Part shown: positions 1-64,000 of the stretch, piece after piece
Numbering within the stretch: position 1 is the first letter of the stretch
How the letters are laid out: each line of letters starts with the position of its first letter
Source of the DNA: Pseudomonadota bacterium
GTDB lineage: Bacteria > Pseudomonadota > Gammaproteobacteria > Burkholderiales > Thiobacteraceae
Assembly: GCA_021812385.1 (NCBI GenBank)
Contig: JAKANO010000002.1
Location: 239,485 to 303,484, forward strand
Direction of reading: 5' to 3'
DNA length: 64,000 nt
Notes under the pieces: model-generated
The model's input: only the letters and a program-made list of their open reading frames with translations
Databases searched by the model: none
Told to the model about the DNA's origin: nothing
Made by a program: the position numbers and the translations under genes

Positions 1-2
1 CC

Positions 3-482
3 ACAGCGGTCAGCGCATCCGCGACCCCGCCCACATCGGCCGTGACGCTCACTTACAATGCCGGCACCACGTCTTTTACCACCGTGTCGCAGGACCCTGC
101 CTGGAACAACCTGACCATTGCCTATACCGACCCAACGACGACGACCTTCTACGGTGTCTCGTTCACCATCAGCGGAACCCCGAGCAATAACGACAAGTTC
201 ACCATCAACAATGCGACCGATGCGGCCCTAGGCGGCATCGATACGGCCCTGAACAACGCATTGCGCGTTCAGTCCACCATCGGCTCCCGGCTGAATGAAT
301 TGGATTCGACTGAGACCACCAATCAAGATACGACACTGCAATACCAAACCAAGCTATCCAGTTTGCGCGACGTCGATTTGACCCGGGCTATTTCCGATCT
401 GACGCAGCAGCAAAATAGCCTGCAGGCGGCGCAAAAATCGTTTCTCTCGATCCAAGGCTTAAGCTTGTTTAAATTACTGTAA
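3..482 (+). CDS. flgL: Flagellar hook-associated protein 3 (FlgL), C-terminal part
   Basis: The reading frame is open from the left window edge, so the N-terminus is missing; 159 residues remain. FlgL forms the hook-filament junction together with FlgK. The visible part ends with the helical flagellin-like C-terminal domain (LGGIDTALNNALRVQSTIG, then SSLRDVDLTRAISDLTQQQNSLQAAQKSFLSIQGLSLFKLL), which matches the usual FlgL tail that packs against the N-terminal helix. The Thr/Asp-rich stretch before it is the variable outer domain. The track start at 42 is internal; no true start lies in the window. It converges on htpG across a short hairpin. Assignment to FlgL rather than flagellin rests on the tail sequence; confidence is high. 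Confidence 0.85.
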   Translation, partial: TAVSASATPPTSAVTLTYNAGTTSFTTVSQDPAWNNLTIAYTDPTTTTFYGVSFTISGTPSNNDKFTINNATDAALGGIDTALNNALRVQSTIGSRLNELDSTETTNQDTTLQYQTKLSSLRDVDLTRAISDLTQQQNSLQAAQKSFLSIQGLSLFKLL

Positions 483-504
483 AGGCGAAGTCGCCCTCGC
501 CTTT
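481..504. terminator. Hairpin between convergent flgL and htpG
   Basis: AAAGGCGA and TCGCCTTT form an 8-bp perfect stem around an 8-nt loop directly at the flgL stop codon. It sits between two convergent genes and could end transcription in either direction, although there is no long T-run on either strand. Confidence 0.45.
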
Positions 505-515
505 ACCGACTACCG

Positions 516-2396
516 CTATCGGCCCGACAGCGCTAACATCAGGCCATTCAACTTCTTCACGAACCCGGCTGGATCCTCGAGTTGACCGCCTTCCGCCAGC
601 AAGGCCTGATCCAATAAAATCTGGCTCAAATCCCCAAAGCACCCCGCATCGGATTCCTCCTTCAGCATCGTGACCAAGGGGTGTTGCGGGTTTACTTCCA
701 GAATCGGCTTCGACAGCGGTACATTCTGTCCGGCAGCCTTTAGCATGCGCTCCAAATTCATGCCCATGCCTTGCGCATCGACCACCAAGCAGGCCGGAGA
801 GTCGGTTAAGCGATGCGATATCCGCACTTCCTTCACCTGCTCGCCCAGGCTCGCCAGCATTTTCGCCGTGAAGTCCTTGAAGGCATCGCTTTCCTGCTCG
901 CGCGCCTTTTTTTCCTCCACATCTTCCAGCGCACCCAGATCGAGTTCGCCCTTGGCGACGGATTGCAAGGATTTGCCTTCGAACTCAGGCAAGTTCGACA
1001 CCATCCACTCGTCGACGCGATCGCTCAACAACAGCACTTCGACGCCCTTTTTGCGGAAGATCTCCAGGTGCGGGCTATTTTTGGCGGCGGCAAAACTATC
1101 GGCGGTCACATAGTAGATTTTGTCCTGACCGTCTTTCATGCGCGCCACATAATCGGCGAGGGATGCTTGCTGCGTCTCGCTGTCATCCTGCGTGGTGGAA
1201 AAGCGCAGCAACTTTGCAATGCGCTCCTTGTTGGCAAAGTCCTCGCCCACGCCCTCTTTCAGCACGCGGCCGAATTCCTTCCAGCATTGCGCGTACTTCT
1301 CCGCATCGTTCGCGGCCATCTCTTCCAGCATGCCGAGCACCTTTTTGGTGGCGCCGGCGCGTATCGTGTCGATATCGCGGCTGTGCTGCAAAATTTCGCG
1401 CGAGACATTCAAGGGCAGATCATTGGAATCGATCACCCCGCGCACGAAGCGCAAATAATGCGGCATGAGCTTGTCGACATCTTCCATGATGAAGACACGC
1501 CGCACATAAAGCTTAATGCCGTGCTGCTGGTCGCGATCCCACAAATCGAACGGTGCGTGGCCAGGCACATATAGCAGCAAGGTATATTCCTGCTTGCCCT
1601 CGACCTTGCTATGCACATGCGCCAACGCCGGCTCGAAATCGTGCGCGACGTGTTTGTAGAACTCGGTGTACTGCTCCTCCGTAATCTCAGCCTTCGGGCG
1701 CGCCCACAAGGCATTGGCTTGGTTGATCGCTTCATCCGCGTCCTTGCCTTCCAAGCGCATCAAAATCGGCAGTGTGATATGGTCGGAGTACTTGCGCACG
1801 ATCGACTGCAAGCGCCAATCGGCCAGGAATTCGTCTTCGCCTTCGCGCAAATGCAAGATCACATCCGTGCCGTGACCGGGCTTCGTTACGGTTTCCAGCG
1901 TGTAGTCGCCCTCGCCTGCGGATTCCCAACTGACGCCATGCTCCGCTCCCAAACCGGCACGGCGCGTAATCAGCGTGACTTTATCGGCTACGATAAAAGC
2001 GGAGTAAAAACCGACGCCGAACTGTCCGATCAAATGCGCGTCCTTGGACTGATCGCCGGTGAGCCTATCCAAGAATTCGCGCGTGCCGGAACGCGCGATG
2101 GTGCCGATATGTTCGATCACCTCATTGCGCGACATGCCGACACCGTTATCGGAAATGGTGATGGTGCGCGCGTCCTTATCATAGGCGATACGAATTTTTA
2201 ATTCGGCGTCGCCTTCGTATAAGGCTGCATCCGATAAAGCCTCAAAGCGCAGTTTGTCGCAAGCATCGGAGGCATTCGAGATCAATTCACGCAAGAATAT
2301 TTCCTTGTTGCTGTACAAGGAATGAATCATCAAGCGCAACAGTTGCTTAACTTCGGCTTGAAAACCTAGGGTTTCTTTTTGGGTAGCAGTGGTCAT
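516..2396 (-). CDS. htpG: Molecular chaperone HtpG (Hsp90)
   Basis: Bacterial Hsp90, a cytosolic ATP-dependent homodimeric chaperone. At 626 aa it is the normal length. The N-terminal GHKL ATPase domain shows the nucleotide-binding motifs [15 protein letters not shown] (near residue 40), [14 protein letters not shown] and [17 protein letters not shown]. The middle domain has the conserved [15 protein letters not shown] segment, and a C-terminal dimerisation region follows. The start is supported by a GAGGAAA ribosome-binding site just upstream. A sigma32-type promoter lies in the leader, so heat-shock control is likely. The gene is monocistronic by layout, converging on flgL and about 110 nt from the upstream DUF4124 gene. 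Confidence 0.98.
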
Positions 2397-2427
2397 GGTT
2401 TCCTCGACATAAAACAGAGTTGCAAAT

Positions 2428-2455
2428 TATTGGGGCGGCAAGCTTACTTTTCAAG
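2428..2455 (-). promoter_or_regulatory. Sigma32 (heat-shock) promoter of htpG
   Basis: Read on the minus strand, CTTGAAA (2449-2455) is followed after 13 nt by CCCCAATA (2428-2435). The sigma32 consensus is CTTGAAA-N13..17-CCCCATNT, so the -35 is perfect and the -10 nearly so. The predicted start site lies about 25 nt before the htpG ATG. Confidence 0.8.
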
Positions 2456-2509
2456 TGCTGTAAGCGCGGGGTAAAGACTTGGAAAACAAGGGCCTGCGGT
2501 AAGTCGTAT

Positions 2510-2947
2510 CTACTTCAAATTATTCAATTCGGCGCGCGACTGGGCCAGCGCTTTCTCGAGTTCCGCAACCTTGTCTTGATAGGGTTTGAGCCGATCCAGC
2601 ACGCTCTGATAGAAGACTTCAGTGCGCAAGCGAATGCCCTCCTGCTCGGCCAAATTTTTCTTGGCATCGGCTAAGGCCTGTTCTTGTTCCTTGATCTTGT
2701 TTTGCAATTCTTGGCGTTGTGCATCGGCTGGGTTCGGAGAAGGCGGCGTTGCCGGTCGCGTCACTGGCACCGCCGGCACAACGGTAATTTCTGCCGTGAC
2801 CGGGGTGCACTGCATATTGGGCTCGTTTTTTTCGCCGTAAATAATCCGGCCCGTCGCATCTTTGCATTTAAACACTTCAGCATGCACCGCAAACGCCAGG
2901 GCGAGCAACCCGAGCGCTAGCGGCAACGTGTAAAGCCTCCGGCTCAT
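2510..2947 (-). CDS. Exported DUF4124-type protein with coiled-coil tail
   Basis: 145 aa. An N-terminal signal peptide (about residues 1-23, ending AVHA) is followed by the DUF4124 pattern EVFKCKDATGRIIYGEKNEPNMQCTPV, with two cysteines likely to form a disulfide in the periplasm. A Pro/Thr-rich linker leads to a heptad-rich helix (about residues 75-145) predicted to form a coiled coil. The ATG overlaps the stop of the upstream gene (ATGA), so it is the last gene of metZ-orf232-DUF4124 and probably translationally coupled. Biochemical function is unknown for the family. Confidence 0.75.
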   Translation of the reverse strand: MSRRLYTLPLALGLLALAFAVHAEVFKCKDATGRIIYGEKNEPNMQCTPVTAEITVVPAVPVTRPATPPSPNPADAQRQELQNKIKEQEQALADAKKNLAEQEGIRLRTEVFYQSVLDRLKPYQDKVAELEKALAQSRAELNNLK

Positions 2948-3642
2948 TTCGCTATGCCTTGCACGTCTTTAAGGGAAATCCTATGGTAATTTTCCGGCAA
3001 CTCGAAGGCCTTCGGCCGTACTGCGACATCCGCTTCGTAGTGCAATAAACGGCGCGAAAAGCCGCTGACGCGCACCTCGTCGAATGGCATGCCATATTTA
3101 AACCAATATTGCGGCGCCAAAATCAAGCGCGCTAAATCACAATCGTCGCGCTGATCCACCGGCGTCGCCAAATAAGTATTCGACTGCGTTGCCGCCATCA
3201 ACTCCTGGAACTCCAACAAGGCCTTTGCCACATCGGGAAGAAAGCGCTTGGAAGCAGCAATGCGCGAACACACCGTGCCATTCACAACCAAGTCCACGCG
3301 TATCTCCGAAGCCTTATTTTCTAAAATATCCTCCTTGATTTCCCATTTTTGCGGCGGCTTGACTTGCACGATGCCGGGCTCGAATACCAAGATTTCCTGC
3401 TTGTCGTTATTGACGCTGTAAACGCGCCGCTCCTTGCGGTCAAACAGCACAAAATCATCGCGATCACGCCCAAAGTCGAGGCGCAAATATCGAGCGGTGA
3501 CGAGGTAACGGGTGACATAGCCCCCGCCGGCCGCCTCTTGATCCATATAGTTGAGCTCGGTCATCCCGCCCAGGGCCAACACGGGGCTCGACCAAGCTGA
3601 GCCGAGCAGGGCCAGCAGCAAAATGTGACGTAGATATCTCAT
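2944..3642 (-). CDS. Exported protein of unknown function
   Basis: 232 aa with a clear signal peptide (MRYLRHILLLALLGSAWSSPVLA). The mature part is mostly beta-strand-like with one Cys pair (VCSRI and DDCDLARL) and no motif I recognise as catalytic; overall it looks like a periplasmic beta-rich protein. It overlaps metZ upstream and the DUF4124 gene downstream by 4 nt each (ATGA junctions), so it belongs to the metZ transcript and would share its SAM-dependent control. I do not recognise a named family. Confidence 0.7.
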   Translation of the reverse strand: MRYLRHILLLALLGSAWSSPVLALGGMTELNYMDQEAAGGGYVTRYLVTARYLRLDFGRDRDDFVLFDRKERRVYSVNNDKQEILVFEPGIVQVKPPQKWEIKEDILENKASEIRVDLVVNGTVCSRIAASKRFLPDVAKALLEFQELMAATQSNTYLATPVDQRDDCDLARLILAPQYWFKYGMPFDEVRVSGFSRRLLHYEADVAVRPKAFELPENYHRISLKDVQGIAK

Positions 3643-4817
3643 GGCAATAGGTCGAATCCTCTTTGCAAATCGCGCTTAATATCTTCCACCGATTCCAGCC
3701 CGACCGCAATCCTGATCAGGCCGTCATTAATGCCTGCTGCTGCACGCTGCTCCGGCGTCAAGCGCCCATGCGTGGTACTGGCAGGATGCGTGATGGTGGT
3801 CTTGGTATCGCCCAGATTGGCGGTGATGGACAACAGTTGCGTGCTGTCGATCACCTTCCAGGCCGCCGGCTTGCCGCCCTTTACTTCGAACGACACGATG
3901 CCGCCGCCGGTTTTTTGCTGCCGCATTGCTAGTGCATGCTGCGGGTGAGACGGCAGGCCGGGATACAGCACGCGCGCAACTTGCGGCTGCGCCTCTAACC
4001 AGCTGGCCAATGCCAATGCACCGGCCGAATGCGCGTCCATGCGAATGCGCAGCGTTTCCAGCCCTTTCAAAAAGATCCAGGCATTGAATGCCGAGAGTGT
4101 TGGCCCGGCGGTGCGCAAGAATTGATACACTCCTTCCATCAAGGCCTTGCTGCCCAGCACCGCGCCGCCCAGCACGCGGCCTTGGCCGTCGATGTATTTG
4201 GTGGCGGAATGGATCACGATATCCGCACCCAAATCCAAAGGGCGTTGCAGCATCGGCGTGCAGAAACAATTGTCGACCGCGAGCCAGGCGTCATGCCGAT
4301 GCGCGATCTCGGCCAAGGCGGTGATATCGCACACTTCGGTCAGCGGATTGGAAGGCGTTTCGGCAAAGAACAGCTTGGTATTCGGTTTGCAAGCCGCTTC
4401 CCACTCGTCCACGTCGGTGGGCGAAACAAACGTCGTCTCGACACCAAAGCGCTTGAGAATATTGTTGAACAGTTGCACCGAAGCGCCAAATATCGCACGC
4501 GAGGCGACGATGTGGTCGCCCGCCGAAAGCAGACCCATCGCGCAAGCGAGAATCGCCGACATACCGGACGCCGTGGCCACGCAATACTCCGCGCCTTCCA
4601 AAGCCGCAAGGCGCTCCTGGAACATACTCACCGTGGGGTTGGTGAAGCGCGCATAGATATTGCCGGGTTCCTCGCCGATAAAGCGCTTGGCTGCCTGCTC
4701 CGCCGAATCGAAGACGAAGCTCGATGTTAAAAACAAAGCTTCGGAATGCTCATGAAACTGGCTGCGCTGTATGCCGGCGCGCACCGCCAAAGTATCCAAA
4801 TCATATTTATCAGTCAT
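3639..4817 (-). CDS. metZ: O-succinylhomoserine sulfhydrylase
   Basis: PLP enzyme of the Cys/Met metabolism family that makes homocysteine from O-succinylhomoserine and sulfide in the cytosol. Family motifs include YARFTNPTVSMFQERLAALEG, ATASGMSAI, and the Schiff-base lysine in HSATKYIDGQGRVLGG. The track begins at 4958, but the true start is the ATG at 4817 (MTDKYDLDTLAVRAG, 392 aa): it has AAGGAAA 6 nt upstream, and the extra 47 codons would run through a riboswitch and terminator. Its position beside the purF block matches the common gammaproteobacterial purF-metZ order. It could accept O-acetylhomoserine, but metZ fits best. Confidence 0.95.
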   Translation of the reverse strand: MTDKYDLDTLAVRAGIQRSQFHEHSEALFLTSSFVFDSAEQAAKRFIGEEPGNIYARFTNPTVSMFQERLAALEGAEYCVATASGMSAILACAMGLLSAGDHIVASRAIFGASVQLFNNILKRFGVETTFVSPTDVDEWEAACKPNTKLFFAETPSNPLTEVCDITALAEIAHRHDAWLAVDNCFCTPMLQRPLDLGADIVIHSATKYIDGQGRVLGGAVLGSKALMEGVYQFLRTAGPTLSAFNAWIFLKGLETLRIRMDAHSAGALALASWLEAQPQVARVLYPGLPSHPQHALAMRQQKTGGGIVSFEVKGGKPAAWKVIDSTQLLSITANLGDTKTTITHPASTTHGRLTPEQRAAAGINDGLIRIAVGLESVEDIKRDLQRGFDLLP

Positions 4818-4868
4818 GCTGGTTTCCTTATTTGGCCCCTCACGGGCTAGATCAAATAGACCGGGCAT

Positions 4869-4903
4869 AAAAAAACCCGGACAGCCAAAGCTAAACCGGG
4901 TTT
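4869..4903 (-). terminator. Intrinsic terminator in the metZ leader (riboswitch expression platform)
   Basis: On the minus strand AAACCCGG, a 15-nt loop and CCGGGTTT are followed by a T-run, giving a textbook intrinsic terminator about 50 nt before the metZ ATG. The loop contains CTTTGGCTG, which can pair with CAGCTAAAG (4910-4918) at the 3' edge of the SAM-II aptamer (9 bp including one G-U). The two stems are mutually exclusive with aptamer folding or termination, so the loop strand looks like an antiterminator. Confidence 0.8.
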
Positions 4904-4958
4904 CCCTCACTTTAGCTGGATTTATTACGCGCCCGCAAGCTGATTCAAATCGGCGCAA
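4898..4958 (-). ncRNA. SAM-II-type riboswitch aptamer upstream of metZ
   Basis: The minus strand carries the SAM-II core: P1 strand GCGCC, then GATTTGAATC, GCTTGC, the closing GGCGC, GTAATAAAT and GCTAAAG. Block order and spacing agree with what I recall of SAM-II aptamers (GATTTNA, GCTTGC/GCAAGC, TAAA, GCTAAAG). SAM-II binds S-adenosylmethionine in an H-type pseudoknot and represses Met genes, and metZ is a typical target. The aptamer lies in the metZ leader downstream of a sigma70-like promoter. I could not score it against a covariance model. Confidence 0.85.
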
Positions 4959-4969
4959 AACATGTTTAT

Positions 4970-4998
4970 AAATTACGCGACAATTTCCATGGCGTCAA
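4970..4998 (-). promoter_or_regulatory. Putative sigma70 promoter of metZ
   Basis: On the minus strand TTGACG (4993-4998) and TAATTT (4970-4975) are separated by exactly 17 nt and lie just upstream of the SAM-II aptamer. This would give a leader of about 145 nt starting shortly before P1. It lies downstream of the higA stop, so metZ need not depend on higBA transcription. Confidence 0.55.
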
Positions 4999-5008
4999 GA
5001 CAGAAAAA

Positions 5009-5308
5009 TTACGCCGCGACTTTTAGCGGTTCGATCTTCGCCACCGCACGTTTTAGCGATTTCTCAGCTTGCCATAAATCGTAGTTGGCTTGCATGTGCA
5101 ACCAGGATTCAGCGTTGCCGCCAAGCGCGGCGGTGATTCGCACGGCCATATCGGCACTAATACCCGCCTTGCCGTTGAGCACGCGGGAAAGAGCAACGCG
5201 CGTCACGCCGATCCGCTTAGCGAACTCTGTCACGGTAATTCCGGTGTCCGTAAAAACGCCATCCCGAAGAACTTCGCCAGGATGTGGCGGGTTATGCATT
5301 CTGCTCAT
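5009..5308 (-). CDS. higA: HigA-family antitoxin (XRE/VapI type)
   Basis: 99 aa. MHNPPHPGEVLRD is the hallmark opening of HigA/VapI antitoxins. It is followed by a helix-turn-helix (TEFAKRIGVTRVALSRVLNGKAGIS) and the family segment AVRITAALGGNAESWLHMQANYDLW. The protein neutralises HigB and represses its own operon through the HTH. It lies 12 nt after higB in the toxin-first order typical of higBA. A 23-bp palindrome in the promoter is its likely operator. Confidence 0.92.
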   Translation of the reverse strand: MSRMHNPPHPGEVLRDGVFTDTGITVTEFAKRIGVTRVALSRVLNGKAGISADMAVRITAALGGNAESWLHMQANYDLWQAEKSLKRAVAKIEPLKVAA

Positions 5309-5320
5309 ACTGCCCTCTTC

Positions 5321-5599
5321 TCAATGATAGTCTTGGTAGTCAACGAGTACCACATCGCCGCCCTCGAAAGAAAAAGTCATTCTCCAATTACCATTAACTG
5401 ACACAGCCCAATACCCCCTCAAGTCTCCTGTCAGCGGGTGCAACCTCCACCCAGGCAAATCCATATCCTTTGGTGATTTTGCGGTATCCAACTTACCTAG
5501 CTGCAACCGCAACCGCTTAGCATGGGATGGCTGAATCCCGGCTTTAATGCCCGCCTTAAAGAAATCCTCAATACCCTTGTGCCGAAATGATTTAATCAC
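5321..5599 (-). CDS. higB: HigB-family toxin (RelE/ParE superfamily mRNA interferase)
   Basis: 92 aa, the normal length. It opens MIKSFRHKGIEDFF and contains the family core HAKRLRLQLGKLDTAKSPKDMDLPGWRLHPLTGDLRGYWAVSVNGNWRMTFSF. The Arg/Trp-rich C-terminal strand corresponds to the ribosome-dependent RNase site of RelE-like toxins. The start codon is GTG (5599), not ATG. It lies only about 6 nt past the predicted -10 box, so the mRNA may be leaderless. The pair sits in an AT-rich islet between purF and metZ, which suggests acquisition by transfer. Confidence 0.92.
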   Translation of the reverse strand: MIKSFRHKGIEDFFKAGIKAGIQPSHAKRLRLQLGKLDTAKSPKDMDLPGWRLHPLTGDLRGYWAVSVNGNWRMTFSFEGGDVVLVDYQDYH

Positions 5600-5605
5600 G
5601 ATTAA

Positions 5606-5634
5606 ACTGTATATCGTGTATATACAGTTGTCAA
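5606..5634 (-). promoter_or_regulatory. higBA promoter with palindromic operator
   Basis: On the minus strand TTGACA (5629-5634) and TACAGT (5606-5611) are 17 nt apart. Most of the spacer and the whole -10 box form a perfect inverted repeat, ACTGTATAT-N5-ATATACAGT (5606-5628). HigA binding there would block RNA polymerase, which is the expected autoregulation. The predicted start site coincides with the higB GTG. Confidence 0.75.
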
Positions 5635-5728
5635 TTTAGCGAAGCTGCTTTAGCGAATCTTTTGAGAAAAAATGTGGCGGGGATGCGATGAACCAAGTCC
5701 TTATTCTTCCGGCGTTTGTTGCTAGTTG

Positions 5729-6073
5729 CTAGCGTTGCTGCTTCTTTGCATATGCAACTGCGTCTTCCAATCTTTCATATTTGTACCCAGCATAAACATA
5801 CTTATCAGCATCCATCGTAATGCCGTACTTTTCTATAAGATCATTCGGATTTGTCATTTTGCCAGAGTCTACAGCAGCAATATCTGATGGGGGGCTATTC
5901 ACACTTGCTTGGATTGAGGCACTCCCTAGGAGGTGTTTAATGGAATTTTCTGTTGTTGTATTAAGTTTCTTCAACTCTTTGTAGATCTTATTCAAGCGCC
6001 AATCGACAAGAAAGATAAAAATGGCAATGAAACAGAAGAATAGAAACCCTATTATGCTTGTCAGAAAATCCAC
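5729..6073 (-). CDS. Small single-pass membrane protein, unknown
   Basis: 114 aa. One N-terminal transmembrane helix (about residues 5-23, IIGFLFFCFIAIFIFLV) is followed by a basic/helical region (RLNKIYKELKKL) and a soluble tail ending in YKYERLEDAVAYAKKQQR. Base composition is clearly more AT-rich than the neighbouring core genes, like the adjacent higBA. I do not recognise the family. Continuous coding character and a sensible topology argue that it is real, but no strong ribosome-binding site is evident. It is probably part of the same acquired islet. Confidence 0.55.
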   Translation of the reverse strand: MDFLTSIIGFLFFCFIAIFIFLVDWRLNKIYKELKKLNTTTENSIKHLLGSASIQASVNSPPSDIAAVDSGKMTNPNDLIEKYGITMDADKYVYAGYKYERLEDAVAYAKKQQR

Positions 6074-6174
6074 ACGAAGCCCCCAACCGATTAATATCTC
6101 GCTATCAAAACAATACGTTAACAGAGAAATCTAGGTTACGCAGAGCAGCAGACCTTTACATAGCACTATCAAAC

Positions 6175-7689
<1,515 letters not shown>

Positions 7690-7697
7690 AATTCACC

Positions 7698-8189
7698 TTA
7701 GTTGTAATTCAACCGCTTCTTTAGCTCCGCAGGCAGCCAAGGTCTTGCTTGCATGACCAGGGCCTCCAGGGGCGAACTCAACATCGCATTCTTCCATATC
7801 GGCTGTTTAGGTAGATTGGTTAAGCCCGACAACAATACCAGCACCAGCACAATAATCATCCCGCGCGCAAAACCAAAAAATGCACCGAGCAAACGATCCC
7901 AAGGGCCTACGCCAATGACCTTTAAAAATTGGCTCACGGTAATCGCGAGCAAGGTCATCAACAGTAAAACCCCCAAAAACAACAACACAAATGCTGCTAA
8001 AAAGCGTAGTTCCGGCGTCGGAATGGCGGCGGGCAGCAGCGGCGCCAACGGGTCGGTAAATAAATTCGCCACCCAAAACGCGACCACCCATGCCAGCAAG
8101 GCCATCACCTCGCGCAAAAAACCGCGCATGACGCTTAATAAAATCGATACGCCGATAATTCCTAAAACTGCGTAATCGAAAACCGTCAT
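7698..8189 (-). CDS. cvpA: CvpA family membrane protein
   Basis: 163 aa with four predicted transmembrane helices. The N-terminal pattern FDYAVLGIIGVSILLSVMRGFLREVMALLAWVVAF and the WDRLLGAFFGFARG segment are typical of CvpA, an inner-membrane protein needed for colicin V production in E. coli and linked to envelope homeostasis. It sits directly before purF, the conserved cvpA-purF pair. The exact molecular role is unsettled in the family. Confidence 0.93.
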   Translation of the reverse strand: MTVFDYAVLGIIGVSILLSVMRGFLREVMALLAWVVAFWVANLFTDPLAPLLPAAIPTPELRFLAAFVLLFLGVLLLMTLLAITVSQFLKVIGVGPWDRLLGAFFGFARGMIIVLVLVLLSGLTNLPKQPIWKNAMLSSPLEALVMQARPWLPAELKKRLNYN

Positions 8190-8195
8190 GGCAAC

Positions 8196-8888
8196 TTAGG
8201 GAGTGTTGCCCATCACCACAAGTTTAGTATCCAGCGGCTTCACTTTTACGCGGATTTTTTCCGCATCCTCACGCGCCGCATAAGGGCCGCTGCGCACACG
8301 AATTTTATTCCCGGCAGACGTTTTAACCACCTCGGTAAAGGTATTGATGCCCTTTGCCTTTAATTCGGTTTGGCGCTGCTTGGCATTCTTTTGTTCTGAA
8401 AATGCGCCGTATTGCACAAAGTAGGTTTGCTTGGCAGTGGCGCTGGGCTTGGTCGCTGCGCTGGCCTTGGCTGGCTCACTAGCGGCCTTAACCGGAACGG
8501 CAGCCGGCTTCGCTGCTTCGGGCACAACCGCCTGGGGTTTTTCCTGTTTTACAGGCAACCCTACGGACGGATCTTGTGGCGCCTTAGCGCTGGGCTTAGC
8601 CTCTTCTTGGCCATTGGGCGTTGCTACTGCGGCAAGGCTCGATGCAGGTGCGGGCGTAATCGCCGATTCCACGCTCGGAGCAGGTGTAATCTTGGGCGCA
8701 TAGCCAGTGGCATCTTGCGCCGGAATACGAATTTCGATTTGCTGGGTTTCTTGCTGCGGCTTATTTTCCGGCAAAATCATGGGCACCACGGCAATGACCG
8801 TGACCACCAACACCACCGCACCGACTAAACGGCGGCGTGCGCGCCTTCTAAACAATATCTCTTCTTCTGTGTAATTAGGTGTCGCCAT
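8196..8888 (-). CDS. SPOR domain protein (DedD-like)
   Basis: 230 aa. A short basic cytoplasmic N-terminus (RRRARRRLVG) and one transmembrane helix (about residues 21-39) are followed by a long Ala/Pro/Lys-rich periplasmic linker and a C-terminal SPOR domain (TYFVQYGAFSEQKNAKQRQTELKAKGINTF to the end). SPOR domains bind denuded peptidoglycan glycans at the septum. The position between folC and cvpA matches dedD in Pseudomonas and E. coli, so a cell-division role is likely. It is separated from cvpA by 6 nt. Confidence 0.9.
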   Translation of the reverse strand: MATPNYTEEEILFRRRARRRLVGAVVLVVTVIAVVPMILPENKPQQETQQIEIRIPAQDATGYAPKITPAPSVESAITPAPASSLAAVATPNGQEEAKPSAKAPQDPSVGLPVKQEKPQAVVPEAAKPAAVPVKAASEPAKASAATKPSATAKQTYFVQYGAFSEQKNAKQRQTELKAKGINTFTEVVKTSAGNKIRVRSGPYAAREDAEKIRVKVKPLDTKLVVMGNTP

Positions 8889-8900
8889 GTCTTTTGCTCG

Positions 8901-10166
8901 CTATGTTTTTGCGCCGCGCGTGATGAGGGCTTCCGCCACAGTATGAAACGATCCGAAAACGCAAATTCTATCATCTTCACCCGCCTCGCGACAGGCGAAG
9001 CTGTAGGCCTGCGCAATGTCCGGGGCTAGGTGCAGCACCTGCTGGCCATTTTCTTCCAGCAAGCCCGCCAGCAGCGCTGCACTTGCACCGCGTGCGCCGC
9101 TCAGGCTAGCGACAACCCAGCCATCGATTTGGTCCTTGAGTGCCGCAATCACGCCGGCTATATCCTTGTCTTGGAGCATGCCAAATACGGCATAAGTTTT
9201 ACCGGCCACAAATTGCGCCCGCAGATTGTCGGCCAAGATCCTGGCTGCTTGCGGATTGTGCGCCACATCCAAGATCACCACCGGTTTGCCCGGCAGCACC
9301 TGAAAACGCCCCGGCAAGCGCGCACTGAGCAAACCGCCGCGCAGATGCGCCTGCGACACGGGCAAGCGTTCGCGCAAGCAATCCAATCCGGCAATGGCTG
9401 CTGCCGCATTCATCAATTGGTGTGCGCCACGCATCGTGGGAAAAGGCAAGGCTGAACGGGATCCGTTTGGCCCCCAAAATGTCCAGGATTCAGTTTCGCG
9501 CTGCACGCCGAAATCGCGCCCGAAGCGCAGCAATTGCGCGCCGCAATCGCTGGCAAATTGCAGCAAGCTGGCCGGTGGATCGGGATCAGCGCAAATCGCT
9601 GGTTTGTGGGCGCGAAAAATGCCGGCCTTCTCAAAGCCGATTTGTTCGCGTGTTTCCCCTAGATAATCCTGATGGTCGAGATCGACCGCGGTCACGATGG
9701 CGACTTCGGGATCGAACACATTCACCGCATCCAAACGCCCGCCCAAACCCACTTCCAAGATCGCCACATCGAGTTCGGCTTGGGCAAACGACCACACCGC
9801 GGCCAAAGTGCCGAACTCGAAATAGGTCAAGGCGATGTCGACGCGCGCCGCTTCCACCGCCGCAAATCCATCGCACAACATGGCATCGTCAAGCATGCGG
9901 CCATCGATGCGCACGCGCTCGTTATAGCGGATCAAATGCGGCGAGGTGTAGCAACCGACACGATAGCCCGCAGCGAGCAAGGTGGCTTCCAAAAATGCGC
10001 AGGTGGAACCTTTACCATTGGTGCCGCCCACAATCATGAGGGGAAATGCAGGATATAAGTTGAGCTTGGCCTGCACCGCGCGCACGCGATCGAGACCCAG
10101 CGCGATAGTTTTGGGATGCAAACGATCGAGGTGCGCTAGCCAATCCTCAAGCCGGAGGAGGTTCAC
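8901..10166 (-). CDS. folC: Bifunctional dihydrofolate/folylpolyglutamate synthase
   Basis: 421 aa, Mur-ligase fold. It adds glutamate to dihydropteroate and to reduced folates. The ATP-binding P-loop IVGGTNGKGSTCAFLE, the HLIRYNERVRIDG segment and VAIVTAVDLDHQDYLG are family hallmarks. It is placed between accD (12 nt) and the SPOR gene (12 nt), the conserved accD-folC-dedD order, and is co-directional and probably co-transcribed with both. Confidence 0.97.
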   Translation of the reverse strand: MNLLRLEDWLAHLDRLHPKTIALGLDRVRAVQAKLNLYPAFPLMIVGGTNGKGSTCAFLEATLLAAGYRVGCYTSPHLIRYNERVRIDGRMLDDAMLCDGFAAVEAARVDIALTYFEFGTLAAVWSFAQAELDVAILEVGLGGRLDAVNVFDPEVAIVTAVDLDHQDYLGETREQIGFEKAGIFRAHKPAICADPDPPASLLQFASDCGAQLLRFGRDFGVQRETESWTFWGPNGSRSALPFPTMRGAHQLMNAAAAIAGLDCLRERLPVSQAHLRGGLLSARLPGRFQVLPGKPVVILDVAHNPQAARILADNLRAQFVAGKTYAVFGMLQDKDIAGVIAALKDQIDGWVVASLSGARGASAALLAGLLEENGQQVLHLAPDIAQAYSFACREAGEDDRICVFGSFHTVAEALITRGAKT

Positions 10167-10178
10167 GAAGTAATACGG

Positions 10179-11045
10179 TTAAGCCGCCGCCGCTTGCCGC
10201 ATCAGCAGCGTGATCAAATTAGCCAAACGCTCGCGCATATGCCGCCGATCGATAATCAGATCGACCGCGCCGTGCTCGAGCAAGAATTCAGCGCGCTGGA
10301 ATCCGTCTGGCAAGGTTTGACGCACGGTTTGTTCGATCACACGCGGTCCGGCAAAGCCGATCAAGGCGCCGGGCTCGGCGATATTGATATCCCCCAGCAT
10401 GGCGAAACTGGCAGAAACGCCGCCCATAGTGGGATCGGTTAACACCGAGATGTACGGCAGTTTGGCTGCGGCAAGTTGCGTCAAAGCGGCGCTGGTTTTA
10501 GCCATTTGCATCAAAGAGAACAGGCCTTCTTGCATGCGCGCGCCGCCGCTGGCGGAAAAACAAATGAAGGGCAGGTTTTGCTCGCAGCACAGCTGCACTC
10601 CTTCGGCAAAACGCTCGCCCACCACCGAACCCATGGAGCCGCCCATGAATTTAAATTCGAAGGCCGCGACCACCACCGGCAATTGCAGCACGCTGCCTTG
10701 CATCACCACCAGCGCATCGCTTTCACCGGTATCGGCTTGCGCGTCTTTGAGGCGATCCACATATTTACGCGTGTCTTTGAATTTCAAGCTGTCGATGGGC
10801 GAGATTTCGGCGCCGATCTCATAGCGCCCTTCCGGGTCGAGAAACAGATCGAGGCGCTCGCGCGCGGAAATCCGATTGTGATGGCTGCATTTGGGGCAGA
10901 CCTCAAGATTTTTTTCCAGATCGGCGTGATACAGCACGGCTTCGCAACGCGCGCACTTATGCCATAAACCTTCCGGCACATTTTTCTTGTTGCCTTCAGC
11001 TTTACGCTTGATTTTGGGGGGCAATAGCTTTTGGAACCAGCTCAT
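10179..11045 (-). CDS. accD: Acetyl-CoA carboxylase, carboxyltransferase subunit beta
   Basis: 288 aa. The N-terminal four-Cys zinc ribbon ([26 protein letters not shown]) and the crotonase-fold core ([27 protein letters not shown]) identify AccD. With AccA it transfers the carboxyl group from biotin-BCCP to acetyl-CoA, making malonyl-CoA for fatty acid synthesis. It lies 14 nt after trpA in the trpFBA-accD-folC unit that is common in betaproteobacteria. Confidence 0.98.
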
Positions 11046-11059
11046 ACGATGCTCCTAGG

Positions 11060-11857
11060 TTAGCTATCCATTGCGGTACGGATGGATTTTACCAGGCTCT
11101 CGACCCGAGCTACCACTGTCTCGGGGCTTGCATTTTCAATTTCTTGCACGATACGGCTGCCGATTACGACAGCATCGGCGAACTGTGACATGGCTTTCGC
11201 CATTGCCCCATCGCGAATGCCGAAGCCAACGCCGAGGGGCAAGCTGATCTGCTGCCGTAATTCGGCCAGACGCGCCTGCACTGCGGTTAAATCCAGATTT
11301 GCCGACCCGGTCACGCCTTTGAGCGAGACGTAATAAACGAAGCCGCGCGCGGCGCGCGCCACGGCGGCAACGCGCGCATTCACCGAGGTCGGCGCCAGCA
11401 GGAAAATCGGGTCCAGATCATGTTTTGTCAGGCACTCGAGAAACGCCGTGCACTCTTCCGGCGGATAATCCACGGTCAGCACGCCGTCCACGCCCGCTGC
11501 TTGCGCCTGCGTGGCAAATTTTTCGTAACCCATGGCCTCGATGGGATTGGCATACCCCATCAGCACTACCGGTGTCGCGCTATTGTCCTGGCGAAACTGT
11601 TTCACCATAGCGAGAATATCTTTCAGCCCGACATGGTTAGCCAAGGCGCGCTCGCTCGAACGCTGGATTGTCGGACCATCCGCCATCGGGTCGGAAAACG
11701 GCACGCCCAGCTCGATGATGTCGGCCCCGGCCGCGACCATCGCATGCATCATGGGCACCGTCAAAGCGGGCGCGGGATCGCCGGCGGTGAAAAAAGGGAT
11801 TAGCGCCTTTTTATTTTGTTGTTTTAATTGCGCGAAGCAAGTTGCGATACGAGACAT
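11060..11857 (-). CDS. trpA: Tryptophan synthase alpha chain
   Basis: 265 aa TIM barrel that cleaves indole-3-glycerol phosphate to indole, which is channelled to Trp[21 protein letters not shown] carries the catalytic Glu, and [10 protein letters not shown] the phosphate-binding loop. It follows trpB by 29 nt. There is no sign of a separate promoter or an attenuator. Confidence 0.98.
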
Positions 11858-11886
11858 TGAAATCCTATCAAGAGCTTTTGCTACTT

Positions 11887-13086
11887 TTAAAGCGAGATGC
11901 CAGACAAGGAGGCGACCGTATTAATATCCTTATCCCCACGCCCAGAAAGATTGACCAACAAGATTTGATCGCGCTGCATGCTGGGGGCAATTTTCGCGGC
12001 ATATGCCAGCGCATGGCTCGATTCCAGCGCCGGGATAATGCCTTCAAATCGGCACAGATCATGGAACGCTTCGAGCGCTTCCTGATCGGTCACCGCAACA
12101 TATTCGGCACGCCCGCTATCTTTTAACCACGCATGTTCGGGACCGACGCCGGGATAATCCAGGCCGGCCGATATCGAATGCGTCTCGATAATCTGCCCAT
12201 TCTCATCTTGCATCAAATACGTGCGGTTGCCGTGCAGCACGCCCGGGGTTCCGGCGTTCAACGGCGCCGCATGCTTGCCGCTGGCCAAGCCTAGGCCGGC
12301 CGCTTCGACACCGATCAGCCGCACCTCTTCCAGGCCCAAATAAGGATAAAAGATCCCCATCGCATTCGAGCCGCCGCCGACACATGCGATGATGGCGTCG
12401 GGTTGACGCCCGGTCAGCGCCGGCATTTGCGCCATCGCCTCATGGCCGATCACGGACTGGAAATCGCGCACCATCATCGGATAGGGATGCGGGCCAGCGA
12501 CGGTGCCGATGATATAAAACGTGCTGTCGACATTCGTCACCCAATCGCGCATCGCTTCATTCAGCGCATCTTTCAGCGTCTTGGAACCGGACTCGACCGG
12601 CACGACGGTCGCGCCCAGCATTTTCATGCGGAACACATTCGGCGATTGGCGTTTCACATCCTCCGAACCCATATACACCACGCATTCCATGCCCATGCGC
12701 GCCGCTACCGTGGCGCTTGCCACGCCATGTTGACCGGCACCGGTTTCGGCGATGACGCGCTTTTTGCCCATGCGCTTGGCCAATAATGCCTGGCCGATGG
12801 TGTTGTTGATTTTGTGCGCGCCGGTATGGTTCAAGTCTTCGCGCTTGAGATAGATGCGCGCCCCCCCCAACTGCTCGCTCCAGCGTTTTGCGAAATACAC
12901 CGGGCTGGCGCGACCCACGTAATGCTTCAGATCATTGGTATATTCAGCCTGAAATTCGGGGTCGAAACGAAAATGCTCATAGGCAAGCTTGAGTTCTTCC
13001 AGTGCTTGCATCAAGGTTTCGGCAACAAACACCCCGCCGTAGGGGCCAAAATAGCCACGTGCATCGGGCAGATCATAAACTTGCAT
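11887..13086 (-). CDS. trpB: Tryptophan synthase beta chain
   Basis: PLP enzyme joining indole and serine. [24 protein letters not shown] contains the Schiff-base lysine, and [12 protein letters not shown] is the PLP phosphate site. The track ORF starts at 13206, but the true start is the ATG at 13086 ([18 protein letters not shown], 399 aa), which matches the family N-terminus. AAGGAG lies 6-7 nt upstream. It overlaps the end of trpF by 14 nt, implying translational coupling. Confidence 0.97.
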
Positions 13087-13693
13087 CACGTACTCCTTGC
13101 ATGAACGCAGCGATTTTCGCCGCATCCTTGATTCCTTTACGCGCTTCCACACCGCTGGAAACGTCCACTGCGGCGGGTCGTACCCGGCGCACGCCTTCCG
13201 CGACATTGGCAGGGTTTAAACCGCCGGAAAGTATGACCGGCAACGGCAAGTGCGGCGGGATCAAGCTCCAATCGAAGCCTTGGCCGGTGCCGCCAGCCAC
13301 CCCTTCGACAAGGGCATCCAACAGCAGCGCTTTGGCGCCTGCATAAGCGGAGGCGTATTGTACCAAATCCATACCCGGCTTTACGCGAACTGCCTTCAGG
13401 TAGGGGCGGCCAAAGCTGCCACAATATGCAGCCGGTTCATTCCCATGAAATTGCAATAAATCAAGCGGGAGCTGGGCTAATACCGCTTGCACCTCAGAGG
13501 CTTGCGCATCAACGAACAGGCCCACCGTTGTTACAAAAGGTGGCAGCGCAGCCATGATGGCGCGCGCTTGTTCCACACGCACGTTGCGTGGACTGGGCGC
13601 ATAAAAGACCAAGCCGATCGCATCGGCCCCAAGCTGCGCGCAGCTTAATCCGTCTTCGCCTCGGGTAATGCCGCAAATTTTCACTCTGACCAT
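13073..13693 (-). CDS. trpF: Phosphoribosylanthranilate isomerase
   Basis: 206 aa TIM barrel. [28 protein letters not shown] contains the catalytic Cys, and the later [15 protein letters not shown] and [10 protein letters not shown] segments supply the catalytic Asp and phosphate site. It starts the trpF-trpB-trpA run, 44 nt after truA, matching the truA-trpF order known from Pseudomonas. Confidence 0.97.
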
Positions 13694-13737
13694 CGCAGCT
13701 TATATTCCTGTTTATATGAAACCAAACTAGTTTAAAT

Positions 13738-14529
13738 CTACAACAAGCCTTGCTCTAGCAGAATTTCCTGGCTCGCTGGAATACCCCAATGCGCAGCATA
13801 TTCCACGCCGCTCAGATACAAGCCATCCGGCGCAAAGGTCGGCGCTGCGAACTTGCGCTCGCGCCCCTGCAGCACCTCTTGCACCCAATTTGCGGGGTGC
13901 TTGCCTTTGCCGACATAAACCAGCGCGCCCACAATATTACGCACCATATGATGCAAAAATGCATTCGCGCGCAAATCTAAAATAAAGTAATCATTTTTTC
14001 TTTGGATGGTCAGTTCGGAAAGCGTACGAATTGGTGTTTTGGCCTGACATTCAGCTGCACGAAATGCGCTGAAATCATGCTCGCCGATCAAGAATCTGGC
14101 GGCTTGTTGCATGCTTTCGATATCCAGCGGCGCATGAAACCAACCCACGCGGCCAGCCGCCAATCCCGGTCGCATCGGTCGATTGAGCAACAGATAACGA
14201 TAGCGCCGCCCCTGCGCTGAAAAACGCGCATGAAAAGTCGGCGCTACTTCACGCGACCAATGCACTGACACGGTTTTCGGCAATAAGGCATTTACGCCCC
14301 GCACCCACGCGCTATCTGGACGCTGCGCCGAGGTATCGAAATGCACCACTTGCGCCAGCGCATGGACACCGGTATCCGTGCGCCCGGCACTCGCCACCTT
14401 AATCGCTTCACCGGCAATTTGGCTCAGCGCTGTTTCTAGCACATCTTGGACCGCACAGGCGCCAGGCTGGGTTTGCCAACCGCAAAATCGACTGCCGTCA
14501 TATTCCAAACCGAGCGCGATTCTTACCAT
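13738..14529 (-). CDS. truA: tRNA pseudouridine(38-40) synthase
   Basis: 263 aa. SAGRTDTGVHALAQVVHFDT contains the catalytic Asp, and the N-terminal RIALGLEYDGSRFCGWQ is typical. The enzyme modifies positions 38-40 of the tRNA anticodon arm. The track begins at 14559, but MVRIALGLEYDG at 14529 is the family start. That ATG overlaps the stop of the upstream membrane-protein gene (within TTATGGTAA), so the two are coupled. Confidence 0.96.
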   Translation of the reverse strand: MVRIALGLEYDGSRFCGWQTQPGACAVQDVLETALSQIAGEAIKVASAGRTDTGVHALAQVVHFDTSAQRPDSAWVRGVNALLPKTVSVHWSREVAPTFHARFSAQGRRYRYLLLNRPMRPGLAAGRVGWFHAPLDIESMQQAARFLIGEHDFSAFRAAECQAKTPIRTLSELTIQRKNDYFILDLRANAFLHHMVRNIVGALVYVGKGKHPANWVQEVLQGRERKFAAPTFAPDGLYLSGVEYAAHWGIPASQEILLEQGLL

Positions 14530-15140
14530 AAAATCATTCCGATCAACACGAAATAACAAAATGCAAATACCGCATCTTGAATTGTGAAATTCGGAATATC
14601 CCAGGCAATGCTGGTTTCAGTCTGCAAGGGTAAATTCAACGCGCTTTGCCAGCGCGCATTTAAGCCTTCCGATGCAGGTGCTGTTTCGGTGTAATGCAGC
14701 GTAAGCCAAAGTCGCACTGCAAAACGCTCTACCGGCATGCCTAGCGGCTTTAACGGCAGCAATAAAACATAAATACCTGTCAGTAATTTTTGTCGCGGCA
14801 GGTAGGCCAATACAACCGCCAGTGCCGCAATCATCAACAATAAATGCCACGCTTGCAGCACTCCCGCCATCAATCCTTCATGGCTTGGAAAAGCATGCTC
14901 CCATCCAGGAAATAATGGTGCGCCCTCTGTCGTAAACGCATATAACAGCAGCATCACGCTAAGCAAGACCCGCGTACGCCGCACCAAGCTCCAGCAGCGC
15001 GCAAAACCGCTAACGAACATCATGATCACGATCAAGACACTTGTCGCAATCAAGGCAAATAAGCTGAAGCTTGGAATGGCAAGCGCAAAGCCAATCCAAG
15101 CCATTAGCAGAGTAGTTGGATGTAAGTTTATATTCGGCAC
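14523..15140 (-). CDS. CbiQ/EcfT-like membrane protein
   Basis: About 205 aa with roughly five hydrophobic segments. The motif LLTGIYVLLLPLKPLGMPVERFAVRLWLTLHY resembles the coupling-helix region of ECF transporter T components (LRPLKxLGLPxxxLALMLxLALRF). No ECF ATPase or S component is adjacent. The track start at 15161 (GTG) lies inside the fimV terminator without a ribosome-binding site. The second GTG at 15140 has AAGG 8 nt upstream and is preferred. It overlaps truA. The family call is moderately sure; the substrate is unknown. Confidence 0.6.
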   Translation of the reverse strand: MPNINLHPTTLLMAWIGFALAIPSFSLFALIATSVLIVIMMFVSGFARCWSLVRRTRVLLSVMLLLYAFTTEGAPLFPGWEHAFPSHEGLMAGVLQAWHLLLMIAALAVVLAYLPRQKLLTGIYVLLLPLKPLGMPVERFAVRLWLTLHYTETAPASEGLNARWQSALNLPLQTETSIAWDIPNFTIQDAVFAFCYFVLIGMILW

Positions 15141-15160
15141 TATTGAAGCCTTAAAACGCA

Positions 15161-15183
15161 CGGGGCCGCATTAAGCGGCCCCG
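15161..15183 (-). terminator. Intrinsic terminator downstream of fimV
   Basis: CGGGGCCGC and GCGGCCCCG form a GC-rich stem with a 5-nt loop. On the minus strand it is followed by GTGCGTTTTAA. It lies 21 nt after the fimV stop and should separate fimV from the EcfT-truA-trp unit at least partly. A very similar GC stem occurs before ettA. Confidence 0.7.
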
Positions 15184-15204
15184 TATTGTGCGATTAAAAG
15201 TATA

Positions 15205-18171
15205 TCAGGAAAGCGTTGAAAGCAATTTGTTGGCTTCAGATTGCTGATCCGGGCCACCTTCTGCAACAACCTCTTGCAAGATTTCGCGCGCCCCTTCTTT
15301 ATCTCCCATTTCGAGATAGGCTCGGGCCAAATCAAGTTTTGTAGATGCCTCTTCCCATACCGTGCTGTCGCCTACCAGGGTGGTTGCATCTTCCAAGGCG
15401 TGTCCCGCAGCGGCTACATCTTCCATCGGCGTTAGCGTGTTGCTGGCCTCATCCAAATTAAGATTGATCCCGGACAAATCCAGTTCCGGCATCATCGTTT
15501 CTGCATTGGATGTTTGCTTCGACTCTGTTTCTGCGCTGGCTTCTTGATCCAAGTTGAAGTCGAAGTCGAGTGCGAGCGTATCTTCTTCAAGTGCCGGCTC
15601 CCTTGCAGCACTTTCTGTTGCTGGGGCCGTTGTTTCCTCGGGGAACATTGGGGCTTCGAACTTCAAATTATCCAAGCCCAAATCCGCCATCATGGATGGC
15701 TCTTCGGCTTTTTTCCCTACTGCTTGGGGAATAATGGTGTCCAGATTGAAATCAAGGGCCGCCATTTCCTCTGCATCTTTTAAGGTATTTTCATGCACGC
15801 TTGGCTCAGCCGTTGCTGCTTCAGATGCAGGCGGCGTTAGACCGCCAATGGTGTCCAGGTCAAAATCCAGCGCCCCGCCCAAAGTATCATCAATGGGTGC
15901 TGTTACCGCCGCTTCCTGGGTAGCTCCGCCTTGCGTATCGATATCCAAATTAAAGTCGATATCTTGCGCAACCGATGCTGCTGCGGCAGGTGCAACTGCG
16001 GGCACTAAATCAGACTCTTCACCAGCACCATGTTCTTCGGAAGAAGCATAGAGCGGATTTGCCGGATCCAGGCCGCGACCAAATTCAGCTGCTTTTTTCC
16101 ATATCGGGCCTTGGCCACTTGTCGCGGCATAGAGTTCGGCGGCAAGCGTTTCGAAAGCGCCGGTATTCTTACGCCCGGCGTAAATTTCCAGGAGCTTGAG
16201 CTGTACCTCATGCCGCCCCGGGTCTTTACTCATGGCTTCTTTTAGAATTTCTTCGGCTTGAGCATCGCGGCCGTAGGCCATGTAAACTTCAGCCTCGGCT
16301 ATCGGATCGACATCATTGGTGTCGATTGCTCCCATCCCGGCTTGGCTAAAGTCGGTAAGGAAAGAGGTATCCCCTGTATCGATCTGACCACCGGCAGTGT
16401 TTCCAAAAACGGTATTGGTCTTAAGATCGCCTCCGGTCATGATGCTGTCTTCGAAGCTCGCCAAACTCTTCTTGCGGCGGCGTCCAAGTGCCCATAAACC
16501 AGCAAACAAGGCACCTACAATCGCTGCTGCGCCCCCACCCAAATACAGTGGGTTTGATAGCACAGTATCCATCAAGGATGTTTCAGGGGTTGGCGACGGG
16601 GCCGCTTTAATCTTCGGCGCGGGCTTTTTCGGCTCCGGCGCTTTTTCCGGTTGCGCTTGAACCACGGGCTCCGGCGCTTTCTCCGGAATTGCCGCAAGCA
16701 GCGGTTCTTTCGCAGGTTCAGGCTTCACTTCAGGCTTGGCTATTTCAGCTTTAGGTGCGGCGGGGGGAACCGGCGCTGCCGGCTTAGCTTTAGCCTGTTG
16801 TTCCAACTCGGCCAATTGCTTGTTCTTAAGTTCAAGCAACGCCTTCATATCCTGGATATTCTTGTCCAGATCTTTAATACGTGAATTGGCTTCTTGTAAC
16901 GCCTTCTCTTTTGCAACCGCTTCATCTTGCGCTGCAGTGAGTTTTTCTTTCAAAGCTTTGGCCTCGGCCCCATTGCCCTTTCCGGCAGTTTCGCCTTTAG
17001 AGAGTTTGAGCACGTCCTTGCCTGCTTCTGGCGCCTTTACGGCCTTATCTTCGGCCTTCGCGGTAATCTTTCCAGACACCTCGGCCTTGGCTTCTTCTTT
17101 GGCCGGCTGCTGCTCGGCAGCCAAGCCTGCCAGTTTTTGACGATAGGCATTCCAGTCAGCCGCATGCGCTTTAATTTCCTTAACGGCCGCAGCCTGATTG
17201 GTGCCGCTTGAATCAAGCGCCGATTTATCCGGCACAATCAACGTTTTCCCGGTCCTGATCCGGTTCATATTATTGCCGTCAAATGCGTCTTTATTCGTCT
17301 CGTATAGCGCCACCATCATTTGTTCGAGGCTATAACCCTCTACTTGTAGGCTTCGAGCGATTTTGGAGAGTGAATCTCCCTTTTTGACGACGTAATCTTC
17401 TTGCTCAGCCTTAACTAGCGCAGTGGTGATTGGCGCCGGTTGTTTCTCGGCTGCAGGCGCTTCCGCTTGATCACCATCAAAGCGCGGGAAGGTCTGTTCG
17501 GCGGGCGTTAGTACACGCGTCGGCTCCGCCTTTAAAATCGGGCTTTCCTTCGCTTCTTTTTTAGCTACTTTTTTTGCTTCCTTCTTGGCTTTAGCTTTCT
17601 CTTCGACAATCTGCCTTACAGTTTTCTTTTTGGTTTTTGCTGGCTTTTCGGCGACCTCTGCCTGAACTAACGGCGCTTCAGCCACTGGTTCTGGTTTTAC
17701 CGCAGGCTCGGATTTGGCCGCTGGCGTTACTGGCGCGCTGATCGCTGGTGCGACTGGCGTATCTTGGAATCCAGGGGGGTCTAGCAAAATCGTGTATTCG
17801 CGCAATAAGCGGCCGGTCGGCCAATCGAGCTGGATCAAGAGTTCAACAAACGGCTCATTGAACGCCTGAACAGAGGTCACCCTAAGGTACGGTTCTCCAT
17901 TGGCTCGCTTAACCACCGCAAAGCGCACTGCCCCCAACCCCTCTTGGCGGTCAATTTTTGCTTGCTTATAGGCCTCTGGGGAGGCAACCCGCGCGGTAAC
18001 GAGATCAACTTCGTCCTTTGGAATGGCAATCAGGTCAATCTCGGCGCGCAACGGCTGCCCAAGCGCGGAAATAACCTTTAATTTGCCCAAACCGGCGGCG
18101 TCCACCGCCATCGGCGTGGCCACCAAGAAACCCGCTACGAGTAATGCACTAATTATATTCTTGCGTTTCAT
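15205..18171 (-). CDS. fimV: FimV-like polar hub protein
   Basis: 988 aa. A signal peptide (about 1-26) leads to the conserved FimV N-terminal domain (AAGLGKLKVISALGQPLRAEIDLIAI). A Lys/Ala/Pro-rich region follows, then a LysM peptidoglycan-binding domain (about 262-320, YVVKKGDSLSKIARSL), a coiled coil (about 405-470), a single transmembrane helix (about 555-577, YLGGGAAAIVGALFAGLWAL), and a long acidic cytoplasmic tail. The tail ends in the TPR-like FimV C-terminal domain (LDLARAYLEMGDKEGAREILQEVV). In Pseudomonas FimV organises the pole and supports type IV pili through cAMP. The usg-fimV-truA order is conserved. GAGGGT precedes the ATG. Confidence 0.93.
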   Translation of the reverse strand: MKRKNIISALLVAGFLVATPMAVDAAGLGKLKVISALGQPLRAEIDLIAIPKDEVDLVTARVASPEAYKQAKIDRQEGLGAVRFAVVKRANGEPYLRVTSVQAFNEPFVELLIQLDWPTGRLLREYTILLDPPGFQDTPVAPAISAPVTPAAKSEPAVKPEPVAEAPLVQAEVAEKPAKTKKKTVRQIVEEKAKAKKEAKKVAKKEAKESPILKAEPTRVLTPAEQTFPRFDGDQAEAPAAEKQPAPITTALVKAEQEDYVVKKGDSLSKIARSLQVEGYSLEQMMVALYETNKDAFDGNNMNRIRTGKTLIVPDKSALDSSGTNQAAAVKEIKAHAADWNAYRQKLAGLAAEQQPAKEEAKAEVSGKITAKAEDKAVKAPEAGKDVLKLSKGETAGKGNGAEAKALKEKLTAAQDEAVAKEKALQEANSRIKDLDKNIQDMKALLELKNKQLAELEQQAKAKPAAPVPPAAPKAEIAKPEVKPEPAKEPLLAAIPEKAPEPVVQAQPEKAPEPKKPAPKIKAAPSPTPETSLMDTVLSNPLYLGGGAAAIVGALFAGLWALGRRRKKSLASFEDSIMTGGDLKTNTVFGNTAGGQIDTGDTSFLTDFSQAGMGAIDTNDVDPIAEAEVYMAYGRDAQAEEILKEAMSKDPGRHEVQLKLLEIYAGRKNTGAFETLAAELYAATSGQGPIWKKAAEFGRGLDPANPLYASSEEHGAGEESDLVPAVAPAAAASVAQDIDFNLDIDTQGGATQEAAVTAPIDDTLGGALDFDLDTIGGLTPPASEAATAEPSVHENTLKDAEEMAALDFNLDTIIPQAVGKKAEEPSMMADLGLDNLKFEAPMFPEETTAPATESAAREPALEEDTLALDFDFNLDQEASAETESKQTSNAETMMPELDLSGINLNLDEASNTLTPMEDVAAAGHALEDATTLVGDSTVWEEASTKLDLARAYLEMGDKEGAREILQEVVAEGGPDQQSEANKLLSTLS

Positions 18172-18259
18172 GCCACCCTCATGACTTTTTAAGCAAGGAG
18201 AATCAACTTAACATCAAATAGTTAGAGTTGCAAGCTCAGATTACACATTACATTATCGC

Positions 18260-19285
18260 TCAAGTTAGATATTTTTCAATCAAAACTTCTGCGATCTGCA
18301 CCATATTAAGCGCCCCGCCTTTGCGCATGTTGTCGGATACAGCCCAAAAATTCAATCCATAAGGATGCGATAAATCCTCCCTCACCCGCCCGATAAATAC
18401 CGGGTCATTTGCCGCGGCTTCAACCATGGGCGTAGGGTAACCACCCGCATCGTCCTCTTCATACAAAACAATACCCGGTGCATTTTCGAGCAAATGACGC
18501 GCATCTTCTTGACTGAGCTTGCGCTCGGTTTCGATATGCAGCGCCATTGAATGACCATAAAACACCGGCGCACGCACCGCGGTCACATTTACACCTATGT
18601 CGCTTTTTTGCAACACACGCCGCAGTTCCCACATAATCTTAGCTTCTTCTCCACTCACACCCGTCTCATCCAGGCCACCAATCTGTGGCAGCAGGTTAAA
18701 CGCAATTTGCTTGGGGAATACCGTGCTTTCCATAGGCTTATGATTAAACAGTCCGATTGATTGCTGCGCCAACTCATCCACGGCCGCCCGACCGGCGCCG
18801 GACACAGACTGTATCGTCACGGCATTGACCCGACTTAAGCCCGCCGCGTCATTAATTGGTTTTAATGCAAGCGCCATGATGATCACGCAGCTATTGGGAT
18901 TGGCAATAATGCGCCGTGATTCATAAGCGGCCAAATCCATCTCATTCACCTCAGGCACCACCAGCGGCACGTCCGGATCACGGCGAAACGCATCGCTATC
19001 ATCGATTACCACCGCGCCCGCTTCAGCGGCTTTCGGCACATACTCCTCGGCCAGCGCGCGATCCACACAAAAAAAAGCGAAGTGGCAAACGCTGAAATCA
19101 AATACGTCGATCTCTTGGACAGCATGATCCTCCCCGCGAAAAGTGACATTCTCGCCGGCATGTTCCGCCTGATCTACCACGGTCAATGCATCGATCGGAA
19201 AGTCGCGCGCCTCCAAAATTTCCAATAGCGTCTCGCCCAGCAGAGAGCCTGCGCCGACAACACAAACATTATATTTAACCGGCAT
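18260..19285 (-). CDS. usg: Aspartate-semialdehyde dehydrogenase paralogue (Usg-like)
   Basis: 341 aa, semialdehyde dehydrogenase fold: NAD-binding start YNVCVVGAGSLLGETLLEILE and dimerisation/catalytic domain with VRAPVFYGHS. The catalytic-loop signature NPNC of true ASADHs reads NPNSC here, so Cys is displaced by one position. Together with its place between asd and fimV (as usg in E. coli and PA3116 in Pseudomonas), this points to the Usg-1 paralogue, of uncertain activity. The bona fide asd is the next gene upstream and is separated from this one by a terminator. Confidence 0.85.
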   Translation of the reverse strand: MPVKYNVCVVGAGSLLGETLLEILEARDFPIDALTVVDQAEHAGENVTFRGEDHAVQEIDVFDFSVCHFAFFCVDRALAEEYVPKAAEAGAVVIDDSDAFRRDPDVPLVVPEVNEMDLAAYESRRIIANPNSCVIIMALALKPINDAAGLSRVNAVTIQSVSGAGRAAVDELAQQSIGLFNHKPMESTVFPKQIAFNLLPQIGGLDETGVSGEEAKIMWELRRVLQKSDIGVNVTAVRAPVFYGHSMALHIETERKLSQEDARHLLENAPGIVLYEEDDAGGYPTPMVEAAANDPVFIGRVREDLSHPYGLNFWAVSDNMRKGGALNMVQIAEVLIEKYLT

Positions 19286-19297
19286 CTCAGATCACCT

Positions 19298-19334
19298 CAA
19301 AAAGAAAACGCCAGACGGTGTTTTCCGCCTGGCG
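19298..19334 (-). terminator. Intrinsic terminator downstream of asd
   Basis: On the minus strand CGCCAGGCGG and CCGTCTGGCG form a 10-bp stem with one mismatch and a 6-nt loop, followed by TTTTCTTTTT. It ends the leuC...asd transcription unit about 20 nt after the asd stop and before usg. Confidence 0.85.
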
Positions 19335-19356
19335 TGGCACATGCATTTCAATGAAA

Positions 19357-20469
19357 TTATTGTTCGATCACAATCCGCAGCATACGGCGCAAGGGCTCTG
19401 CCGCGCCCCACAATAGTTGATCGCCCACGGTAAAGGCCGACAAATACTGCGGACCCATGTTGAGCTTGCGCATGCGGCCCACCGGCACGGTCAGCGTGCC
19501 GGTCACGGCAGCCGGGGTCAGCTCCTGCATGGTGATCTCGCGATCGTTCGGCACCACTTTCACCCAGTCATTGTGTGCGGCGATGATGCCGTGAATTTCA
19601 TCCAGCGGCACATCCTTGGTCATTTTGATGGTCAACGCCTGACTGTGGCAGCGCATGGCGCCGACACGCACGCACAGCCCATCGATAGGCACTTGATTGG
19701 TAGAACGGCCGAGAATCTTGTTGCACTCGACCTGGGCCTTCCATTCTTCCTTGCTCTGCCCGGACTCGAGCTGCACGTCGATCCACGGGATCAAGGAGCC
19801 GGCGAGTGGCACCGGCCACGCATCCAGCGGATATTTATCCGAGCGAATAAAATTCGCGACCTTTTTGTCGATTTCGAGAATCGCCGAGGCCGGATCGTCC
19901 AGCAAGGTTTTTACTTCGTTATGCACCGCGCCCATTTGCTGGATCAGTTCGCGCATATTGCGCGCGCCAGCGCCGGAAGCGGCTTGGTAGGTCATGGGGC
20001 TGATCCATTCGATCAAGCCTTTGTCGAACAGGCCGCCGATCGCCATCAGCATCAGCGACACGGTGCAGTTGCCGCCGACATAGGTTTTCACGCCTTTGCA
20101 CAAGCCATCCTTGATCACGTTTTTATTCACGGGATCGAGGATGATAATCGCCTCATCCTGCATGCGCAGGGTCGAAGCGGCATCGATCCAATAGCCCTTC
20201 CAGCCCGCCGCGCGCAGCTTGGGATACACCTCCTTGGTGTAATCGCCGCCCTGGCAAGTGATGATGGCGTCCATCGCTTTCAGTTCATCGATACTCGCTG
20301 CATCTTTGAGCGGCGGCACCGCCTTGCCAATATCGGGCCCTTTGCCGCCAGGATTGGAAGTGGTGAAAAACACCGGATCAATGACGTCGAAATCTTTCTC
20401 ATCGCGCATGCGCTGCATCAGCACCGAACCCACCATGCCGCGCCAACCGATCAAGCCTACTTTCATCAT
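19357..20469 (-). CDS. asd: Aspartate-semialdehyde dehydrogenase
   Basis: 370 aa, the proteobacterial long form. NADP-binding [17 protein letters not shown] is followed by the catalytic cysteine in [17 protein letters not shown] and by the conserved [16 protein letters not shown] with the catalytic His. It makes L-aspartate 4-semialdehyde from aspartyl phosphate for Lys, Met, Thr and diaminopimelate synthesis. An inverted-repeat element separates it from leuB upstream. Confidence 0.97.
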
Positions 20470-20499
20470 TTTGCTTTGTCCTCAGTTCAAAATCTTCTC

Positions 20500-20565
20500 A
20501 CCGCAGAGACGCGGAGAGCGCAGAGAAAACCCGAAAAAACTCAGCGCCCTCTGCGCCTCTGCGGT
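20500..20565. repeat. Intergenic inverted repeat with CGCAGAG-type arms
   Basis: The left arm ACCGCAGAGACGCGGAGAGC and the right arm (CTCTGCGCCTCTGCGGT) are near-perfect inverted copies around an A-rich centre. Each arm is made of 8-9-nt units (CGCAGAGA). It lies between asd and leuB and would form a long hairpin in RNA. It resembles in design, not in sequence, the CGCCAAGA and CACGGAGT elements elsewhere in the window. Confidence 0.75.
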
Positions 20566-20577
20566 TCAAAAGCTTTT

Positions 20578-21639
20578 TCAAAGCGCCGCCACCACCGCAT
20601 CGCCCATTGCGCTGCACGAAACCTTTTTAGTGCCGTCCGTATAGATATCCGCGGTGCGCAAGCCTTGAGCCAATACTTTCTTCACCGCAGCCTCGATGCG
20701 TTGCGCGGACGCTTCCTGATTCAGCGTGTAACGCATCATCATGGCCACCGATAGAATCGTTGCCAGCGGATTCGCGACATTCTTGCCGGCGATGTCCGGC
20801 GCGCTGCCATGAATCGGCTCGTACAAACCTTTGTTGTTGGCATCCAAGGATGCGGAAGCCAGCATGCCGATGGAGCCGGTCAGCATGGAAGCCTCGTCGG
20901 ACAAAATGTCGCCGAAAATATTGCCGGTGACGATCACGTCGAACTGCTTGGGGTTGCGCACCAATTGCATCGCCGCGTTGTCCACGTACATGTGGGATAG
21001 CGCAACTTCCGGGTACTCCTTGGCGACTTCGATCACCACTTCTTTCCATAACTCGGAGCATTCCAGCACATTGGCCTTTTCCACCGAGCACAACTTTTTT
21101 CCGCGCTTCATGGCGATGCCGAAAGCCACATGCGCCACACGCCGCACTTCTGACTCGGCATACAACATGGTGTTAAAACCAACCCGTTCGCCGTTACGCG
21201 TTTCGATACCGCGCGGCTGGCCGAAATACACATCGCCGGTCAACTCGCGCACGATCATGATGTCCAAGCCCGCCACCACTTCCGGGCGCAGGGTGGAAGC
21301 GCTCGCCAGTTCCGGATACAACAAGGCCGGACGCAAATTGGCAAACAGGTTCATTTCCTTGCGGATACGCAGCAAGCCGCGCTCCGGGCGCTTGTCGCGC
21401 GGCAAGCTATCGTATTGCGGTCCGCCCACGGCGCCGAGCAGCACCGCATCGGAAGCCTTAGCCAATGCCAGCGTCGCTTCCGGCAAGGGATCACCCACCG
21501 CATCGAAACCCGCGCCGCCGATGGGCGCTTCTTGCAATTCCAGTTTGAGGCCATCGCTAGCCAGTACTTTCAAAACCTTCACGGCCTGTGCAACGATTTC
21601 CGGACCGATACCGTCACCCGGCAAAACTGCGATTTTCAT
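20578..21639 (-). CDS. leuB: 3-isopropylmalate dehydrogenase
   Basis: 353 aa. The beta-decarboxylating dehydrogenase motifs are [18 protein letters not shown], the substrate region [21 protein letters not shown], and the metal/NAD region [27 protein letters not shown] with [21 protein letters not shown]. It oxidises 3-isopropylmalate in leucine synthesis. It lies 17 nt after leuD, the last leu gene before asd. Confidence 0.98.
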
Positions 21640-21656
21640 TTCTTATCCTTAAGAAC

Positions 21657-22298
21657 TTACTGTGCGAACATCCATGGCGCTTCCACTTTGCGCCGCGCTT
21701 CATACGCCTTGATCTTATCCACATGCCGTAGCGTCAAACCAATATCGTCCAACCCATTCAACAAACAGAATTTACGGAACTCGTCCACCTGGAAGCCGAA
21801 CGATTGCCCACTGGGTGTCGTCACTGTTTGCGCTTCGAGATCGACCGTCAGCCGGTATCCTTCGGTTTTTTCCGCTTCCTTGAATAACTGATCGACAATC
21901 GCTGCATCCAGCACGATGGGCAGCAGCCCGTTCTTGAAGCAGTTATTGAAGAAAATATCGGCGAAGCTCGGCGCGATAATGGCGCGAAAACCATAATCTT
22001 CCAGCGCCCACGGCGCATGCTCGCGACTTGAACCGCAGCCGAAATTCTCGCGCGCCAGCAGCACTTGTGCGCCCTGGTAGCGCGGCTGATTCAGCACGAA
22101 ATCCGGATTCAATGGCCGCAGGGAATTATCCATGCCCGGTTCGCCATGATCGAGGTAGCGCCACTCATCAAAGGCATTCGGACCAAAGCCGGTACGCTTG
22201 ATCGATTTCAAAAACTGCTTGGGGATGATGGCGTCGGTATCAACATTGGCGCGATCCAATGGCGCGACCAGCCCGTGAAGCTGAATAAACTTTTCCAT
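21657..22298 (-). CDS. leuD: 3-isopropylmalate dehydratase small subunit
   Basis: 213 aa swivel domain of isopropylmalate isomerase. [24 protein letters not shown] and [20 protein letters not shown] are hallmark motifs. It partners LeuC, and the two genes are separated only by the small entericidin-like lipoprotein gene. Confidence 0.98.
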
Positions 22299-22301
22299 GA
22301 T

Positions 22302-22439
22302 TTATTTGTGTTGATCGGCCGACTTTTCGATCTTGTTGCCGACCTTACTCACATCCTTGCCGAAACCTTCCATGGTATTGCAAGCAGAAAGCCCCAACAA
22401 ACCCAGCATCACTACGAGAATAACGAAACCCTTGTTCAT
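22302..22439 (-). CDS. Entericidin A/B family lipoprotein
   Basis: 45 aa, too short for the ORF track. MNKGFVILVVMLGLLGLSAC ends in a lipobox (LSAC, lipidated Cys20), followed by NTMEGFGKDVSKVGNKIEKSA, the short amphipathic tail typical of entericidins (compare the CNT...G.D....G..I...A pattern of EcnA/EcnB). A perfect AGGAGG precedes the ATG by 5 nt. Such a gene between leuC and leuD is a common betaproteobacterial arrangement. It is exported and membrane-anchored; a toxin/antidote role is known only for the E. coli relatives. Confidence 0.88.
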   Translation of the reverse strand: MNKGFVILVVMLGLLGLSACNTMEGFGKDVSKVGNKIEKSADQHK

Positions 22440-22460
22440 AAGTACCTCCTGTTTAAAAAG

Positions 22461-23888
22461 CTATGCCGCTTTCAGCGGCGATTGCGCAACCGTGCGCACA
22501 TCGACAAAATGCCCTGCAATCGCGGCAGCTGCCGCCATCGCCGGACTCACCAAATGCGTGCGCCCACCCGGACCCTGCCGGCCTTCAAAATTTCGATTGG
22601 AAGTCGACGCGCAGCGCTCACCCGGCTCCAGCTTGTCGGCATTCATCGCCAGGCACATCGAGCAACCTGGTTCGCGCCATTCAAAACCCGCATCTAGAAA
22701 AACCTTATCCAAGCCTTCGCGCTCGGCTTGCAACTTCACCAAACCGGAACCCGGCACCACCATCGCCAGCTTGACATTGGACGCCACGCGCTTGCCTTTG
22801 GCCACCGCAGCGGCGGCGCGCAAATCCTCGATGCGCGAATTGGTGCAGGAACCGATAAACACCTTATCGATGGCGATCTCGGTGATCGGCGTATTGGCCT
22901 GCAAGCCCATATAGTGGAGTGCGCGTTCCATGCCGGAACGTTTCACGGCATCGGATTCAGCGGCCGGATCCGGCACGCGCCCATCCACCGTGGTCACCAT
23001 CTCGGGCGAGGTGCCCCAAGTGACTTGCGGCTTGATCTGCGCCGCATCTAACTCCACCACGCAATCGAATTGGGCGTCGGCGTCGCTCACCAGGGTCTTC
23101 CAATAGGCCACGGCTTTTTCCCAATCAGCGCCCTGCGGCGCAAATGGCCGGCCCTTGACGTAGTCGATGGTCTTGTCGTCCACCGCCACCATGCCGGCGC
23201 GCGCCCCGGCTTCGATCGCCATATTGCAAACCGTCATGCGCCCTTCCATCGACAGCGCACGGATCGCGCTGCCGCCAAATTCGATGGCATAACCGTTACC
23301 GCCGGCGGTGCCGATTTTGCCGATAATCGCCAGCACGATGTCTTTCGCCGTCACGCCCGCGCCCAGCTCGCCTTCCACCGTAATCAGCATGGCCTTGGAC
23401 TTCTTTTGCAGCAGGCACTGCGTGGCCAGCACATGCTCGACTTCCGAAGTGCCGATGCCGTGCGCCAGCGCCGCGAACGCGCCATGCGTGCTGGTGTGCG
23501 AATCGCCACACACCACGGTCATGCCCGGCAGCGTGGCGCCTTGTTCCGGACCGATGACATGTACAATGCCTTGCCGGACATCGTTCATTTTGAATTCCGT
23601 GATGCCGAAGTAATCGCAATTTTTATCCAGCGTTTCCACCTGCAAATGCGATACCGGGTCGGCAATGCCTTCGCTGCGATTGGTGGTGGGCACATTGTGA
23701 TCGGCGACCGCCAGATTGGCGGCAATGCGCCAAGGTTGGCGCCCCGCCATGCGCAAGCCCTCGAACGCTTGTGGGCTGGTGACTTCGTGCACCAAATGCC
23801 GGTCGATATACAGCAAGGTGGTGCCGTCGTCCTCGACATGCACCACGTGCGCGTTCCAAAGTTTGTCGTATAGAGTTTGTCCGCTCAT
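22461..23888 (-). CDS. leuC: 3-isopropylmalate dehydratase large subunit
   Basis: 475 aa aconitase-fold enzyme. [50 protein letters not shown] and [11 protein letters not shown] provide the three Cys ligands of the 4Fe-4S cluster and the active site. It isomerises 2- to 3-isopropylmalate with LeuD. It is first of the leuC-ecn-leuD-leuB-asd run. No clear promoter or leader peptide was found in the roughly 100 nt upstream. Confidence 0.98.
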
Positions 23889-23995
23889 GCTCGAAATTAC
23901 CGCAGAAAGGCGTGAATTATAACTGAGCTTGCCCGCCCCGGCATAGGTTCCGCTTATTACGAGAATGTCAATATCGCTGTAGAAAACACCATTGT

Positions 23996-24487
23996 CTAGT
24001 GCTCATGCCGGTGGTGCGCATCTGGGTAGTGCGGATGAATGTGACTGAGCGCTTCATGCCGGTGCAGATGGGTATGCCGGACATCGGGCGGCGTCGGTTC
24101 GGCATGCTCGTGGCTGTGCTCCAGAATCTCGTGCGTGTGCAGGTGTTCATGGCGCTCGGTCAGGTGCGGCCACACACCCACGCCCATCAGCGCGGCTGAC
24201 ACCTGTAGCGGCCAAGTGGGCGCTTCTCCCAACAGCAGCAGGGCAAGCAGCGCCCCGGCGAATGGCGCAACGGAGAAGTACGCACCGGTGCGCGCCGTGC
24301 CCAGGTGGCGCAAGGCCAGCACGAACAACTCCAAGCTCAAGCCGTAACTGAAGAATCCCAGCGTCGCCGCCGCCAAGGCTGGGCAGCACTGCCCCCGCGG
24401 CCAAGGCTAGCGCGAGATTGGTCGAACCGGCGGCCAGCGCCGCCGCGAGGGCGGCGAGTACGCCGGGGAGGTGAGTGCGCGTTTCAT
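23996..24487 (-). pseudogene. Remnant of EamA/DMT transporter with His-rich tail
   Basis: The ATG at 24487 opens MKRALTSP. The transporter-like sequence then runs in another frame (LPGVLAALAAALAAGSTNLALALAAGAVLPSLGG) and again in the frame of the track ORF (ATLGFFSYGLSLELFVLALRHLGTARTGAYFSVAPFAGALLALLLLGEAP). Full-length members have about 300 aa and ten helices, so most of the N-terminal half is missing and at least two frame changes are present. The tail (HLHTHEILEHSHEH...HHRHEH) is a His-rich segment seen in metal-associated EamA proteins. It lies beside the RND metal pump. Sequencing error could explain the frameshifts but not the lost half. Confidence 0.75.
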
Positions 24488-24568
24488 GGCAGTAGCCTAT
24501 GCCCGATTTCGCTATCGAGTCTACCTATCCTGACAACATTGCACCGCGCGAAACCGGGAAACGCTGCC

Positions 24569-25807
24569 CTATTCATGCGCCAAGTCCCAAATCAAATGCG
24601 CATCAACAAGCAAGCCGTAGTAGGTTTTCAGTGCAATGACTTGCGCTTGCAGGGCGTTGTTCATGGCCGCTGTTTCCTGGCGGCGCGCCAGCAGCAGGGC
24701 TTGCAGTTCCGCTTCGCCGAGCGCATAAGCCCGTTGCATCAGTCGCGCGTTCTCTTGCATGGCCTGCGCACCTTCATTGGCGATGTGCAGGCTGTCATAG
24801 GCACCGCGCGCGAATACGATGGCGCTCGCAATCGACGTTTCAAGCTGACGTTTTTTGAGTTCGACTTCTTGTTGTGCTACCGCAATCTCCGCAATCGTCT
24901 TGGCGCTGCGCGCATCGCGCCCCCCACCTGGAATAGGAATGCTGATCATCACGCCGGAAATGCGTTCGCGACCGCCGACTTCCGAGCCCCTATAAACCCC
25001 CAAGGTCGGGTCGGGCGTCTTGTCCGCGCGCGCGCGTTCGGCCTGCGCTTGCATCTTCTGCATTTGCGTTTGTACAAGCTTCAGTTCATCGCTTTCGGCC
25101 AGGATGCGCTCGCGCCAAGCCGCCGCATCGTCACCGATCGGCAATGGCGTAGGCAAGGCCACGATCTGACGCTTAACCCCGGGAAAGCGCGTGGAAAGAT
25201 GCACCCATGCCACGCTCGCCTGTGTCTTCGCATCATTGTCCACGCGCCTTTGATCGGCGAGTTCGGCGCGGGCAATACCCAAGTCCAATTTCGAGGCGTC
25301 GCCGGCACGAACACGCTTTTCCACAGCCGCAAGGCTGGCTTGTACCGCGCTCAGACTATGCTCTGCCAGCGCGCGGGCATGTTCCGCCGCCAGCCAGTCC
25401 ACCCACAGCGCCGTCAGATCACGCGCAGCGTCGTGCAAAGCCTCGCCATAGCGCGCGCGGGACTCTTCGACCACCGCCTTGCCGAGCCGGTCATCCGCCG
25501 AGGCTTTACCGGGAAGCCGGATGGTGCGCTCAATGCCTACGTTCCATTCGTTGTAACGCTGACCACTTTCCACGCGACGCTGCTGACCCGTGACGCGGGG
25601 AATCCATTCATAGGGCGATTTATCGAGGATACCGGCCTCTTGCAGCGCGACATCCAAGCCGGCGCGCGCGGTAGCGACGCCGCCATCCTGTTCGAGTTGC
25701 GGACGTGCGATTCCAGTAGGCAAAAACCCTGGTGGATTCACGGGCTGCAGCGCATGTGCGGATGTAGCGCTGGTTAACAGGGCAATCAGAAGTAATCGAA
25801 GCATCAT
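24569..25807 (-). CDS. TolC-family outer-membrane factor of the RND pump (CzcC-like)
   Basis: 412 aa from the ATG at 25807, which overlaps the preceding stop (ATGA); the track start at 25843 is upstream of this. A signal peptide (LRLLLIALLTSATSAHA) and two outer-membrane-efflux repeats with long helices are visible (ESRARYGEALHDAARDLTALWVDWLAAEHARALAEH and the later GVMISIPIPGGGRDARSAKTIAEIAVAQQEVELKKRQLE). It forms the outer-membrane channel for the CzcB/CzcA-like pair encoded upstream and is last in the operon. Confidence 0.88.
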   Translation of the reverse strand: MMLRLLLIALLTSATSAHALQPVNPPGFLPTGIARPQLEQDGGVATARAGLDVALQEAGILDKSPYEWIPRVTGQQRRVESGQRYNEWNVGIERTIRLPGKASADDRLGKAVVEESRARYGEALHDAARDLTALWVDWLAAEHARALAEHSLSAVQASLAAVEKRVRAGDASKLDLGIARAELADQRRVDNDAKTQASVAWVHLSTRFPGVKRQIVALPTPLPIGDDAAAWRERILAESDELKLVQTQMQKMQAQAERARADKTPDPTLGVYRGSEVGGRERISGVMISIPIPGGGRDARSAKTIAEIAVAQQEVELKKRQLETSIASAIVFARGAYDSLHIANEGAQAMQENARLMQRAYALGEAELQALLLARRQETAAMNNALQAQVIALKTYYGLLVDAHLIWDLAHE

Positions 25808-26106
25808 GCGATCTCTCCCGCTTCCATGACCGGCGTTACCCAATAGCGTATGCCGGCGCCGCTGAATTGCAGGCGTATCGTGTCGAGCAGATGCATTTTG
25901 TCGGCGGCGTCAAAAATCACCTGCACCGCCGTGGCGCGCGCCCGTCCTAGCACTTGCTCCATTTGATCGAGATACTCGTGCGCCAGGCCATGTGCGGCCG
26001 TGGGCGCGCTGGTGAAGATCGTTGCTTTAGGAGATAAAAGCAGCAGATCGAGCAATTTTTCCTCGACAGCCGGCGGACACAGCAGTGTTAAGCAAAGTTC
26101 AGACAT
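25804..26106 (-). CDS. DUF3240 family protein
   Basis: 100 aa, cytoplasmic and small, with GlnB-like alpha/beta character. It opens MSELCLTLLCPPAVEEKLLDLLLL and ends YWVTPVMEAGEIA. DUF3240 genes are regularly found between czcA- and czcC-type genes, as here. It overlaps czcA by 8 nt and czcC by 4 nt, so all are translationally coupled. A signalling or modulating role for the pump is plausible but unproven. Confidence 0.8.
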   Translation of the reverse strand: MSELCLTLLCPPAVEEKLLDLLLLSPKATIFTSAPTAAHGLAHEYLDQMEQVLGRARATAVQVIFDAADKMHLLDTIRLQFSGAGIRYWVTPVMEAGEIA

Positions 26107-29100
26107 GGGAAACCTCTCGTTTCGGAAATGCGAAGCGTAAATACAAGATTGGCAACAACATCAGTGTCAGCGCCGTGGCGCTGATCAAGCCGCCGATCAC
26201 GACGATGGCCAGCGGGCGTTGGATTTCCGAGCCCGGCCCCGAGGCAAACAGCAGCGGAATCAGTCCGAACGCCGTGATCGACGCCGTCATCATCACCGGG
26301 CGCAAACGCCGCTTCGCCCCTTGCAAGACGACCTCGCCAAGCCGCACCCCCTCGCTTTGCAGTTGATTGAAATAACTGACCAGCACCACGCCGTTCAGAA
26401 CGGCGATACCCAACAGCGCAATAAAACCCACGGACGCAGGCACCGAGAGATATTCGCCCGTGACCCACAAGGCGAAGATGCCGCCGACCAGCGCGAATGG
26501 GATGTTGCTCAAGATTAGCAAAGCCTGGCGCACCGAGCGGAAGGTTGCGAACAGCAGTACGAAAATCAGACCGAGCGCGACCGGAACCACCACCGTCAAG
26601 CGTGCCGCCGCGCGCTGCTGGTTTTCGAATTGGCCGCCCCAACCGATGCGGTAGCCGCTGGACAGGGGCAACCTTTGCGCGACCAGCGCCTTGGCCTCCT
26701 CCACGAACCCCACCAGGTCGCGGCCGCCGACATTGGCGATCACCACGCTGTAGCGGCTGCCCATCTCGCGATCGATCTTGACCGGGCCTTCGGCGCGCTC
26801 CAGCCGGGCTACGCTGCTCAACGGCACCGTGCTGCCGTCCTTGGTCGTGATGCGCATGGCGCCAAAGTCGGCTGGCGATAGGCGCACCGACTCGTTACCG
26901 CGCAAGATGATCGGCGTGCGCCGATTGCCTTCGATCACCATGCCGGCGCGCTGCCCTTCAATCTGCGTGCGCAGCGCATCCTCGATCTCCTCCACACTCA
27001 AGCCGAGCCGGCCGGCCTGCAGGCGATCAACAGTCATCTTGAGATACTGCACGCCGTCGTTCTGCACCGTGTACACATCCTGGCTGCCGGGAACTGTTTT
27101 GAGCAGTGCTTCAACTTGGCTCGCGTACTGGTTTAGCTGATTCAGATCGGGTCCGAAAATCTTCACCGCCAGATCGCCGCGCACGCCGATAATCATCTCC
27201 GACACGCGCATTTCAATCGGCTGCGTGAAGCTATACTCAATGCCGGGTATGGGATCGAGCACCTTGCGCACTGCATCCATCAGTGCGTCCTTGCTCTTCA
27301 TGCGCCACTCTTTTGTCGGTTTCAACAACAGATAGGTGTCGGTTTGATTCAGCCCCATCGGATCGAGGCCGATTTCATCGGAGCCGGCACGCGCGACGAT
27401 GCCGGTCACCTCGGGAACGGCTTGCATGATGGCCTGGTGGATTTTCAGATCGAGCGCAGCGCTTTGTTCCAGGCTGATGGAAGGCAGTTTCTCGATGCCG
27501 ACAATCAGGTCGCCCTCGTCCATCGTCGGCATGAAGGTCTTACCGACCCGGGTGTAGACCACACCAGCCGCGAGCAACATCACCACCGACACCACGACGA
27601 CGACGCGCTGCCGGCGCAGCCCCCAGGCCAGCGCGGGCGCATACAGCGCCAGCAGCTTGCGCGGCAACCAAGGGTCTTCGTGCTTGACCTCGCGCAACAA
27701 ATAGGACGCCAGCACCGGAATGACGGTCAGGGAGAGCACCAGAGATCCGGCAAGGGCGAACACGATGGTAAGCGCCACCGGCACGAAAAATTTTCCTTCG
27801 AGGCCCTGTAGCGTCAGCAGCGGCAGAAACACGGTAATGATGATCAATATCCCGGCAGTCACCGGAACCGCCACCTCGCGCACCGCGCGATAAATTGTAT
27901 GCAGCCGCGGCAGCTTGCCAGCGGTGGGATCAGTCGCCAAGCGCTGCACGATGTTTTCGACCACCACCACGGCGGCGTCGACCAGCATGCCGATGGCGAT
28001 CGCAAGGCCGCCCAGACTCATCAGATTCGCCGACATACCGAAGCCGCGCATCAAAATAAAGGTAATCAACGCCGCCAGCGGCAGCACCAGGGCCACCGTC
28101 AACGCCGCCCGGATATTGCCCAGGAACAGCCCCAGCAACACGACGACCAGTATCGTCGCTTCCAGCAGCGCGGAGGAGACCGCGCCGACCGCCTTGCTGA
28201 CCAGCGAGGCCCGATCGTAAAAAACGTTGAGCTGTACTCCCGGCGGCAGCGTCGGCTTCAGTTCGGCGAGTTTCTGGCGCACGCCTTTGACCACTTGTTG
28301 CGCATTGGCGCCGGCCAATCCCAACACCAGTCCCTCGACCGCTTCACCCTTGCCGCTTTGCGTCACCACGCCGTAGCGGGTGAGCGTGCCGATCTTGACC
28401 TCGGCCAAATCACCGATGCGGATCGGCGCGCCGTCCTTGGTCACCACCACCACCGCGCGCAAGTCGTCCAGGCTCGCGATGCTGCCTTCGCTGCGCACCA
28501 ACAATACTTCATCGCCTTCACCGAGCCGGCCGGCGCCGTCGTTGCGATTATTGGCGCCGATCGTTTCCTTGAGCTGCATCATGGTCACGCCGCTGGCCGC
28601 CATTTTGAGCGGGTCGGGCACGACCTCGTAGGCGCGCACGACGCCACCCAGCGCATTCACGTCAGCGACGCCGGGCACCGTGCGCAGCGCCGGCCGGATG
28701 ACCCAATCCAGCAGGCTGCGCCGCTCGGCCAGCGACAGTCCACCGCCTTCGACGGTGAACATGAACATTTCCCCCAAGGGCGTCGTGATCGGCGCCATGC
28801 CGCCCGCGATGCCGGCCGGCAGATTCTCCGTCAGACCGCCCAGGCGTTCGCTAACCTGCTGGCGCGCCCAGTAGATGTCGGTGCCATCTTCGAAATCGAT
28901 GGTGACGTCCACCAGCCCGTACTTGGTGACCGAGCGCAGGATTTTGGTTTTCGGAATGCCGAGCATTTCCACTTCGATCGGCACCGCGATGCGGCTTTCG
29001 ACTTCTTCCGGCGTCATGCCGGGCGCTTTCATGATGATTTTCACCTGAGTGCTCGATACATCGGGGAAAGCGTCGATTGGCAAACCGCTGTACGCAACCC

Positions 29101-29182
29101 ATCCCGCACCGCCGACGATCAGCGTCGCCAACAGGACGAACAGGCGCTGCGACAAGGAAAATTGAATGAGACGGGAAAGCAT
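26099..29182 (-). CDS. Heavy-metal efflux RND permease (CzcA/CusA family)
   Basis: 1027 aa, full length for HME-RND pumps, with twelve predicted helices and two large periplasmic loops (FPDVSSTQVKIIMKAPGMTPEEVESRIAVPIE is the canonical start). It drives proton-coupled metal export with the CzcB and CzcC partners. In helix 4 the sequence is GGLAIAIGMLVDAAVVVVENI. The second Asp and the Glu are present, but the first Asp of the Co/Zn/Cd motif (DFGxxVDGAVxxVEN) is Ala, as in CusA-type pumps. The substrate is therefore uncertain. Its start overlaps the czcB stop (TAATG). Confidence 0.92.
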   Translation of the reverse strand: MLSRLIQFSLSQRLFVLLATLIVGGAGWVAYSGLPIDAFPDVSSTQVKIIMKAPGMTPEEVESRIAVPIEVEMLGIPKTKILRSVTKYGLVDVTIDFEDGTDIYWARQQVSERLGGLTENLPAGIAGGMAPITTPLGEMFMFTVEGGGLSLAERRSLLDWVIRPALRTVPGVADVNALGGVVRAYEVVPDPLKMAASGVTMMQLKETIGANNRNDGAGRLGEGDEVLLVRSEGSIASLDDLRAVVVVTKDGAPIRIGDLAEVKIGTLTRYGVVTQSGKGEAVEGLVLGLAGANAQQVVKGVRQKLAELKPTLPPGVQLNVFYDRASLVSKAVGAVSSALLEATILVVVLLGLFLGNIRAALTVALVLPLAALITFILMRGFGMSANLMSLGGLAIAIGMLVDAAVVVVENIVQRLATDPTAGKLPRLHTIYRAVREVAVPVTAGILIIITVFLPLLTLQGLEGKFFVPVALTIVFALAGSLVLSLTVIPVLASYLLREVKHEDPWLPRKLLALYAPALAWGLRRQRVVVVVSVVMLLAAGVVYTRVGKTFMPTMDEGDLIVGIEKLPSISLEQSAALDLKIHQAIMQAVPEVTGIVARAGSDEIGLDPMGLNQTDTYLLLKPTKEWRMKSKDALMDAVRKVLDPIPGIEYSFTQPIEMRVSEMIIGVRGDLAVKIFGPDLNQLNQYASQVEALLKTVPGSQDVYTVQNDGVQYLKMTVDRLQAGRLGLSVEEIEDALRTQIEGQRAGMVIEGNRRTPIILRGNESVRLSPADFGAMRITTKDGSTVPLSSVARLERAEGPVKIDREMGSRYSVVIANVGGRDLVGFVEEAKALVAQRLPLSSGYRIGWGGQFENQQRAAARLTVVVPVALGLIFVLLFATFRSVRQALLILSNIPFALVGGIFALWVTGEYLSVPASVGFIALLGIAVLNGVVLVSYFNQLQSEGVRLGEVVLQGAKRRLRPVMMTASITAFGLIPLLFASGPGSEIQRPLAIVVIGGLISATALTLMLLPILYLRFAFPKREVSHV

Positions 29183-30306
29183 TATTTGCTCTCCTTCGCG
29201 TTGAGCCAGGCGCCCTTGAGCGCCACCACGCCGGATATGGCGATTTGCTCGCCGGCCACGAGCGCCCCTTGCACACGCACGCGCTGCCCGGCACTGGCCG
29301 TGACCTGCACCGGCCTGGCTTCAAAGCCATTCGCGGTGCGGACGAACAGGTAAGCCTGCTTGCCGTCATGCAACACGGCGGACAGGGGCACATCCCAACT
29401 GCCTTGCTTGGCCGCCATGGGCAATTCGACCGTCACGAATTCACCTGGGCGAACTTGTCCAGGTTTGCCTTCGATAGCCGCGCGCAGCATCACCGTCTGG
29501 CTGCTGGAGGCGACGGTCGAGCCGGCGCTCAAGATACGCGCCGTGACATCCCGGCCTTGCAGCTTGAGTTTTGTTCCGGTGGGCCAACTAGCGACTTCAG
29601 ACACCGGAAGCTGAATATCCAGCCACAGCACATCGGTTTGAGTCACATGCAACAAGGCGGTCGCCGCCTCGACGCGCTGGCCCGGCTTGACCGCAATCTC
29701 GGTGACGATTCCGGCTTGCGTCGCGGCCAGCGTGATGCCGTCCAGCAGATTGCCGGAGGCCGCAATGCGTTCGATTGTCGCGGCCGGAATACCGCTGAGG
29801 CGCAGCGCCGCCTTGGCCTGGTTAAGCGCGGCTTCGCCTTCCATCAAACCGGCCTGTGCCTCCTGCACCCGGCGTTGCGCGATGATGCCTTCATCGAACA
29901 AAGCTTGTTCGCGCCGTGCGGCTTGCCGTGCCAGCGTGGCGCGTGCAGTGGCTTGCAGCAACTGCAATTGCAATTGGCCGAATTCCGGACTGGCTATGCG
30001 CACCAGCGGCGCGCCCGAACGCACCACTTGGTTCTGCTGCACCAGTAATTGCAGCACCAGGCCCGCCACCGGCGCGCTGACCACTTGTTCGGCTTTTGGC
30101 GGAACGATGACCTGCGCGGGAAAGCTCGTCATGACCGAGTCCGTCTGCCTCTGCAACGGTGCGGTTTGAATGTTCATTGCCTGCATCTGGCTATCGGCAA
30201 CGGCAAACTTGGCCGGCCGGTCGGCGGCCTGCGCCATCGATGCAAGAACGTACAGCAGTGTTGCTACCCATGCGCTCAACCGGAAGCGCAGCGTGATTAT
30301 TTTCAT
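29182..30306 (-). CDS. RND periplasmic adaptor (CzcB-like membrane fusion protein)
   Basis: 374 aa. An N-terminal signal/anchor (RLSAWVATLLYVLASMAQA) is followed by the MFP layout: barrel-sandwich strand VSAPVAGLVLQLLVQQNQVVRSGAPLVRIASPE, a helical hairpin (TARATLARQAARREQALFDEGIIAQRRVQEAQAGL), the return strand ATQAGIVTEIAVKPGQRVEAATALLHV, and beta-barrel/membrane-proximal domains. It links the RND pump to the outer-membrane channel. No His-rich metal-binding extension is present, unlike many CzcB proteins. It is coupled to czcA by a 1-nt overlap. Confidence 0.9.
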   Translation of the reverse strand: MKIITLRFRLSAWVATLLYVLASMAQAADRPAKFAVADSQMQAMNIQTAPLQRQTDSVMTSFPAQVIVPPKAEQVVSAPVAGLVLQLLVQQNQVVRSGAPLVRIASPEFGQLQLQLLQATARATLARQAARREQALFDEGIIAQRRVQEAQAGLMEGEAALNQAKAALRLSGIPAATIERIAASGNLLDGITLAATQAGIVTEIAVKPGQRVEAATALLHVTQTDVLWLDIQLPVSEVASWPTGTKLKLQGRDVTARILSAGSTVASSSQTVMLRAAIEGKPGQVRPGEFVTVELPMAAKQGSWDVPLSAVLHDGKQAYLFVRTANGFEARPVQVTASAGQRVRVQGALVAGEQIAISGVVALKGAWLNAKESK

Positions 30307-30490
30307 GACAACTCCAATGGCGCCTGAAGGCGCAAAAACGTGACCACGCGCAAGACGGCGTGGAAAAAAAGGCTGAACTCCGCAATACGCGGGGATAGAC
30401 GTAGATTGCTAGTTGGGTATCGCGGAACGGGCACACACATGCGCAGTGTCAACGCGAGCGTCGACTCAGGCAGTTAACCTAGGCAAGCAA

Positions 30491-30859
30491 TCAGTGTGAA
30501 ATGACGGCCCGAGGCGGGCGGAATGGCGGGGTTGATTCGAAATTTAGAACAAGCGATTCCGAAAGCGGAAGTTCGGCTTGCGCGAGCGGTGGAATTGCCA
30601 AGCGCGGCATTTCAAACAAGCCGGCGGACATATGGGTCAATAGATGCCCAAACGAAGTATGGGCATCCAAGTGGTCTTGCGCGTCATGCTGGGGCCCAGT
30701 ATGGCCGTGATTGTGGCCCGCGTGCGCCAACCCGACCAAACCATGCGCCAATTGGTCGTGGCTCGCAATCATTCCCAAGCCGAACGAAGGCGAAAGAAAG
30801 GAGGCCAGCATGACCATTAACATGAAGCGCAGAAGAAATTGTTGGGCGCGATGGGACAT
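30491..30859 (-). CDS. Small His-rich exported protein, CzcI-like
   Basis: 122 aa if started at the ATG at 30859 (MSHRAQQFLLRFMLMVMLASFLSPSFG); the track start at 30988 adds an unlikely 43 residues. A signal peptide is followed by HAGHNHGHTGPQHDAQDHLDAHTSFGHLLTH, a His/Asp-rich stretch that could bind divalent metals. The position at the head of a czc operon and the design resemble CzcI, the periplasmic regulator-like protein of Cupriavidus. I have no alignment to prove that. No good ribosome-binding site is visible, so the start is uncertain. Confidence 0.6.
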   Translation of the reverse strand: MSHRAQQFLLRFMLMVMLASFLSPSFGLGMIASHDQLAHGLVGLAHAGHNHGHTGPQHDAQDHLDAHTSFGHLLTHMSAGLFEMPRLAIPPLAQAELPLSESLVLNFESTPPFRPPRAVISH

Positions 30860-30936
30860 TTGACTTGCATTGTAGCGTTGAACAGTTAAGGGCAGCAATC
30901 TATACTGCGCGCCGAATCTTAAGAGTTTCTTAACTG

Positions 30937-31158
30937 ATGGAAAAATCCTCGATCTACGCGCTGCAGGCCGCGATCCCCGATTGGGCACAATGGCTGGCCC
31001 AGGATGAAGAGGGCACTTGGTGGGCCTATGAAGCCGAACCCAACCAGCAACACAATGGCTGGTATGAGAACGAAGTGGGGCGAATTCAGCGCCTCGGCAA
31101 AACCGATCCGCCGGCGAATTGGCAGAGCACGCTGCGCAACCTTAAACCTGCAACCTAA
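30937..31158 (+). CDS. Small conserved-looking acidic/Trp-rich protein
   Basis: 73 aa, soluble, rich in Trp and Tyr (IPDWAQWLAQDEEGTWWAYEAEPNQQHNGWYENEVGRIQRLGK). The pattern WAYEAEP....GWYENE looks like a constrained protein core rather than a chance ORF. It is divergent from the czc operon and ends 4 nt before the stop of the convergent MFS gene. I recall similar small proteins in betaproteobacteria but cannot name a family or a function. Confidence 0.6.
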   Translation: MEKSSIYALQAAIPDWAQWLAQDEEGTWWAYEAEPNQQHNGWYENEVGRIQRLGKTDPPANWQSTLRNLKPAT

Positions 31159-31162
31159 AGCC

Positions 31163-32314
31163 TTAAGCGTGGTGGTTGCCGCGAAATTTCCACAGCAGCA
31201 ACAACAAGCCCAGCAATGCGCAACCCGCAGCAATCGTAAAGGTGCCGCTGGCGCCCAAACTATCCCAGGTATTGCCCGCATACAAGCTGCCCAAGGCGCC
31301 GCCGGCGCCGAACGAAATACTGTTGTAGATGCCCTGCCCTTTGGCTTGATGCCGCCCTTTGAAAAAGCGGTTGATCAAAGCCACGGCCGAGGCATGATAG
31401 GCGCCAAAGGTGGCGGCGTGCAGCACTTGCGCCAGGATGATCAATTCCGGCAATTGAATGCACCAGGCGATGAGTAGAAAGCGCAGCACGCCGATGGCAA
31501 AACTGGCCATCAACACATGCTCGATGGCGTAGCGCTTAAACAAGCGCGGCGCGATCAGGAACACGCCGATCTCGCAAATCACCCCGAGCGCCCACAGCCA
31601 GCCGATATGGCTTTTGCTGTAGCCATGCTCGCCGAGATAAATCGAATAAAAACTGTAATATGGTCCATGTGCGGCAGACATCAGAAAACAGGCCGCGATC
31701 AGCACGACAATTTGCGGATTTCGAATCAGCTTCCAAATCGAAACATGATCGTGCGCGTGCGGCAGCAGTTCCGCCTCGGGAATGAAGCGCGCAAACAGCG
31801 CCACGCCGCACAACATGGCGAACACCAGCCACGGCAGCCAGGCGATGGGCGCGAAATCCAGCACATAGCCCAGGCCCACCACCGAGGCAATGAAACCGAG
31901 CGAACCCCACAGACGGATGCGACCATAGCGGTCGGTGCGCTCGCCGAGATGGCTAAAAGTGGTCGCCTCCACCAATGGCAAGGACGCGCTCCAAAAGAAG
32001 CTCATGCCGGCCATCACGGCAAACAGCCACCAGAAGCTTTGGCCAAAGAAAACGCCGGCAAAACAGCACAAACTCGCCAGCGCGGCGATTTGCACAATCA
32101 CCACGCGCTTGCCCGAACGATCGGCCATCCAGCCCCAAATATTGGGGGCAAAGATGCGCATCAATGACAGCAGCGACATCAACACGCCGATATTCACCGC
32201 GCTGAAACCCAGCGACTTCAGATACGGCCCCCAATACGGCGACATCGCGCCGACGAAGGCGAAGTAAAAGAAGTAATAGCCGGAAAGGCGCCAGTAGGGA
32301 ATCGGTTTATTCAT
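31163..32314 (-). CDS. MFS transporter (HcaT-like, MFS_1_like)
   Basis: 383 aa from MNKPIPYWRLSGYYFFYFAFVGAMSPYWGPYLKSLGFSA, which matches the start of the 3-phenylpropionate permease-like MFS group; the ATG at 32314 is preferred over the track start at 32356, which lies in an inverted repeat. Twelve helices are predicted. The family loops WMADRSGKR between helices 2 and 3 and GRIRLWGSLGFI in helix 5 are present. The substrate is unknown. It is monocistronic, converging on the 73-aa gene and downstream of aroC on the same strand. Confidence 0.85.
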   Translation of the reverse strand: MNKPIPYWRLSGYYFFYFAFVGAMSPYWGPYLKSLGFSAVNIGVLMSLLSLMRIFAPNIWGWMADRSGKRVVIVQIAALASLCCFAGVFFGQSFWWLFAVMAGMSFFWSASLPLVEATTFSHLGERTDRYGRIRLWGSLGFIASVVGLGYVLDFAPIAWLPWLVFAMLCGVALFARFIPEAELLPHAHDHVSIWKLIRNPQIVVLIAACFLMSAAHGPYYSFYSIYLGEHGYSKSHIGWLWALGVICEIGVFLIAPRLFKRYAIEHVLMASFAIGVLRFLLIAWCIQLPELIILAQVLHAATFGAYHASAVALINRFFKGRHQAKGQGIYNSISFGAGGALGSLYAGNTWDSLGASGTFTIAAGCALLGLLLLLWKFRGNHHA

Positions 32315-32328
32315 AAAAAAACGGGTTA

Positions 32329-32386
32329 ACCGCCAAGACGCCAAGAACCCCTTCAAAAGACTTGGCGTCCTTGGCGTCTTGGCGGT
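32329..32386. repeat. Intergenic inverted repeat with CGCCAAGA-type arms (copy 1)
   Basis: ACCGCCAAGACGCCAAG and CTTGGCGTCTTGGCGGT are perfect inverted copies with a third CTTGGCGTC unit on one side, an 8-9-nt period. It fills the gap between aroC and the MFS gene. The same sequence class recurs twice in the pdh operon. Confidence 0.85.
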
Positions 32387-32405
32387 GCAAGATTTTGCTT
32401 TTGGG

Positions 32406-33506
32406 CTATTTACGCTGGCCCGGGATCGGCGCCATCGGCGGCGTCACATCGGCATTTTGCGCGCGCTGGCGCAGCGCATGATCCATCAGCACGATGGCCA
32501 ACAAGGCTTCGACAATCGGCGTGGCGCGAATGCCGACGCAGGGATCGTGACGGCCGGTAGTGGCCACTTCGACCGGCGCGCCAGTGAGGTCGATGGAATG
32601 GCGCGCAATGGCGATGCTAGACGTCGGCTTGATCGCCACCGAAACCACGATGTCTTGACCCGAGGAAATCCCGCCGAGAATGCCGCCGGCGTTGTTGCCG
32701 ATGAAACCCTCAGGAGTCAGCTCATCGCCGTGTTCGCTGCCGCGCTGCGCCACGCTGGCGAATCCGGCGCCGATCTCCACACCCTTGGCGGCATTCAACC
32801 CCATCATGGCATAGGCGATATCGGCGTCGAGCCGGTCGTACAGCGGCTCGCCCAATCCCACCGGGACATGCTCCGCCACCACGGTGATTTTCGCGCCAAT
32901 GGAATCCTTCTCCTTGCGGATCGCATCCAGATAGGCCTCAAGCTCTGGCACACAAGCATTGTCCGGGGCAAAAAAAGGATTTTGCTCCACATCTTCCCAG
33001 CGCTTGAAGGGAATGATTTTCTCGCCCATCTGGCTCATATAGCCGCGGATCACGATACCGAATTTTTGTTTCAACCACTTCTTGGCGACGGCGCCCGCCG
33101 CCACTGTGGGCGCGGTCAGGCGCGCGGAAGAACGTCCGCCGCCGCGATGATCGCGAATGCCATATTTTTGCAAATAGGTGTAATCGGCATGGCCGGGGCG
33201 GAAGGTCGCGGCGATATTGCCGTAGTCCTTGCTGCGCTGATCTTCATTGCGGATCAGGAGACCAATCGGCGTACCGGTCGTTTTGCCCTCGAACACGCCA
33301 GACAGGATTTCCACCGTGTCCGATTCCTTACGCTGCGTGACGTGGCGCGAGGTGCCGGGCTTGCGCCGATCCAGATCGATCTGGATATCCTCGGCGCTGA
33401 GTTCCATGCCGGGCGGGCAGCCGTCCACCACGCAGCCGATGGCCGGGCCGTGGGATTCGCCGAAGGTGGTGACGCAAAACAGTTTGCCTAAGGTACTACC
33501 GGACAT
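32406..33506 (-). CDS. aroC: Chorismate synthase
   Basis: 366 aa from [21 protein letters not shown] (33506); the track start at 33647 adds 47 unlikely residues. [53 protein letters not shown] and [20 protein letters not shown] are the family signatures for FMN and EPSP binding. The enzyme completes the shikimate pathway. It is divergent from the diguanylate cyclase gene. Confidence 0.98.
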
Positions 33507-33668
33507 AGGTGGACTCGTCGCATTGTTTTTGTAAATGACCGCGCATTTTAACATGAGCAGACCTGTTCCCCGCCCCCAACTGGAACCCCCTATTGTTACC
33601 AGGGGAAACGGCCTCCCGTTGCCGTTCCCGTAACAGTCGCGTGACAACCGTAAAACCTTTAAAAATTC

Positions 33669-33695
33669 TCAAGTATTTCCAGTGCTTGCCGATAA
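33669..33695 (+). promoter_or_regulatory. Putative sigma28 (FliA) promoter of the diguanylate cyclase gene
   Basis: TCAAGTAT (33669-33676), 11 nt, then GCCGATAA (33688-33695). The enterobacterial sigma28 consensus is TAAAGTTT-N11-GCCGATAA, so the -10 is perfect, the spacing exact and the -35 matches 6 of 8. The start site would fall about 25 nt before the ATG at 33728. Confidence 0.7.
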
Positions 33696-33727
33696 ATTAC
33701 CTTATATCGCGTTAACCAATTGATCGT

Positions 33728-36103
33728 ATGCAGAACCCCAACAATTTCCTTTCACGTCTTTCGCCAGCCCGGCTGTTCTATATCGTAATTGCTGTCATAG
33801 CGCTGGCCGAGACCGGCATCATGCTGTTGTTGCATTGGCTAATGCCAGGGGGAAAAATGCCGCTGTGGGCGTATATCGCCACCGACAGTGTTGCGCTCGT
33901 ACTGATCTGCCTGCCCGTCCTCTGGCATTTTTTTCTACGCCCCTTACGCTTGGCGCTCGAAAGCGATTGTCTGCTGGCAAGTGTCATCATGAATGCGGCG
34001 GCGGACGGCATCATCGCCATTGACGCGCGCGGCACAGTTCACAGTTGCAACCATGCGGCGGCGAGTATCTTTGGCTACCAGGCTACGGATGTTATCGGGC
34101 GCAATGTCTCCATGTTGATGCCCGCCCCACATCGCGCCCAGCACGACGAATATCTACGGCGCTATCTCCAATCCGGCCAAGGCAAAGTCATCGGCCAGCG
34201 CATTGAACTTCAGGGGATGCGCCAGGATGGCACGCTGTTCCCGCTGGAACTTGCTGTCAGCGAAAATCGCATCCACGGAAAAATAGTGTTTACGGGTATC
34301 TTGCGCGACCTAAGCGCACAAAAGCAGGTCCAGGCCGAAATACTGCGTACGCAAGCAGTGCTGCGGGAGAAGGAAAAGAACGAACGCGCTCTGCTCGACG
34401 CCACCGCCGAGTCCGCTTTTCTGCTCGGGATCGACGGCACGGTTCTCACCATCAATCAGACCGGCGCCGAACGTTACGGCCAGTCGCGTGAAGCTATGTT
34501 AGGCCAGTCTATTTGGGCCTTCATGCCGCCGGACGTGGCCGCGCGCCGGCAGGCCCGGATCGCGGACATCATGGCGGACGGAAGCCCCGCCAGCTACGAG
34601 GATACCCGCAGCGGACGGCGCTACCGGATCTCTGTCTATCCGGTGCGGGATGCAGACCAGCAGGTGCACCGCGCTGCCATCTTTGCCACTGACATCACCG
34701 AGCAACGGCTGCTGCGCGGTGCCGACGAACTACTGCACGCCATGGACCGCAACCTGCTCGGCGGCACCCCATTGCCCGAGGTGCTGCGCCAGGCCTGCCA
34801 GCACATCGCCAAGCTGTTCGATCTGCGACTGACCTGGATCGGCAAGAAACTACCGGACGGCTCTGTGTCCGTCTGCGCCGGCGCCGGCCCGGCCCAGCCC
34901 TATCTCGATAACCTGCTCAAGATCGGCGTGCGCTGGGACGACAGCGCGCAAGGGCGCGGCCCCGTGGGCTCGGCCATCCGCAGCGGCGCGCCCTGCTTGC
35001 TGGACTGTCAGGCCAGCGGCTTCCAACCCTGGCACGCAGCAGCTGAGCAGGCGGGAATCCACTGCATCTGTGCCTTCCCGCTGCTACTGCGCGGCGAGGT
35101 CTTTGGCGCGCTGGCGGTGTATGCGGAAAGTGAAGAAGTGCTGCGCGATCCACTCTCCACCCGCGTGCTCGAAAGCATTGTCGCTCGCCTCGACGTGACC
35201 ATGGAGCACTGGCTCGATCAGCAACGCCTACAACTCCTGAGCAGAGCACTGGGCGCCGCCGGCAACTCGATCCTGATCACGGATCGCAATGGCCGCATCG
35301 AATGGGTCAATCAGGCTTTCAGCCGTCTCACCGGCTACAGCCTGCCGGAAGTGATCGGCCAGACGCCGCGCCTGCTAAAGTCCGGCAAGCAGGATGCTGT
35401 CTACTACCAGCGACTGTGGGCCACCATCCTGTCCGGCAAGGTGTGGAGCCACGAAACCGAAGAACGGCACAAGGATGGCTCACTGTATACCGTGCAACAA
35501 ACCATCACGCCGATCCAGGACGAAACTAATGAGATCACCCATTTCATTTCGATTCAGGAAGACATCAGCGCGCAGAAAATTGCCGAGCAACGCATCCAAC
35601 ATATGGCCCATTACGACGCGCTAACGGGCCTACCCAATCGCAGCCTGTTTTTTGACCGGCTAAAACAGGCGACGGCAATATCCAAGCGATCGGGCGAAAA
35701 CCTGGCTTTACTCTTCCTCGATCTCGACCGCTTCAAGCCGGTGAATGATACCTACGGCCACGCCGTGGGCGATGCGCTGCTTAAGACGGTAGCGGAGCGA
35801 CTGCTGAAATGCGTTCGTGAGAGCGACACCGTCGCGCGCATGTCTGGCGACGAATTCACCGTGTTACTGCCGCGCCTATCCCATCGCGACGACGCCATCC
35901 TAGTCGCGGAAAAAATCGTCAAGTCCATCGCTGCGCCGTTCAATCTCGACGGCAACGCCATCCACATCGGCACCAGCATCGGTATCTCGCTCTATCCCGA
36001 CGACGCACAGGACGAACAGGAACTCGTCAGACTAGCGGATGAAGCGATGTACGACGCCAAACACCACGGCCGCAATACCTACCGCTTCCACGCGCCCGCC
36101 TAA
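33728..36103 (+). CDS. Multi-sensor diguanylate cyclase (PAS-PAS-GAF-PAS-GGDEF)
   Basis: 791 aa. Two N-terminal helices (about 16-37 and 47-68) anchor it in the inner membrane. PAS1 (about 80-200) is FixL-like (NVSMLMPAPHRAQHDEYLRRY). PAS2 is at about 225-335, a GAF domain at 345-490 and PAS3 at 505-625. The GGDEF domain (about 640-790) has LFLDLDRFKPVNDTYGH, the active-site variant SGDEF, and an RxxD inhibitory site (RESD) upstream. It should make cyclic di-GMP with product inhibition. No EAL domain follows. The upstream sigma28-type promoter suggests a link to motility. Confidence 0.93.
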   Translation: MQNPNNFLSRLSPARLFYIVIAVIALAETGIMLLLHWLMPGGKMPLWAYIATDSVALVLICLPVLWHFFLRPLRLALESDCLLASVIMNAAADGIIAIDARGTVHSCNHAAASIFGYQATDVIGRNVSMLMPAPHRAQHDEYLRRYLQSGQGKVIGQRIELQGMRQDGTLFPLELAVSENRIHGKIVFTGILRDLSAQKQVQAEILRTQAVLREKEKNERALLDATAESAFLLGIDGTVLTINQTGAERYGQSREAMLGQSIWAFMPPDVAARRQARIADIMADGSPASYEDTRSGRRYRISVYPVRDADQQVHRAAIFATDITEQRLLRGADELLHAMDRNLLGGTPLPEVLRQACQHIAKLFDLRLTWIGKKLPDGSVSVCAGAGPAQPYLDNLLKIGVRWDDSAQGRGPVGSAIRSGAPCLLDCQASGFQPWHAAAEQAGIHCICAFPLLLRGEVFGALAVYAESEEVLRDPLSTRVLESIVARLDVTMEHWLDQQRLQLLSRALGAAGNSILITDRNGRIEWVNQAFSRLTGYSLPEVIGQTPRLLKSGKQDAVYYQRLWATILSGKVWSHETEERHKDGSLYTVQQTITPIQDETNEITHFISIQEDISAQKIAEQRIQHMAHYDALTGLPNRSLFFDRLKQATAISKRSGENLALLFLDLDRFKPVNDTYGHAVGDALLKTVAERLLKCVRESDTVARMSGDEFTVLLPRLSHRDDAILVAEKIVKSIAAPFNLDGNAIHIGTSIGISLYPDDAQDEQELVRLADEAMYDAKHHGRNTYRFHAPA

Positions 36104-36178
36104 TTCCCATTAAAAAAACGGCGATTCACAAGCCGCGCCGGCGCATATACACTCACGAACTTCCCGGGAGACCCATCC

Positions 36179-37180
36179 ATGAAAGCCATACTCATGACCG
36201 CCGCGGGCGGTGTCGACGTCTTGCAACTGGCCGATATCGACCAGCCCGAATTGCCCAGCCCCAACCACATGCGCGTCAAACTGTCCGCCGCCGGCATCAA
36301 CCCGCTCGATACCAAGCTGCGCAAAAGCCCGGCTTTTTATCCGGACAATCTGCCCTGCGTGCTGGGTTGCGACGGCGCGGGCATCGTCGAGGCCGTGGGG
36401 GAAAATGTGAATCGCTTCGAACCCGGCGACGAAGTTTATTTTTTCAATGGCGGCCTCGGCAACGAACCAGGCAATTACGCCGAATATACCGTGGTGCATC
36501 AGGATTTCGCCGCGTTTACCCCGCGTCACGCCACGATGGAAGAGTCCGCTGCGCTGCCGCTGGCCTTGATCAGCGCCTGGGAATCGCTGCTGGATCGCGG
36601 CAATCTATTGGAGGGGCAGTCGGTGTTGATTCACGGCGCGGCCGGCGGCGTCGGCCATCTCGCGGTGCAGATCGCCAAGCAGGCCGGCGCCACTGTGCTC
36701 GCCACCGTCGGCTCACGCGAAAAAGCCGCCTGGGTCACCGCGCTCGGCGCCGATCGCGTGTTCGTCTATAGCGATGTGGATTTTGCCACTGCGGTGCTGG
36801 ATTGGACCAAGGGCCGCGGCGTCGACCTGGTATTCGACACCGTCGGCGGCGACACCTTTTGCCGCTCCTTCGCCTGCACCAAAGTGTATGGCCGCATCGT
36901 GTCGCTGCTGCAATGGAATTGCAGCAGCGATGCCATGAAACTGGCGCGCACCCGCAACTTATCGCTGGCGCATGAGTTGATGCTGACGCCGACGCTATTG
37001 AATATGCACGATCAGCGCGTACACCAACGCCGCATCCTGGAAGAAGGCGCGCGCCTGATCGAAGCGGATAAATTAAAAATCAAGGTGTCGCACGTGCTGC
37101 CGCTGGAGCAAGCGGCACAAGCGCACACCATGATCGAGGAAGGCCATACCATCGGCAAGATCGTGCTGAAAATTGCTTAA
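36179..37180 (+). CDS. Zinc-independent MDR oxidoreductase (quinone oxidoreductase-like)
   Basis: 333 aa. The medium-chain dehydrogenase N-terminal GroES-like domain lacks the Cys/His zinc ligands of alcohol dehydrogenases. The NADP-binding Rossmann motif is GQSVLIHGAAGGVGHLAVQIAKQAGA. LGCDGAGIVEAVGENVNRFEPGDEVYFF is typical of quinone oxidoreductase/crotonyl-reductase-like members. The substrate is unknown. It stands alone 75 nt after the diguanylate cyclase gene and is followed by an inverted repeat. Confidence 0.85.
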   Translation: MKAILMTAAGGVDVLQLADIDQPELPSPNHMRVKLSAAGINPLDTKLRKSPAFYPDNLPCVLGCDGAGIVEAVGENVNRFEPGDEVYFFNGGLGNEPGNYAEYTVVHQDFAAFTPRHATMEESAALPLALISAWESLLDRGNLLEGQSVLIHGAAGGVGHLAVQIAKQAGATVLATVGSREKAAWVTALGADRVFVYSDVDFATAVLDWTKGRGVDLVFDTVGGDTFCRSFACTKVYGRIVSLLQWNCSSDAMKLARTRNLSLAHELMLTPTLLNMHDQRVHQRRILEEGARLIEADKLKIKVSHVLPLEQAAQAHTMIEEGHTIGKIVLKIA

Positions 37181-37187
37181 ACCCTGC

Positions 37188-37316
37188 ACCACGGAGTACA
37201 CGGAGTTCACGGAGGAAAAGTAATGAACCTGAAGTTCATGGAATTCACCATCGAACGAGAAATCCATATCTCGCAAGATTTTTGAATTACTCCGTGTACT
37301 CTGTGTACTCCGTGGT
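37188..37316. repeat. Intergenic inverted repeat with CACGGAGT-type arms
   Basis: The left arm ACCACGGAGTACACGGAGTT (then CACGGAG) and the right arm CTCCGTGTACTCTGTGTACTCCGTGGT are near-perfect inverted copies of 9-nt units. The centre is longer than in the other elements (about 75 nt) and contains ATG GAATTC-like unique sequence without a convincing ORF. It lies between convergent genes. Confidence 0.8.
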
Positions 37317-37330
37317 TCAAGATTTTTTCT

Positions 37331-38788
37331 TTAAAACTGCCGCAGCATCTCCACCCCCCACGCCACGCCGAAGCCGGTGACATTGCTCGCCACCGCGCCC
37401 AGCCCGCCCTCGCAGCTGCTGGCGGAGAGATCCATGTGCAACCAGGGCCGCTCTTCGATGAAACGCATCAAGAAGCGCGCGGCGAGGATATGATCCGCTT
37501 CCCCTTCCATGGTGCATTGTTTGATGTCGGCGATCTTGCTGTCGAGCGCCGGCTCGTAATCGGCATCCAGCGGGAAAGCATTCACGCGCTCGCCGCTGCG
37601 CTTGCCCGCCGCAATGGCTTGCGTGATTAACGCTTCGCGGTTGCTGAAAATACCGCTGTAGCGGCTGCCCAGCGCGACCGCCATGCTGCCGGTGAGGGTG
37701 GCGAAATCGATCATGGCATCGGGCTTGGCGCGCGCCGCCAGATTCAGCGTGTCCGCCAGCACCATGCGGCCCTCGGCATCGGTATGCACGATTTCGATGG
37801 TGGTGCCGTTCAAGGCCGTGATCACTTCATTTTGTTTGTAGGCCAGCGGTCCGATATGGTTTTGCGCAATAGCCAACCAAACATCGATCCCGACCTTAAG
37901 CTTTAAGCGCGTCGCAGCCAGCAGGATGCCAAGCGCCACGGCCGAGCCGTTCATATCCTCGTGCATGCCTTGCATGTATTTGGCGGGTTTCAGATTGTGG
38001 CCGCCGGTATCGAAGCAGATGCCCTTGCCCACCAACGCGATGCGCTGCTTGGCGCCTTTGGGGGAATAGCTGAGATGCACCACGGCCGCGTCTTGCTCGT
38101 GGCTGCCTTGAGCGACCGCGACAAATGCGCCGGCGCCCATTTTCTTCAGCCGCTTGAAATCGTATTCTTCCAACTTCCAGCCATGGCTGCGCGCCAGTTT
38201 TTTGACGCGCGCCCGGTAATGGGTCGGCGTCAGTTCGTTCGGCGGCAACATAGTGAGTTCGCGCGCCAAACTGTTGCCCTCCGCCGTGGCGCAGGCGTTC
38301 ACATGCCGGTCATGGGATTCATCGCCATACACCACGATTTTTTTGACGTGATCGGTTTTAGGTTTTTGCTTGCGGCTGGGCAAGGCGGCGCTATTAATCA
38401 AGGCGACATACACCGCCAGCTCGGCCGCCAGCGCACGTTGTTTGCTATCGCCGAAAACCGCCAGCACGATTTCGCGCGGCTGCTCGCCGGTCAATAAGCT
38501 CAAGCCCTTGCGCAGCACGGTATATTGCTCAAAGCGGCTGACGCTCTCATCCAACATCAGCCACGCCGCCGCGCCGCCGTGCGGCAAATCGGTGGCGATC
38601 GGCGTTTTGGCCATTTCGTCCACTTGCATGCGCTTACGTTTCAGCGCGCTGCGCAGGATGTCCTGATACGGAATTTTTTCCAGCGCTTCGCTCTTGCTCG
38701 CGCGCGGCAACACCATTAAAACATGGCTTGTACCCTGCATTTGCTTGACGTTGATGAGTTGCTTATTTTCAATTACTTCGGGCAACAT
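37331..38788 (-). CDS. M17 leucyl aminopeptidase family protein
   Basis: 485 aa. The C-terminal catalytic domain has the two-metal ligands in LVGKGICFDTGGHNLKPAKYMQGMHEDMNGSA and HTDAEGRMVLADTLNLAA, including catalytic Lys and Arg. The N-terminal domain is divergent from PepA, which resembles the PepB-like or plain M17 branch. It removes N-terminal residues from peptides in the cytosol. It is divergent from the pdh operon and converges on the oxidoreductase gene across an inverted repeat. Confidence 0.92.
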   Translation of the reverse strand: MLPEVIENKQLINVKQMQGTSHVLMVLPRASKSEALEKIPYQDILRSALKRKRMQVDEMAKTPIATDLPHGGAAAWLMLDESVSRFEQYTVLRKGLSLLTGEQPREIVLAVFGDSKQRALAAELAVYVALINSAALPSRKQKPKTDHVKKIVVYGDESHDRHVNACATAEGNSLARELTMLPPNELTPTHYRARVKKLARSHGWKLEEYDFKRLKKMGAGAFVAVAQGSHEQDAAVVHLSYSPKGAKQRIALVGKGICFDTGGHNLKPAKYMQGMHEDMNGSAVALGILLAATRLKLKVGIDVWLAIAQNHIGPLAYKQNEVITALNGTTIEIVHTDAEGRMVLADTLNLAARAKPDAMIDFATLTGSMAVALGSRYSGIFSNREALITQAIAAGKRSGERVNAFPLDADYEPALDSKIADIKQCTMEGEADHILAARFLMRFIEERPWLHMDLSASSCEGGLGAVASNVTGFGVAWGVEMLRQF

Positions 38789-38826
38789 GCGCCCTCCTTT
38801 CGGGATGGGTAAAACGCACTAATGGG

Positions 38827-38854
38827 TTGACTAATACGGGTTTTTTCGTAATGA
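38827..38854 (+). promoter_or_regulatory. Possible sigma70 promoter of the pdh operon
   Basis: TTGACT (38827-38832) and TAATGA (38849-38854) are 16 nt apart in the 230-nt gap upstream of the E1 alpha gene. The -10 is weak and the leader would be about 155 nt, so this is only a suggestion. Confidence 0.3.
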
Positions 38855-39018
38855 TAGCAAACTTTGTTCAGGTCGCCCGTAAGCAATCCGGGGATCAAAT
38901 CATAGTCAAGAATAATCGATAATGACCACGCCGCTATTTAGAAGAGCGTGACGGTGCTGAATCACGCATTCGCAACAAGCATCAGCGCCGAATCAACCGG
39001 CTACTCAAGGAATCGTGT

Positions 39019-39981
39019 ATGAAACTGGAAGACAAGAAACGCGTATTGCGTGAAATGGTGCTGGCACGCCGCTTCGAAGAACGCTGCTATCAAGCTTATA
39101 TCGAACGCAAAATCGGTGGCTTTCTCCACCTCTACCCCGGTCAAGAAGCCTGCTGTTTCGGCGTCATGGAAGCCGCGCGTCCCGGTCACGATTATGTGAT
39201 CACCGGTTATCGCGATCATGTGCATGCCATCAAGTGCGGCTCCGATCCGAAAGAAGTGATGGCCGAACTCTATGGCAAAGAAACCGGTTCATCCAAAGGC
39301 CGTGGCGGCTCGATGCATATCTTCGACGTGAAGCATCGCTTCATGGGCGGCTATGCGCTGGTCGGCGGCCCCTTCCCGCTCGCTGCCGGCATCGGCAAAG
39401 GCATCCAACTCAAGGGCGGCGACGAAATTTCGATCTGCTTCCTCGGTGATGCGGCGAACAACCAAGGCACCTTCCACGAGACCTTGAACATGGCCGCGCT
39501 GTACAAACTACCCTGCCTGTTTATTTGCGAAAACAACCAGTACGGCATCGGCACTGCCATTGACCGCTCCACCGCTGTGTTGGACCAGTTCAAACGCGTG
39601 TGCGGCTACAACATCGAGTCCGCCCAATGCGACGGCCAGGATCTCGACGTGGTGTACGAACATGCGCGCAAGGCAGTCGACTATGTGCGCAGCGGCAAAG
39701 GCCCGTATTTCCTGGAGCTGATGACTTATCGCTACCGCGGTCACTCCATGTCCGACTCGCGCGCCTACCGTACGCGCGAAGAAGAAGAACTTTGGAAGCA
39801 GCGCGATCCGATCTTCATCGTGCGCGACCGCCTGATCGACGCCAAGGCGCTGACCATGGACGAGTTCACCCATATGGAAAAAGACATCGACGACTACATC
39901 GAGAACGAAGTCGTTAAGTTCGCGGAAGAGTCTCCGGAACCGAATGTGGCCGATCTCGAAAAATACGTATTGGCGGATTAA
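39019..39981 (+). CDS. pdhA: Pyruvate dehydrogenase-type E1 component, alpha subunit
   Basis: 320 aa. The thiamine-diphosphate fold motif ICFLGDAANNQGTFHETLNMAALYKLPCLFICENN and the phosphorylation-loop-like TYRYRGHSMSDSRAYRTREEEELW identify the alpha subunit of a heterotetrameric 2-oxoacid dehydrogenase. GGSMHIFDVKHRFMGGYALVGG is like the PDH/acetoin dehydrogenase branch rather than the branched-chain one. It is the first gene of a three-gene operon with E1 beta and the E2-E3 fusion. AAGGAA precedes the ATG. Pyruvate is the most likely substrate; acetoin is possible. Confidence 0.9.
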   Translation: MKLEDKKRVLREMVLARRFEERCYQAYIERKIGGFLHLYPGQEACCFGVMEAARPGHDYVITGYRDHVHAIKCGSDPKEVMAELYGKETGSSKGRGGSMHIFDVKHRFMGGYALVGGPFPLAAGIGKGIQLKGGDEISICFLGDAANNQGTFHETLNMAALYKLPCLFICENNQYGIGTAIDRSTAVLDQFKRVCGYNIESAQCDGQDLDVVYEHARKAVDYVRSGKGPYFLELMTYRYRGHSMSDSRAYRTREEEELWKQRDPIFIVRDRLIDAKALTMDEFTHMEKDIDDYIENEVVKFAEESPEPNVADLEKYVLAD

Positions 39982-39990
39982 AAACACTTA

Positions 39991-40059
39991 AACCGCCAAG
40001 ACGCCAAGCACGCCAAGATTTTTAAAGGTTTTCTTGGCGACCTTGGCGTCTTGGCGGTT
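39991..40059. repeat. Inverted repeat with CGCCAAGA-type arms (copy 2), inside the pdh operon
   Basis: AACCGCCAAGACGCCAAGCA plus CGCCAAGA on the left and TCTTGGCG...CTTGGCGTCTTGGCGGTT on the right form a long hairpin with a short AT-rich loop. The left arm has three units with 8-9-nt period. It sits between the E1 alpha and E1 beta genes, 9 nt after a stop codon and 26 nt before the next start. Confidence 0.85.
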
Positions 40060-40085
40060 AGATACGGTTTGAAAGGACTTAAATC

Positions 40086-41069
40086 ATGGCAGAAATGATG
40101 TACTGGGAAGGCATCCAGCGTGCGCACGACGAAGAAATGGCGCGCGATCCCTTGGTGATTTGCATGGGCGAGGACATTGGCGTCGCCGGCGGCACTTACA
40201 AGGCCACTAAGGGTTTATATGAGAAATATGGCCCGCTGCGCGTGATCGATACGCCGATCTCTGAAAACGGTTTCAGCGGTCTGGCCATCGGCGCTTCCTT
40301 CATCGGCGTACGCCCGATTGTGGAAATCATGTCGGTGAACTTCGCTTGGCTGGCGATGGATCAGATGTTCAACTCCGCCGCCAAGGTGCGCTACATGTCC
40401 GGCGGCCAACTCACCGCGCCGGTGGTGTTTCGCTCCCCCGGCGGCACCGCGCATCAGCTGGGTGCACAGCACTCCGCGCGCATGGAAAAAGTGTTCATGG
40501 GTATCGCCGGCCTGCGCGTGGTGACGCCTTCCAATCCCAAGCAAGCCTACGGCCTGCTCAAGTCTGCCATCCGTTCCGACGACCCGGTGTTCATCAACGA
40601 ACACGAACTCATGTACAACATGAAGGGCGAAGTGCCGGACGAAGAATATTTTCACCCGCTGGAAGGCTCCGAGATTGCGCGCGCCGGCACCGATGTCACG
40701 CTGTTCGGCTACAACATCTCGGTGCATTGGTGTCTGAAAGCGGCGGAAATTTTGGCCAAGCAATACGACATCAGCGCCGAAGTGGTCGATCTGTATTCGC
40801 TGGCCCCGCTGGATCGCGCCGGCATCAAAAAATCCGTGTCCAAGACCCACCGCGCCGTGATCGCGGAAGAAGATGAAGCGCCGGTGGGCGTGGGCGCCGA
40901 AGTCATCGCCATCATCAACGAAGAATGCTTCTTCGAACTGGATGCTGCGCCGGTGCGCGTGCACGCCGCGCTGGTGCCACAGCCCTACAACCACAAGCTG
41001 GAAATGGCTGCGATCCCGGACCATGAAGATGTGGTCAATGCGGTATTGAAGATGTTCGGAAAAGCTTGA
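40086..41069 (+). CDS. pdhB: Pyruvate dehydrogenase-type E1 component, beta subunit
   Basis: 327 aa transketolase-like fold. CMGEDIGVAGGTYKATKGLYEKYGPLRVIDTPISENGFSGLAIGAS and FRSPGGTAHQLGAQHSARMEKVFMGIAGLRVVTPSNP are family signatures; the latter holds the catalytic His loop. It completes the E1 tetramer with PdhA. The 104-nt gap before it is almost entirely an inverted repeat, unusual inside an operon whose products work in fixed stoichiometry. Confidence 0.93.
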   Translation: MAEMMYWEGIQRAHDEEMARDPLVICMGEDIGVAGGTYKATKGLYEKYGPLRVIDTPISENGFSGLAIGASFIGVRPIVEIMSVNFAWLAMDQMFNSAAKVRYMSGGQLTAPVVFRSPGGTAHQLGAQHSARMEKVFMGIAGLRVVTPSNPKQAYGLLKSAIRSDDPVFINEHELMYNMKGEVPDEEYFHPLEGSEIARAGTDVTLFGYNISVHWCLKAAEILAKQYDISAEVVDLYSLAPLDRAGIKKSVSKTHRAVIAEEDEAPVGVGAEVIAIINEECFFELDAAPVRVHAALVPQPYNHKLEMAAIPDHEDVVNAVLKMFGKA

Positions 41070-41073
41070 TTTG

Positions 41074-41149
41074 AACCGCCCCGACGCCAACAACGCCGCC
41101 AAGAAAAAGCCATTTAAAGAAACTTGGCGTTCTCGGCGTCTTGGCGGTT
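41074..41149. repeat. Inverted repeat with CGCCAAGA-type arms (copy 3), inside the pdh operon
   Basis: AACCGCCCCGACGCCAACAA...CGCCAAGAA on the left and AACTTGGCGTTCTCGGCGTC...TTGGCGGTT on the right form an imperfect hairpin, more degenerate than copy 2. It lies between E1 beta and the E2-E3 gene. The track start of the fusion ORF (41124) lies inside this repeat and is therefore unlikely. Confidence 0.8.
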
Positions 41150-41174
41150 AGCAAACGTATTCAGGAATCCCCTA

Positions 41175-44150
41175 ATGTCCTCACATTTTGCAATCACCAT
41201 GCCGCAACTCTCAGACACCATGACCGAAGGCGTCTTGGTTACCTGGGAAAAACAAGCCGGCGACCGCGTCGAGCGCGGCGACATCGTGGCCACGGTCGAG
41301 ACCGACAAGGCCATCATGGACGTGGAAGTGTTCAAGGCCGGCTATCTGGCCGGGCCGCTCGCCGATATCGGCGCAACAGTCGCAGTCGGCGGGGCGCTAG
41401 GCTATATCACCGACACCCAAGGTGATCTCGCCATCGAAGCCGGCGAAGTCGTCACCCAAGAAGCACCCTCGGAAATGATTCCGCACCACGCCGGCGTGGC
41501 GGTGGTGATGCCGCAACTCTCGGACACCATGACCGAAGGCGTGGTGGTGACATGGGAAAAAAATATCGGCGACACCATCAGGCGCGGCGACATCGTGGCC
41601 ACGGTCGAGACCGACAAGGCCATCATGGACGTGGAAGTGTTCCATGAAGGCTTTCTGTCCGGCCCCATGGCCGATGTCGGCAGCACCATCGAAGTGGGCC
41701 ATGCCATGGCCTTCATCGTCAACGACAAGGCCAAGGTGATCGACACCGCCGTGATCATCACCGCCGATCATAAGGTCACCGACGTGCATCACAAAGGCGC
41801 CGTCTCCGAAAAACCAGCGGCACCCGTGGCCGCCGCAAAAGCGACTGCGGCACCCGCCCCGGCTATTTCTTCCAGCGCCAAACCAGTCGCCCGCCCCGCC
41901 GGCCGCAAGGCTTCGCCCTATGCGCGCAAAGTGGCCGGCGCGCTCGGCGTAGAAATCAGCGGCGTTGCCGGCAGCGGTCCGGAAGGCGTAATTATCGCCG
42001 CCGACGTGCAGCGCGCACGCCCGTCGATGAAGGAAGTCGCGCACAGTTTGCCGCAAGTGGATGTGCCGGGCGAAGGCCGCGCCATGAGCTCGATGGAAAA
42101 AGCCGTGTCGCACGCCATGACGGCGTCGCTGACGCTGCCCACCTTCAACGCCACCATGAACATCGACACCACCAAGCTCACCGCCGCGGCCAAGGCGCGC
42201 AAGGTGTCGGTGACAGTGGCCATCGCCAAGGCCTGCTCGGTGGCGATGCAAAACTACCCGCGCATGAACTGGGCCTACCAGCCGGTGGACAAACTGATCG
42301 AGCGCCCCAACCACGACTTCGGCCTCGCCGTGAAGAGCGACGACGGCGGCCTGGTGGTGCCGATTCTGTCCAACATCGAATCGCGTAGCCTGGAAGCGTT
42401 GCAGGAATCGTGGAACGATCTGGTGCCGCGCGCCCGCATACGCAAATTGGCGCCGAAAGAATTCGCCAATCCCACCTTCACCATTTCCAACATGGGCATG
42501 TTCGGCATCACCCATTTCACCGCCATTCCCACGCCGGGCATCGCGGCGATTCTGGCGATTGCCGCCAACACGCCGCTGGGCACGCCCTTCACCATCACCG
42601 GCGACCATCGCGTATTGAATGGCGCGGACGTAGCCGGCTATCTGGTCGACTTGAAGAACGCCATCGAGAATCCGGAAAGCTGGATGACCGGCGAAGCAAC
42701 ACCGACCGCGGCACCGATCCCCGAAGGCAACTGGGACACGCAAGTGCTGGTGATCGGCGGCGGCCCCGGCGGCGAGGATTGCGCGCGCGACCTGGCCGAT
42801 CACGGCGTAAAAGTCGTGATGGTCAACAACGCGCCCTTCCCCGGCGGCGAATGCCTATGGCGCGGCTGCATCCCGTCCAAGGCGTGGCGCCACGCGGCCG
42901 ACATCATCCGCGACCGCGCGCATGATGCGGCCAAGGGCGTGACCGGCACCGACAAGCCGAAGATGGCGTGGGAGACCCTAGAAACCCATCGCAAAAATAT
43001 TCTGCAAACGCGCGGCGAGCTGGCGCTGAAAACCGACAAGGGCGTGAAGATCGACGTGCGCGAAGGCTTCGCCAGCTTCATCGACGCGCACACCGCCGAG
43101 ATCAAGCCCGCCACGGGTGAGTCCTACAAGATCAGCTTCGGTGCGGCGGTGATCGCCACCGGCGCGCCGCCCTTCGTGCCGCCCATCCCTGGCGCGCGCG
43201 AGTGCCTGGAGAGCGGCGGCGTCATCACTTCCGACACCGTGTGGGATCTGGCCAAGCCACCCAAAAAACTCGGCATCATCGGCGGCGGCGTAATCGGCGT
43301 CGAAATGGCGCAGATCTGGAAAGACTTCGGCGCGGACATTCTCATGCTCGAGGCCAAGGATCGCATCCTGGCCGAAATCGAGGAAGAAATAGCCAAGCAG
43401 CTCACGACAATTCTGACTGCCGAATTCCCGGTGGTGGCTTCCGCCAAGATCACCGAAATTTCCGGCAAGCCGGGCAAGATGCTGATCAAGTACAGCGACA
43501 GTGAGGGCAAGGCCAACGAATATGCCTGCGACTACGTGCTGATGGCCACCGGCAAGCGCCCGGAAACAGCCAAGCTCAACCTGGACAAAGCCGGCGTAGC
43601 ACTCGACGGCGCGGCGATCAAGACCGACGCCGCCGGCCGCACCAGCACCCCGCACATCTTCGCCGTGGGCGACGTGATCGGCGGCTACATGCTGGCGCAC
43701 ACCGCCGCCACGCAGGGCCGCGTCGCGGCGCACAATCTCACCGGCCACGCGGCGAAATACAACCAGGACTTGGATTGCGGCGTGACTTTCTCGCGTCCGG
43801 AAGCCGGTTTCGTCGGCCTCTCGGTGGCACAAGCCAAAGCTAAGGGTATCGACGCAGCGGAAGCCAAGATCCCCATGAGCATCGACGCCAAGGCCATGAT
43901 CGCCCTGGAAACCCACGGCATGATCAAGCTGGTGGCCGACAAGGCGACGCAGAAGATCATCGGCGTGCACTTCCTCGCCGACCACACCGACACCCTGATC
44001 GGCGCGGCGGTGATGATGGTCTCGGGCGGCATGACACTGACGCAAGTGGCCGAAGCGATCTTCCCGCATCCGACGCAAACCGAGCTGTTCGGCGAGCTGG
44101 CGCGGCGCTTGTTGGCGCGTTTGCGACGGACGGCGAAAGCTAAAACCTAA
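41175..44150 (+). CDS. Fused dihydrolipoyl acyltransferase (E2) and dihydrolipoyl dehydrogenase (E3)
   Basis: 991 aa from MSSHFAITMPQLSDTMTEG (41175). Two lipoyl domains carry ETDKAIMD with lipoyl lysines at about 45 and 148. An Ala/Pro linker leads to the subunit-binding domain (about 244-280, RKASPYARKVAGALGVEISGV) and the E2 catalytic core (about 300-500). The active-site motif is GDHRVLNGAD: His is present, but the usual Asp of DHRxxDG is Asn. E3 follows (about 522-991) with FAD motif VLVIGGGPGGEDCARDL, redox CysX4Cys in GGECLWRGCIPSK, NAD motif LGIIGGGVIGVEMAQIW and HPTQTE near the end. E2 and E3 are normally separate proteins. Confidence 0.93.
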   Translation: MSSHFAITMPQLSDTMTEGVLVTWEKQAGDRVERGDIVATVETDKAIMDVEVFKAGYLAGPLADIGATVAVGGALGYITDTQGDLAIEAGEVVTQEAPSEMIPHHAGVAVVMPQLSDTMTEGVVVTWEKNIGDTIRRGDIVATVETDKAIMDVEVFHEGFLSGPMADVGSTIEVGHAMAFIVNDKAKVIDTAVIITADHKVTDVHHKGAVSEKPAAPVAAAKATAAPAPAISSSAKPVARPAGRKASPYARKVAGALGVEISGVAGSGPEGVIIAADVQRARPSMKEVAHSLPQVDVPGEGRAMSSMEKAVSHAMTASLTLPTFNATMNIDTTKLTAAAKARKVSVTVAIAKACSVAMQNYPRMNWAYQPVDKLIERPNHDFGLAVKSDDGGLVVPILSNIESRSLEALQESWNDLVPRARIRKLAPKEFANPTFTISNMGMFGITHFTAIPTPGIAAILAIAANTPLGTPFTITGDHRVLNGADVAGYLVDLKNAIENPESWMTGEATPTAAPIPEGNWDTQVLVIGGGPGGEDCARDLADHGVKVVMVNNAPFPGGECLWRGCIPSKAWRHAADIIRDRAHDAAKGVTGTDKPKMAWETLETHRKNILQTRGELALKTDKGVKIDVREGFASFIDAHTAEIKPATGESYKISFGAAVIATGAPPFVPPIPGARECLESGGVITSDTVWDLAKPPKKLGIIGGGVIGVEMAQIWKDFGADILMLEAKDRILAEIEEEIAKQLTTILTAEFPVVASAKITEISGKPGKMLIKYSDSEGKANEYACDYVLMATGKRPETAKLNLDKAGVALDGAAIKTDAAGRTSTPHIFAVGDVIGGYMLAHTAATQGRVAAHNLTGHAAKYNQDLDCGVTFSRPEAGFVGLSVAQAKAKGIDAAEAKIPMSIDAKAMIALETHGMIKLVADKATQKIIGVHFLADHTDTLIGAAVMMVSGGMTLTQVAEAIFPHPTQTELFGELARRLLARLRRTAKAKT

Positions 44151-44174
44151 GCAGAATTTTGCTGGCGAAAAAAC

Positions 44175-44203
44175 AAAACGGCAGGAATCCCTGCCGTTTT
44201 TTT
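44175..44203. terminator. Bidirectional terminator after the pdh operon
   Basis: AAAACGGCAG and CTGCCGTTTT form a perfect stem with a 6-nt loop and a T-run on the plus strand, with A-rich sequence on the other side. It separates the E2-E3 gene from the convergent histidine kinase gene. Confidence 0.88.
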
Positions 44204-44219
44204 CGCCTGCAAGCCCGGG

Positions 44220-45593
44220 CTAAACCAGCGGCAATTCCAACACCGCCTCCAAGCCGCCTTGAAGATGATTGTGCAAAAACAATGTGCCGCCATATTGCTC
44301 CGCAATATTCCGTGCAATCGCTAGACCAATCCCCGTCCCGCCGGTTTCGCGCGAGCGCGATTCCTCCAGGCGAAAGAACGGCGTAAATACCTTTTCCAAT
44401 TGCGCTTCCGGAATTCCCGGTCCGCCATCGCGAATGCGCACGACTATATTTTCCGCCCCACGCTTCACCTTGATGCGCGCATAAGCGCCATAATTCACCG
44501 CGTTGTCCAGCAAATTCGTCAAGCAACGGCGAATCGCTTCGGGCGACGCCGTGATCGAAGCATAAGTCGTTCCTTCCAGCGTGACATCCTGCCCGGCTTC
44601 GACCGCATCATCGCATACGCTATTCAACAAGGAATCGAAGTCGATGCGCTGCATGGCTTCACCGGATGCGTTCAGGCTTCTGGCCAAATCGAGACCATTG
44701 CGGATCATGTCCTGGATCGCCGACATGTCGCCGATCAACCGGGTTCGCAACTCATCGTCCGGTACTTTTTCAAGGCGTAAGCGCAACCGCGTTAGCGGTG
44801 TTTGTAAATCATGCGTAATCGCCGCCAGCAAGTGCGTGCGTTCTTGCACAAAATCCTTGATTTGCGCCTGCATCAGATTAAAAGCGGATGCGGCTTCGCG
44901 CACTTCGGTAGGGCCCGCTTCGGCCAAAGGGGGGCTCTCGATATTGTTTCCCAAGCCTGTTGCCGCCGTCGCCAATAAACGGAGCGGCCGCGTTGCCATG
45001 CGCGTAACTACATACGCCAGCACACCCAGGGATGCCGCAAACATCAAGCCATAAATCAATAAATTCGGCACGGTCTGAAACGCCGGCCGATCGGGTTGCG
45101 GCGGCAGGGCGAGATGCAGAACTTGGCCGCCCTGCAAGGTGATCGTCGCTGACCGGCATAAAGGTGCGCGAGGCGAATTACCCGCAGCCAATGCAATCTG
45201 CGGCAGGCACTCGCCTCTCATGGCAGCCACTTTACGATCGGGGCCAAGGCGCTCCTGCAGGCGTGCAGTCAGCAATGGCTCGGCAGCACCCTGCATGGGC
45301 GTACTCGTTACAAACTCCGCCACCAATCCATTTCGACTGAGTGCGGCGAGGGTCTGCTGCCACGTTTCCGGTGGCGACGCCTCCAACATCGTCACAATTT
45401 GAACCATGCGCTCCGAGGCGTGATAAGTCCGTATCTGGTTTACGAACTCCTGCCGTTCGCGATTTGCCAGAAACAAGGTCAGCGCAGCCGAAGCAAGAAT
45501 GCCTCCAACTAAAATGAAGAAAACACGCCCGGCCATTGAGTTAAAAAAAGCGCTCAATTCAACGCTCCATCTGTATGGTGGAAGCCAAGACAT
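44220..45593 (-). CDS. Sensor histidine kinase (EnvZ-like)
   Basis: 457 aa. A helix at about 22-43, a periplasmic loop of about 130 residues with two Cys, a second helix at about 185-205, HAMP (MATRPLRLLATAATGLGNNIESPP), and the HisKA H-box HDLQTPLTRLRLRLEKV. The ATPase domain has LTNLLDNAVNYG, RDGGPGIPEAQLEKVF and GGTGIGLAIARNIAEQYGG. It phosphorylates the OmpR-type regulator encoded upstream, overlapping its end by 35 nt if the first ATG is used. A later ATG at 45536 (MAGRVFFILVGG) is an alternative start. The stimulus is unknown. Confidence 0.9.
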   Translation of the reverse strand: MSWLPPYRWSVELSAFFNSMAGRVFFILVGGILASAALTLFLANRERQEFVNQIRTYHASERMVQIVTMLEASPPETWQQTLAALSRNGLVAEFVTSTPMQGAAEPLLTARLQERLGPDRKVAAMRGECLPQIALAAGNSPRAPLCRSATITLQGGQVLHLALPPQPDRPAFQTVPNLLIYGLMFAASLGVLAYVVTRMATRPLRLLATAATGLGNNIESPPLAEAGPTEVREAASAFNLMQAQIKDFVQERTHLLAAITHDLQTPLTRLRLRLEKVPDDELRTRLIGDMSAIQDMIRNGLDLARSLNASGEAMQRIDFDSLLNSVCDDAVEAGQDVTLEGTTYASITASPEAIRRCLTNLLDNAVNYGAYARIKVKRGAENIVVRIRDGGPGIPEAQLEKVFTPFFRLEESRSRETGGTGIGLAIARNIAEQYGGTLFLHNHLQGGLEAVLELPLV

Positions 45594-46278
45594 AACCTTC
45601 GTTGCGCACGGTTTTCAATAGCGCGGGGTTCTTTGCGTCATCCTCCAGCTTTTGCCGCAAGCGACTCACCTGAAGATCAATCGAACGATCCAAGGGATCG
45701 GCGTCTCGGCCTTTCGTTAAGATCGACAACTGGTCTCGACTCAATATGCGATTCGGATGCTGGAGAAATATCTTTAGAAGGCGAAATTCAGCGCCCGAGA
45801 GCATCACCGCGGTGCCGTGCGGGTTTAACAAATGGCGCGCCACCAAGTCGAGCGTCCAATGCGAGAAACAAATTCGCTGCGCATCGCGACTATCGCCACT
45901 ATTTGATGACAGGCGGCGCCGCAATACATTACGAATACGCGCCAGCAATTCGCGCGGCTCGAAGGGCTTGACCATGTAATCATCCGCGCCCATTTCCAGG
46001 CCGAGAATCCGGTCGAGCGGCTCCCCGCGCGCGGTCAACATCACGACCGGGGTTTGCGACTTGGTCCGCAGCCGGCGGCACAACTGTAAGCCGTCCTCGC
46101 CCGGCAGGCCTAGATCGAGCACAATCAAATCCACGGGCTGTTTTTCGAGCACATGCCACATAGCCCTACCATCGGCGGCCATCAATGCCTGGAACCCATT
46201 GGCCTCCAGGTAATCGGCCAGCAAGGAACGGATTTCACGGTCGTCATCAACGATTAAGATGTTGGCAGAAATATCCAT
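45559..46278 (-). CDS. OmpR-family response regulator
   Basis: 239 aa from MDISANILIVDDDREIRSLL (46278). The receiver domain has the acidic pocket DDD, phospho-Asp in LIVLDLGLPGEDGL, Thr in VMLTARG and Lys in MVKPFEPRELLARI. A winged-helix DNA-binding domain follows (GAEFRLLKIFLQHPNRILSRDQLSIL to SRLRQKLEDDAKNPALLKTVRNEGYVL). It is first gene of the pair with the EnvZ-like kinase. The track start at 46302 adds eight residues without support. Confidence 0.93.
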   Translation of the reverse strand: MDISANILIVDDDREIRSLLADYLEANGFQALMAADGRAMWHVLEKQPVDLIVLDLGLPGEDGLQLCRRLRTKSQTPVVMLTARGEPLDRILGLEMGADDYMVKPFEPRELLARIRNVLRRRLSSNSGDSRDAQRICFSHWTLDLVARHLLNPHGTAVMLSGAEFRLLKIFLQHPNRILSRDQLSILTKGRDADPLDRSIDLQVSRLRQKLEDDAKNPALLKTVRNEGYVLASTIQMER

Positions 46279-46490
46279 GGCATCAATTATGCAGAATCCC
46301 ATGCCCGATAGGCGGACGAAATTGTAACGGCATGTGTCAATTTGGCTGCGCTAATAAACTCGCCGACTCATGCCCCCAGATAAGGCGCCAAGCCTGGCCT
46401 TTGCCGGTTGTTGCAATGGCATACAAACCGATACAAATCTTCACTCTACTGCTAGCCGTGTGCGCCGCAATCAGGGCTGGCACAATTGGA

Positions 46491-46862
46491 TCAATCTTCA
46501 TCCCGATGGCCATGTCCGTGTCGTTCATGGCGTTCATGCTGATATTGATTGCGCGATCTCTCCCAGTGACCGGGCTCGAAGCGATAGCGATGATGGTCTC
46601 GCTCATCCCAGCGCTCGGGTATCCAGCGGTAGCCCTGGCGCGCCTGGAGCCACCGCCCTTCAATCCAAACATAGTGACGGCCGTCCCACCCCCAATATCC
46701 CGGTGACCAAACATTGTCGTAACGCGGCGGCGGGATCACGACAACGCGCGGCGGCGGTGTACCGAAATTCAGGTCGACGCTGACATCGACCCGGGCTTGG
46801 GCAGGAGCAGCAACAAAACCAGACGCCACTAAAGCGGCGAGCACGACCGTGCGGATGAACAT
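46491..46862 (-). CDS. Exported WXXGXW-repeat protein (YXWXXGXH-type)
   Basis: 123 aa. A signal peptide (MFIRTVVLAALVASGFVAAPAQA) precedes a Pro-rich part and three aromatic repeats (WSPGYWGWDGRHYVWIEGRWLQARQGYRWIPERW, then FEPGHW), as in the WXXGXW/BcpO-type family of small envelope proteins. The tail is His/Glu/Arg-rich (YQHERHERHGHGHRDED). A strong AGGAGG lies 6 nt before the ATG. It sits alone between two two-component systems, in the same orientation. Its function is unknown. Confidence 0.82.
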   Translation of the reverse strand: MFIRTVVLAALVASGFVAAPAQARVDVSVDLNFGTPPPRVVVIPPPRYDNVWSPGYWGWDGRHYVWIEGRWLQARQGYRWIPERWDERDHHRYRFEPGHWERSRNQYQHERHERHGHGHRDED

Positions 46863-46997
46863 CTTGACCTCCTTCGCTAAGGCGCGTGTTCAGGGACGGT
46901 TGTCCCGAATCACGCATGCACTAACGAACAGGTAGCGCCTGCGCTGACAGCCAAAATGTAAAACTTTGTAACGATGGATGAGGCGAGTTGCGTACGA

Positions 46998-48353
46998 CTA
47001 CTCCGACTGCTGCACCTTGAGCTTGCGCCAGAGTGAACTGCGGTTGATGCCGAGCGTTTGTGCGGCGGCTGTTTGGTTGCCACCGACTTCTTTTAGCACC
47101 CAATGAATATATTCTCTTTCATGCTCCTCCAAAGTGGGGAGCTTGCCGTTCTTTTTTTGCAAGGGAATGCCGGAGGCGTCGCGCAGCTCATCGGGTAGAT
47201 GCGTCAATGCGATGGTGTCGCCATAGGTGATCGCCACGCCGCGCTCGATAATATTCTCAAGCTCGCGCACATTGCCTGGAAAATCGTAACGCATCAGCAC
47301 CTCCAACGCATCTTGCGAAATATCGGTCACGTATTTCTTCATTTGCGTGGAATACTTTTGCAAAAAGTAGCGCGCCAGCAATGGAATATCTTCCTTGCGC
47401 TGCGACAAGGGCGGAATGCGCAAGGTCACGACATTCAACCGGAAATACAAATCCTGGCGCAGCACGCCACTTTTCACCGCCTCTGCGATATCGCGGTTGG
47501 TGGCGGCGATGACGCGGATATCGGCCTGAATGGGCTGGGTTGCGCCCAAGCGCAACACTTCCTTTTCTTGAATCACCCGGAGCAATTTAGCCTGCATCTC
47601 GCTGGACATTTCAGTGATCTCGTCGAGAAAGAATGTGCCGCCGGAAGCCGCTTCGATCAGCCCCTTTTTCTGCGTGGTGGCCCCGGTAAACGCATCCTTT
47701 TCGTGGCCAAACAACTCATTCGCCAACAGCTCGCCACTAAATGCGCCGCAGTTAATCGCCAGGTACGGGCCCTTGCTGCGATGGCTGTGAAAGTGCAAAT
47801 AGCGCGCGAACAATTCCTTGCCGGTACCGCTCTCGCCTGCGATCAACACATTGCAATCGGTCGGCGCTATTTGCCGCGCCAATTCGAGCAGCCGGCGCAT
47901 ACCGCCATCTTGCGTGATGATTTTAACCTTGCCCTCGTAGGCTGCAACTTGCGCCTTGAGTTGCTTGTTTTCGCGCCGCAGGCGAATTTTCTCCATCGCC
48001 TCGGCCACCACTTTTCTCACTTCGTCCAGACGAAACGGCTTTGCGATGTAATAGAACGCGCCATGCTTCATCGCCTCCACGGCGGACTCGGTCGTCGCAT
48101 AGCCCGTAATCATGATCACTTCCGTATCCGGATGACTCGCGCGGCAAGCGCGCAATATTTGCATGCCGTCGACTTTTTCCATGCGCAAGTCGGTAAGCAC
48201 AATGTCGAACGGCTGCCGCGCGATCAGCAGCAAAGCCTCGGCACCGCTTTGGGTCGTCGTAACCGCATAGCCTTCTTTCGTCATCACGCGGTCGAGATTG
48301 CGCAAGGCGATTTCTTCATCGTCGACAATCAGCAATTTCCCCTGTTTTCGCAT
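46998..48353 (-). CDS. NtrC-family sigma54-dependent response regulator
   Basis: 451 aa. A receiver (LLIVDDEEIALRNL, phospho-Asp in IVLTDLRMEKVDGM, Lys in IAKPFRLDEV) is followed by an AAA+ domain with Walker A GESGTGKELFARYLH, Walker B region GGTFFLDEITEM and the sigma54 contact loop DAFTGA in place of GAFTGA. A Fis-type helix-turn-helix ends the protein (HWVLKEVGGNQTAAAQTLGINRSSLWRKL). It activates sigma54 promoters on phosphorylation by the adjacent kinase (1-nt gap). Two strong sigma54 promoters lie nearby, at 50046 and 59509. Confidence 0.95.
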   Translation of the reverse strand: MRKQGKLLIVDDEEIALRNLDRVMTKEGYAVTTTQSGAEALLLIARQPFDIVLTDLRMEKVDGMQILRACRASHPDTEVIMITGYATTESAVEAMKHGAFYYIAKPFRLDEVRKVVAEAMEKIRLRRENKQLKAQVAAYEGKVKIITQDGGMRRLLELARQIAPTDCNVLIAGESGTGKELFARYLHFHSHRSKGPYLAINCGAFSGELLANELFGHEKDAFTGATTQKKGLIEAASGGTFFLDEITEMSSEMQAKLLRVIQEKEVLRLGATQPIQADIRVIAATNRDIAEAVKSGVLRQDLYFRLNVVTLRIPPLSQRKEDIPLLARYFLQKYSTQMKKYVTDISQDALEVLMRYDFPGNVRELENIIERGVAITYGDTIALTHLPDELRDASGIPLQKKNGKLPTLEEHEREYIHWVLKEVGGNQTAAAQTLGINRSSLWRKLKVQQSE

Positions 48354-48354
48354 C

Positions 48355-49833
48355 TCAACTTTCCCCTAGCGGTAAGCGAATCAGGAAGGTCGTACCCTTG
48401 CCCGCTTCGCTACTGGCAGCAATACAACCTTCGTGCTCATCGATCACCTGATACACAATGAACAAACCCAATCCCATGCCCTTGCCCACATCCTTGGTGG
48501 TAAAAAATGGATCGAATATGCGCGGCAGCACTTCCGGCGCGATACCCGGACCGCTGTCCTTAATGGTGATATCCACTGCATCGTTTTCCACGCGGCAACC
48601 GGAAAAAAACGCCGTGCGCTCTTCCGTAGCGGGCGTGGGCGAATAACGCTTCGCGCTGATCACAATCGCACCCTGCCCAGCGATAGCCTGCAGCGCATTC
48701 TTGATCAAATTCAGAAACGCCTGCTGCAACCGTTGCTTATCCGCAAGCAGTACCAGGTCCTCCGGGACATCGATCGTCAGCGTGACCGTGGCGGGAACTT
48801 CGCCTTTGATGAAGCGCAGCGTCTGCTCGATCAAGGCGCGCAAGGGCAAGCGTTCCTTGTTAAATTGCTTGTCGCGCGCAAAATCCAGCAATGAACGGAC
48901 GATATTCCGCGCCCGCACGCTCTGTTCATCGATTTGCATTAACAGCGCTTTTTGCACTTCGATATCGGCGTCGTTAATTTCCTCCAGCAGGATCTGACAG
49001 GAAGACCAGATATTCGAAAGCGGGTTGTTCAGTTCATGCGCCACGCCGGATAACATGGTGCCGAGGGAGGCCAACTTTTCCGAGCGCAGCAGATGCTTCT
49101 GCCTAAGCTCCAATTCATGCAACATATGATTAAACGCATCGCTGATGGATACGATCTCTCGATCCCGGGAAGTGACGGAAAGCTTGTCACGCTTGCCGCT
49201 GGAAATTGCTTCCACACTGCGCTCGATTTGCAGCAAGGGCTGCACCACCCTGCGCGACAGCGCTTGTCCCACCGCGACCATGAGCAAAGCAAGGCCGACG
49301 ATCGAAAAAACCAGAATCTTCCTGAAGGCTGATAAAGAGGAGCGCACCAGGCGCCGTTCCGAAGTCACCATCTCCTCCGCCAAGGAGACGATGGCTTTAC
49401 CGGCTTCCCTGACACGCTGCTCCAGCGCAGCGCCCTGCGCCGGATATGCGCTGATCGTACGCACATATTGCCGCATCAGATCGTCATAGCGCTCCAATTC
49501 ACCGCTCAAGATCTTAATGCGTTGCGGCGCTTCAAGCAGTTCGAAGTCGGCTTTATCTTTTCCCAATAGCGCACGCAACTGGGTGACATAGCGCACATTT
49601 TCCTGATAGTCCGGCGCCTGGCGATGCAGGAAATAGTTGCGCTCGAAGCGCCGGATTTCCATCGCGGAATCGAAAATCTCTGATATCCGCTCGCCCAAGT
49701 AAATCTTTTGTTCGACCAAGCGTAATTCTTCAAACGTAAACAGCGAAACGCCCAGGATCAAACAAGCCACCACATAGTAGCCAAAGGTGATTTTTTGCCG
49801 CAGCGAGGGCTGCAACATATAGGTGAGTTTCAT
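48355..49833 (-). CDS. Sensor histidine kinase paired with the NtrC-type regulator
   Basis: 492 aa. A first helix (about 17-35) and a second (about 172-190) bracket a helical periplasmic region of about 135 residues, like a four-helix-bundle sensor. HAMP follows (RRVVQPLLQIERSVEAISSGK), then H-box SGVAHELNNPLSNIWSS and the ATPase motifs LIKNALQAI, IKDSGPGIAPEVLPRIFDPFFTTKDVGKGMGLGLF. The NtrB/AtoS-like HELNNPL motif suits an NtrC-type partner. It is the first gene of the kinase-regulator operon, divergent from the SulP region. Its signal is unknown. Confidence 0.93.
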   Translation of the reverse strand: MKLTYMLQPSLRQKITFGYYVVACLILGVSLFTFEELRLVEQKIYLGERISEIFDSAMEIRRFERNYFLHRQAPDYQENVRYVTQLRALLGKDKADFELLEAPQRIKILSGELERYDDLMRQYVRTISAYPAQGAALEQRVREAGKAIVSLAEEMVTSERRLVRSSLSAFRKILVFSIVGLALLMVAVGQALSRRVVQPLLQIERSVEAISSGKRDKLSVTSRDREIVSISDAFNHMLHELELRQKHLLRSEKLASLGTMLSGVAHELNNPLSNIWSSCQILLEEINDADIEVQKALLMQIDEQSVRARNIVRSLLDFARDKQFNKERLPLRALIEQTLRFIKGEVPATVTLTIDVPEDLVLLADKQRLQQAFLNLIKNALQAIAGQGAIVISAKRYSPTPATEERTAFFSGCRVENDAVDITIKDSGPGIAPEVLPRIFDPFFTTKDVGKGMGLGLFIVYQVIDEHEGCIAASSEAGKGTTFLIRLPLGES

Positions 49834-49872
49834 TTACGCTTTAGGAATTCGCCCATAAATTAGATGCATTAT

Positions 49873-49899
49873 GCAACATTGACGAAGCAAAACGCAACA
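49873..49899. promoter_or_regulatory. Candidate activator sites (two GCAACA direct repeats 21 bp apart)
   Basis: GCAACA occurs at 49873-49878 and 49894-49899, two helical turns apart, about 180-200 bp upstream of the predicted sigma54 start site. The first copy sits in TTATGCAACA, whose complement TGTTGCATAA recurs exactly at 59427-59436 upstream of the second sigma54 promoter. They could bind the divergently encoded NtrC-type regulator. Confidence 0.35.
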
Positions 49900-50025
49900 C
49901 TCAAGCAAGAAAAGCTAGAACGCTTTATTTAAATGCTTTTACTGGGCTTTATCTCCTTTTAGCTAATTGCACATTACATCACCCGACTCTTTTTAGACCC
50001 CATAATTTCAATAATATATATTTAT

Positions 50026-50061
50026 AATCAATGTCTTGGTAAATATGGCACATAAGCTGCT
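50026..50061 (+). promoter_or_regulatory. Sigma54 promoter with IHF site, upstream of the 65-aa ORF and SulP gene
   Basis: TGGCACATAAGCTGCT (50046-50061) fits the sigma54 consensus TGGCACR-N4-YTGCW with GG and GC at the required spacing. Just upstream, AATCAATGTCTTG (50026-50038) is a perfect match to the IHF consensus WATCAANNNNTTR. The surrounding 250 nt are AT-rich. The transcript would start near 50072, 28 nt before the ATG at 50100. Confidence 0.82.
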
Positions 50062-50099
50062 TAATTCCTTGTGTTGATCATTCTTAAAGTAGCTGCGAT

Positions 50100-50297
50100 A
50101 TGAAATTTTTTCTTTCGGATTTAAAGCGTGTGATGGGTGCAATGGTTTATGCGAATCACGCCAGCAACCTCAACCAGCTCAATAAATTGCTCGAGCAAGA
50201 GAGGCGTATCCCCGCTCCCTTAAAACATCAAAACGTGACGCGTGAACGTAGCGCTGCTCTTCTTCCAAAAAGCCGACATCTCCGCTTAGTCGACTAA
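50100..50297 (+). CDS. Small protein preceding SulP, unknown
   Basis: 65 aa, basic and soluble (MKFFLSDLKRVMGAMVYANHASNLNQLNKLLEQERRIPAPLKHQNVTRERS...). It starts 28 nt after the predicted sigma54 transcription start and ends 26 nt before the SulP start, so it would be first in that operon. No transmembrane helix, signal peptide or known motif is visible. The ribosome-binding site is weak. It may be a real small regulator or accessory protein, or just translated leader sequence. Confidence 0.5.
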   Translation: MKFFLSDLKRVMGAMVYANHASNLNQLNKLLEQERRIPAPLKHQNVTRERSAALLPKSRHLRLVD

Positions 50298-50323
50298 ATG
50301 CATTATTTAATTTGGATGTATAA

Positions 50324-52009
50324 ATGAACGCCGTGATCCAGTTGTTACCCTTTCTGCGGCGCTTTCATTTCAGTAGTGAATCCCTTAAAGATGATTTGAT
50401 CGCCGGTATCACGGTTTCGCTGGTTGCCATCCCGCAATCCCTGGCTTACGCGCAGCTCGCCGGCGTACCCGCTTACTATGGCCTGTATGCGGCGCTCATT
50501 CCGACGATCGTGGGCGCGCTGTTCGGTTCTTCCCGGCAGCTTTCGACCGGCCCAGTTGCGATGACTTCGTTACTCACCGCGGCCAGCGTTGCGCCCTTGG
50601 CCGGCCATGGCAGCGAGTTGTTTTACTCCTATGTCATTCTCCTGGCTTTGCTCTCCGGCGTGTTTCAGATTGCCTTCGGCGCATTGCGCATGGGCGTGTT
50701 GCTTAACTTCCTGTCGCATCCGGTGCTGATGGGGTTTATCAATGCCGCCGCACTGATTATCGGCCTATCGCAACTCGCGCCCCTGCTCGGCATTCCCGCG
50801 CAACAATCCACGCATTTCTTGCTGGATATTTGGCAGGTCATTTCCCACATCGATACCGCGCACGAACTCTCGCTGGGATTCGGCGCTTCGGCCATTGTAT
50901 TGTTGCTGGCGTTTAAAAAATTAGCGCCGAAGCTGCCGGGTGTCTTGATTACCGTGGTAGCGCTCACCTGGGTCAGCTACGCGCTTGAATACGCCAAGTT
51001 AGGTGGCCGGGTAGTCGGCGTCGTGCCGCAAGGGCTGCCCAGCTTCAGCGTCCCACCGCTGGACTGGCATGCCACCATCGCGCTGATGCCCGCCGGCTTC
51101 GTGATCGCCTTAATCAGCTTTATGGAAGCTATGTCCAGCGCCAAAGTCATCGCGATCAAAACGCGTCAGCCTTGGGATGAAAATAAGGAATTGATCGGCC
51201 AAGGACTGGCCAAAATCGCTGCGGCATTCAGCCATTCGATGCCCGTCAGCGGTTCGTTCTCCCGCTCCGCTTTGAATTTATCGTCGAATGCAAAAACCGG
51301 CTTGTCTTCGCTCATTTCCGCGCTGTTCGTGATGTTGGCGCTGCTATTTTTTACACCGCTTTTATATCATCTGCCCAAGCCGGTACTGGCGGCGATCATC
51401 ATGATGGCGGTCATCGGCCTGATCAATTTCAAGGTAGCCTTCAATGCTTGGCGCGCCAATCGTGACGACGGCATCGCCTCCATCGTCACCTTCGCCGCCA
51501 CGCTGGCCTTTGCACCGAATATCCAGAACGGGATTTTGACCGGCATCCTGCTTTCGCTCGCGCTGCTCTTGTACCGCATGATGCGTCCCCGCGTCGCCGT
51601 GCTCGGCATGCACCAGGATGCCACGCTGCGCGACGCGCAGCAGCACAACCTGCCGCCGCTGCACCCCAAGCTGGGCGCCTTGCGTTTCGATGGCGCACTA
51701 CGCTTCGTCAATGTCTCCTACTTTGAAGATGCCATGCTGAAACTGGAGCGCGAAAATCCCGATATCAGCCATGTTCTAGTGACGTGCGGCGGCATAAATG
51801 ACCTGGATGCATCCGGCGTGGAAATGTTGCTCAACCTCATCCGCCGCTTCAAAAACAACAACATCACCTTGACCTTTAGCGGCATTAAAAAGCAGGTGTA
51901 CGCGGTCATGGAGCGCACCAATCTCATTCAAGCCATCGGGACGGAAAACATCTTCCCCTCCGATCGTGACGCGCTAGACCAGCTCTACCAACGTCTAGAG
52001 CACGCCTAA
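50324..52009 (+). CDS. SulP-family inorganic anion transporter with STAS domain
   Basis: 561 aa. The SulP signature DLIAGITVSLVAIPQSLAYAQLAGVPAYYGLYAALIPTIVGALFGSSRQLSTGP is followed by about 12-14 helices and a C-terminal STAS domain (about 445-558, LRFDGALRFVNVSYFEDAMLKLE to VEMLLNLIRRFKNNNITLTF). SulP proteins carry sulfate, bicarbonate or other anions; the substrate cannot be read from sequence. It lies behind a sigma54 promoter and 126 nt upstream of a complex-I-like cluster, so bicarbonate or sulfate uptake linked to that complex is a reasonable hypothesis. Confidence 0.93.
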   Translation: MNAVIQLLPFLRRFHFSSESLKDDLIAGITVSLVAIPQSLAYAQLAGVPAYYGLYAALIPTIVGALFGSSRQLSTGPVAMTSLLTAASVAPLAGHGSELFYSYVILLALLSGVFQIAFGALRMGVLLNFLSHPVLMGFINAAALIIGLSQLAPLLGIPAQQSTHFLLDIWQVISHIDTAHELSLGFGASAIVLLLAFKKLAPKLPGVLITVVALTWVSYALEYAKLGGRVVGVVPQGLPSFSVPPLDWHATIALMPAGFVIALISFMEAMSSAKVIAIKTRQPWDENKELIGQGLAKIAAAFSHSMPVSGSFSRSALNLSSNAKTGLSSLISALFVMLALLFFTPLLYHLPKPVLAAIIMMAVIGLINFKVAFNAWRANRDDGIASIVTFAATLAFAPNIQNGILTGILLSLALLLYRMMRPRVAVLGMHQDATLRDAQQHNLPPLHPKLGALRFDGALRFVNVSYFEDAMLKLERENPDISHVLVTCGGINDLDASGVEMLLNLIRRFKNNNITLTFSGIKKQVYAVMERTNLIQAIGTENIFPSDRDALDQLYQRLEHA

Positions 52010-52085
52010 GCGCGATTCGGTTTTTCCCGCCGGATATTTTTTAATTAACGCGTTATTTGCAGTGGTGTCGCAACTTTCACCACAC

Positions 52086-52107
52086 GCGCATTCGTGCGAG
52101 AATGCGC
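52086..52107. repeat. Short inverted repeat in the SulP-hyfB gap
   Basis: GCGCATTC and GAATGCGC form a perfect 8-bp dyad around GTGCGA, 28 nt before the hyfB ATG. It could be an operator or an RNA hairpin; there is no T-run for a terminator. Confidence 0.4.
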
Positions 52108-52135
52108 AGCAAGCCCACCAGAATAAATAAACCTT

Positions 52136-54139
52136 ATGCCAGCTTTATTGCCGATCGATTCTGTTGCTGGCGTCATTCTCTTTTGGTTGGCGCTGGCGCT
52201 TCTGGGGCTGGCTTTACAAAATGCTCCGCGCTTAATCGCCCAACTCCTCTTCCCTCTGAGCGCAATCGGTGCGCTCGCGCTGGCCGCCACAGCCCTCGGC
52301 GCGCTGGGTGGTCCGGCCAACGTAGCCGTGCTGCCGCTAGGGCTGCCGGATTTACCGTTCCATCTGCGGCTCGACGCGCTATCCAGCTTTTTCCTGCTCC
52401 TGCTCGGCGCCGCTGCAAGCGGCATCTCCCTTTTTTCCGCCGGCTATTTCCGCACGATGCCGGGGCGCGCCCTTGGCCTGCTGTGCTTTCAATATCACCT
52501 CTTTCTCGCCAGCATGGCGCTGGTGTTCCTGGCCGACGACGCCTATCTCTTCATGGTGGCGTGGGAAAGCATGGCGCTGTCCTCCTATTTTCTGGTCACG
52601 ACCGATCACACCCTGCCGCAAAACCGCCGCGCCGGCTTCCTGTATTTGCTGATCGCGCATGTCGGCGCCATCGGCATCCTCATGAGTTTCGGCGTGATGC
52701 AAGGCGGACACGGCGACTACACCTTCGCCACCATGCGCGGTTCGCACTTGAGTGGCCTATGGGCCAGCGTGACCTTTCTGCTGGCACTGTTCGGATTCGG
52801 CGCCAAGGCCGGCATTCTGCCGCTGCATGCTTGGCTGCCGGAAGCGCACCCCGCCGCGCCCTCGCCGGTTTCCGCCATGATGAGCGGCATCATGCTGAAA
52901 ACTGCCATCTACGGCATCTTGCGCGTCACCTTTGATCTGCTCAGCGCCCCCTTGTGGTGGTGGGGGACCATCGCGCTGACGCTGGGTTTGCTCACCGCCT
53001 TGTTCGGGGTAATTTTCGCCGCGGTGCAGACCGACATGAAACGATTGCTGGCTTATTCCTCGATCGAGAATATCGGCATCATCCTGGTCGGCATTGGACT
53101 CACGATCACCTTCCACGCCTTCCACATGCAGGCACTGTCCGCCCTTGCACTCACCGCCACGCTGTATCACGCACTCAACCACGCCTTCATGAAGGGGCTA
53201 TTGTTTCTCGGCGCAGGCTCCGTTTTGCATGCCACCGGTGAACGCAATATGGGCAAGCTGGGCGGGCTGATTCATCAAATGCCGAAAGCCGCCTTGCTGG
53301 TGCTGGTCGGCACCTTGGCCATCGCCGGCTTGCCCCCGCTCAATGGCTTCGCTTCCGAGTGGCTGCTGCTTCAGGCATTTTTGCTATCGCCGACCTTGCC
53401 TCACCCCTATCTCAATATGCTGGTGCCGGTTGCGGCAGCGGCGCTGGCCTTAGCGGCGGCCCTCGCGGGATACGTGATGGTGAAATTTTACGGCATCATT
53501 TTTCTCGGCCAGCCGCGCAGCGAAAAACTCCGCAGCGCCCATGACGCCGGCGGCTGGGAACAATTTGGCCTCGCTTGGCTTGCGCTGGGCTGTATCGCAC
53601 TCGGCATGTTCCCCATGCTCGTCATCGATCACCTCGCCCCGGTTACCCAATTCTTGGTGGGCCATCAGTTGCATGGCAATACCGCGCAAAGCTGGCTGTG
53701 GCTGACGCCGGTGCAACCCGAGCGCGCCAGTTACAGTCCGCTGATCCTGTTCTCGATCATCGTCATCGGCGTGCTGTTCTCGCTGCTGGTGGTGAAAAAG
53801 TTCTATCACGGCCGCTTGCGCCGCGGCCCTGCTTGGGACTGCGGCTTCCCGGAGCAAAGCGCGCGCATGCAAGACACCGCCGAAGGTTTCAGCCAGCCGA
53901 TCCGCCAAATATTCGAAATGTTCTTCGGCGTGATCCGCGAATTGCCCAGCCCCTTCGACAAACACCCGCGCTATCGCGGCGAGACCATCGACCGCTTGTG
54001 GAATTTATTTTATGTGCCGATTATCAAGCTCGCCACAACGCTTTCTTCGCTGATCGGCAAGCTGCAACATGGGCGCATCCACATCTACCTCATGTATAGC
54101 TTCATCACCTTGCTTGCTTTGCTGGCGTTCGTCCGATGA
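52136..54139 (+). CDS. hyfB: Hydrogenase-4 subunit B-like antiporter subunit (NuoL/MrpA family)
   Basis: 667 aa with about 14-16 helices. KAGILPLHAWLPEAHPAAPSPVSAMMSGIMLKTAIYGILR is the proton-channel region of the NuoL/M/N-MrpA superfamily, and FLYLLIAHVGAIGILMSFG is HyfB-like. In energy-converting complexes this subunit translocates protons or Na+. It overlaps hyfC by 4 nt (ATGA) and heads the hyfB-C-E-F-G-I run; hyfA, hyfD, hyfH and hyfJ equivalents are absent. Confidence 0.92.
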   Translation: MPALLPIDSVAGVILFWLALALLGLALQNAPRLIAQLLFPLSAIGALALAATALGALGGPANVAVLPLGLPDLPFHLRLDALSSFFLLLLGAAASGISLFSAGYFRTMPGRALGLLCFQYHLFLASMALVFLADDAYLFMVAWESMALSSYFLVTTDHTLPQNRRAGFLYLLIAHVGAIGILMSFGVMQGGHGDYTFATMRGSHLSGLWASVTFLLALFGFGAKAGILPLHAWLPEAHPAAPSPVSAMMSGIMLKTAIYGILRVTFDLLSAPLWWWGTIALTLGLLTALFGVIFAAVQTDMKRLLAYSSIENIGIILVGIGLTITFHAFHMQALSALALTATLYHALNHAFMKGLLFLGAGSVLHATGERNMGKLGGLIHQMPKAALLVLVGTLAIAGLPPLNGFASEWLLLQAFLLSPTLPHPYLNMLVPVAAAALALAAALAGYVMVKFYGIIFLGQPRSEKLRSAHDAGGWEQFGLAWLALGCIALGMFPMLVIDHLAPVTQFLVGHQLHGNTAQSWLWLTPVQPERASYSPLILFSIIVIGVLFSLLVVKKFYHGRLRRGPAWDCGFPEQSARMQDTAEGFSQPIRQIFEMFFGVIRELPSPFDKHPRYRGETIDRLWNLFYVPIIKLATTLSSLIGKLQHGRIHIYLMYSFITLLALLAFVR

Positions 54140-55083
54140 ACCTGTCCGCGCTCCTATTCCAACTGCTGCAAGACACCTTGGTGGTGCTTGCCGCGCCGCT
54201 CTTGCTCGGCTGGGTCAACCAGTGCCGCGCTTGGCTGCAAAACCGCAGCGGCGCAGGCGTGCTGCAACCCTACCGCAAGCTGATCAAGCTGTTTCACAAA
54301 GATGCCGTGTTGGCGCACAACGCCTCGCCGCTGTTCCGCTTCATGCCCTACATTTTGTTCGCTTGCATGTGGCTGGCGGCGGCGCTAGTGCCGGTGCTGG
54401 CGACCGATCTACCGCTGTCGCCGGCTGTGGACGTGATCGCCCTGGTGGGTATTTTCGCCTTGGCGCGCGTCTTCATTTCGCTGGCCGCCATGGATATCGG
54501 CACGGCTTTCGGCACGCTGGGCGCGCGGCGCGAAATGCTGGTCGGCTTTCTCGCCGAACCGGCGCTGCTGATGGTGTTTTTTACCGCTTCCGTCATCAGC
54601 CATTCCACTTCGCTCATTACCATCGTCGAAACCCTGGCGCACACGCAATTTGTGCTTTATCCCAGCCTGGCTTTCGCCGCAGTCGCGTTTGTCATGGTGC
54701 TGCTGGCGGAAAATGCGCGCATCCCGGTGGACAACCCGTCCACCCACCTCGAGCTGACGATGATCCACGAGGCGATGATTTTGGAATACTCTGCGCGCCA
54801 CTTGGCGCTGATCGAATGGGCCAGCGCGCTCAAGTTGTTGGCTTACATCACCATCGGCATCGCCCTGTTTTTGCCCTGGGGCATTGCCGCCGCCGATCAT
54901 TGGAGCGCGTTGCCGATTGCACTGGTCGCCTTGTTCGTGAAGCTCACGGCGGCGGGCGCCGGGCTGGCGCTGCTGGAAACGCTGTCGGCAAAAATGCGCA
55001 TCTTCCGCGTGCCGGAATTCATGGGCACCGCTTTTTTATTAGCGGTGCTGGGCATGCTCACCCATTTCTTACTGGGCAGTTGA
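54136..55083 (+). CDS. hyfC: Hydrogenase-4 subunit C-like membrane subunit (NuoH family)
   Basis: 315 aa, about eight helices. ENARIPVDNPSTHLELTMIHEAMILEYSARHLALIEWA is the conserved NuoH/HyfC loop that contacts the hydrophilic arm, and LLLGWVNQCRAWLQNRSGAGVLQPYRKLIKLFHKD is the typical N-terminal loop. It anchors the HyfG/HyfI peripheral arm to the membrane. It overlaps hyfB by 4 nt. Confidence 0.93.
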   Translation: MNLSALLFQLLQDTLVVLAAPLLLGWVNQCRAWLQNRSGAGVLQPYRKLIKLFHKDAVLAHNASPLFRFMPYILFACMWLAAALVPVLATDLPLSPAVDVIALVGIFALARVFISLAAMDIGTAFGTLGARREMLVGFLAEPALLMVFFTASVISHSTSLITIVETLAHTQFVLYPSLAFAAVAFVMVLLAENARIPVDNPSTHLELTMIHEAMILEYSARHLALIEWASALKLLAYITIGIALFLPWGIAAADHWSALPIALVALFVKLTAAGAGLALLETLSAKMRIFRVPEFMGTAFLLAVLGMLTHFLLGS

Positions 55084-55084
55084 C

Positions 55085-55744
55085 ATGACTGACTTCTCGG
55101 GCCAAATCATCAATCTCTGCGCGGCGCTGCTGCTGTTGGTCGCATTCGGCATGCTGTCGCAGCGCCGCGTGCTATCGCTGATCAACCTATTCGCAGCCCA
55201 GGGTTTGATTCTGACGATCAGTACCGCGGTGGTCGCCTATTCCTCGCATCAGAGCCACCTGTATTACTCGGCGGCGTTGACGCTGGTGTTGAAGGTCATT
55301 CTCCTGCCGTGGATCCTGCATCGCCTGATTCGCAAGCTCAACGTCAAATGGGACATCGAGACCCTGTTCAACATCCCCGCCACCATGCTCATCGGCATTG
55401 TGCTGGTGATTTTCGCCTTCAATCTGGCCGCGCCGATTTCGCAAATGGCCGGCACCATTACCAAGAGCACGCTGGGCATCGCCATGGCCAGCGTGTTGCT
55501 GTCGTTCCTGATGATGATCACGCGCAGCAAGGCCGTGCCCCAAGTCATCGGTTTTCTCGCCATGGAAAACGGCCTGTTCTTCGCCGCCACCAGCGCCACC
55601 TATGGCATGCCCATGGTGGTGGAACTGGGCATCGCGCTCGACGTGCTGGTGGGCATGTTCATTCTTGGCATCTTCTTCTTCCAGATTCGAGAAACGTTCG
55701 ATAGCCTGGATTTGAAGCACATGGAAAAACTCAAGGAAGATTGA
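55085..55744 (+). CDS. hyfE: Hydrogenase-4 subunit E-like membrane protein
   Basis: 219 aa with about six to seven helices. It has HyfE character, with an N-terminal NuoK-like portion (FAAQGLILTISTAVVAY) and QVIGFLAMENGLFFAATSATYGMPMVVELGIALDVLVGMFILGIFFFQI, the conserved C-terminal part. It follows hyfC after 1 nt. It is part of the membrane arm together with HyfB and HyfF. Confidence 0.9.
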   Translation: MTDFSGQIINLCAALLLLVAFGMLSQRRVLSLINLFAAQGLILTISTAVVAYSSHQSHLYYSAALTLVLKVILLPWILHRLIRKLNVKWDIETLFNIPATMLIGIVLVIFAFNLAAPISQMAGTITKSTLGIAMASVLLSFLMMITRSKAVPQVIGFLAMENGLFFAATSATYGMPMVVELGIALDVLVGMFILGIFFFQIRETFDSLDLKHMEKLKED

Positions 55745-55745
55745 C

Positions 55746-57194
55746 GTGGAAATTCTCTGGGTACTCGCTATTCCCTTGCTCGGCGGCGTGCTGCTGGCGC
55801 TGTTCGGCTGCCGCCGCTTCGCGCCCGAGCTCAATTCCTTGATGAGCTTCGCTACCCTCATTGCCGCAACGGCGCTCACCATCCGCGTCATTAACGATGG
55901 GCCGATCACCGCATTGAACGAGCAATTCTTCGTCGATTCCTTTAATGTCTTTCTGGTCGCGCTGACCGCCTTCGTCGGCTTCACCACCTCGCTGTTCTCG
56001 CGCCCTTATATGCGCATCGAGCAAGATCGCGGCAAGCTCACCGTCAACATGCTGCGCCTGTATCACAGCATGTATCAACTGTTCAGCTTCACCATGCTGC
56101 TCGCGCTGCTGACCAACAATCTGGGCATTCTGTGGGTCGCGATGGAAGCCGCCACCCTCACCACGGTATTGCTGGTTTCGCTTTACCGCACCCCGGCCAG
56201 CCTGGAGGCGGCCTGGAAATATTTCATTCTGTGCGGCGTCGGTATTGCACAAGCGCTGTTCGGCACCATCCTGCTGTATTTCGCGGCGGAAAAAGTCTTG
56301 GGCGCTGGCGGCAATGCCTTGCTGTGGACGCATCTCAACGGCGTCAAAGGCCAACTCGAGCCGACCGTGTTGTCGCTGGCCTTCGTCTTTCTGCTCGTGG
56401 GTTACGGCACCAAAGTCGGCTTAGCGCCCTTGCACAACTGGCTGCCGGATGCGCACGCCGAAGGCCCGACGCCGATCTCGGCCGTGCTCTCCGGCTTATT
56501 GCTGAATGTCGCCCTATATGCGGTGGTGCGCTCCAAAGTATTGGTGGATGGCGCGCTCGGCAATCACTTCGCGGGCAACCTGATGATGGGATTCGGCTTG
56601 CTCAGCGTGGTGATGGCGGCATTTTTCCTGTCGCGGCAGAAAGACGTGAAACGCCTGTTCGCCTATTCCTCCATCGAACACATGGGCTTGACCACGTTCG
56701 CCTTCGGCATGGGCGGGCCGGTCGCCACCTTCGCCGCGATGTTGCACATGACGGTGCACTCCCTCACCAAGTCGGCGATCTTTTTTGCGGTCGGCCACGC
56801 CACGCAAAAAAGCGGCACGCAGTTCATTGCAGACATCCGCGGCCTGATCCAGACCAACCCCACCATTGGCTGGGGACTGATGATCGGCTCCCTGGCCATC
56901 CTCGGCATGCCGCCCTTCGGCGTATTCGCCAGCGAATTCATGATTCTGACCACCGCCATGCACAGTTATCCTTGGACCACGCCCTTCCTGCTGGTCGCGC
57001 TGGGCGTTGCCTTCGCCGCGATTTTCGGCAAGGTACAGACCATGGTGTTCGGCGAAACCACCGGCCAGCGTCTACCGCATCCGCCGGCACTGCTGCCGGT
57101 ATTTGCGCATCTGGCCTTGGTGCTGCTGCTCGGCGTGTACATCCCGCCCTATCTCGCAAACTGGTATCGTCAGGCAGTGGCCTTGCTCGGATGA
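55746..57194 (+). CDS. hyfF: Hydrogenase-4 subunit F-like antiporter subunit
   Basis: 482 aa starting with GTG (55746), with AAGGA 9-10 nt upstream. KVGLAPLHNWLPDAHAEGPTPISAVLSGLLLNVALYAVVR is the ion-channel signature of the NuoL/M family. Conserved Glu/Lys/His residues in the helices suggest it can translocate protons or Na+. With HyfB it gives the complex two antiporter-like modules. It ends 4 nt before the hyfG start. Confidence 0.92.
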   Translation: MEILWVLAIPLLGGVLLALFGCRRFAPELNSLMSFATLIAATALTIRVINDGPITALNEQFFVDSFNVFLVALTAFVGFTTSLFSRPYMRIEQDRGKLTVNMLRLYHSMYQLFSFTMLLALLTNNLGILWVAMEAATLTTVLLVSLYRTPASLEAAWKYFILCGVGIAQALFGTILLYFAAEKVLGAGGNALLWTHLNGVKGQLEPTVLSLAFVFLLVGYGTKVGLAPLHNWLPDAHAEGPTPISAVLSGLLLNVALYAVVRSKVLVDGALGNHFAGNLMMGFGLLSVVMAAFFLSRQKDVKRLFAYSSIEHMGLTTFAFGMGGPVATFAAMLHMTVHSLTKSAIFFAVGHATQKSGTQFIADIRGLIQTNPTIGWGLMIGSLAILGMPPFGVFASEFMILTTAMHSYPWTTPFLLVALGVAFAAIFGKVQTMVFGETTGQRLPHPPALLPVFAHLALVLLLGVYIPPYLANWYRQAVALLG

Positions 57195-57198
57195 AAAT

Positions 57199-58746
57199 AT
57201 GACCCTGGACGAAACAATGCATGGCTTCCCCCAACTCGCCACGGCGATGCCGGTCTGGCACGGCACCGTTGAGGCCAAGCCCTTCCGCGATTTATGCGAA
57301 GAAGTGCGACGCAGCGGCGGCAAACTGGTGGCGCTTTGGGGCAGCGATGAAACCGCGCGTGAAAACGGCTACGCTTTGCATGCCGCCTTGATCACGGTGC
57401 GCGGCATGCTGTGCTTGAGCCTGCCGATTGCCGTTGATCGGCCAGCCTTTCCCGACATCAGCGACCTGTTCCCCGGCGCCAACCGCATGCAGCGCGCCGT
57501 GGCCGACATGCTGGGCTTGCATGCGCTCGGCAGCGATGATCAGCGCAAATGGTTGCGCCATGCATCCTGGCCCGGCGACGTGCATCCGCTGCGTAAAAGT
57601 TTCGATGCCGCGAACAAATTTCCCACCGATAGCGACGCCTATGCTTTCGTTCCGGTCAGCGGCGACGGCGTGCACGAAATTCCGGTGGGACCGGTGCATG
57701 CCGGCACCATCGAACCGGGGCATTTCCGTTTTTCCATCATCGGTGAGCGCGTGCTGCGCCTGGAGCAACGTCTCGGCTATACCCACAAGGGCATCGAAAA
57801 ACGCTTTGAACAAATGACGCTGACGCAAGGGGCAAAACTGGCCGGCCGCATCAGCGGCGACAGCACGGTGGCCTATGCTTGGGCCTATGCACAAGCGGTG
57901 GAAAGCGTGACCGGCGCGCAACCCTCTGCGCGCGCCTTGGCCCTGCGCGGCGTGCTGCTGGAGCTGGAGCGCATCCATAACCATCTCGGCGATCTCGGCT
58001 ACCTCGGCAACGATGTGGCGCTGGCCTTTGGCTTCGCGCAGTTCTGGATCCTCAAAGAAGACGCGCTGCGCATGAACGGTGAATTATTCGGCCATCGCTA
58101 TCTGATGGATAAAGTGCTGCCCGGCGGTGTGAGCTGCGACCTGGATGAACGAGGCTGCGAACGCATCCGGCAATTGCTCAGCCATTTGGAAAATGAAGTC
58201 TCAGTGCTGAGAAATATTTACGACGAACATGCCGGGGCACAAGACCGCTTTCTCTCCACCGGCCGTGTGTCGCCGGATCTCGCGGCGCAACTCGGCCTGA
58301 CCGGCATGGCCGGGCGCGCCAGCGGTCAAGCTTGGGACTTGCGCGCGCAGTTCCCCTGCGCGCCTTACGACCAGTTAGAGGTGAACATGGCAACCCACCG
58401 CAATGGCGATGTCGCAGCGCGCGTGACCGTGCGCTTCGAGGAACTATCTGAATCTATCCGCCTGATTCGCCGCCTGCTCGACCTTCTGCCGGCGGGAGAA
58501 TTGCAAATAGCAGTCGGCAACGCACCCGACAAGGCCTTCGGTATCGGCTGGGTGGAAGGCTGGCGCGGCGAAGTGTTGGTCGCGCTGCATACCGCACCGG
58601 ATAATGCAATTCACCGGCTGCATCCGCACGACCCATCGTGGCAGAATTGGCCGGTATTGGAACACGCCATCATTGGCAATATCGTGCCGGATTTCCCGCT
58701 CATCAATAAATCGTTCAACTTGAGTTACAGCGGCCAGGATTTGTAA
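57199..58746 (+). CDS. hyfG: HyfG-like large subunit lacking the [NiFe] ligands
   Basis: 515 aa from the ATG at 57199 (MTLDETMHGFPQLATAMPVW); the track start at 57007 lies inside hyfF. A NuoC-like N-terminal domain (ISDLFPGANRMQRAVADMLGLHA) is fused to a NuoD/HycE-like domain (EIPVGPVHAGTIEPGHFRFSIIGERVLRLEQRLGYTHKGIEKRFEQM). Where hydrogenases have R[IV]CGxC it reads GRISGDSTVAYAW, and the C-terminus (NKSFNLSYSGQDL) lacks DPCxxC. No nickel site can form, so it is a hydrogenase-related, non-hydrogenase subunit. Confidence 0.92.
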   Translation: MTLDETMHGFPQLATAMPVWHGTVEAKPFRDLCEEVRRSGGKLVALWGSDETARENGYALHAALITVRGMLCLSLPIAVDRPAFPDISDLFPGANRMQRAVADMLGLHALGSDDQRKWLRHASWPGDVHPLRKSFDAANKFPTDSDAYAFVPVSGDGVHEIPVGPVHAGTIEPGHFRFSIIGERVLRLEQRLGYTHKGIEKRFEQMTLTQGAKLAGRISGDSTVAYAWAYAQAVESVTGAQPSARALALRGVLLELERIHNHLGDLGYLGNDVALAFGFAQFWILKEDALRMNGELFGHRYLMDKVLPGGVSCDLDERGCERIRQLLSHLENEVSVLRNIYDEHAGAQDRFLSTGRVSPDLAAQLGLTGMAGRASGQAWDLRAQFPCAPYDQLEVNMATHRNGDVAARVTVRFEELSESIRLIRRLLDLLPAGELQIAVGNAPDKAFGIGWVEGWRGEVLVALHTAPDNAIHRLHPHDPSWQNWPVLEHAIIGNIVPDFPLINKSFNLSYSGQDL

Positions 58747-58748
58747 GC

Positions 58749-59261
58749 ATGCACCAGATCATCAAACAAATTTTGCGCACCGGTATCAAAACCGAGACTC
58801 CGCCGCCGTCTGCCGATGCCAATCTGCGCACCGAGGCGCAACGCCTGCAGCAGGACATCCTCAGGCACTTGGGCCGGGCGCTGGCGATTCGGCATATAGA
58901 TGCAGGCTCGTGCAATGGCTGCGAACTGGAAATCCATGCCGTCAACAATCCCTATTACAACATCGAAGGCTTGGGTATCCAGTTCGTTGCCAGCCCGCGC
59001 CATGCCGACCTGCTGCTGGTTACCGGGCCGGTGTCGCGCCACATGGAGCTCGCGTTGCGGCGCACTTACGACGCCACGCCGGAGCCCAAGCTGGTCGTGG
59101 CGATTGGCGATTGCGGCTGTGACGGCGGCATCTTCGGCGAGAGCTATGCGAGCTGCGGCAAAGTGTCCAACGTTATTCCGGTGGATGTGATCGTGCCGGG
59201 CTGCCCGCCAACGCCGCTCGCCATCCTGCAAGGCATTCTCGCAGCGGTAGCTAAAACCTAA
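58749..59261 (+). CDS. hyfI: HyfI-like small subunit (NuoB family)
   Basis: 170 aa. The 4Fe-4S ligands are all present: AGSCNGCE (C55, C58), GDCGCDG (C122) and PGCPP (C152), as in the NuoB/N2 or proximal-cluster site. An N-terminal helix (about 1-45) replaces the usual ferredoxin contacts. It pairs with the HyfG-like subunit. No ferredoxin-like HyfA or HyfH gene is found next to it, so its electron donor or acceptor is unclear. It is the last gene of the hyf run. Confidence 0.93.
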   Translation: MHQIIKQILRTGIKTETPPPSADANLRTEAQRLQQDILRHLGRALAIRHIDAGSCNGCELEIHAVNNPYYNIEGLGIQFVASPRHADLLLVTGPVSRHMELALRRTYDATPEPKLVVAIGDCGCDGGIFGESYASCGKVSNVIPVDVIVPGCPPTPLAILQGILAAVAKT

Positions 59262-59337
59262 GTTTTCTGTCTGCTGGGTTGTTGGCGCACGACGGGCTCC
59301 ATAGCTGAGAAGCCCCTACGCGACCCCATCAAACATA

Positions 59338-59352
59338 GTTGCTTTTTGCAAC
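59338..59352. promoter_or_regulatory. Candidate activator dyad GTTGC-N5-GCAAC
   Basis: A perfect inverted repeat about 190 bp upstream of the predicted sigma54 start near 59535, at a normal enhancer distance. A second half-site, TGTTGCATAA, lies at 59427-59436. The same GCAACA half-sites occur upstream of the 50046 promoter. Confidence 0.35.
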
Positions 59353-59508
59353 CATGCTTTCTGAACTACAACGCGACAAATACCCCTTGAAAAGCAGAAA
59401 TATCTGCATATTAGATTATTGCTATGTGTTGCATAACTAAACACATACAGTAAATTTATTGTTCTCTAGCTAAAGACAATCCTATTAACAACAAACAGTT
59501 ATATAAAT

Positions 59509-59524
59509 TGGCACACATTCTGCT
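59509..59524 (+). promoter_or_regulatory. Sigma54 promoter upstream of the DUF599 gene
   Basis: TGGCACACATTCTGCT matches TGGCACR-N4-YTGCW with correct GG/GC spacing. It is almost the same box as at 50046 (TGGCACATAAGCTGCT). No perfect IHF site was found nearby. Confidence 0.75.
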
Positions 59525-59701
59525 TTTAAGAATCTCTTGATGGACTATGAGTAAGTAGGCGATCAAAAAATTGTCAAATTTGGAATGGCTATAATAAAAA
59601 CGCTGGCTTTTGCCGTTACCTACATCAATCACCGTGCCTGAGCGTCGCAACTCTCGACACAAGCAAAAACTGTTTATAACTTTTTTTAGGAATTTATCGC
59701 A

Positions 59702-60448
59702 ATGGACTGGTTTTTTGAACTCCAAACGGATCTAGGTGCTTTTGCTGTCAGCTGCACCATTGTCGCCGCCTATTACTACTTTCTCTGGCGCAAGACGCGC
59801 AATAACCCCACCTACACCATCCACGGCGTGAATGCCTTGGCACGCAAGCTTTGGGTGGAAAACATCATGCGCAACTCCGCCAAGGACATCATGGCGGTAC
59901 AGACACTGCGCAACTTCATCATGGCGCCGACGCTCATGGCCTCCACCGCGGCCCTGCTCATCATCGGCACACTAACGCTTTCCGGCCAGGCTGAAAATAT
60001 TTCGCACAGCTGGCACGCCCTGAGCCTCGGGGGCTCCCATTCCACCGAACTGTGGATCATGAAAGTAATGCTGCTGTTGATAGACTTCATCGTGGCCTTC
60101 TTCGCATTCGCCATGTGCGTGCGCCTGGCCAATCACGTCCTGTTCATGGTGAACGTGCCTGAGCACGACGCCCACCACAATCTTTCGCCTTCGGCGGTCG
60201 CACGCCGTCTACACCGCGCCGGCAACATGTTCGCCATCGGCATGCGCGCCTTCTTTTTTGCCATCCCCTTGGTGTTCTGGCTATTCGGCCCATATTTTTT
60301 GTTGATCTCGTCGATTGGGCTAGTCATCGCGCTTTACAACCTCGACCGCAGCGAAAAACAACCAGAAGATGAAAAAAAAATCGCGCCGTCGTCGCCCTTG
60401 ACTAAAGAGAGTTCGGTCGTTTCCATGCCATCGAAGGGCAGCAAATAG
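59702..60448 (+). CDS. DUF599 family membrane protein
   Basis: 248 aa with four to five predicted helices. FLWRKTRNNPTYTIHGVNALARKLWVENIMRNSAKDIMAVQTLRNFIMAPTLMASTAALLIIG is typical of DUF599. The C-terminal tail is charged and cytoplasmic (DRSEKQPEDEKKIAPSS). AGGAA lies about 9 nt before the ATG. It lies downstream of a sigma54 promoter resembling that of the SulP unit, hinting that it belongs to the same regulon. The biochemical role of the family is unknown. Confidence 0.85.
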   Translation: MDWFFELQTDLGAFAVSCTIVAAYYYFLWRKTRNNPTYTIHGVNALARKLWVENIMRNSAKDIMAVQTLRNFIMAPTLMASTAALLIIGTLTLSGQAENISHSWHALSLGGSHSTELWIMKVMLLLIDFIVAFFAFAMCVRLANHVLFMVNVPEHDAHHNLSPSAVARRLHRAGNMFAIGMRAFFFAIPLVFWLFGPYFLLISSIGLVIALYNLDRSEKQPEDEKKIAPSSPLTKESSVVSMPSKGSK

Positions 60449-60467
60449 GATTGGACCGTGCTTAGCA

Positions 60468-60502
60468 ATGCAAGACGGCAGGTAAAACCTGCCGTCTTGC
60501 AT
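60468..60502. terminator. Bidirectional terminator between DUF599 and DUF1223 genes
   Basis: ATGCAAGACGGCAGGT and ACCTGCCGTCTTGCAT form a 16-bp perfect stem with a 3-nt loop between the two convergent genes. The T-run is weak, but the stem is unusually long. Confidence 0.8.
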
Positions 60503-60525
60503 TTGCACCAAGCGAATTTAAGTTG

Positions 60526-61287
60526 CTAGCTGCACATCTTCAGATGCAAGGCCTGCACCACTTCGCCGCTCAGCGCATTCTGCAGAAAAGCCACGACGCC
60601 GGTTTTAGCGCTTTGCCATTCTGGCTTTAATGGCATGGTTTGCATCAAGGGCGCAGCGCCGATGCGCAACGGTCCGCGCCATTCGCGCACCACATATTCG
60701 TGATGCAACTTAACGCCGGAATTCTCGCCGGCCGCCACGTCAGACCATAAATCGTTCTCATACAGGGCGAGGTATAACACTAAATTTTCTTTTTGGCCGC
60801 TGACCGATACTTGGGCTTCGACGCGATCCGCAGCGCGCCTGGAAATCTTGAGCTGGATATTCGCGCGTGCCGGCGCTTGCTTCAAAGCATCCAGCTGCCG
60901 GGTCAAGCTGCTAGTGCTTAACCAACTGCGAAAATCACGGCCATTGATCATCACTTGCGGTGTATACACCACGCCCGATCCAGCCAGCCGGGCCATTTCG
61001 CGCTGCCGTGCGGAAAAGCCCGGATTGGCGAAGCGGTCGCGCCAGCCGATGTAATCCCAGTAATCCACATGCAGCGCCAGCGGTATGAGCCGATCCGCGG
61101 TAAAACCTTGTGACGCAAGCTGGCTCACCCAGCGGTCAGCGGGCGGGCAGCTGCTACAACCCTCGGAGGTATACAGCTCCAACAAAGCCACCCGCGCGGG
61201 GCCGCTGCTGGCGCCGCATTCCCCGGCCAATACCGCTGGCGATAATAGCAATGGCAGGCAAGCCGCATATGCAAGGCGTAACAACAT
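60526..61287 (-). CDS. DUF1223 family exported protein
   Basis: 253 aa. A signal peptide (LRLAYAACLPLLLSPAVLA) is followed by a thioredoxin-like fold with LLELYTSEGCSSCPPADRWVSQLA, where CSSC sits in the CXXC position, and HVDYWDYIGWRDRFANPGFSARQREMARLAG, diagnostic for DUF1223. It is probably a periplasmic redox-like protein of unknown substrate. It is monocistronic and divergent from the PilZ gene. Confidence 0.9.
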   Translation of the reverse strand: MLLRLAYAACLPLLLSPAVLAGECGASSGPARVALLELYTSEGCSSCPPADRWVSQLASQGFTADRLIPLALHVDYWDYIGWRDRFANPGFSARQREMARLAGSGVVYTPQVMINGRDFRSWLSTSSLTRQLDALKQAPARANIQLKISRRAADRVEAQVSVSGQKENLVLYLALYENDLWSDVAAGENSGVKLHHEYVVREWRGPLRIGAAPLMQTMPLKPEWQSAKTGVVAFLQNALSGEVVQALHLKMCS

Positions 61288-61314
61288 GATTGGTGCCCCC
61301 GCAGTTTATTTTAT

Positions 61315-61322
61315 GCCGATAA
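61315..61322 (+). promoter_or_regulatory. GCCGATAA box upstream of the PilZ gene
   Basis: A perfect sigma28-type -10 box lies about 75 nt before the PilZ-protein start, but no TAAA-like -35 is found at the correct distance. It is listed only because YcgR-type genes are often sigma28-controlled. Confidence 0.25.
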
Positions 61323-61396
61323 CATCGCAATTGTAGCGGATAAAAACCCTAACACTTACGCTTAGCACCCTAAACTCCCGCATCAAAACGCCGTTA

Positions 61397-62347
61397 ATGT
61401 TTTCAGACATTCTCGAAGCATGCAATAAATCCATGAAACTTATACCGCTAAGACGCATCGATTTGACGATAGGCAAGCCCTTGCCTTGGGCCATCTATGA
61501 CAAAAACCAAAACCTGATGATGCGCGCCGGCGAGGTTATTGAGACGCACCCACAATTTGAAGGACTGATAAAAAGGGGACTGTTCAGGCTGCCGAAAAGC
61601 ATTGCAGCCCCGGCACAAGGCGTGGCCATGGCCGCCATGCCGGCAGCCGGCGCGGAAAATACCGGCAGCGATTCCAGCTACGATTTCGAAGAAATGAAAT
61701 TGCCGGTAGGCAGCCGGCTGCAGCTGCAACTTTCCACCGATCAAGACAGCGAGCGCCACAACGCAAAATATCTTGGCCATATCAAAGGCGTGAGCTTGTT
61801 GGTCACCACCCCTGTGGTCGATGGCAAAGTATTGTTCATTCGGGAAGGCCAGACTTTCATCGTCCGCACCTTCACCGGCAAGACGGCTTTCGGTTTCACG
61901 GCCAGCGTCATTCGCGCGTGCAATGCCCCCACGCCCTATCTGCACCTGAGCTACCCCAAGCAATTGCATGGCGTCGAAATTCGCAGCACCAAGCGCTTAG
62001 CGGTCAACATTATCGCCTCAATACAGCTCCTCAACAGCGAGGCCGCCAGCGTGTCTGGCCTGATCGTCAATGTGAGCCCGAGCGGCGCTTTGATTGCGGC
62101 AACCAAAGCATTGGGTAAAGTAGGCGAATCGATCCTCGTCACTTTTCGTGTAAAACTCGGCCCGATCGATGGCTATATCGAAACCAAGGGCATCATTCGC
62201 TCCATCACGCACGTGGAAGACGGCGCCGGCGAGGATGCGCAAAAGCTCAACCACGGCATCCAATTCAAAGAACTACAGCAGCCAGACATCCTCCTGCTGC
62301 ATAGCCTCGCCTACCAAAAAATGGTGGATGGCTCGGCTGAAGTCTGA
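61397..62347 (+). CDS. PilZ-domain c-di-GMP effector (YcgR-like)
   Basis: 316 aa. An N-terminal variable region leads to a YcgR-N-like beta domain (about 105-195, LPVGSRLQLQLSTDQDSERHNAKYLGHIKGVSLLVTTP). The C-terminal PilZ domain has RSTKR as the RxxxR motif and VNVSPSGAL as the N/DxSxxG motif. Both c-di-GMP-binding elements are intact. It probably brakes flagellar or surface motility in response to c-di-GMP, for example that made by the diguanylate cyclase at 33.7 kb. The track start at 61397 or the ATG at 61433 (MKLIPLRRIDL) are both possible. Confidence 0.85.
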   Translation: MFSDILEACNKSMKLIPLRRIDLTIGKPLPWAIYDKNQNLMMRAGEVIETHPQFEGLIKRGLFRLPKSIAAPAQGVAMAAMPAAGAENTGSDSSYDFEEMKLPVGSRLQLQLSTDQDSERHNAKYLGHIKGVSLLVTTPVVDGKVLFIREGQTFIVRTFTGKTAFGFTASVIRACNAPTPYLHLSYPKQLHGVEIRSTKRLAVNIIASIQLLNSEAASVSGLIVNVSPSGALIAATKALGKVGESILVTFRVKLGPIDGYIETKGIIRSITHVEDGAGEDAQKLNHGIQFKELQQPDILLLHSLAYQKMVDGSAEV

Positions 62348-62415
62348 GCGATTCCGCGCTTGAAATGCGCAACCCCCGGAACCACTTTAAAGCAGTAAAA
62401 TAACGCTGAATAACG

Positions 62416-62437
62416 CGGGGCCGCATGCGCGGCCCCG
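62416..62437 (+). terminator. GC-rich terminator downstream of the PilZ gene
   Basis: CGGGGCCGC and GCGGCCCCG form a 9-bp stem with a 4-nt loop followed by ATCATTTTCT. The stem is nearly identical to the fimV terminator at 15161-15183. Confidence 0.7.
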
Positions 62438-62476
62438 ATCATTTTCTGTTCACCCTTTAAATGCTTAAGAGATGCT

Positions 62477-64000
<1,524 letters not shown>

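Follow-up and report, generated by a model that had tools for sequence, protein, structure and literature searches.

A SAM-II riboswitch with a predicted transcription terminator platform upstream of metZ

The metZ locus and its leader

The window, by which we mean the whole 64,000-nucleotide stretch of DNA analysed, carries metZ on its minus strand. Two protein models, NF006003 and TIGR01325, assign its product as O-succinylhomoserine sulfhydrylase with scores over their cut-offs (Table 1), which bears out the target gene named in an earlier sequence-only reading of this DNA. Upstream of metZ lies a leader made up of an aptamer and, directly behind it, an intrinsic terminator with a hairpin of -17.7 kcal/mol and seven T; metZ is the next gene after this terminator. 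Genes for a HigA antitoxin (5009-5308, minus strand; TIGR02607, 104 bits) and a HigB-like toxin (5321-5599, minus strand; PF05015, 69 bits) are located between purF and the metZ leader. A sigma-70 promoter scan returned no match at the set threshold.

Table 1 Features of the metZ leader and its surroundings in the window
Feature	Position	Strand	Basis or remark
SAM-II (SAM_alpha, RF00521) riboswitch, whole-model match	4894-4966	-	30.7 bits, below gathering score of 36
P1 5' strand GCGCC	4952-4956	-	pairs with 4933-4929
Strand A, P2 5' strand TCAGCTTGC, in P1 loop	4935-4943	-	P2 pairing with GCTAAAG(T)GA
GCTTGC	4940-4935	-	read from sequence
P1 3' strand GGCGC	4929-4933	-	pairs with GCGCC, 4956-4952
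GTAATAAAT	4928-4920	-	read from sequence
Strand B, P2 3' strand CAGCTAAAG and TGA	4907-4918	-	core GCTAAA(G) (nearly) invariant in alignment A1
GCTAAAG	4916-4910	-	pairs back into loop as pseudoknot P2
Terminator 5' arm (T5), AAACCCGG (4903-4896) plus TTTAGC	4890-4903	-	TTTAGC complementary to GCTAAA of strand B
CTTTGGCTG, antiterminator strand of the sequence-only reading	4882-4890	-	9 bp with CAGCTAAAG
Terminator 3' arm (T3), GGCTGTCCGGGTTT and U tract	4869-4886	-	sequence, hairpin energy
CCGGGTTT	4880-4873	-	read from sequence
Seven T	4875-4869	-	read from sequence
AAGGAA, Shine-Dalgarno-like	4824-4829	-	outside aptamer and terminator
metZ, O-succinylhomoserine sulfhydrylase	3639-4817	-	NF006003, 725 bits; TIGR01325, 614.5 bits; both over cut-off
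Antisense match to Rfam RF02424 (Bp2_287)	4870-4988	+	31.5 bits, model 1-174; taken as the riboswitch and its terminator in reverse complement and not as an sRNA in its own right

The sequence-only reading had assigned the leader to the SAM-II class and suggested a search with the SAM_alpha covariance model. RF00521 matches over the whole model at 30.7 bits (E = 2e-5 in the 251 nt searched), which is under the curated gathering score of 36 bits. The genome-wide E value is 6.1e-5, and this is the sole credible match in the 3.3-Mb genome, the next having an E value of 1.45. A default Rfam scan of the entire 64-kb window gave zero matches, and it is silent on the leader because the score lies below the gathering score. 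The conserved core of SAM-II (GATTTG, GCTTGC, and GCTAAAG) is present in full, and GATTTGAATC is found on the minus strand among the aptamer elements. All sequence elements named in the earlier reading occur on the minus strand where it had placed them; its arrangement of GTAATAAAT and GCTAAAG inside the GCGCC/GGCGC stem was wrong, as both lie 3' of the stem and GCTAAAG pairs into the loop as P2.

Conservation and covariation among relatives

In the order to which this bacterium belongs, 81 of 150 genomes match RF00521 at E <= 0.05. We gathered 130 leaders from relatives, whose genomes carry L-numbers here (L039 and L040 are the nearest), and built a covariance model, R1, from a 31-sequence alignment (A1) of such leaders. 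The window leader sits in that alignment, so its own R1 score is circular; its RF00521 score is not. With R1, the aptamer is detected in 112 of the 150 genomes of the order and, across the class, in 70 of 143 genomes that each represent a separate genus. Of 80 named metZ loci, 38 have it ahead of metZ. Most SAM-II elements of the order thus fall under the Rfam cut-off (26/150 genomes pass, versus 112/150 with the local model), a point that concerns annotators and researchers of methionine regulation alike. The genes downstream of the 130 leaders are mostly metZ and metX; metH comes next, and metK and MATE transporter genes occur a few times. These sequence comparisons settle the identity of the aptamer, which is found before metZ, metX, metH or metK across the order.

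P1 and P2 together are paired in 97.0% of the cells of the 31-sequence alignment, compared with 94.8% when shuffled and 27-58% when slid. P1 is paired in 99.4% of these cells and is kept, with compensatory changes, in all 98 unique leaders. P2 is paired in 95.4% of cells; its outer pair occurs as UA, UG, AU, CG, GC, and GU, with six compensatory cells. That pair forms in 66 of the 98 unique leaders against 44.7 expected, the maximum in 2,000 shuffles being 60. Compensatory changes are present in both P1 and P2, and the two helices covary among relatives; together with the RF00521 match, they support the assignment to SAM-II. The SAM-II riboswitch before metZ is real and well supported, and it is of a kind already known.

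Several relatives carry variant arrangements. In the metX leaders of L018 and L032, the SAM-II 3' strand continues into AGAGG just before the ATG, giving GCTAAAGAGG immediately ahead of the start codon, and a terminator is absent; from their sequence, these are likely translational SAM-II switches within the same order. Tandem SAM-II elements (~200-480, sense strand) occur in L155, L189, L162, L165, L129, and L135, where a standard aptamer and terminator are followed by a variant aptamer that lacks a clear terminator. The second aptamer reads GA[TG]TTAA...GACAACTTGC...GCTAAAGCGTCGCC, slightly different in L165 and L135. Downstream of the L155 tandem come a 111-amino acid protein that matches nothing in Pfam and a MATE transporter. 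The ACAACTTGC variant aptamer also stands alone before metK (by TIGR01034) in L195 and, by its sequence, possibly constitutes a separate SAM-II subclass. In the SAM-II variants of L199 (~1530-1620) and L203 (~1517-1600), P1 and GCTAAAG are separated by an additional hairpin; neither genome appears among the RF00521 matches listed.

The terminator and a possible strand exchange

A hairpin of -12 kcal/mol or lower followed by a T run occurs in 111 of the 130 leaders, mostly within ~20 nt of the aptamer. Along with the hairpin and T run of the window leader, this supports the transcriptional OFF platform and the terminator/antiterminator layout that the sequence-only reading had predicted. Judged from its sequence, the metZ leader is most probably (about 0.87) a SAM-II riboswitch joined to a transcription terminator platform that would turn metZ off when S-adenosylmethionine (SAM) is plentiful. 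Translational control through hiding of the ribosome-binding site is unlikely at metZ because AAGGAA sits ~80 nt past the aptamer. Separately, the CCGGG in the 3' arm of the terminator is able to pair with CCCGG right after the T run (4880-4861, minus strand). This alternative hairpin is the only one flagged by a simple terminator scan, and its pairing is also part of the minimum-energy fold of the 101-nt leader.

Against 88 non-redundant SAM-II terminators we set 236 control terminators, drawn from the same loci but not located behind an aptamer. Six-nucleotide words complementary to strand A occur in 25 of the 88 and in 3 of the 236 (p = 7e-13), and those complementary to strand B in 19 and 4, respectively (p = 1e-8), with kinship not fully removed from either comparison. 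Reversed decoys and other aptamer segments showed no enrichment of complements in the same sets. Complements of strand A fall in the 3' half of the terminator (28:2) and those of strand B in the 5' half (22:1), as an exchange between A:B plus T5:T3 and B:T5 plus A:T3 would predict. When each family is represented by one leader, the signal holds for strand A (9/27 versus 3/236) and is weaker for strand B (4/27 versus 4/236); A or B complementarity is clear in only 18 of the 27 families. The complementarity that is conserved links GCTAAA with the 5'-arm TTTAGC and CAGCTTGC with the 3' arm. The window leader has the B:T5 match GCTAAA/TTTAGC, retained in L039 and L040, and a weak A:T3 match, CAGCT/GGCTG. 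The same complementarity between P2 and terminator was seen by eye in alpha-proteobacterial leaders.

In the probable mechanism of the metZ leader, SAM binding would draw strand A (CAGCTTGC) and strand B (GCTAAAG) together into P2, which would leave the terminator arms free to pair, stop transcription, and release a leader RNA of ~100 nt. In the absence of SAM, the first partner of strand B would be the 5'-arm TTTAGC, and the next one, in this genome, CTTTGGCTG; a match of strand A to the terminator 3' arm is added in many relatives. Folding of the terminator would be delayed and metZ transcribed. We further propose, at somewhat less than even odds, that SAM-II leaders with terminators share a four-strand exchange, in which the pairs A:B and T5:T3 form with SAM and the pairs B:T5 and A:T3 without it. 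The two arms of the terminator would then have evolved as mimics of the P2 strands.

The sequence-only reading had described an OFF switch whose antiterminator is the CAGCTAAAG/CTTTGGCTG stem. The complement itself is genuine, comprising 9 bp with one G-U, or 10 bp with one further base; it is the most favourable fold for transcripts of 85-89 nt and belongs to the fold of the 101-nt leader. Its role as the antiterminator is nevertheless doubtful: L040 has the stem in broken form and L039 lacks it, pairing of strand B with the terminator 3' arm is not enriched among the 88 terminators (p = 0.93), and the shuffle p value for 9 bp is only ~0.02 (452 of 20,000 shuffles of the terminator inner segment reach 9 bp with CAGCTAAAG).

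When the window leader was folded stepwise, a B-based antiterminator formed at transcript lengths of 75-89 nt and gave way to the terminator once 91 nt had been made; with strands A and B blocked, as in the SAM-bound aptamer, the terminator alone formed. At equilibrium, the terminator wins also without SAM, with a free-state probability of 0.99. In a partition-function test at equilibrium, native leaders suppressed the terminator no more than chimeras with unrelated terminators. An unusually strong antiterminator at equilibrium is unsupported, as the chimeras behaved no less like a switch. Because the terminator wins at equilibrium either way and the chimeras are no less switch-like, the switching mechanism is one that we infer; if it is right, kinetics probably decide between terminator and antiterminator, as the final state of greater stability is the terminator.

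The equilibrium preference for the terminator with or without the strand block would also suit a real aptamer followed by a constitutive attenuator, with SAM acting on RNA stability or promoter activity and not on termination. In Sinorhizobium meliloti, SAM levels affect promoter activity as well as the stability of RNA, and no response to SAM is predicted for the metA terminator (PMC9373788). We consider a constitutive attenuator improbable in the metZ leader, where the terminator arms hold position-specific complements to both P2 strands, a feature unexpected for a plain terminator. The strand-exchange signature, if true, would offer a concrete, mutable design for transcriptional control by SAM-II.

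Relation to published elements

RF02424 (Bp2_287, or Bp2_Cand287_SIPHT) is modelled as an sRNA on the strand opposite to SAM-II. Khoo et al. 2012 placed Bp2_Cand287 between purF and metZ, in the same DNA as the leader described here, and suggested that it might act in cis in methionine metabolism (PMC3521395). The full-length RF02424 match on the plus strand would fit an antisense small RNA of this type, but its 31.5 bits fall short of the family cut-off of 70. We reject this reading as extremely improbable. Both the conserved letters and the compensatory pairing belong to SAM-II, all 20 RF02424 matches (E <= 1e-3) that overlap SAM_alpha lie on its opposite strand, and the RT-PCR offered in support (oligo-dT cDNA, then PCR) is, as described, strand-blind. 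The sole RF02424 match over the cut-off, in L199, lies between purF and metZ, and its sense strand is SAM-II-like with an extra hairpin. From these sequences, RF02424, the "Burkholderia sRNA Bp2_287", appears to be the reverse strand of a SAM-II aptamer.

Leyn et al. 2014 (PMC4239095) describe a "novel" metXZ element in beta-proteobacteria, with conserved blocks that form a pseudoknot and terminators behind, and give SAM_alpha as found only in Rhizobiales and Rhodobacterales. The element shares its lineage, its metX/metZ targets, its pseudoknot-forming blocks, and its terminators with the metZ leader; it differs in having been published as novel. Compared through its published description and the loci found here, it appears to be the SAM-II aptamer. 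The sequence-only reading had described SAM-II as best known from Alphaproteobacteria and often translational. Neither a terminator nor a beta-proteobacterial host is unusual for SAM-II: Barrick and Breaker 2007 had already reported both (PMC2258182), and beta- and gamma-proteobacteria also figure among the SAM-II carriers listed by Meyer et al. 2009. A SAM-II riboswitch before metZ with a terminator is thus already known, and in this group it was overlooked or filed under two other names. What appears to be new, on the basis of sequence, is the reconciliation of SAM-II with the metXZ element, as the same RNA, and with RF02424, as its opposite strand; no paper joining the three was found in the literature searched, which left subscription papers mostly outside. 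The metZ leader alone is one more SAM-II riboswitch, and the value of the analysis lies in this annotation reconciliation and in a testable strand-exchange hypothesis.

The metZ leader resembles SAM-II (RF00521) in its P1, its L1 GATTTG, its GCTTGC and GCTAAAG, its P2 pseudoknot, its methionine target gene, and the terminator behind it. It differs from RF00521 in its shorter P2 extension and its GCGCC/GGCGC P1, and it scores below the Rfam cut-off, as do most SAM-II members of the same order. A published parallel in layout is the metZ leader of S. meliloti, in which Scheuer et al. 2022 described SAM-II followed by a predicted Rho-independent terminator, together with the RZ sRNA of ~100 nt, whose level goes up when SAM is high (PMC9373788). 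S. meliloti is an alpha-proteobacterium with in vivo data, whereas the metZ leader described here is known from its sequence.
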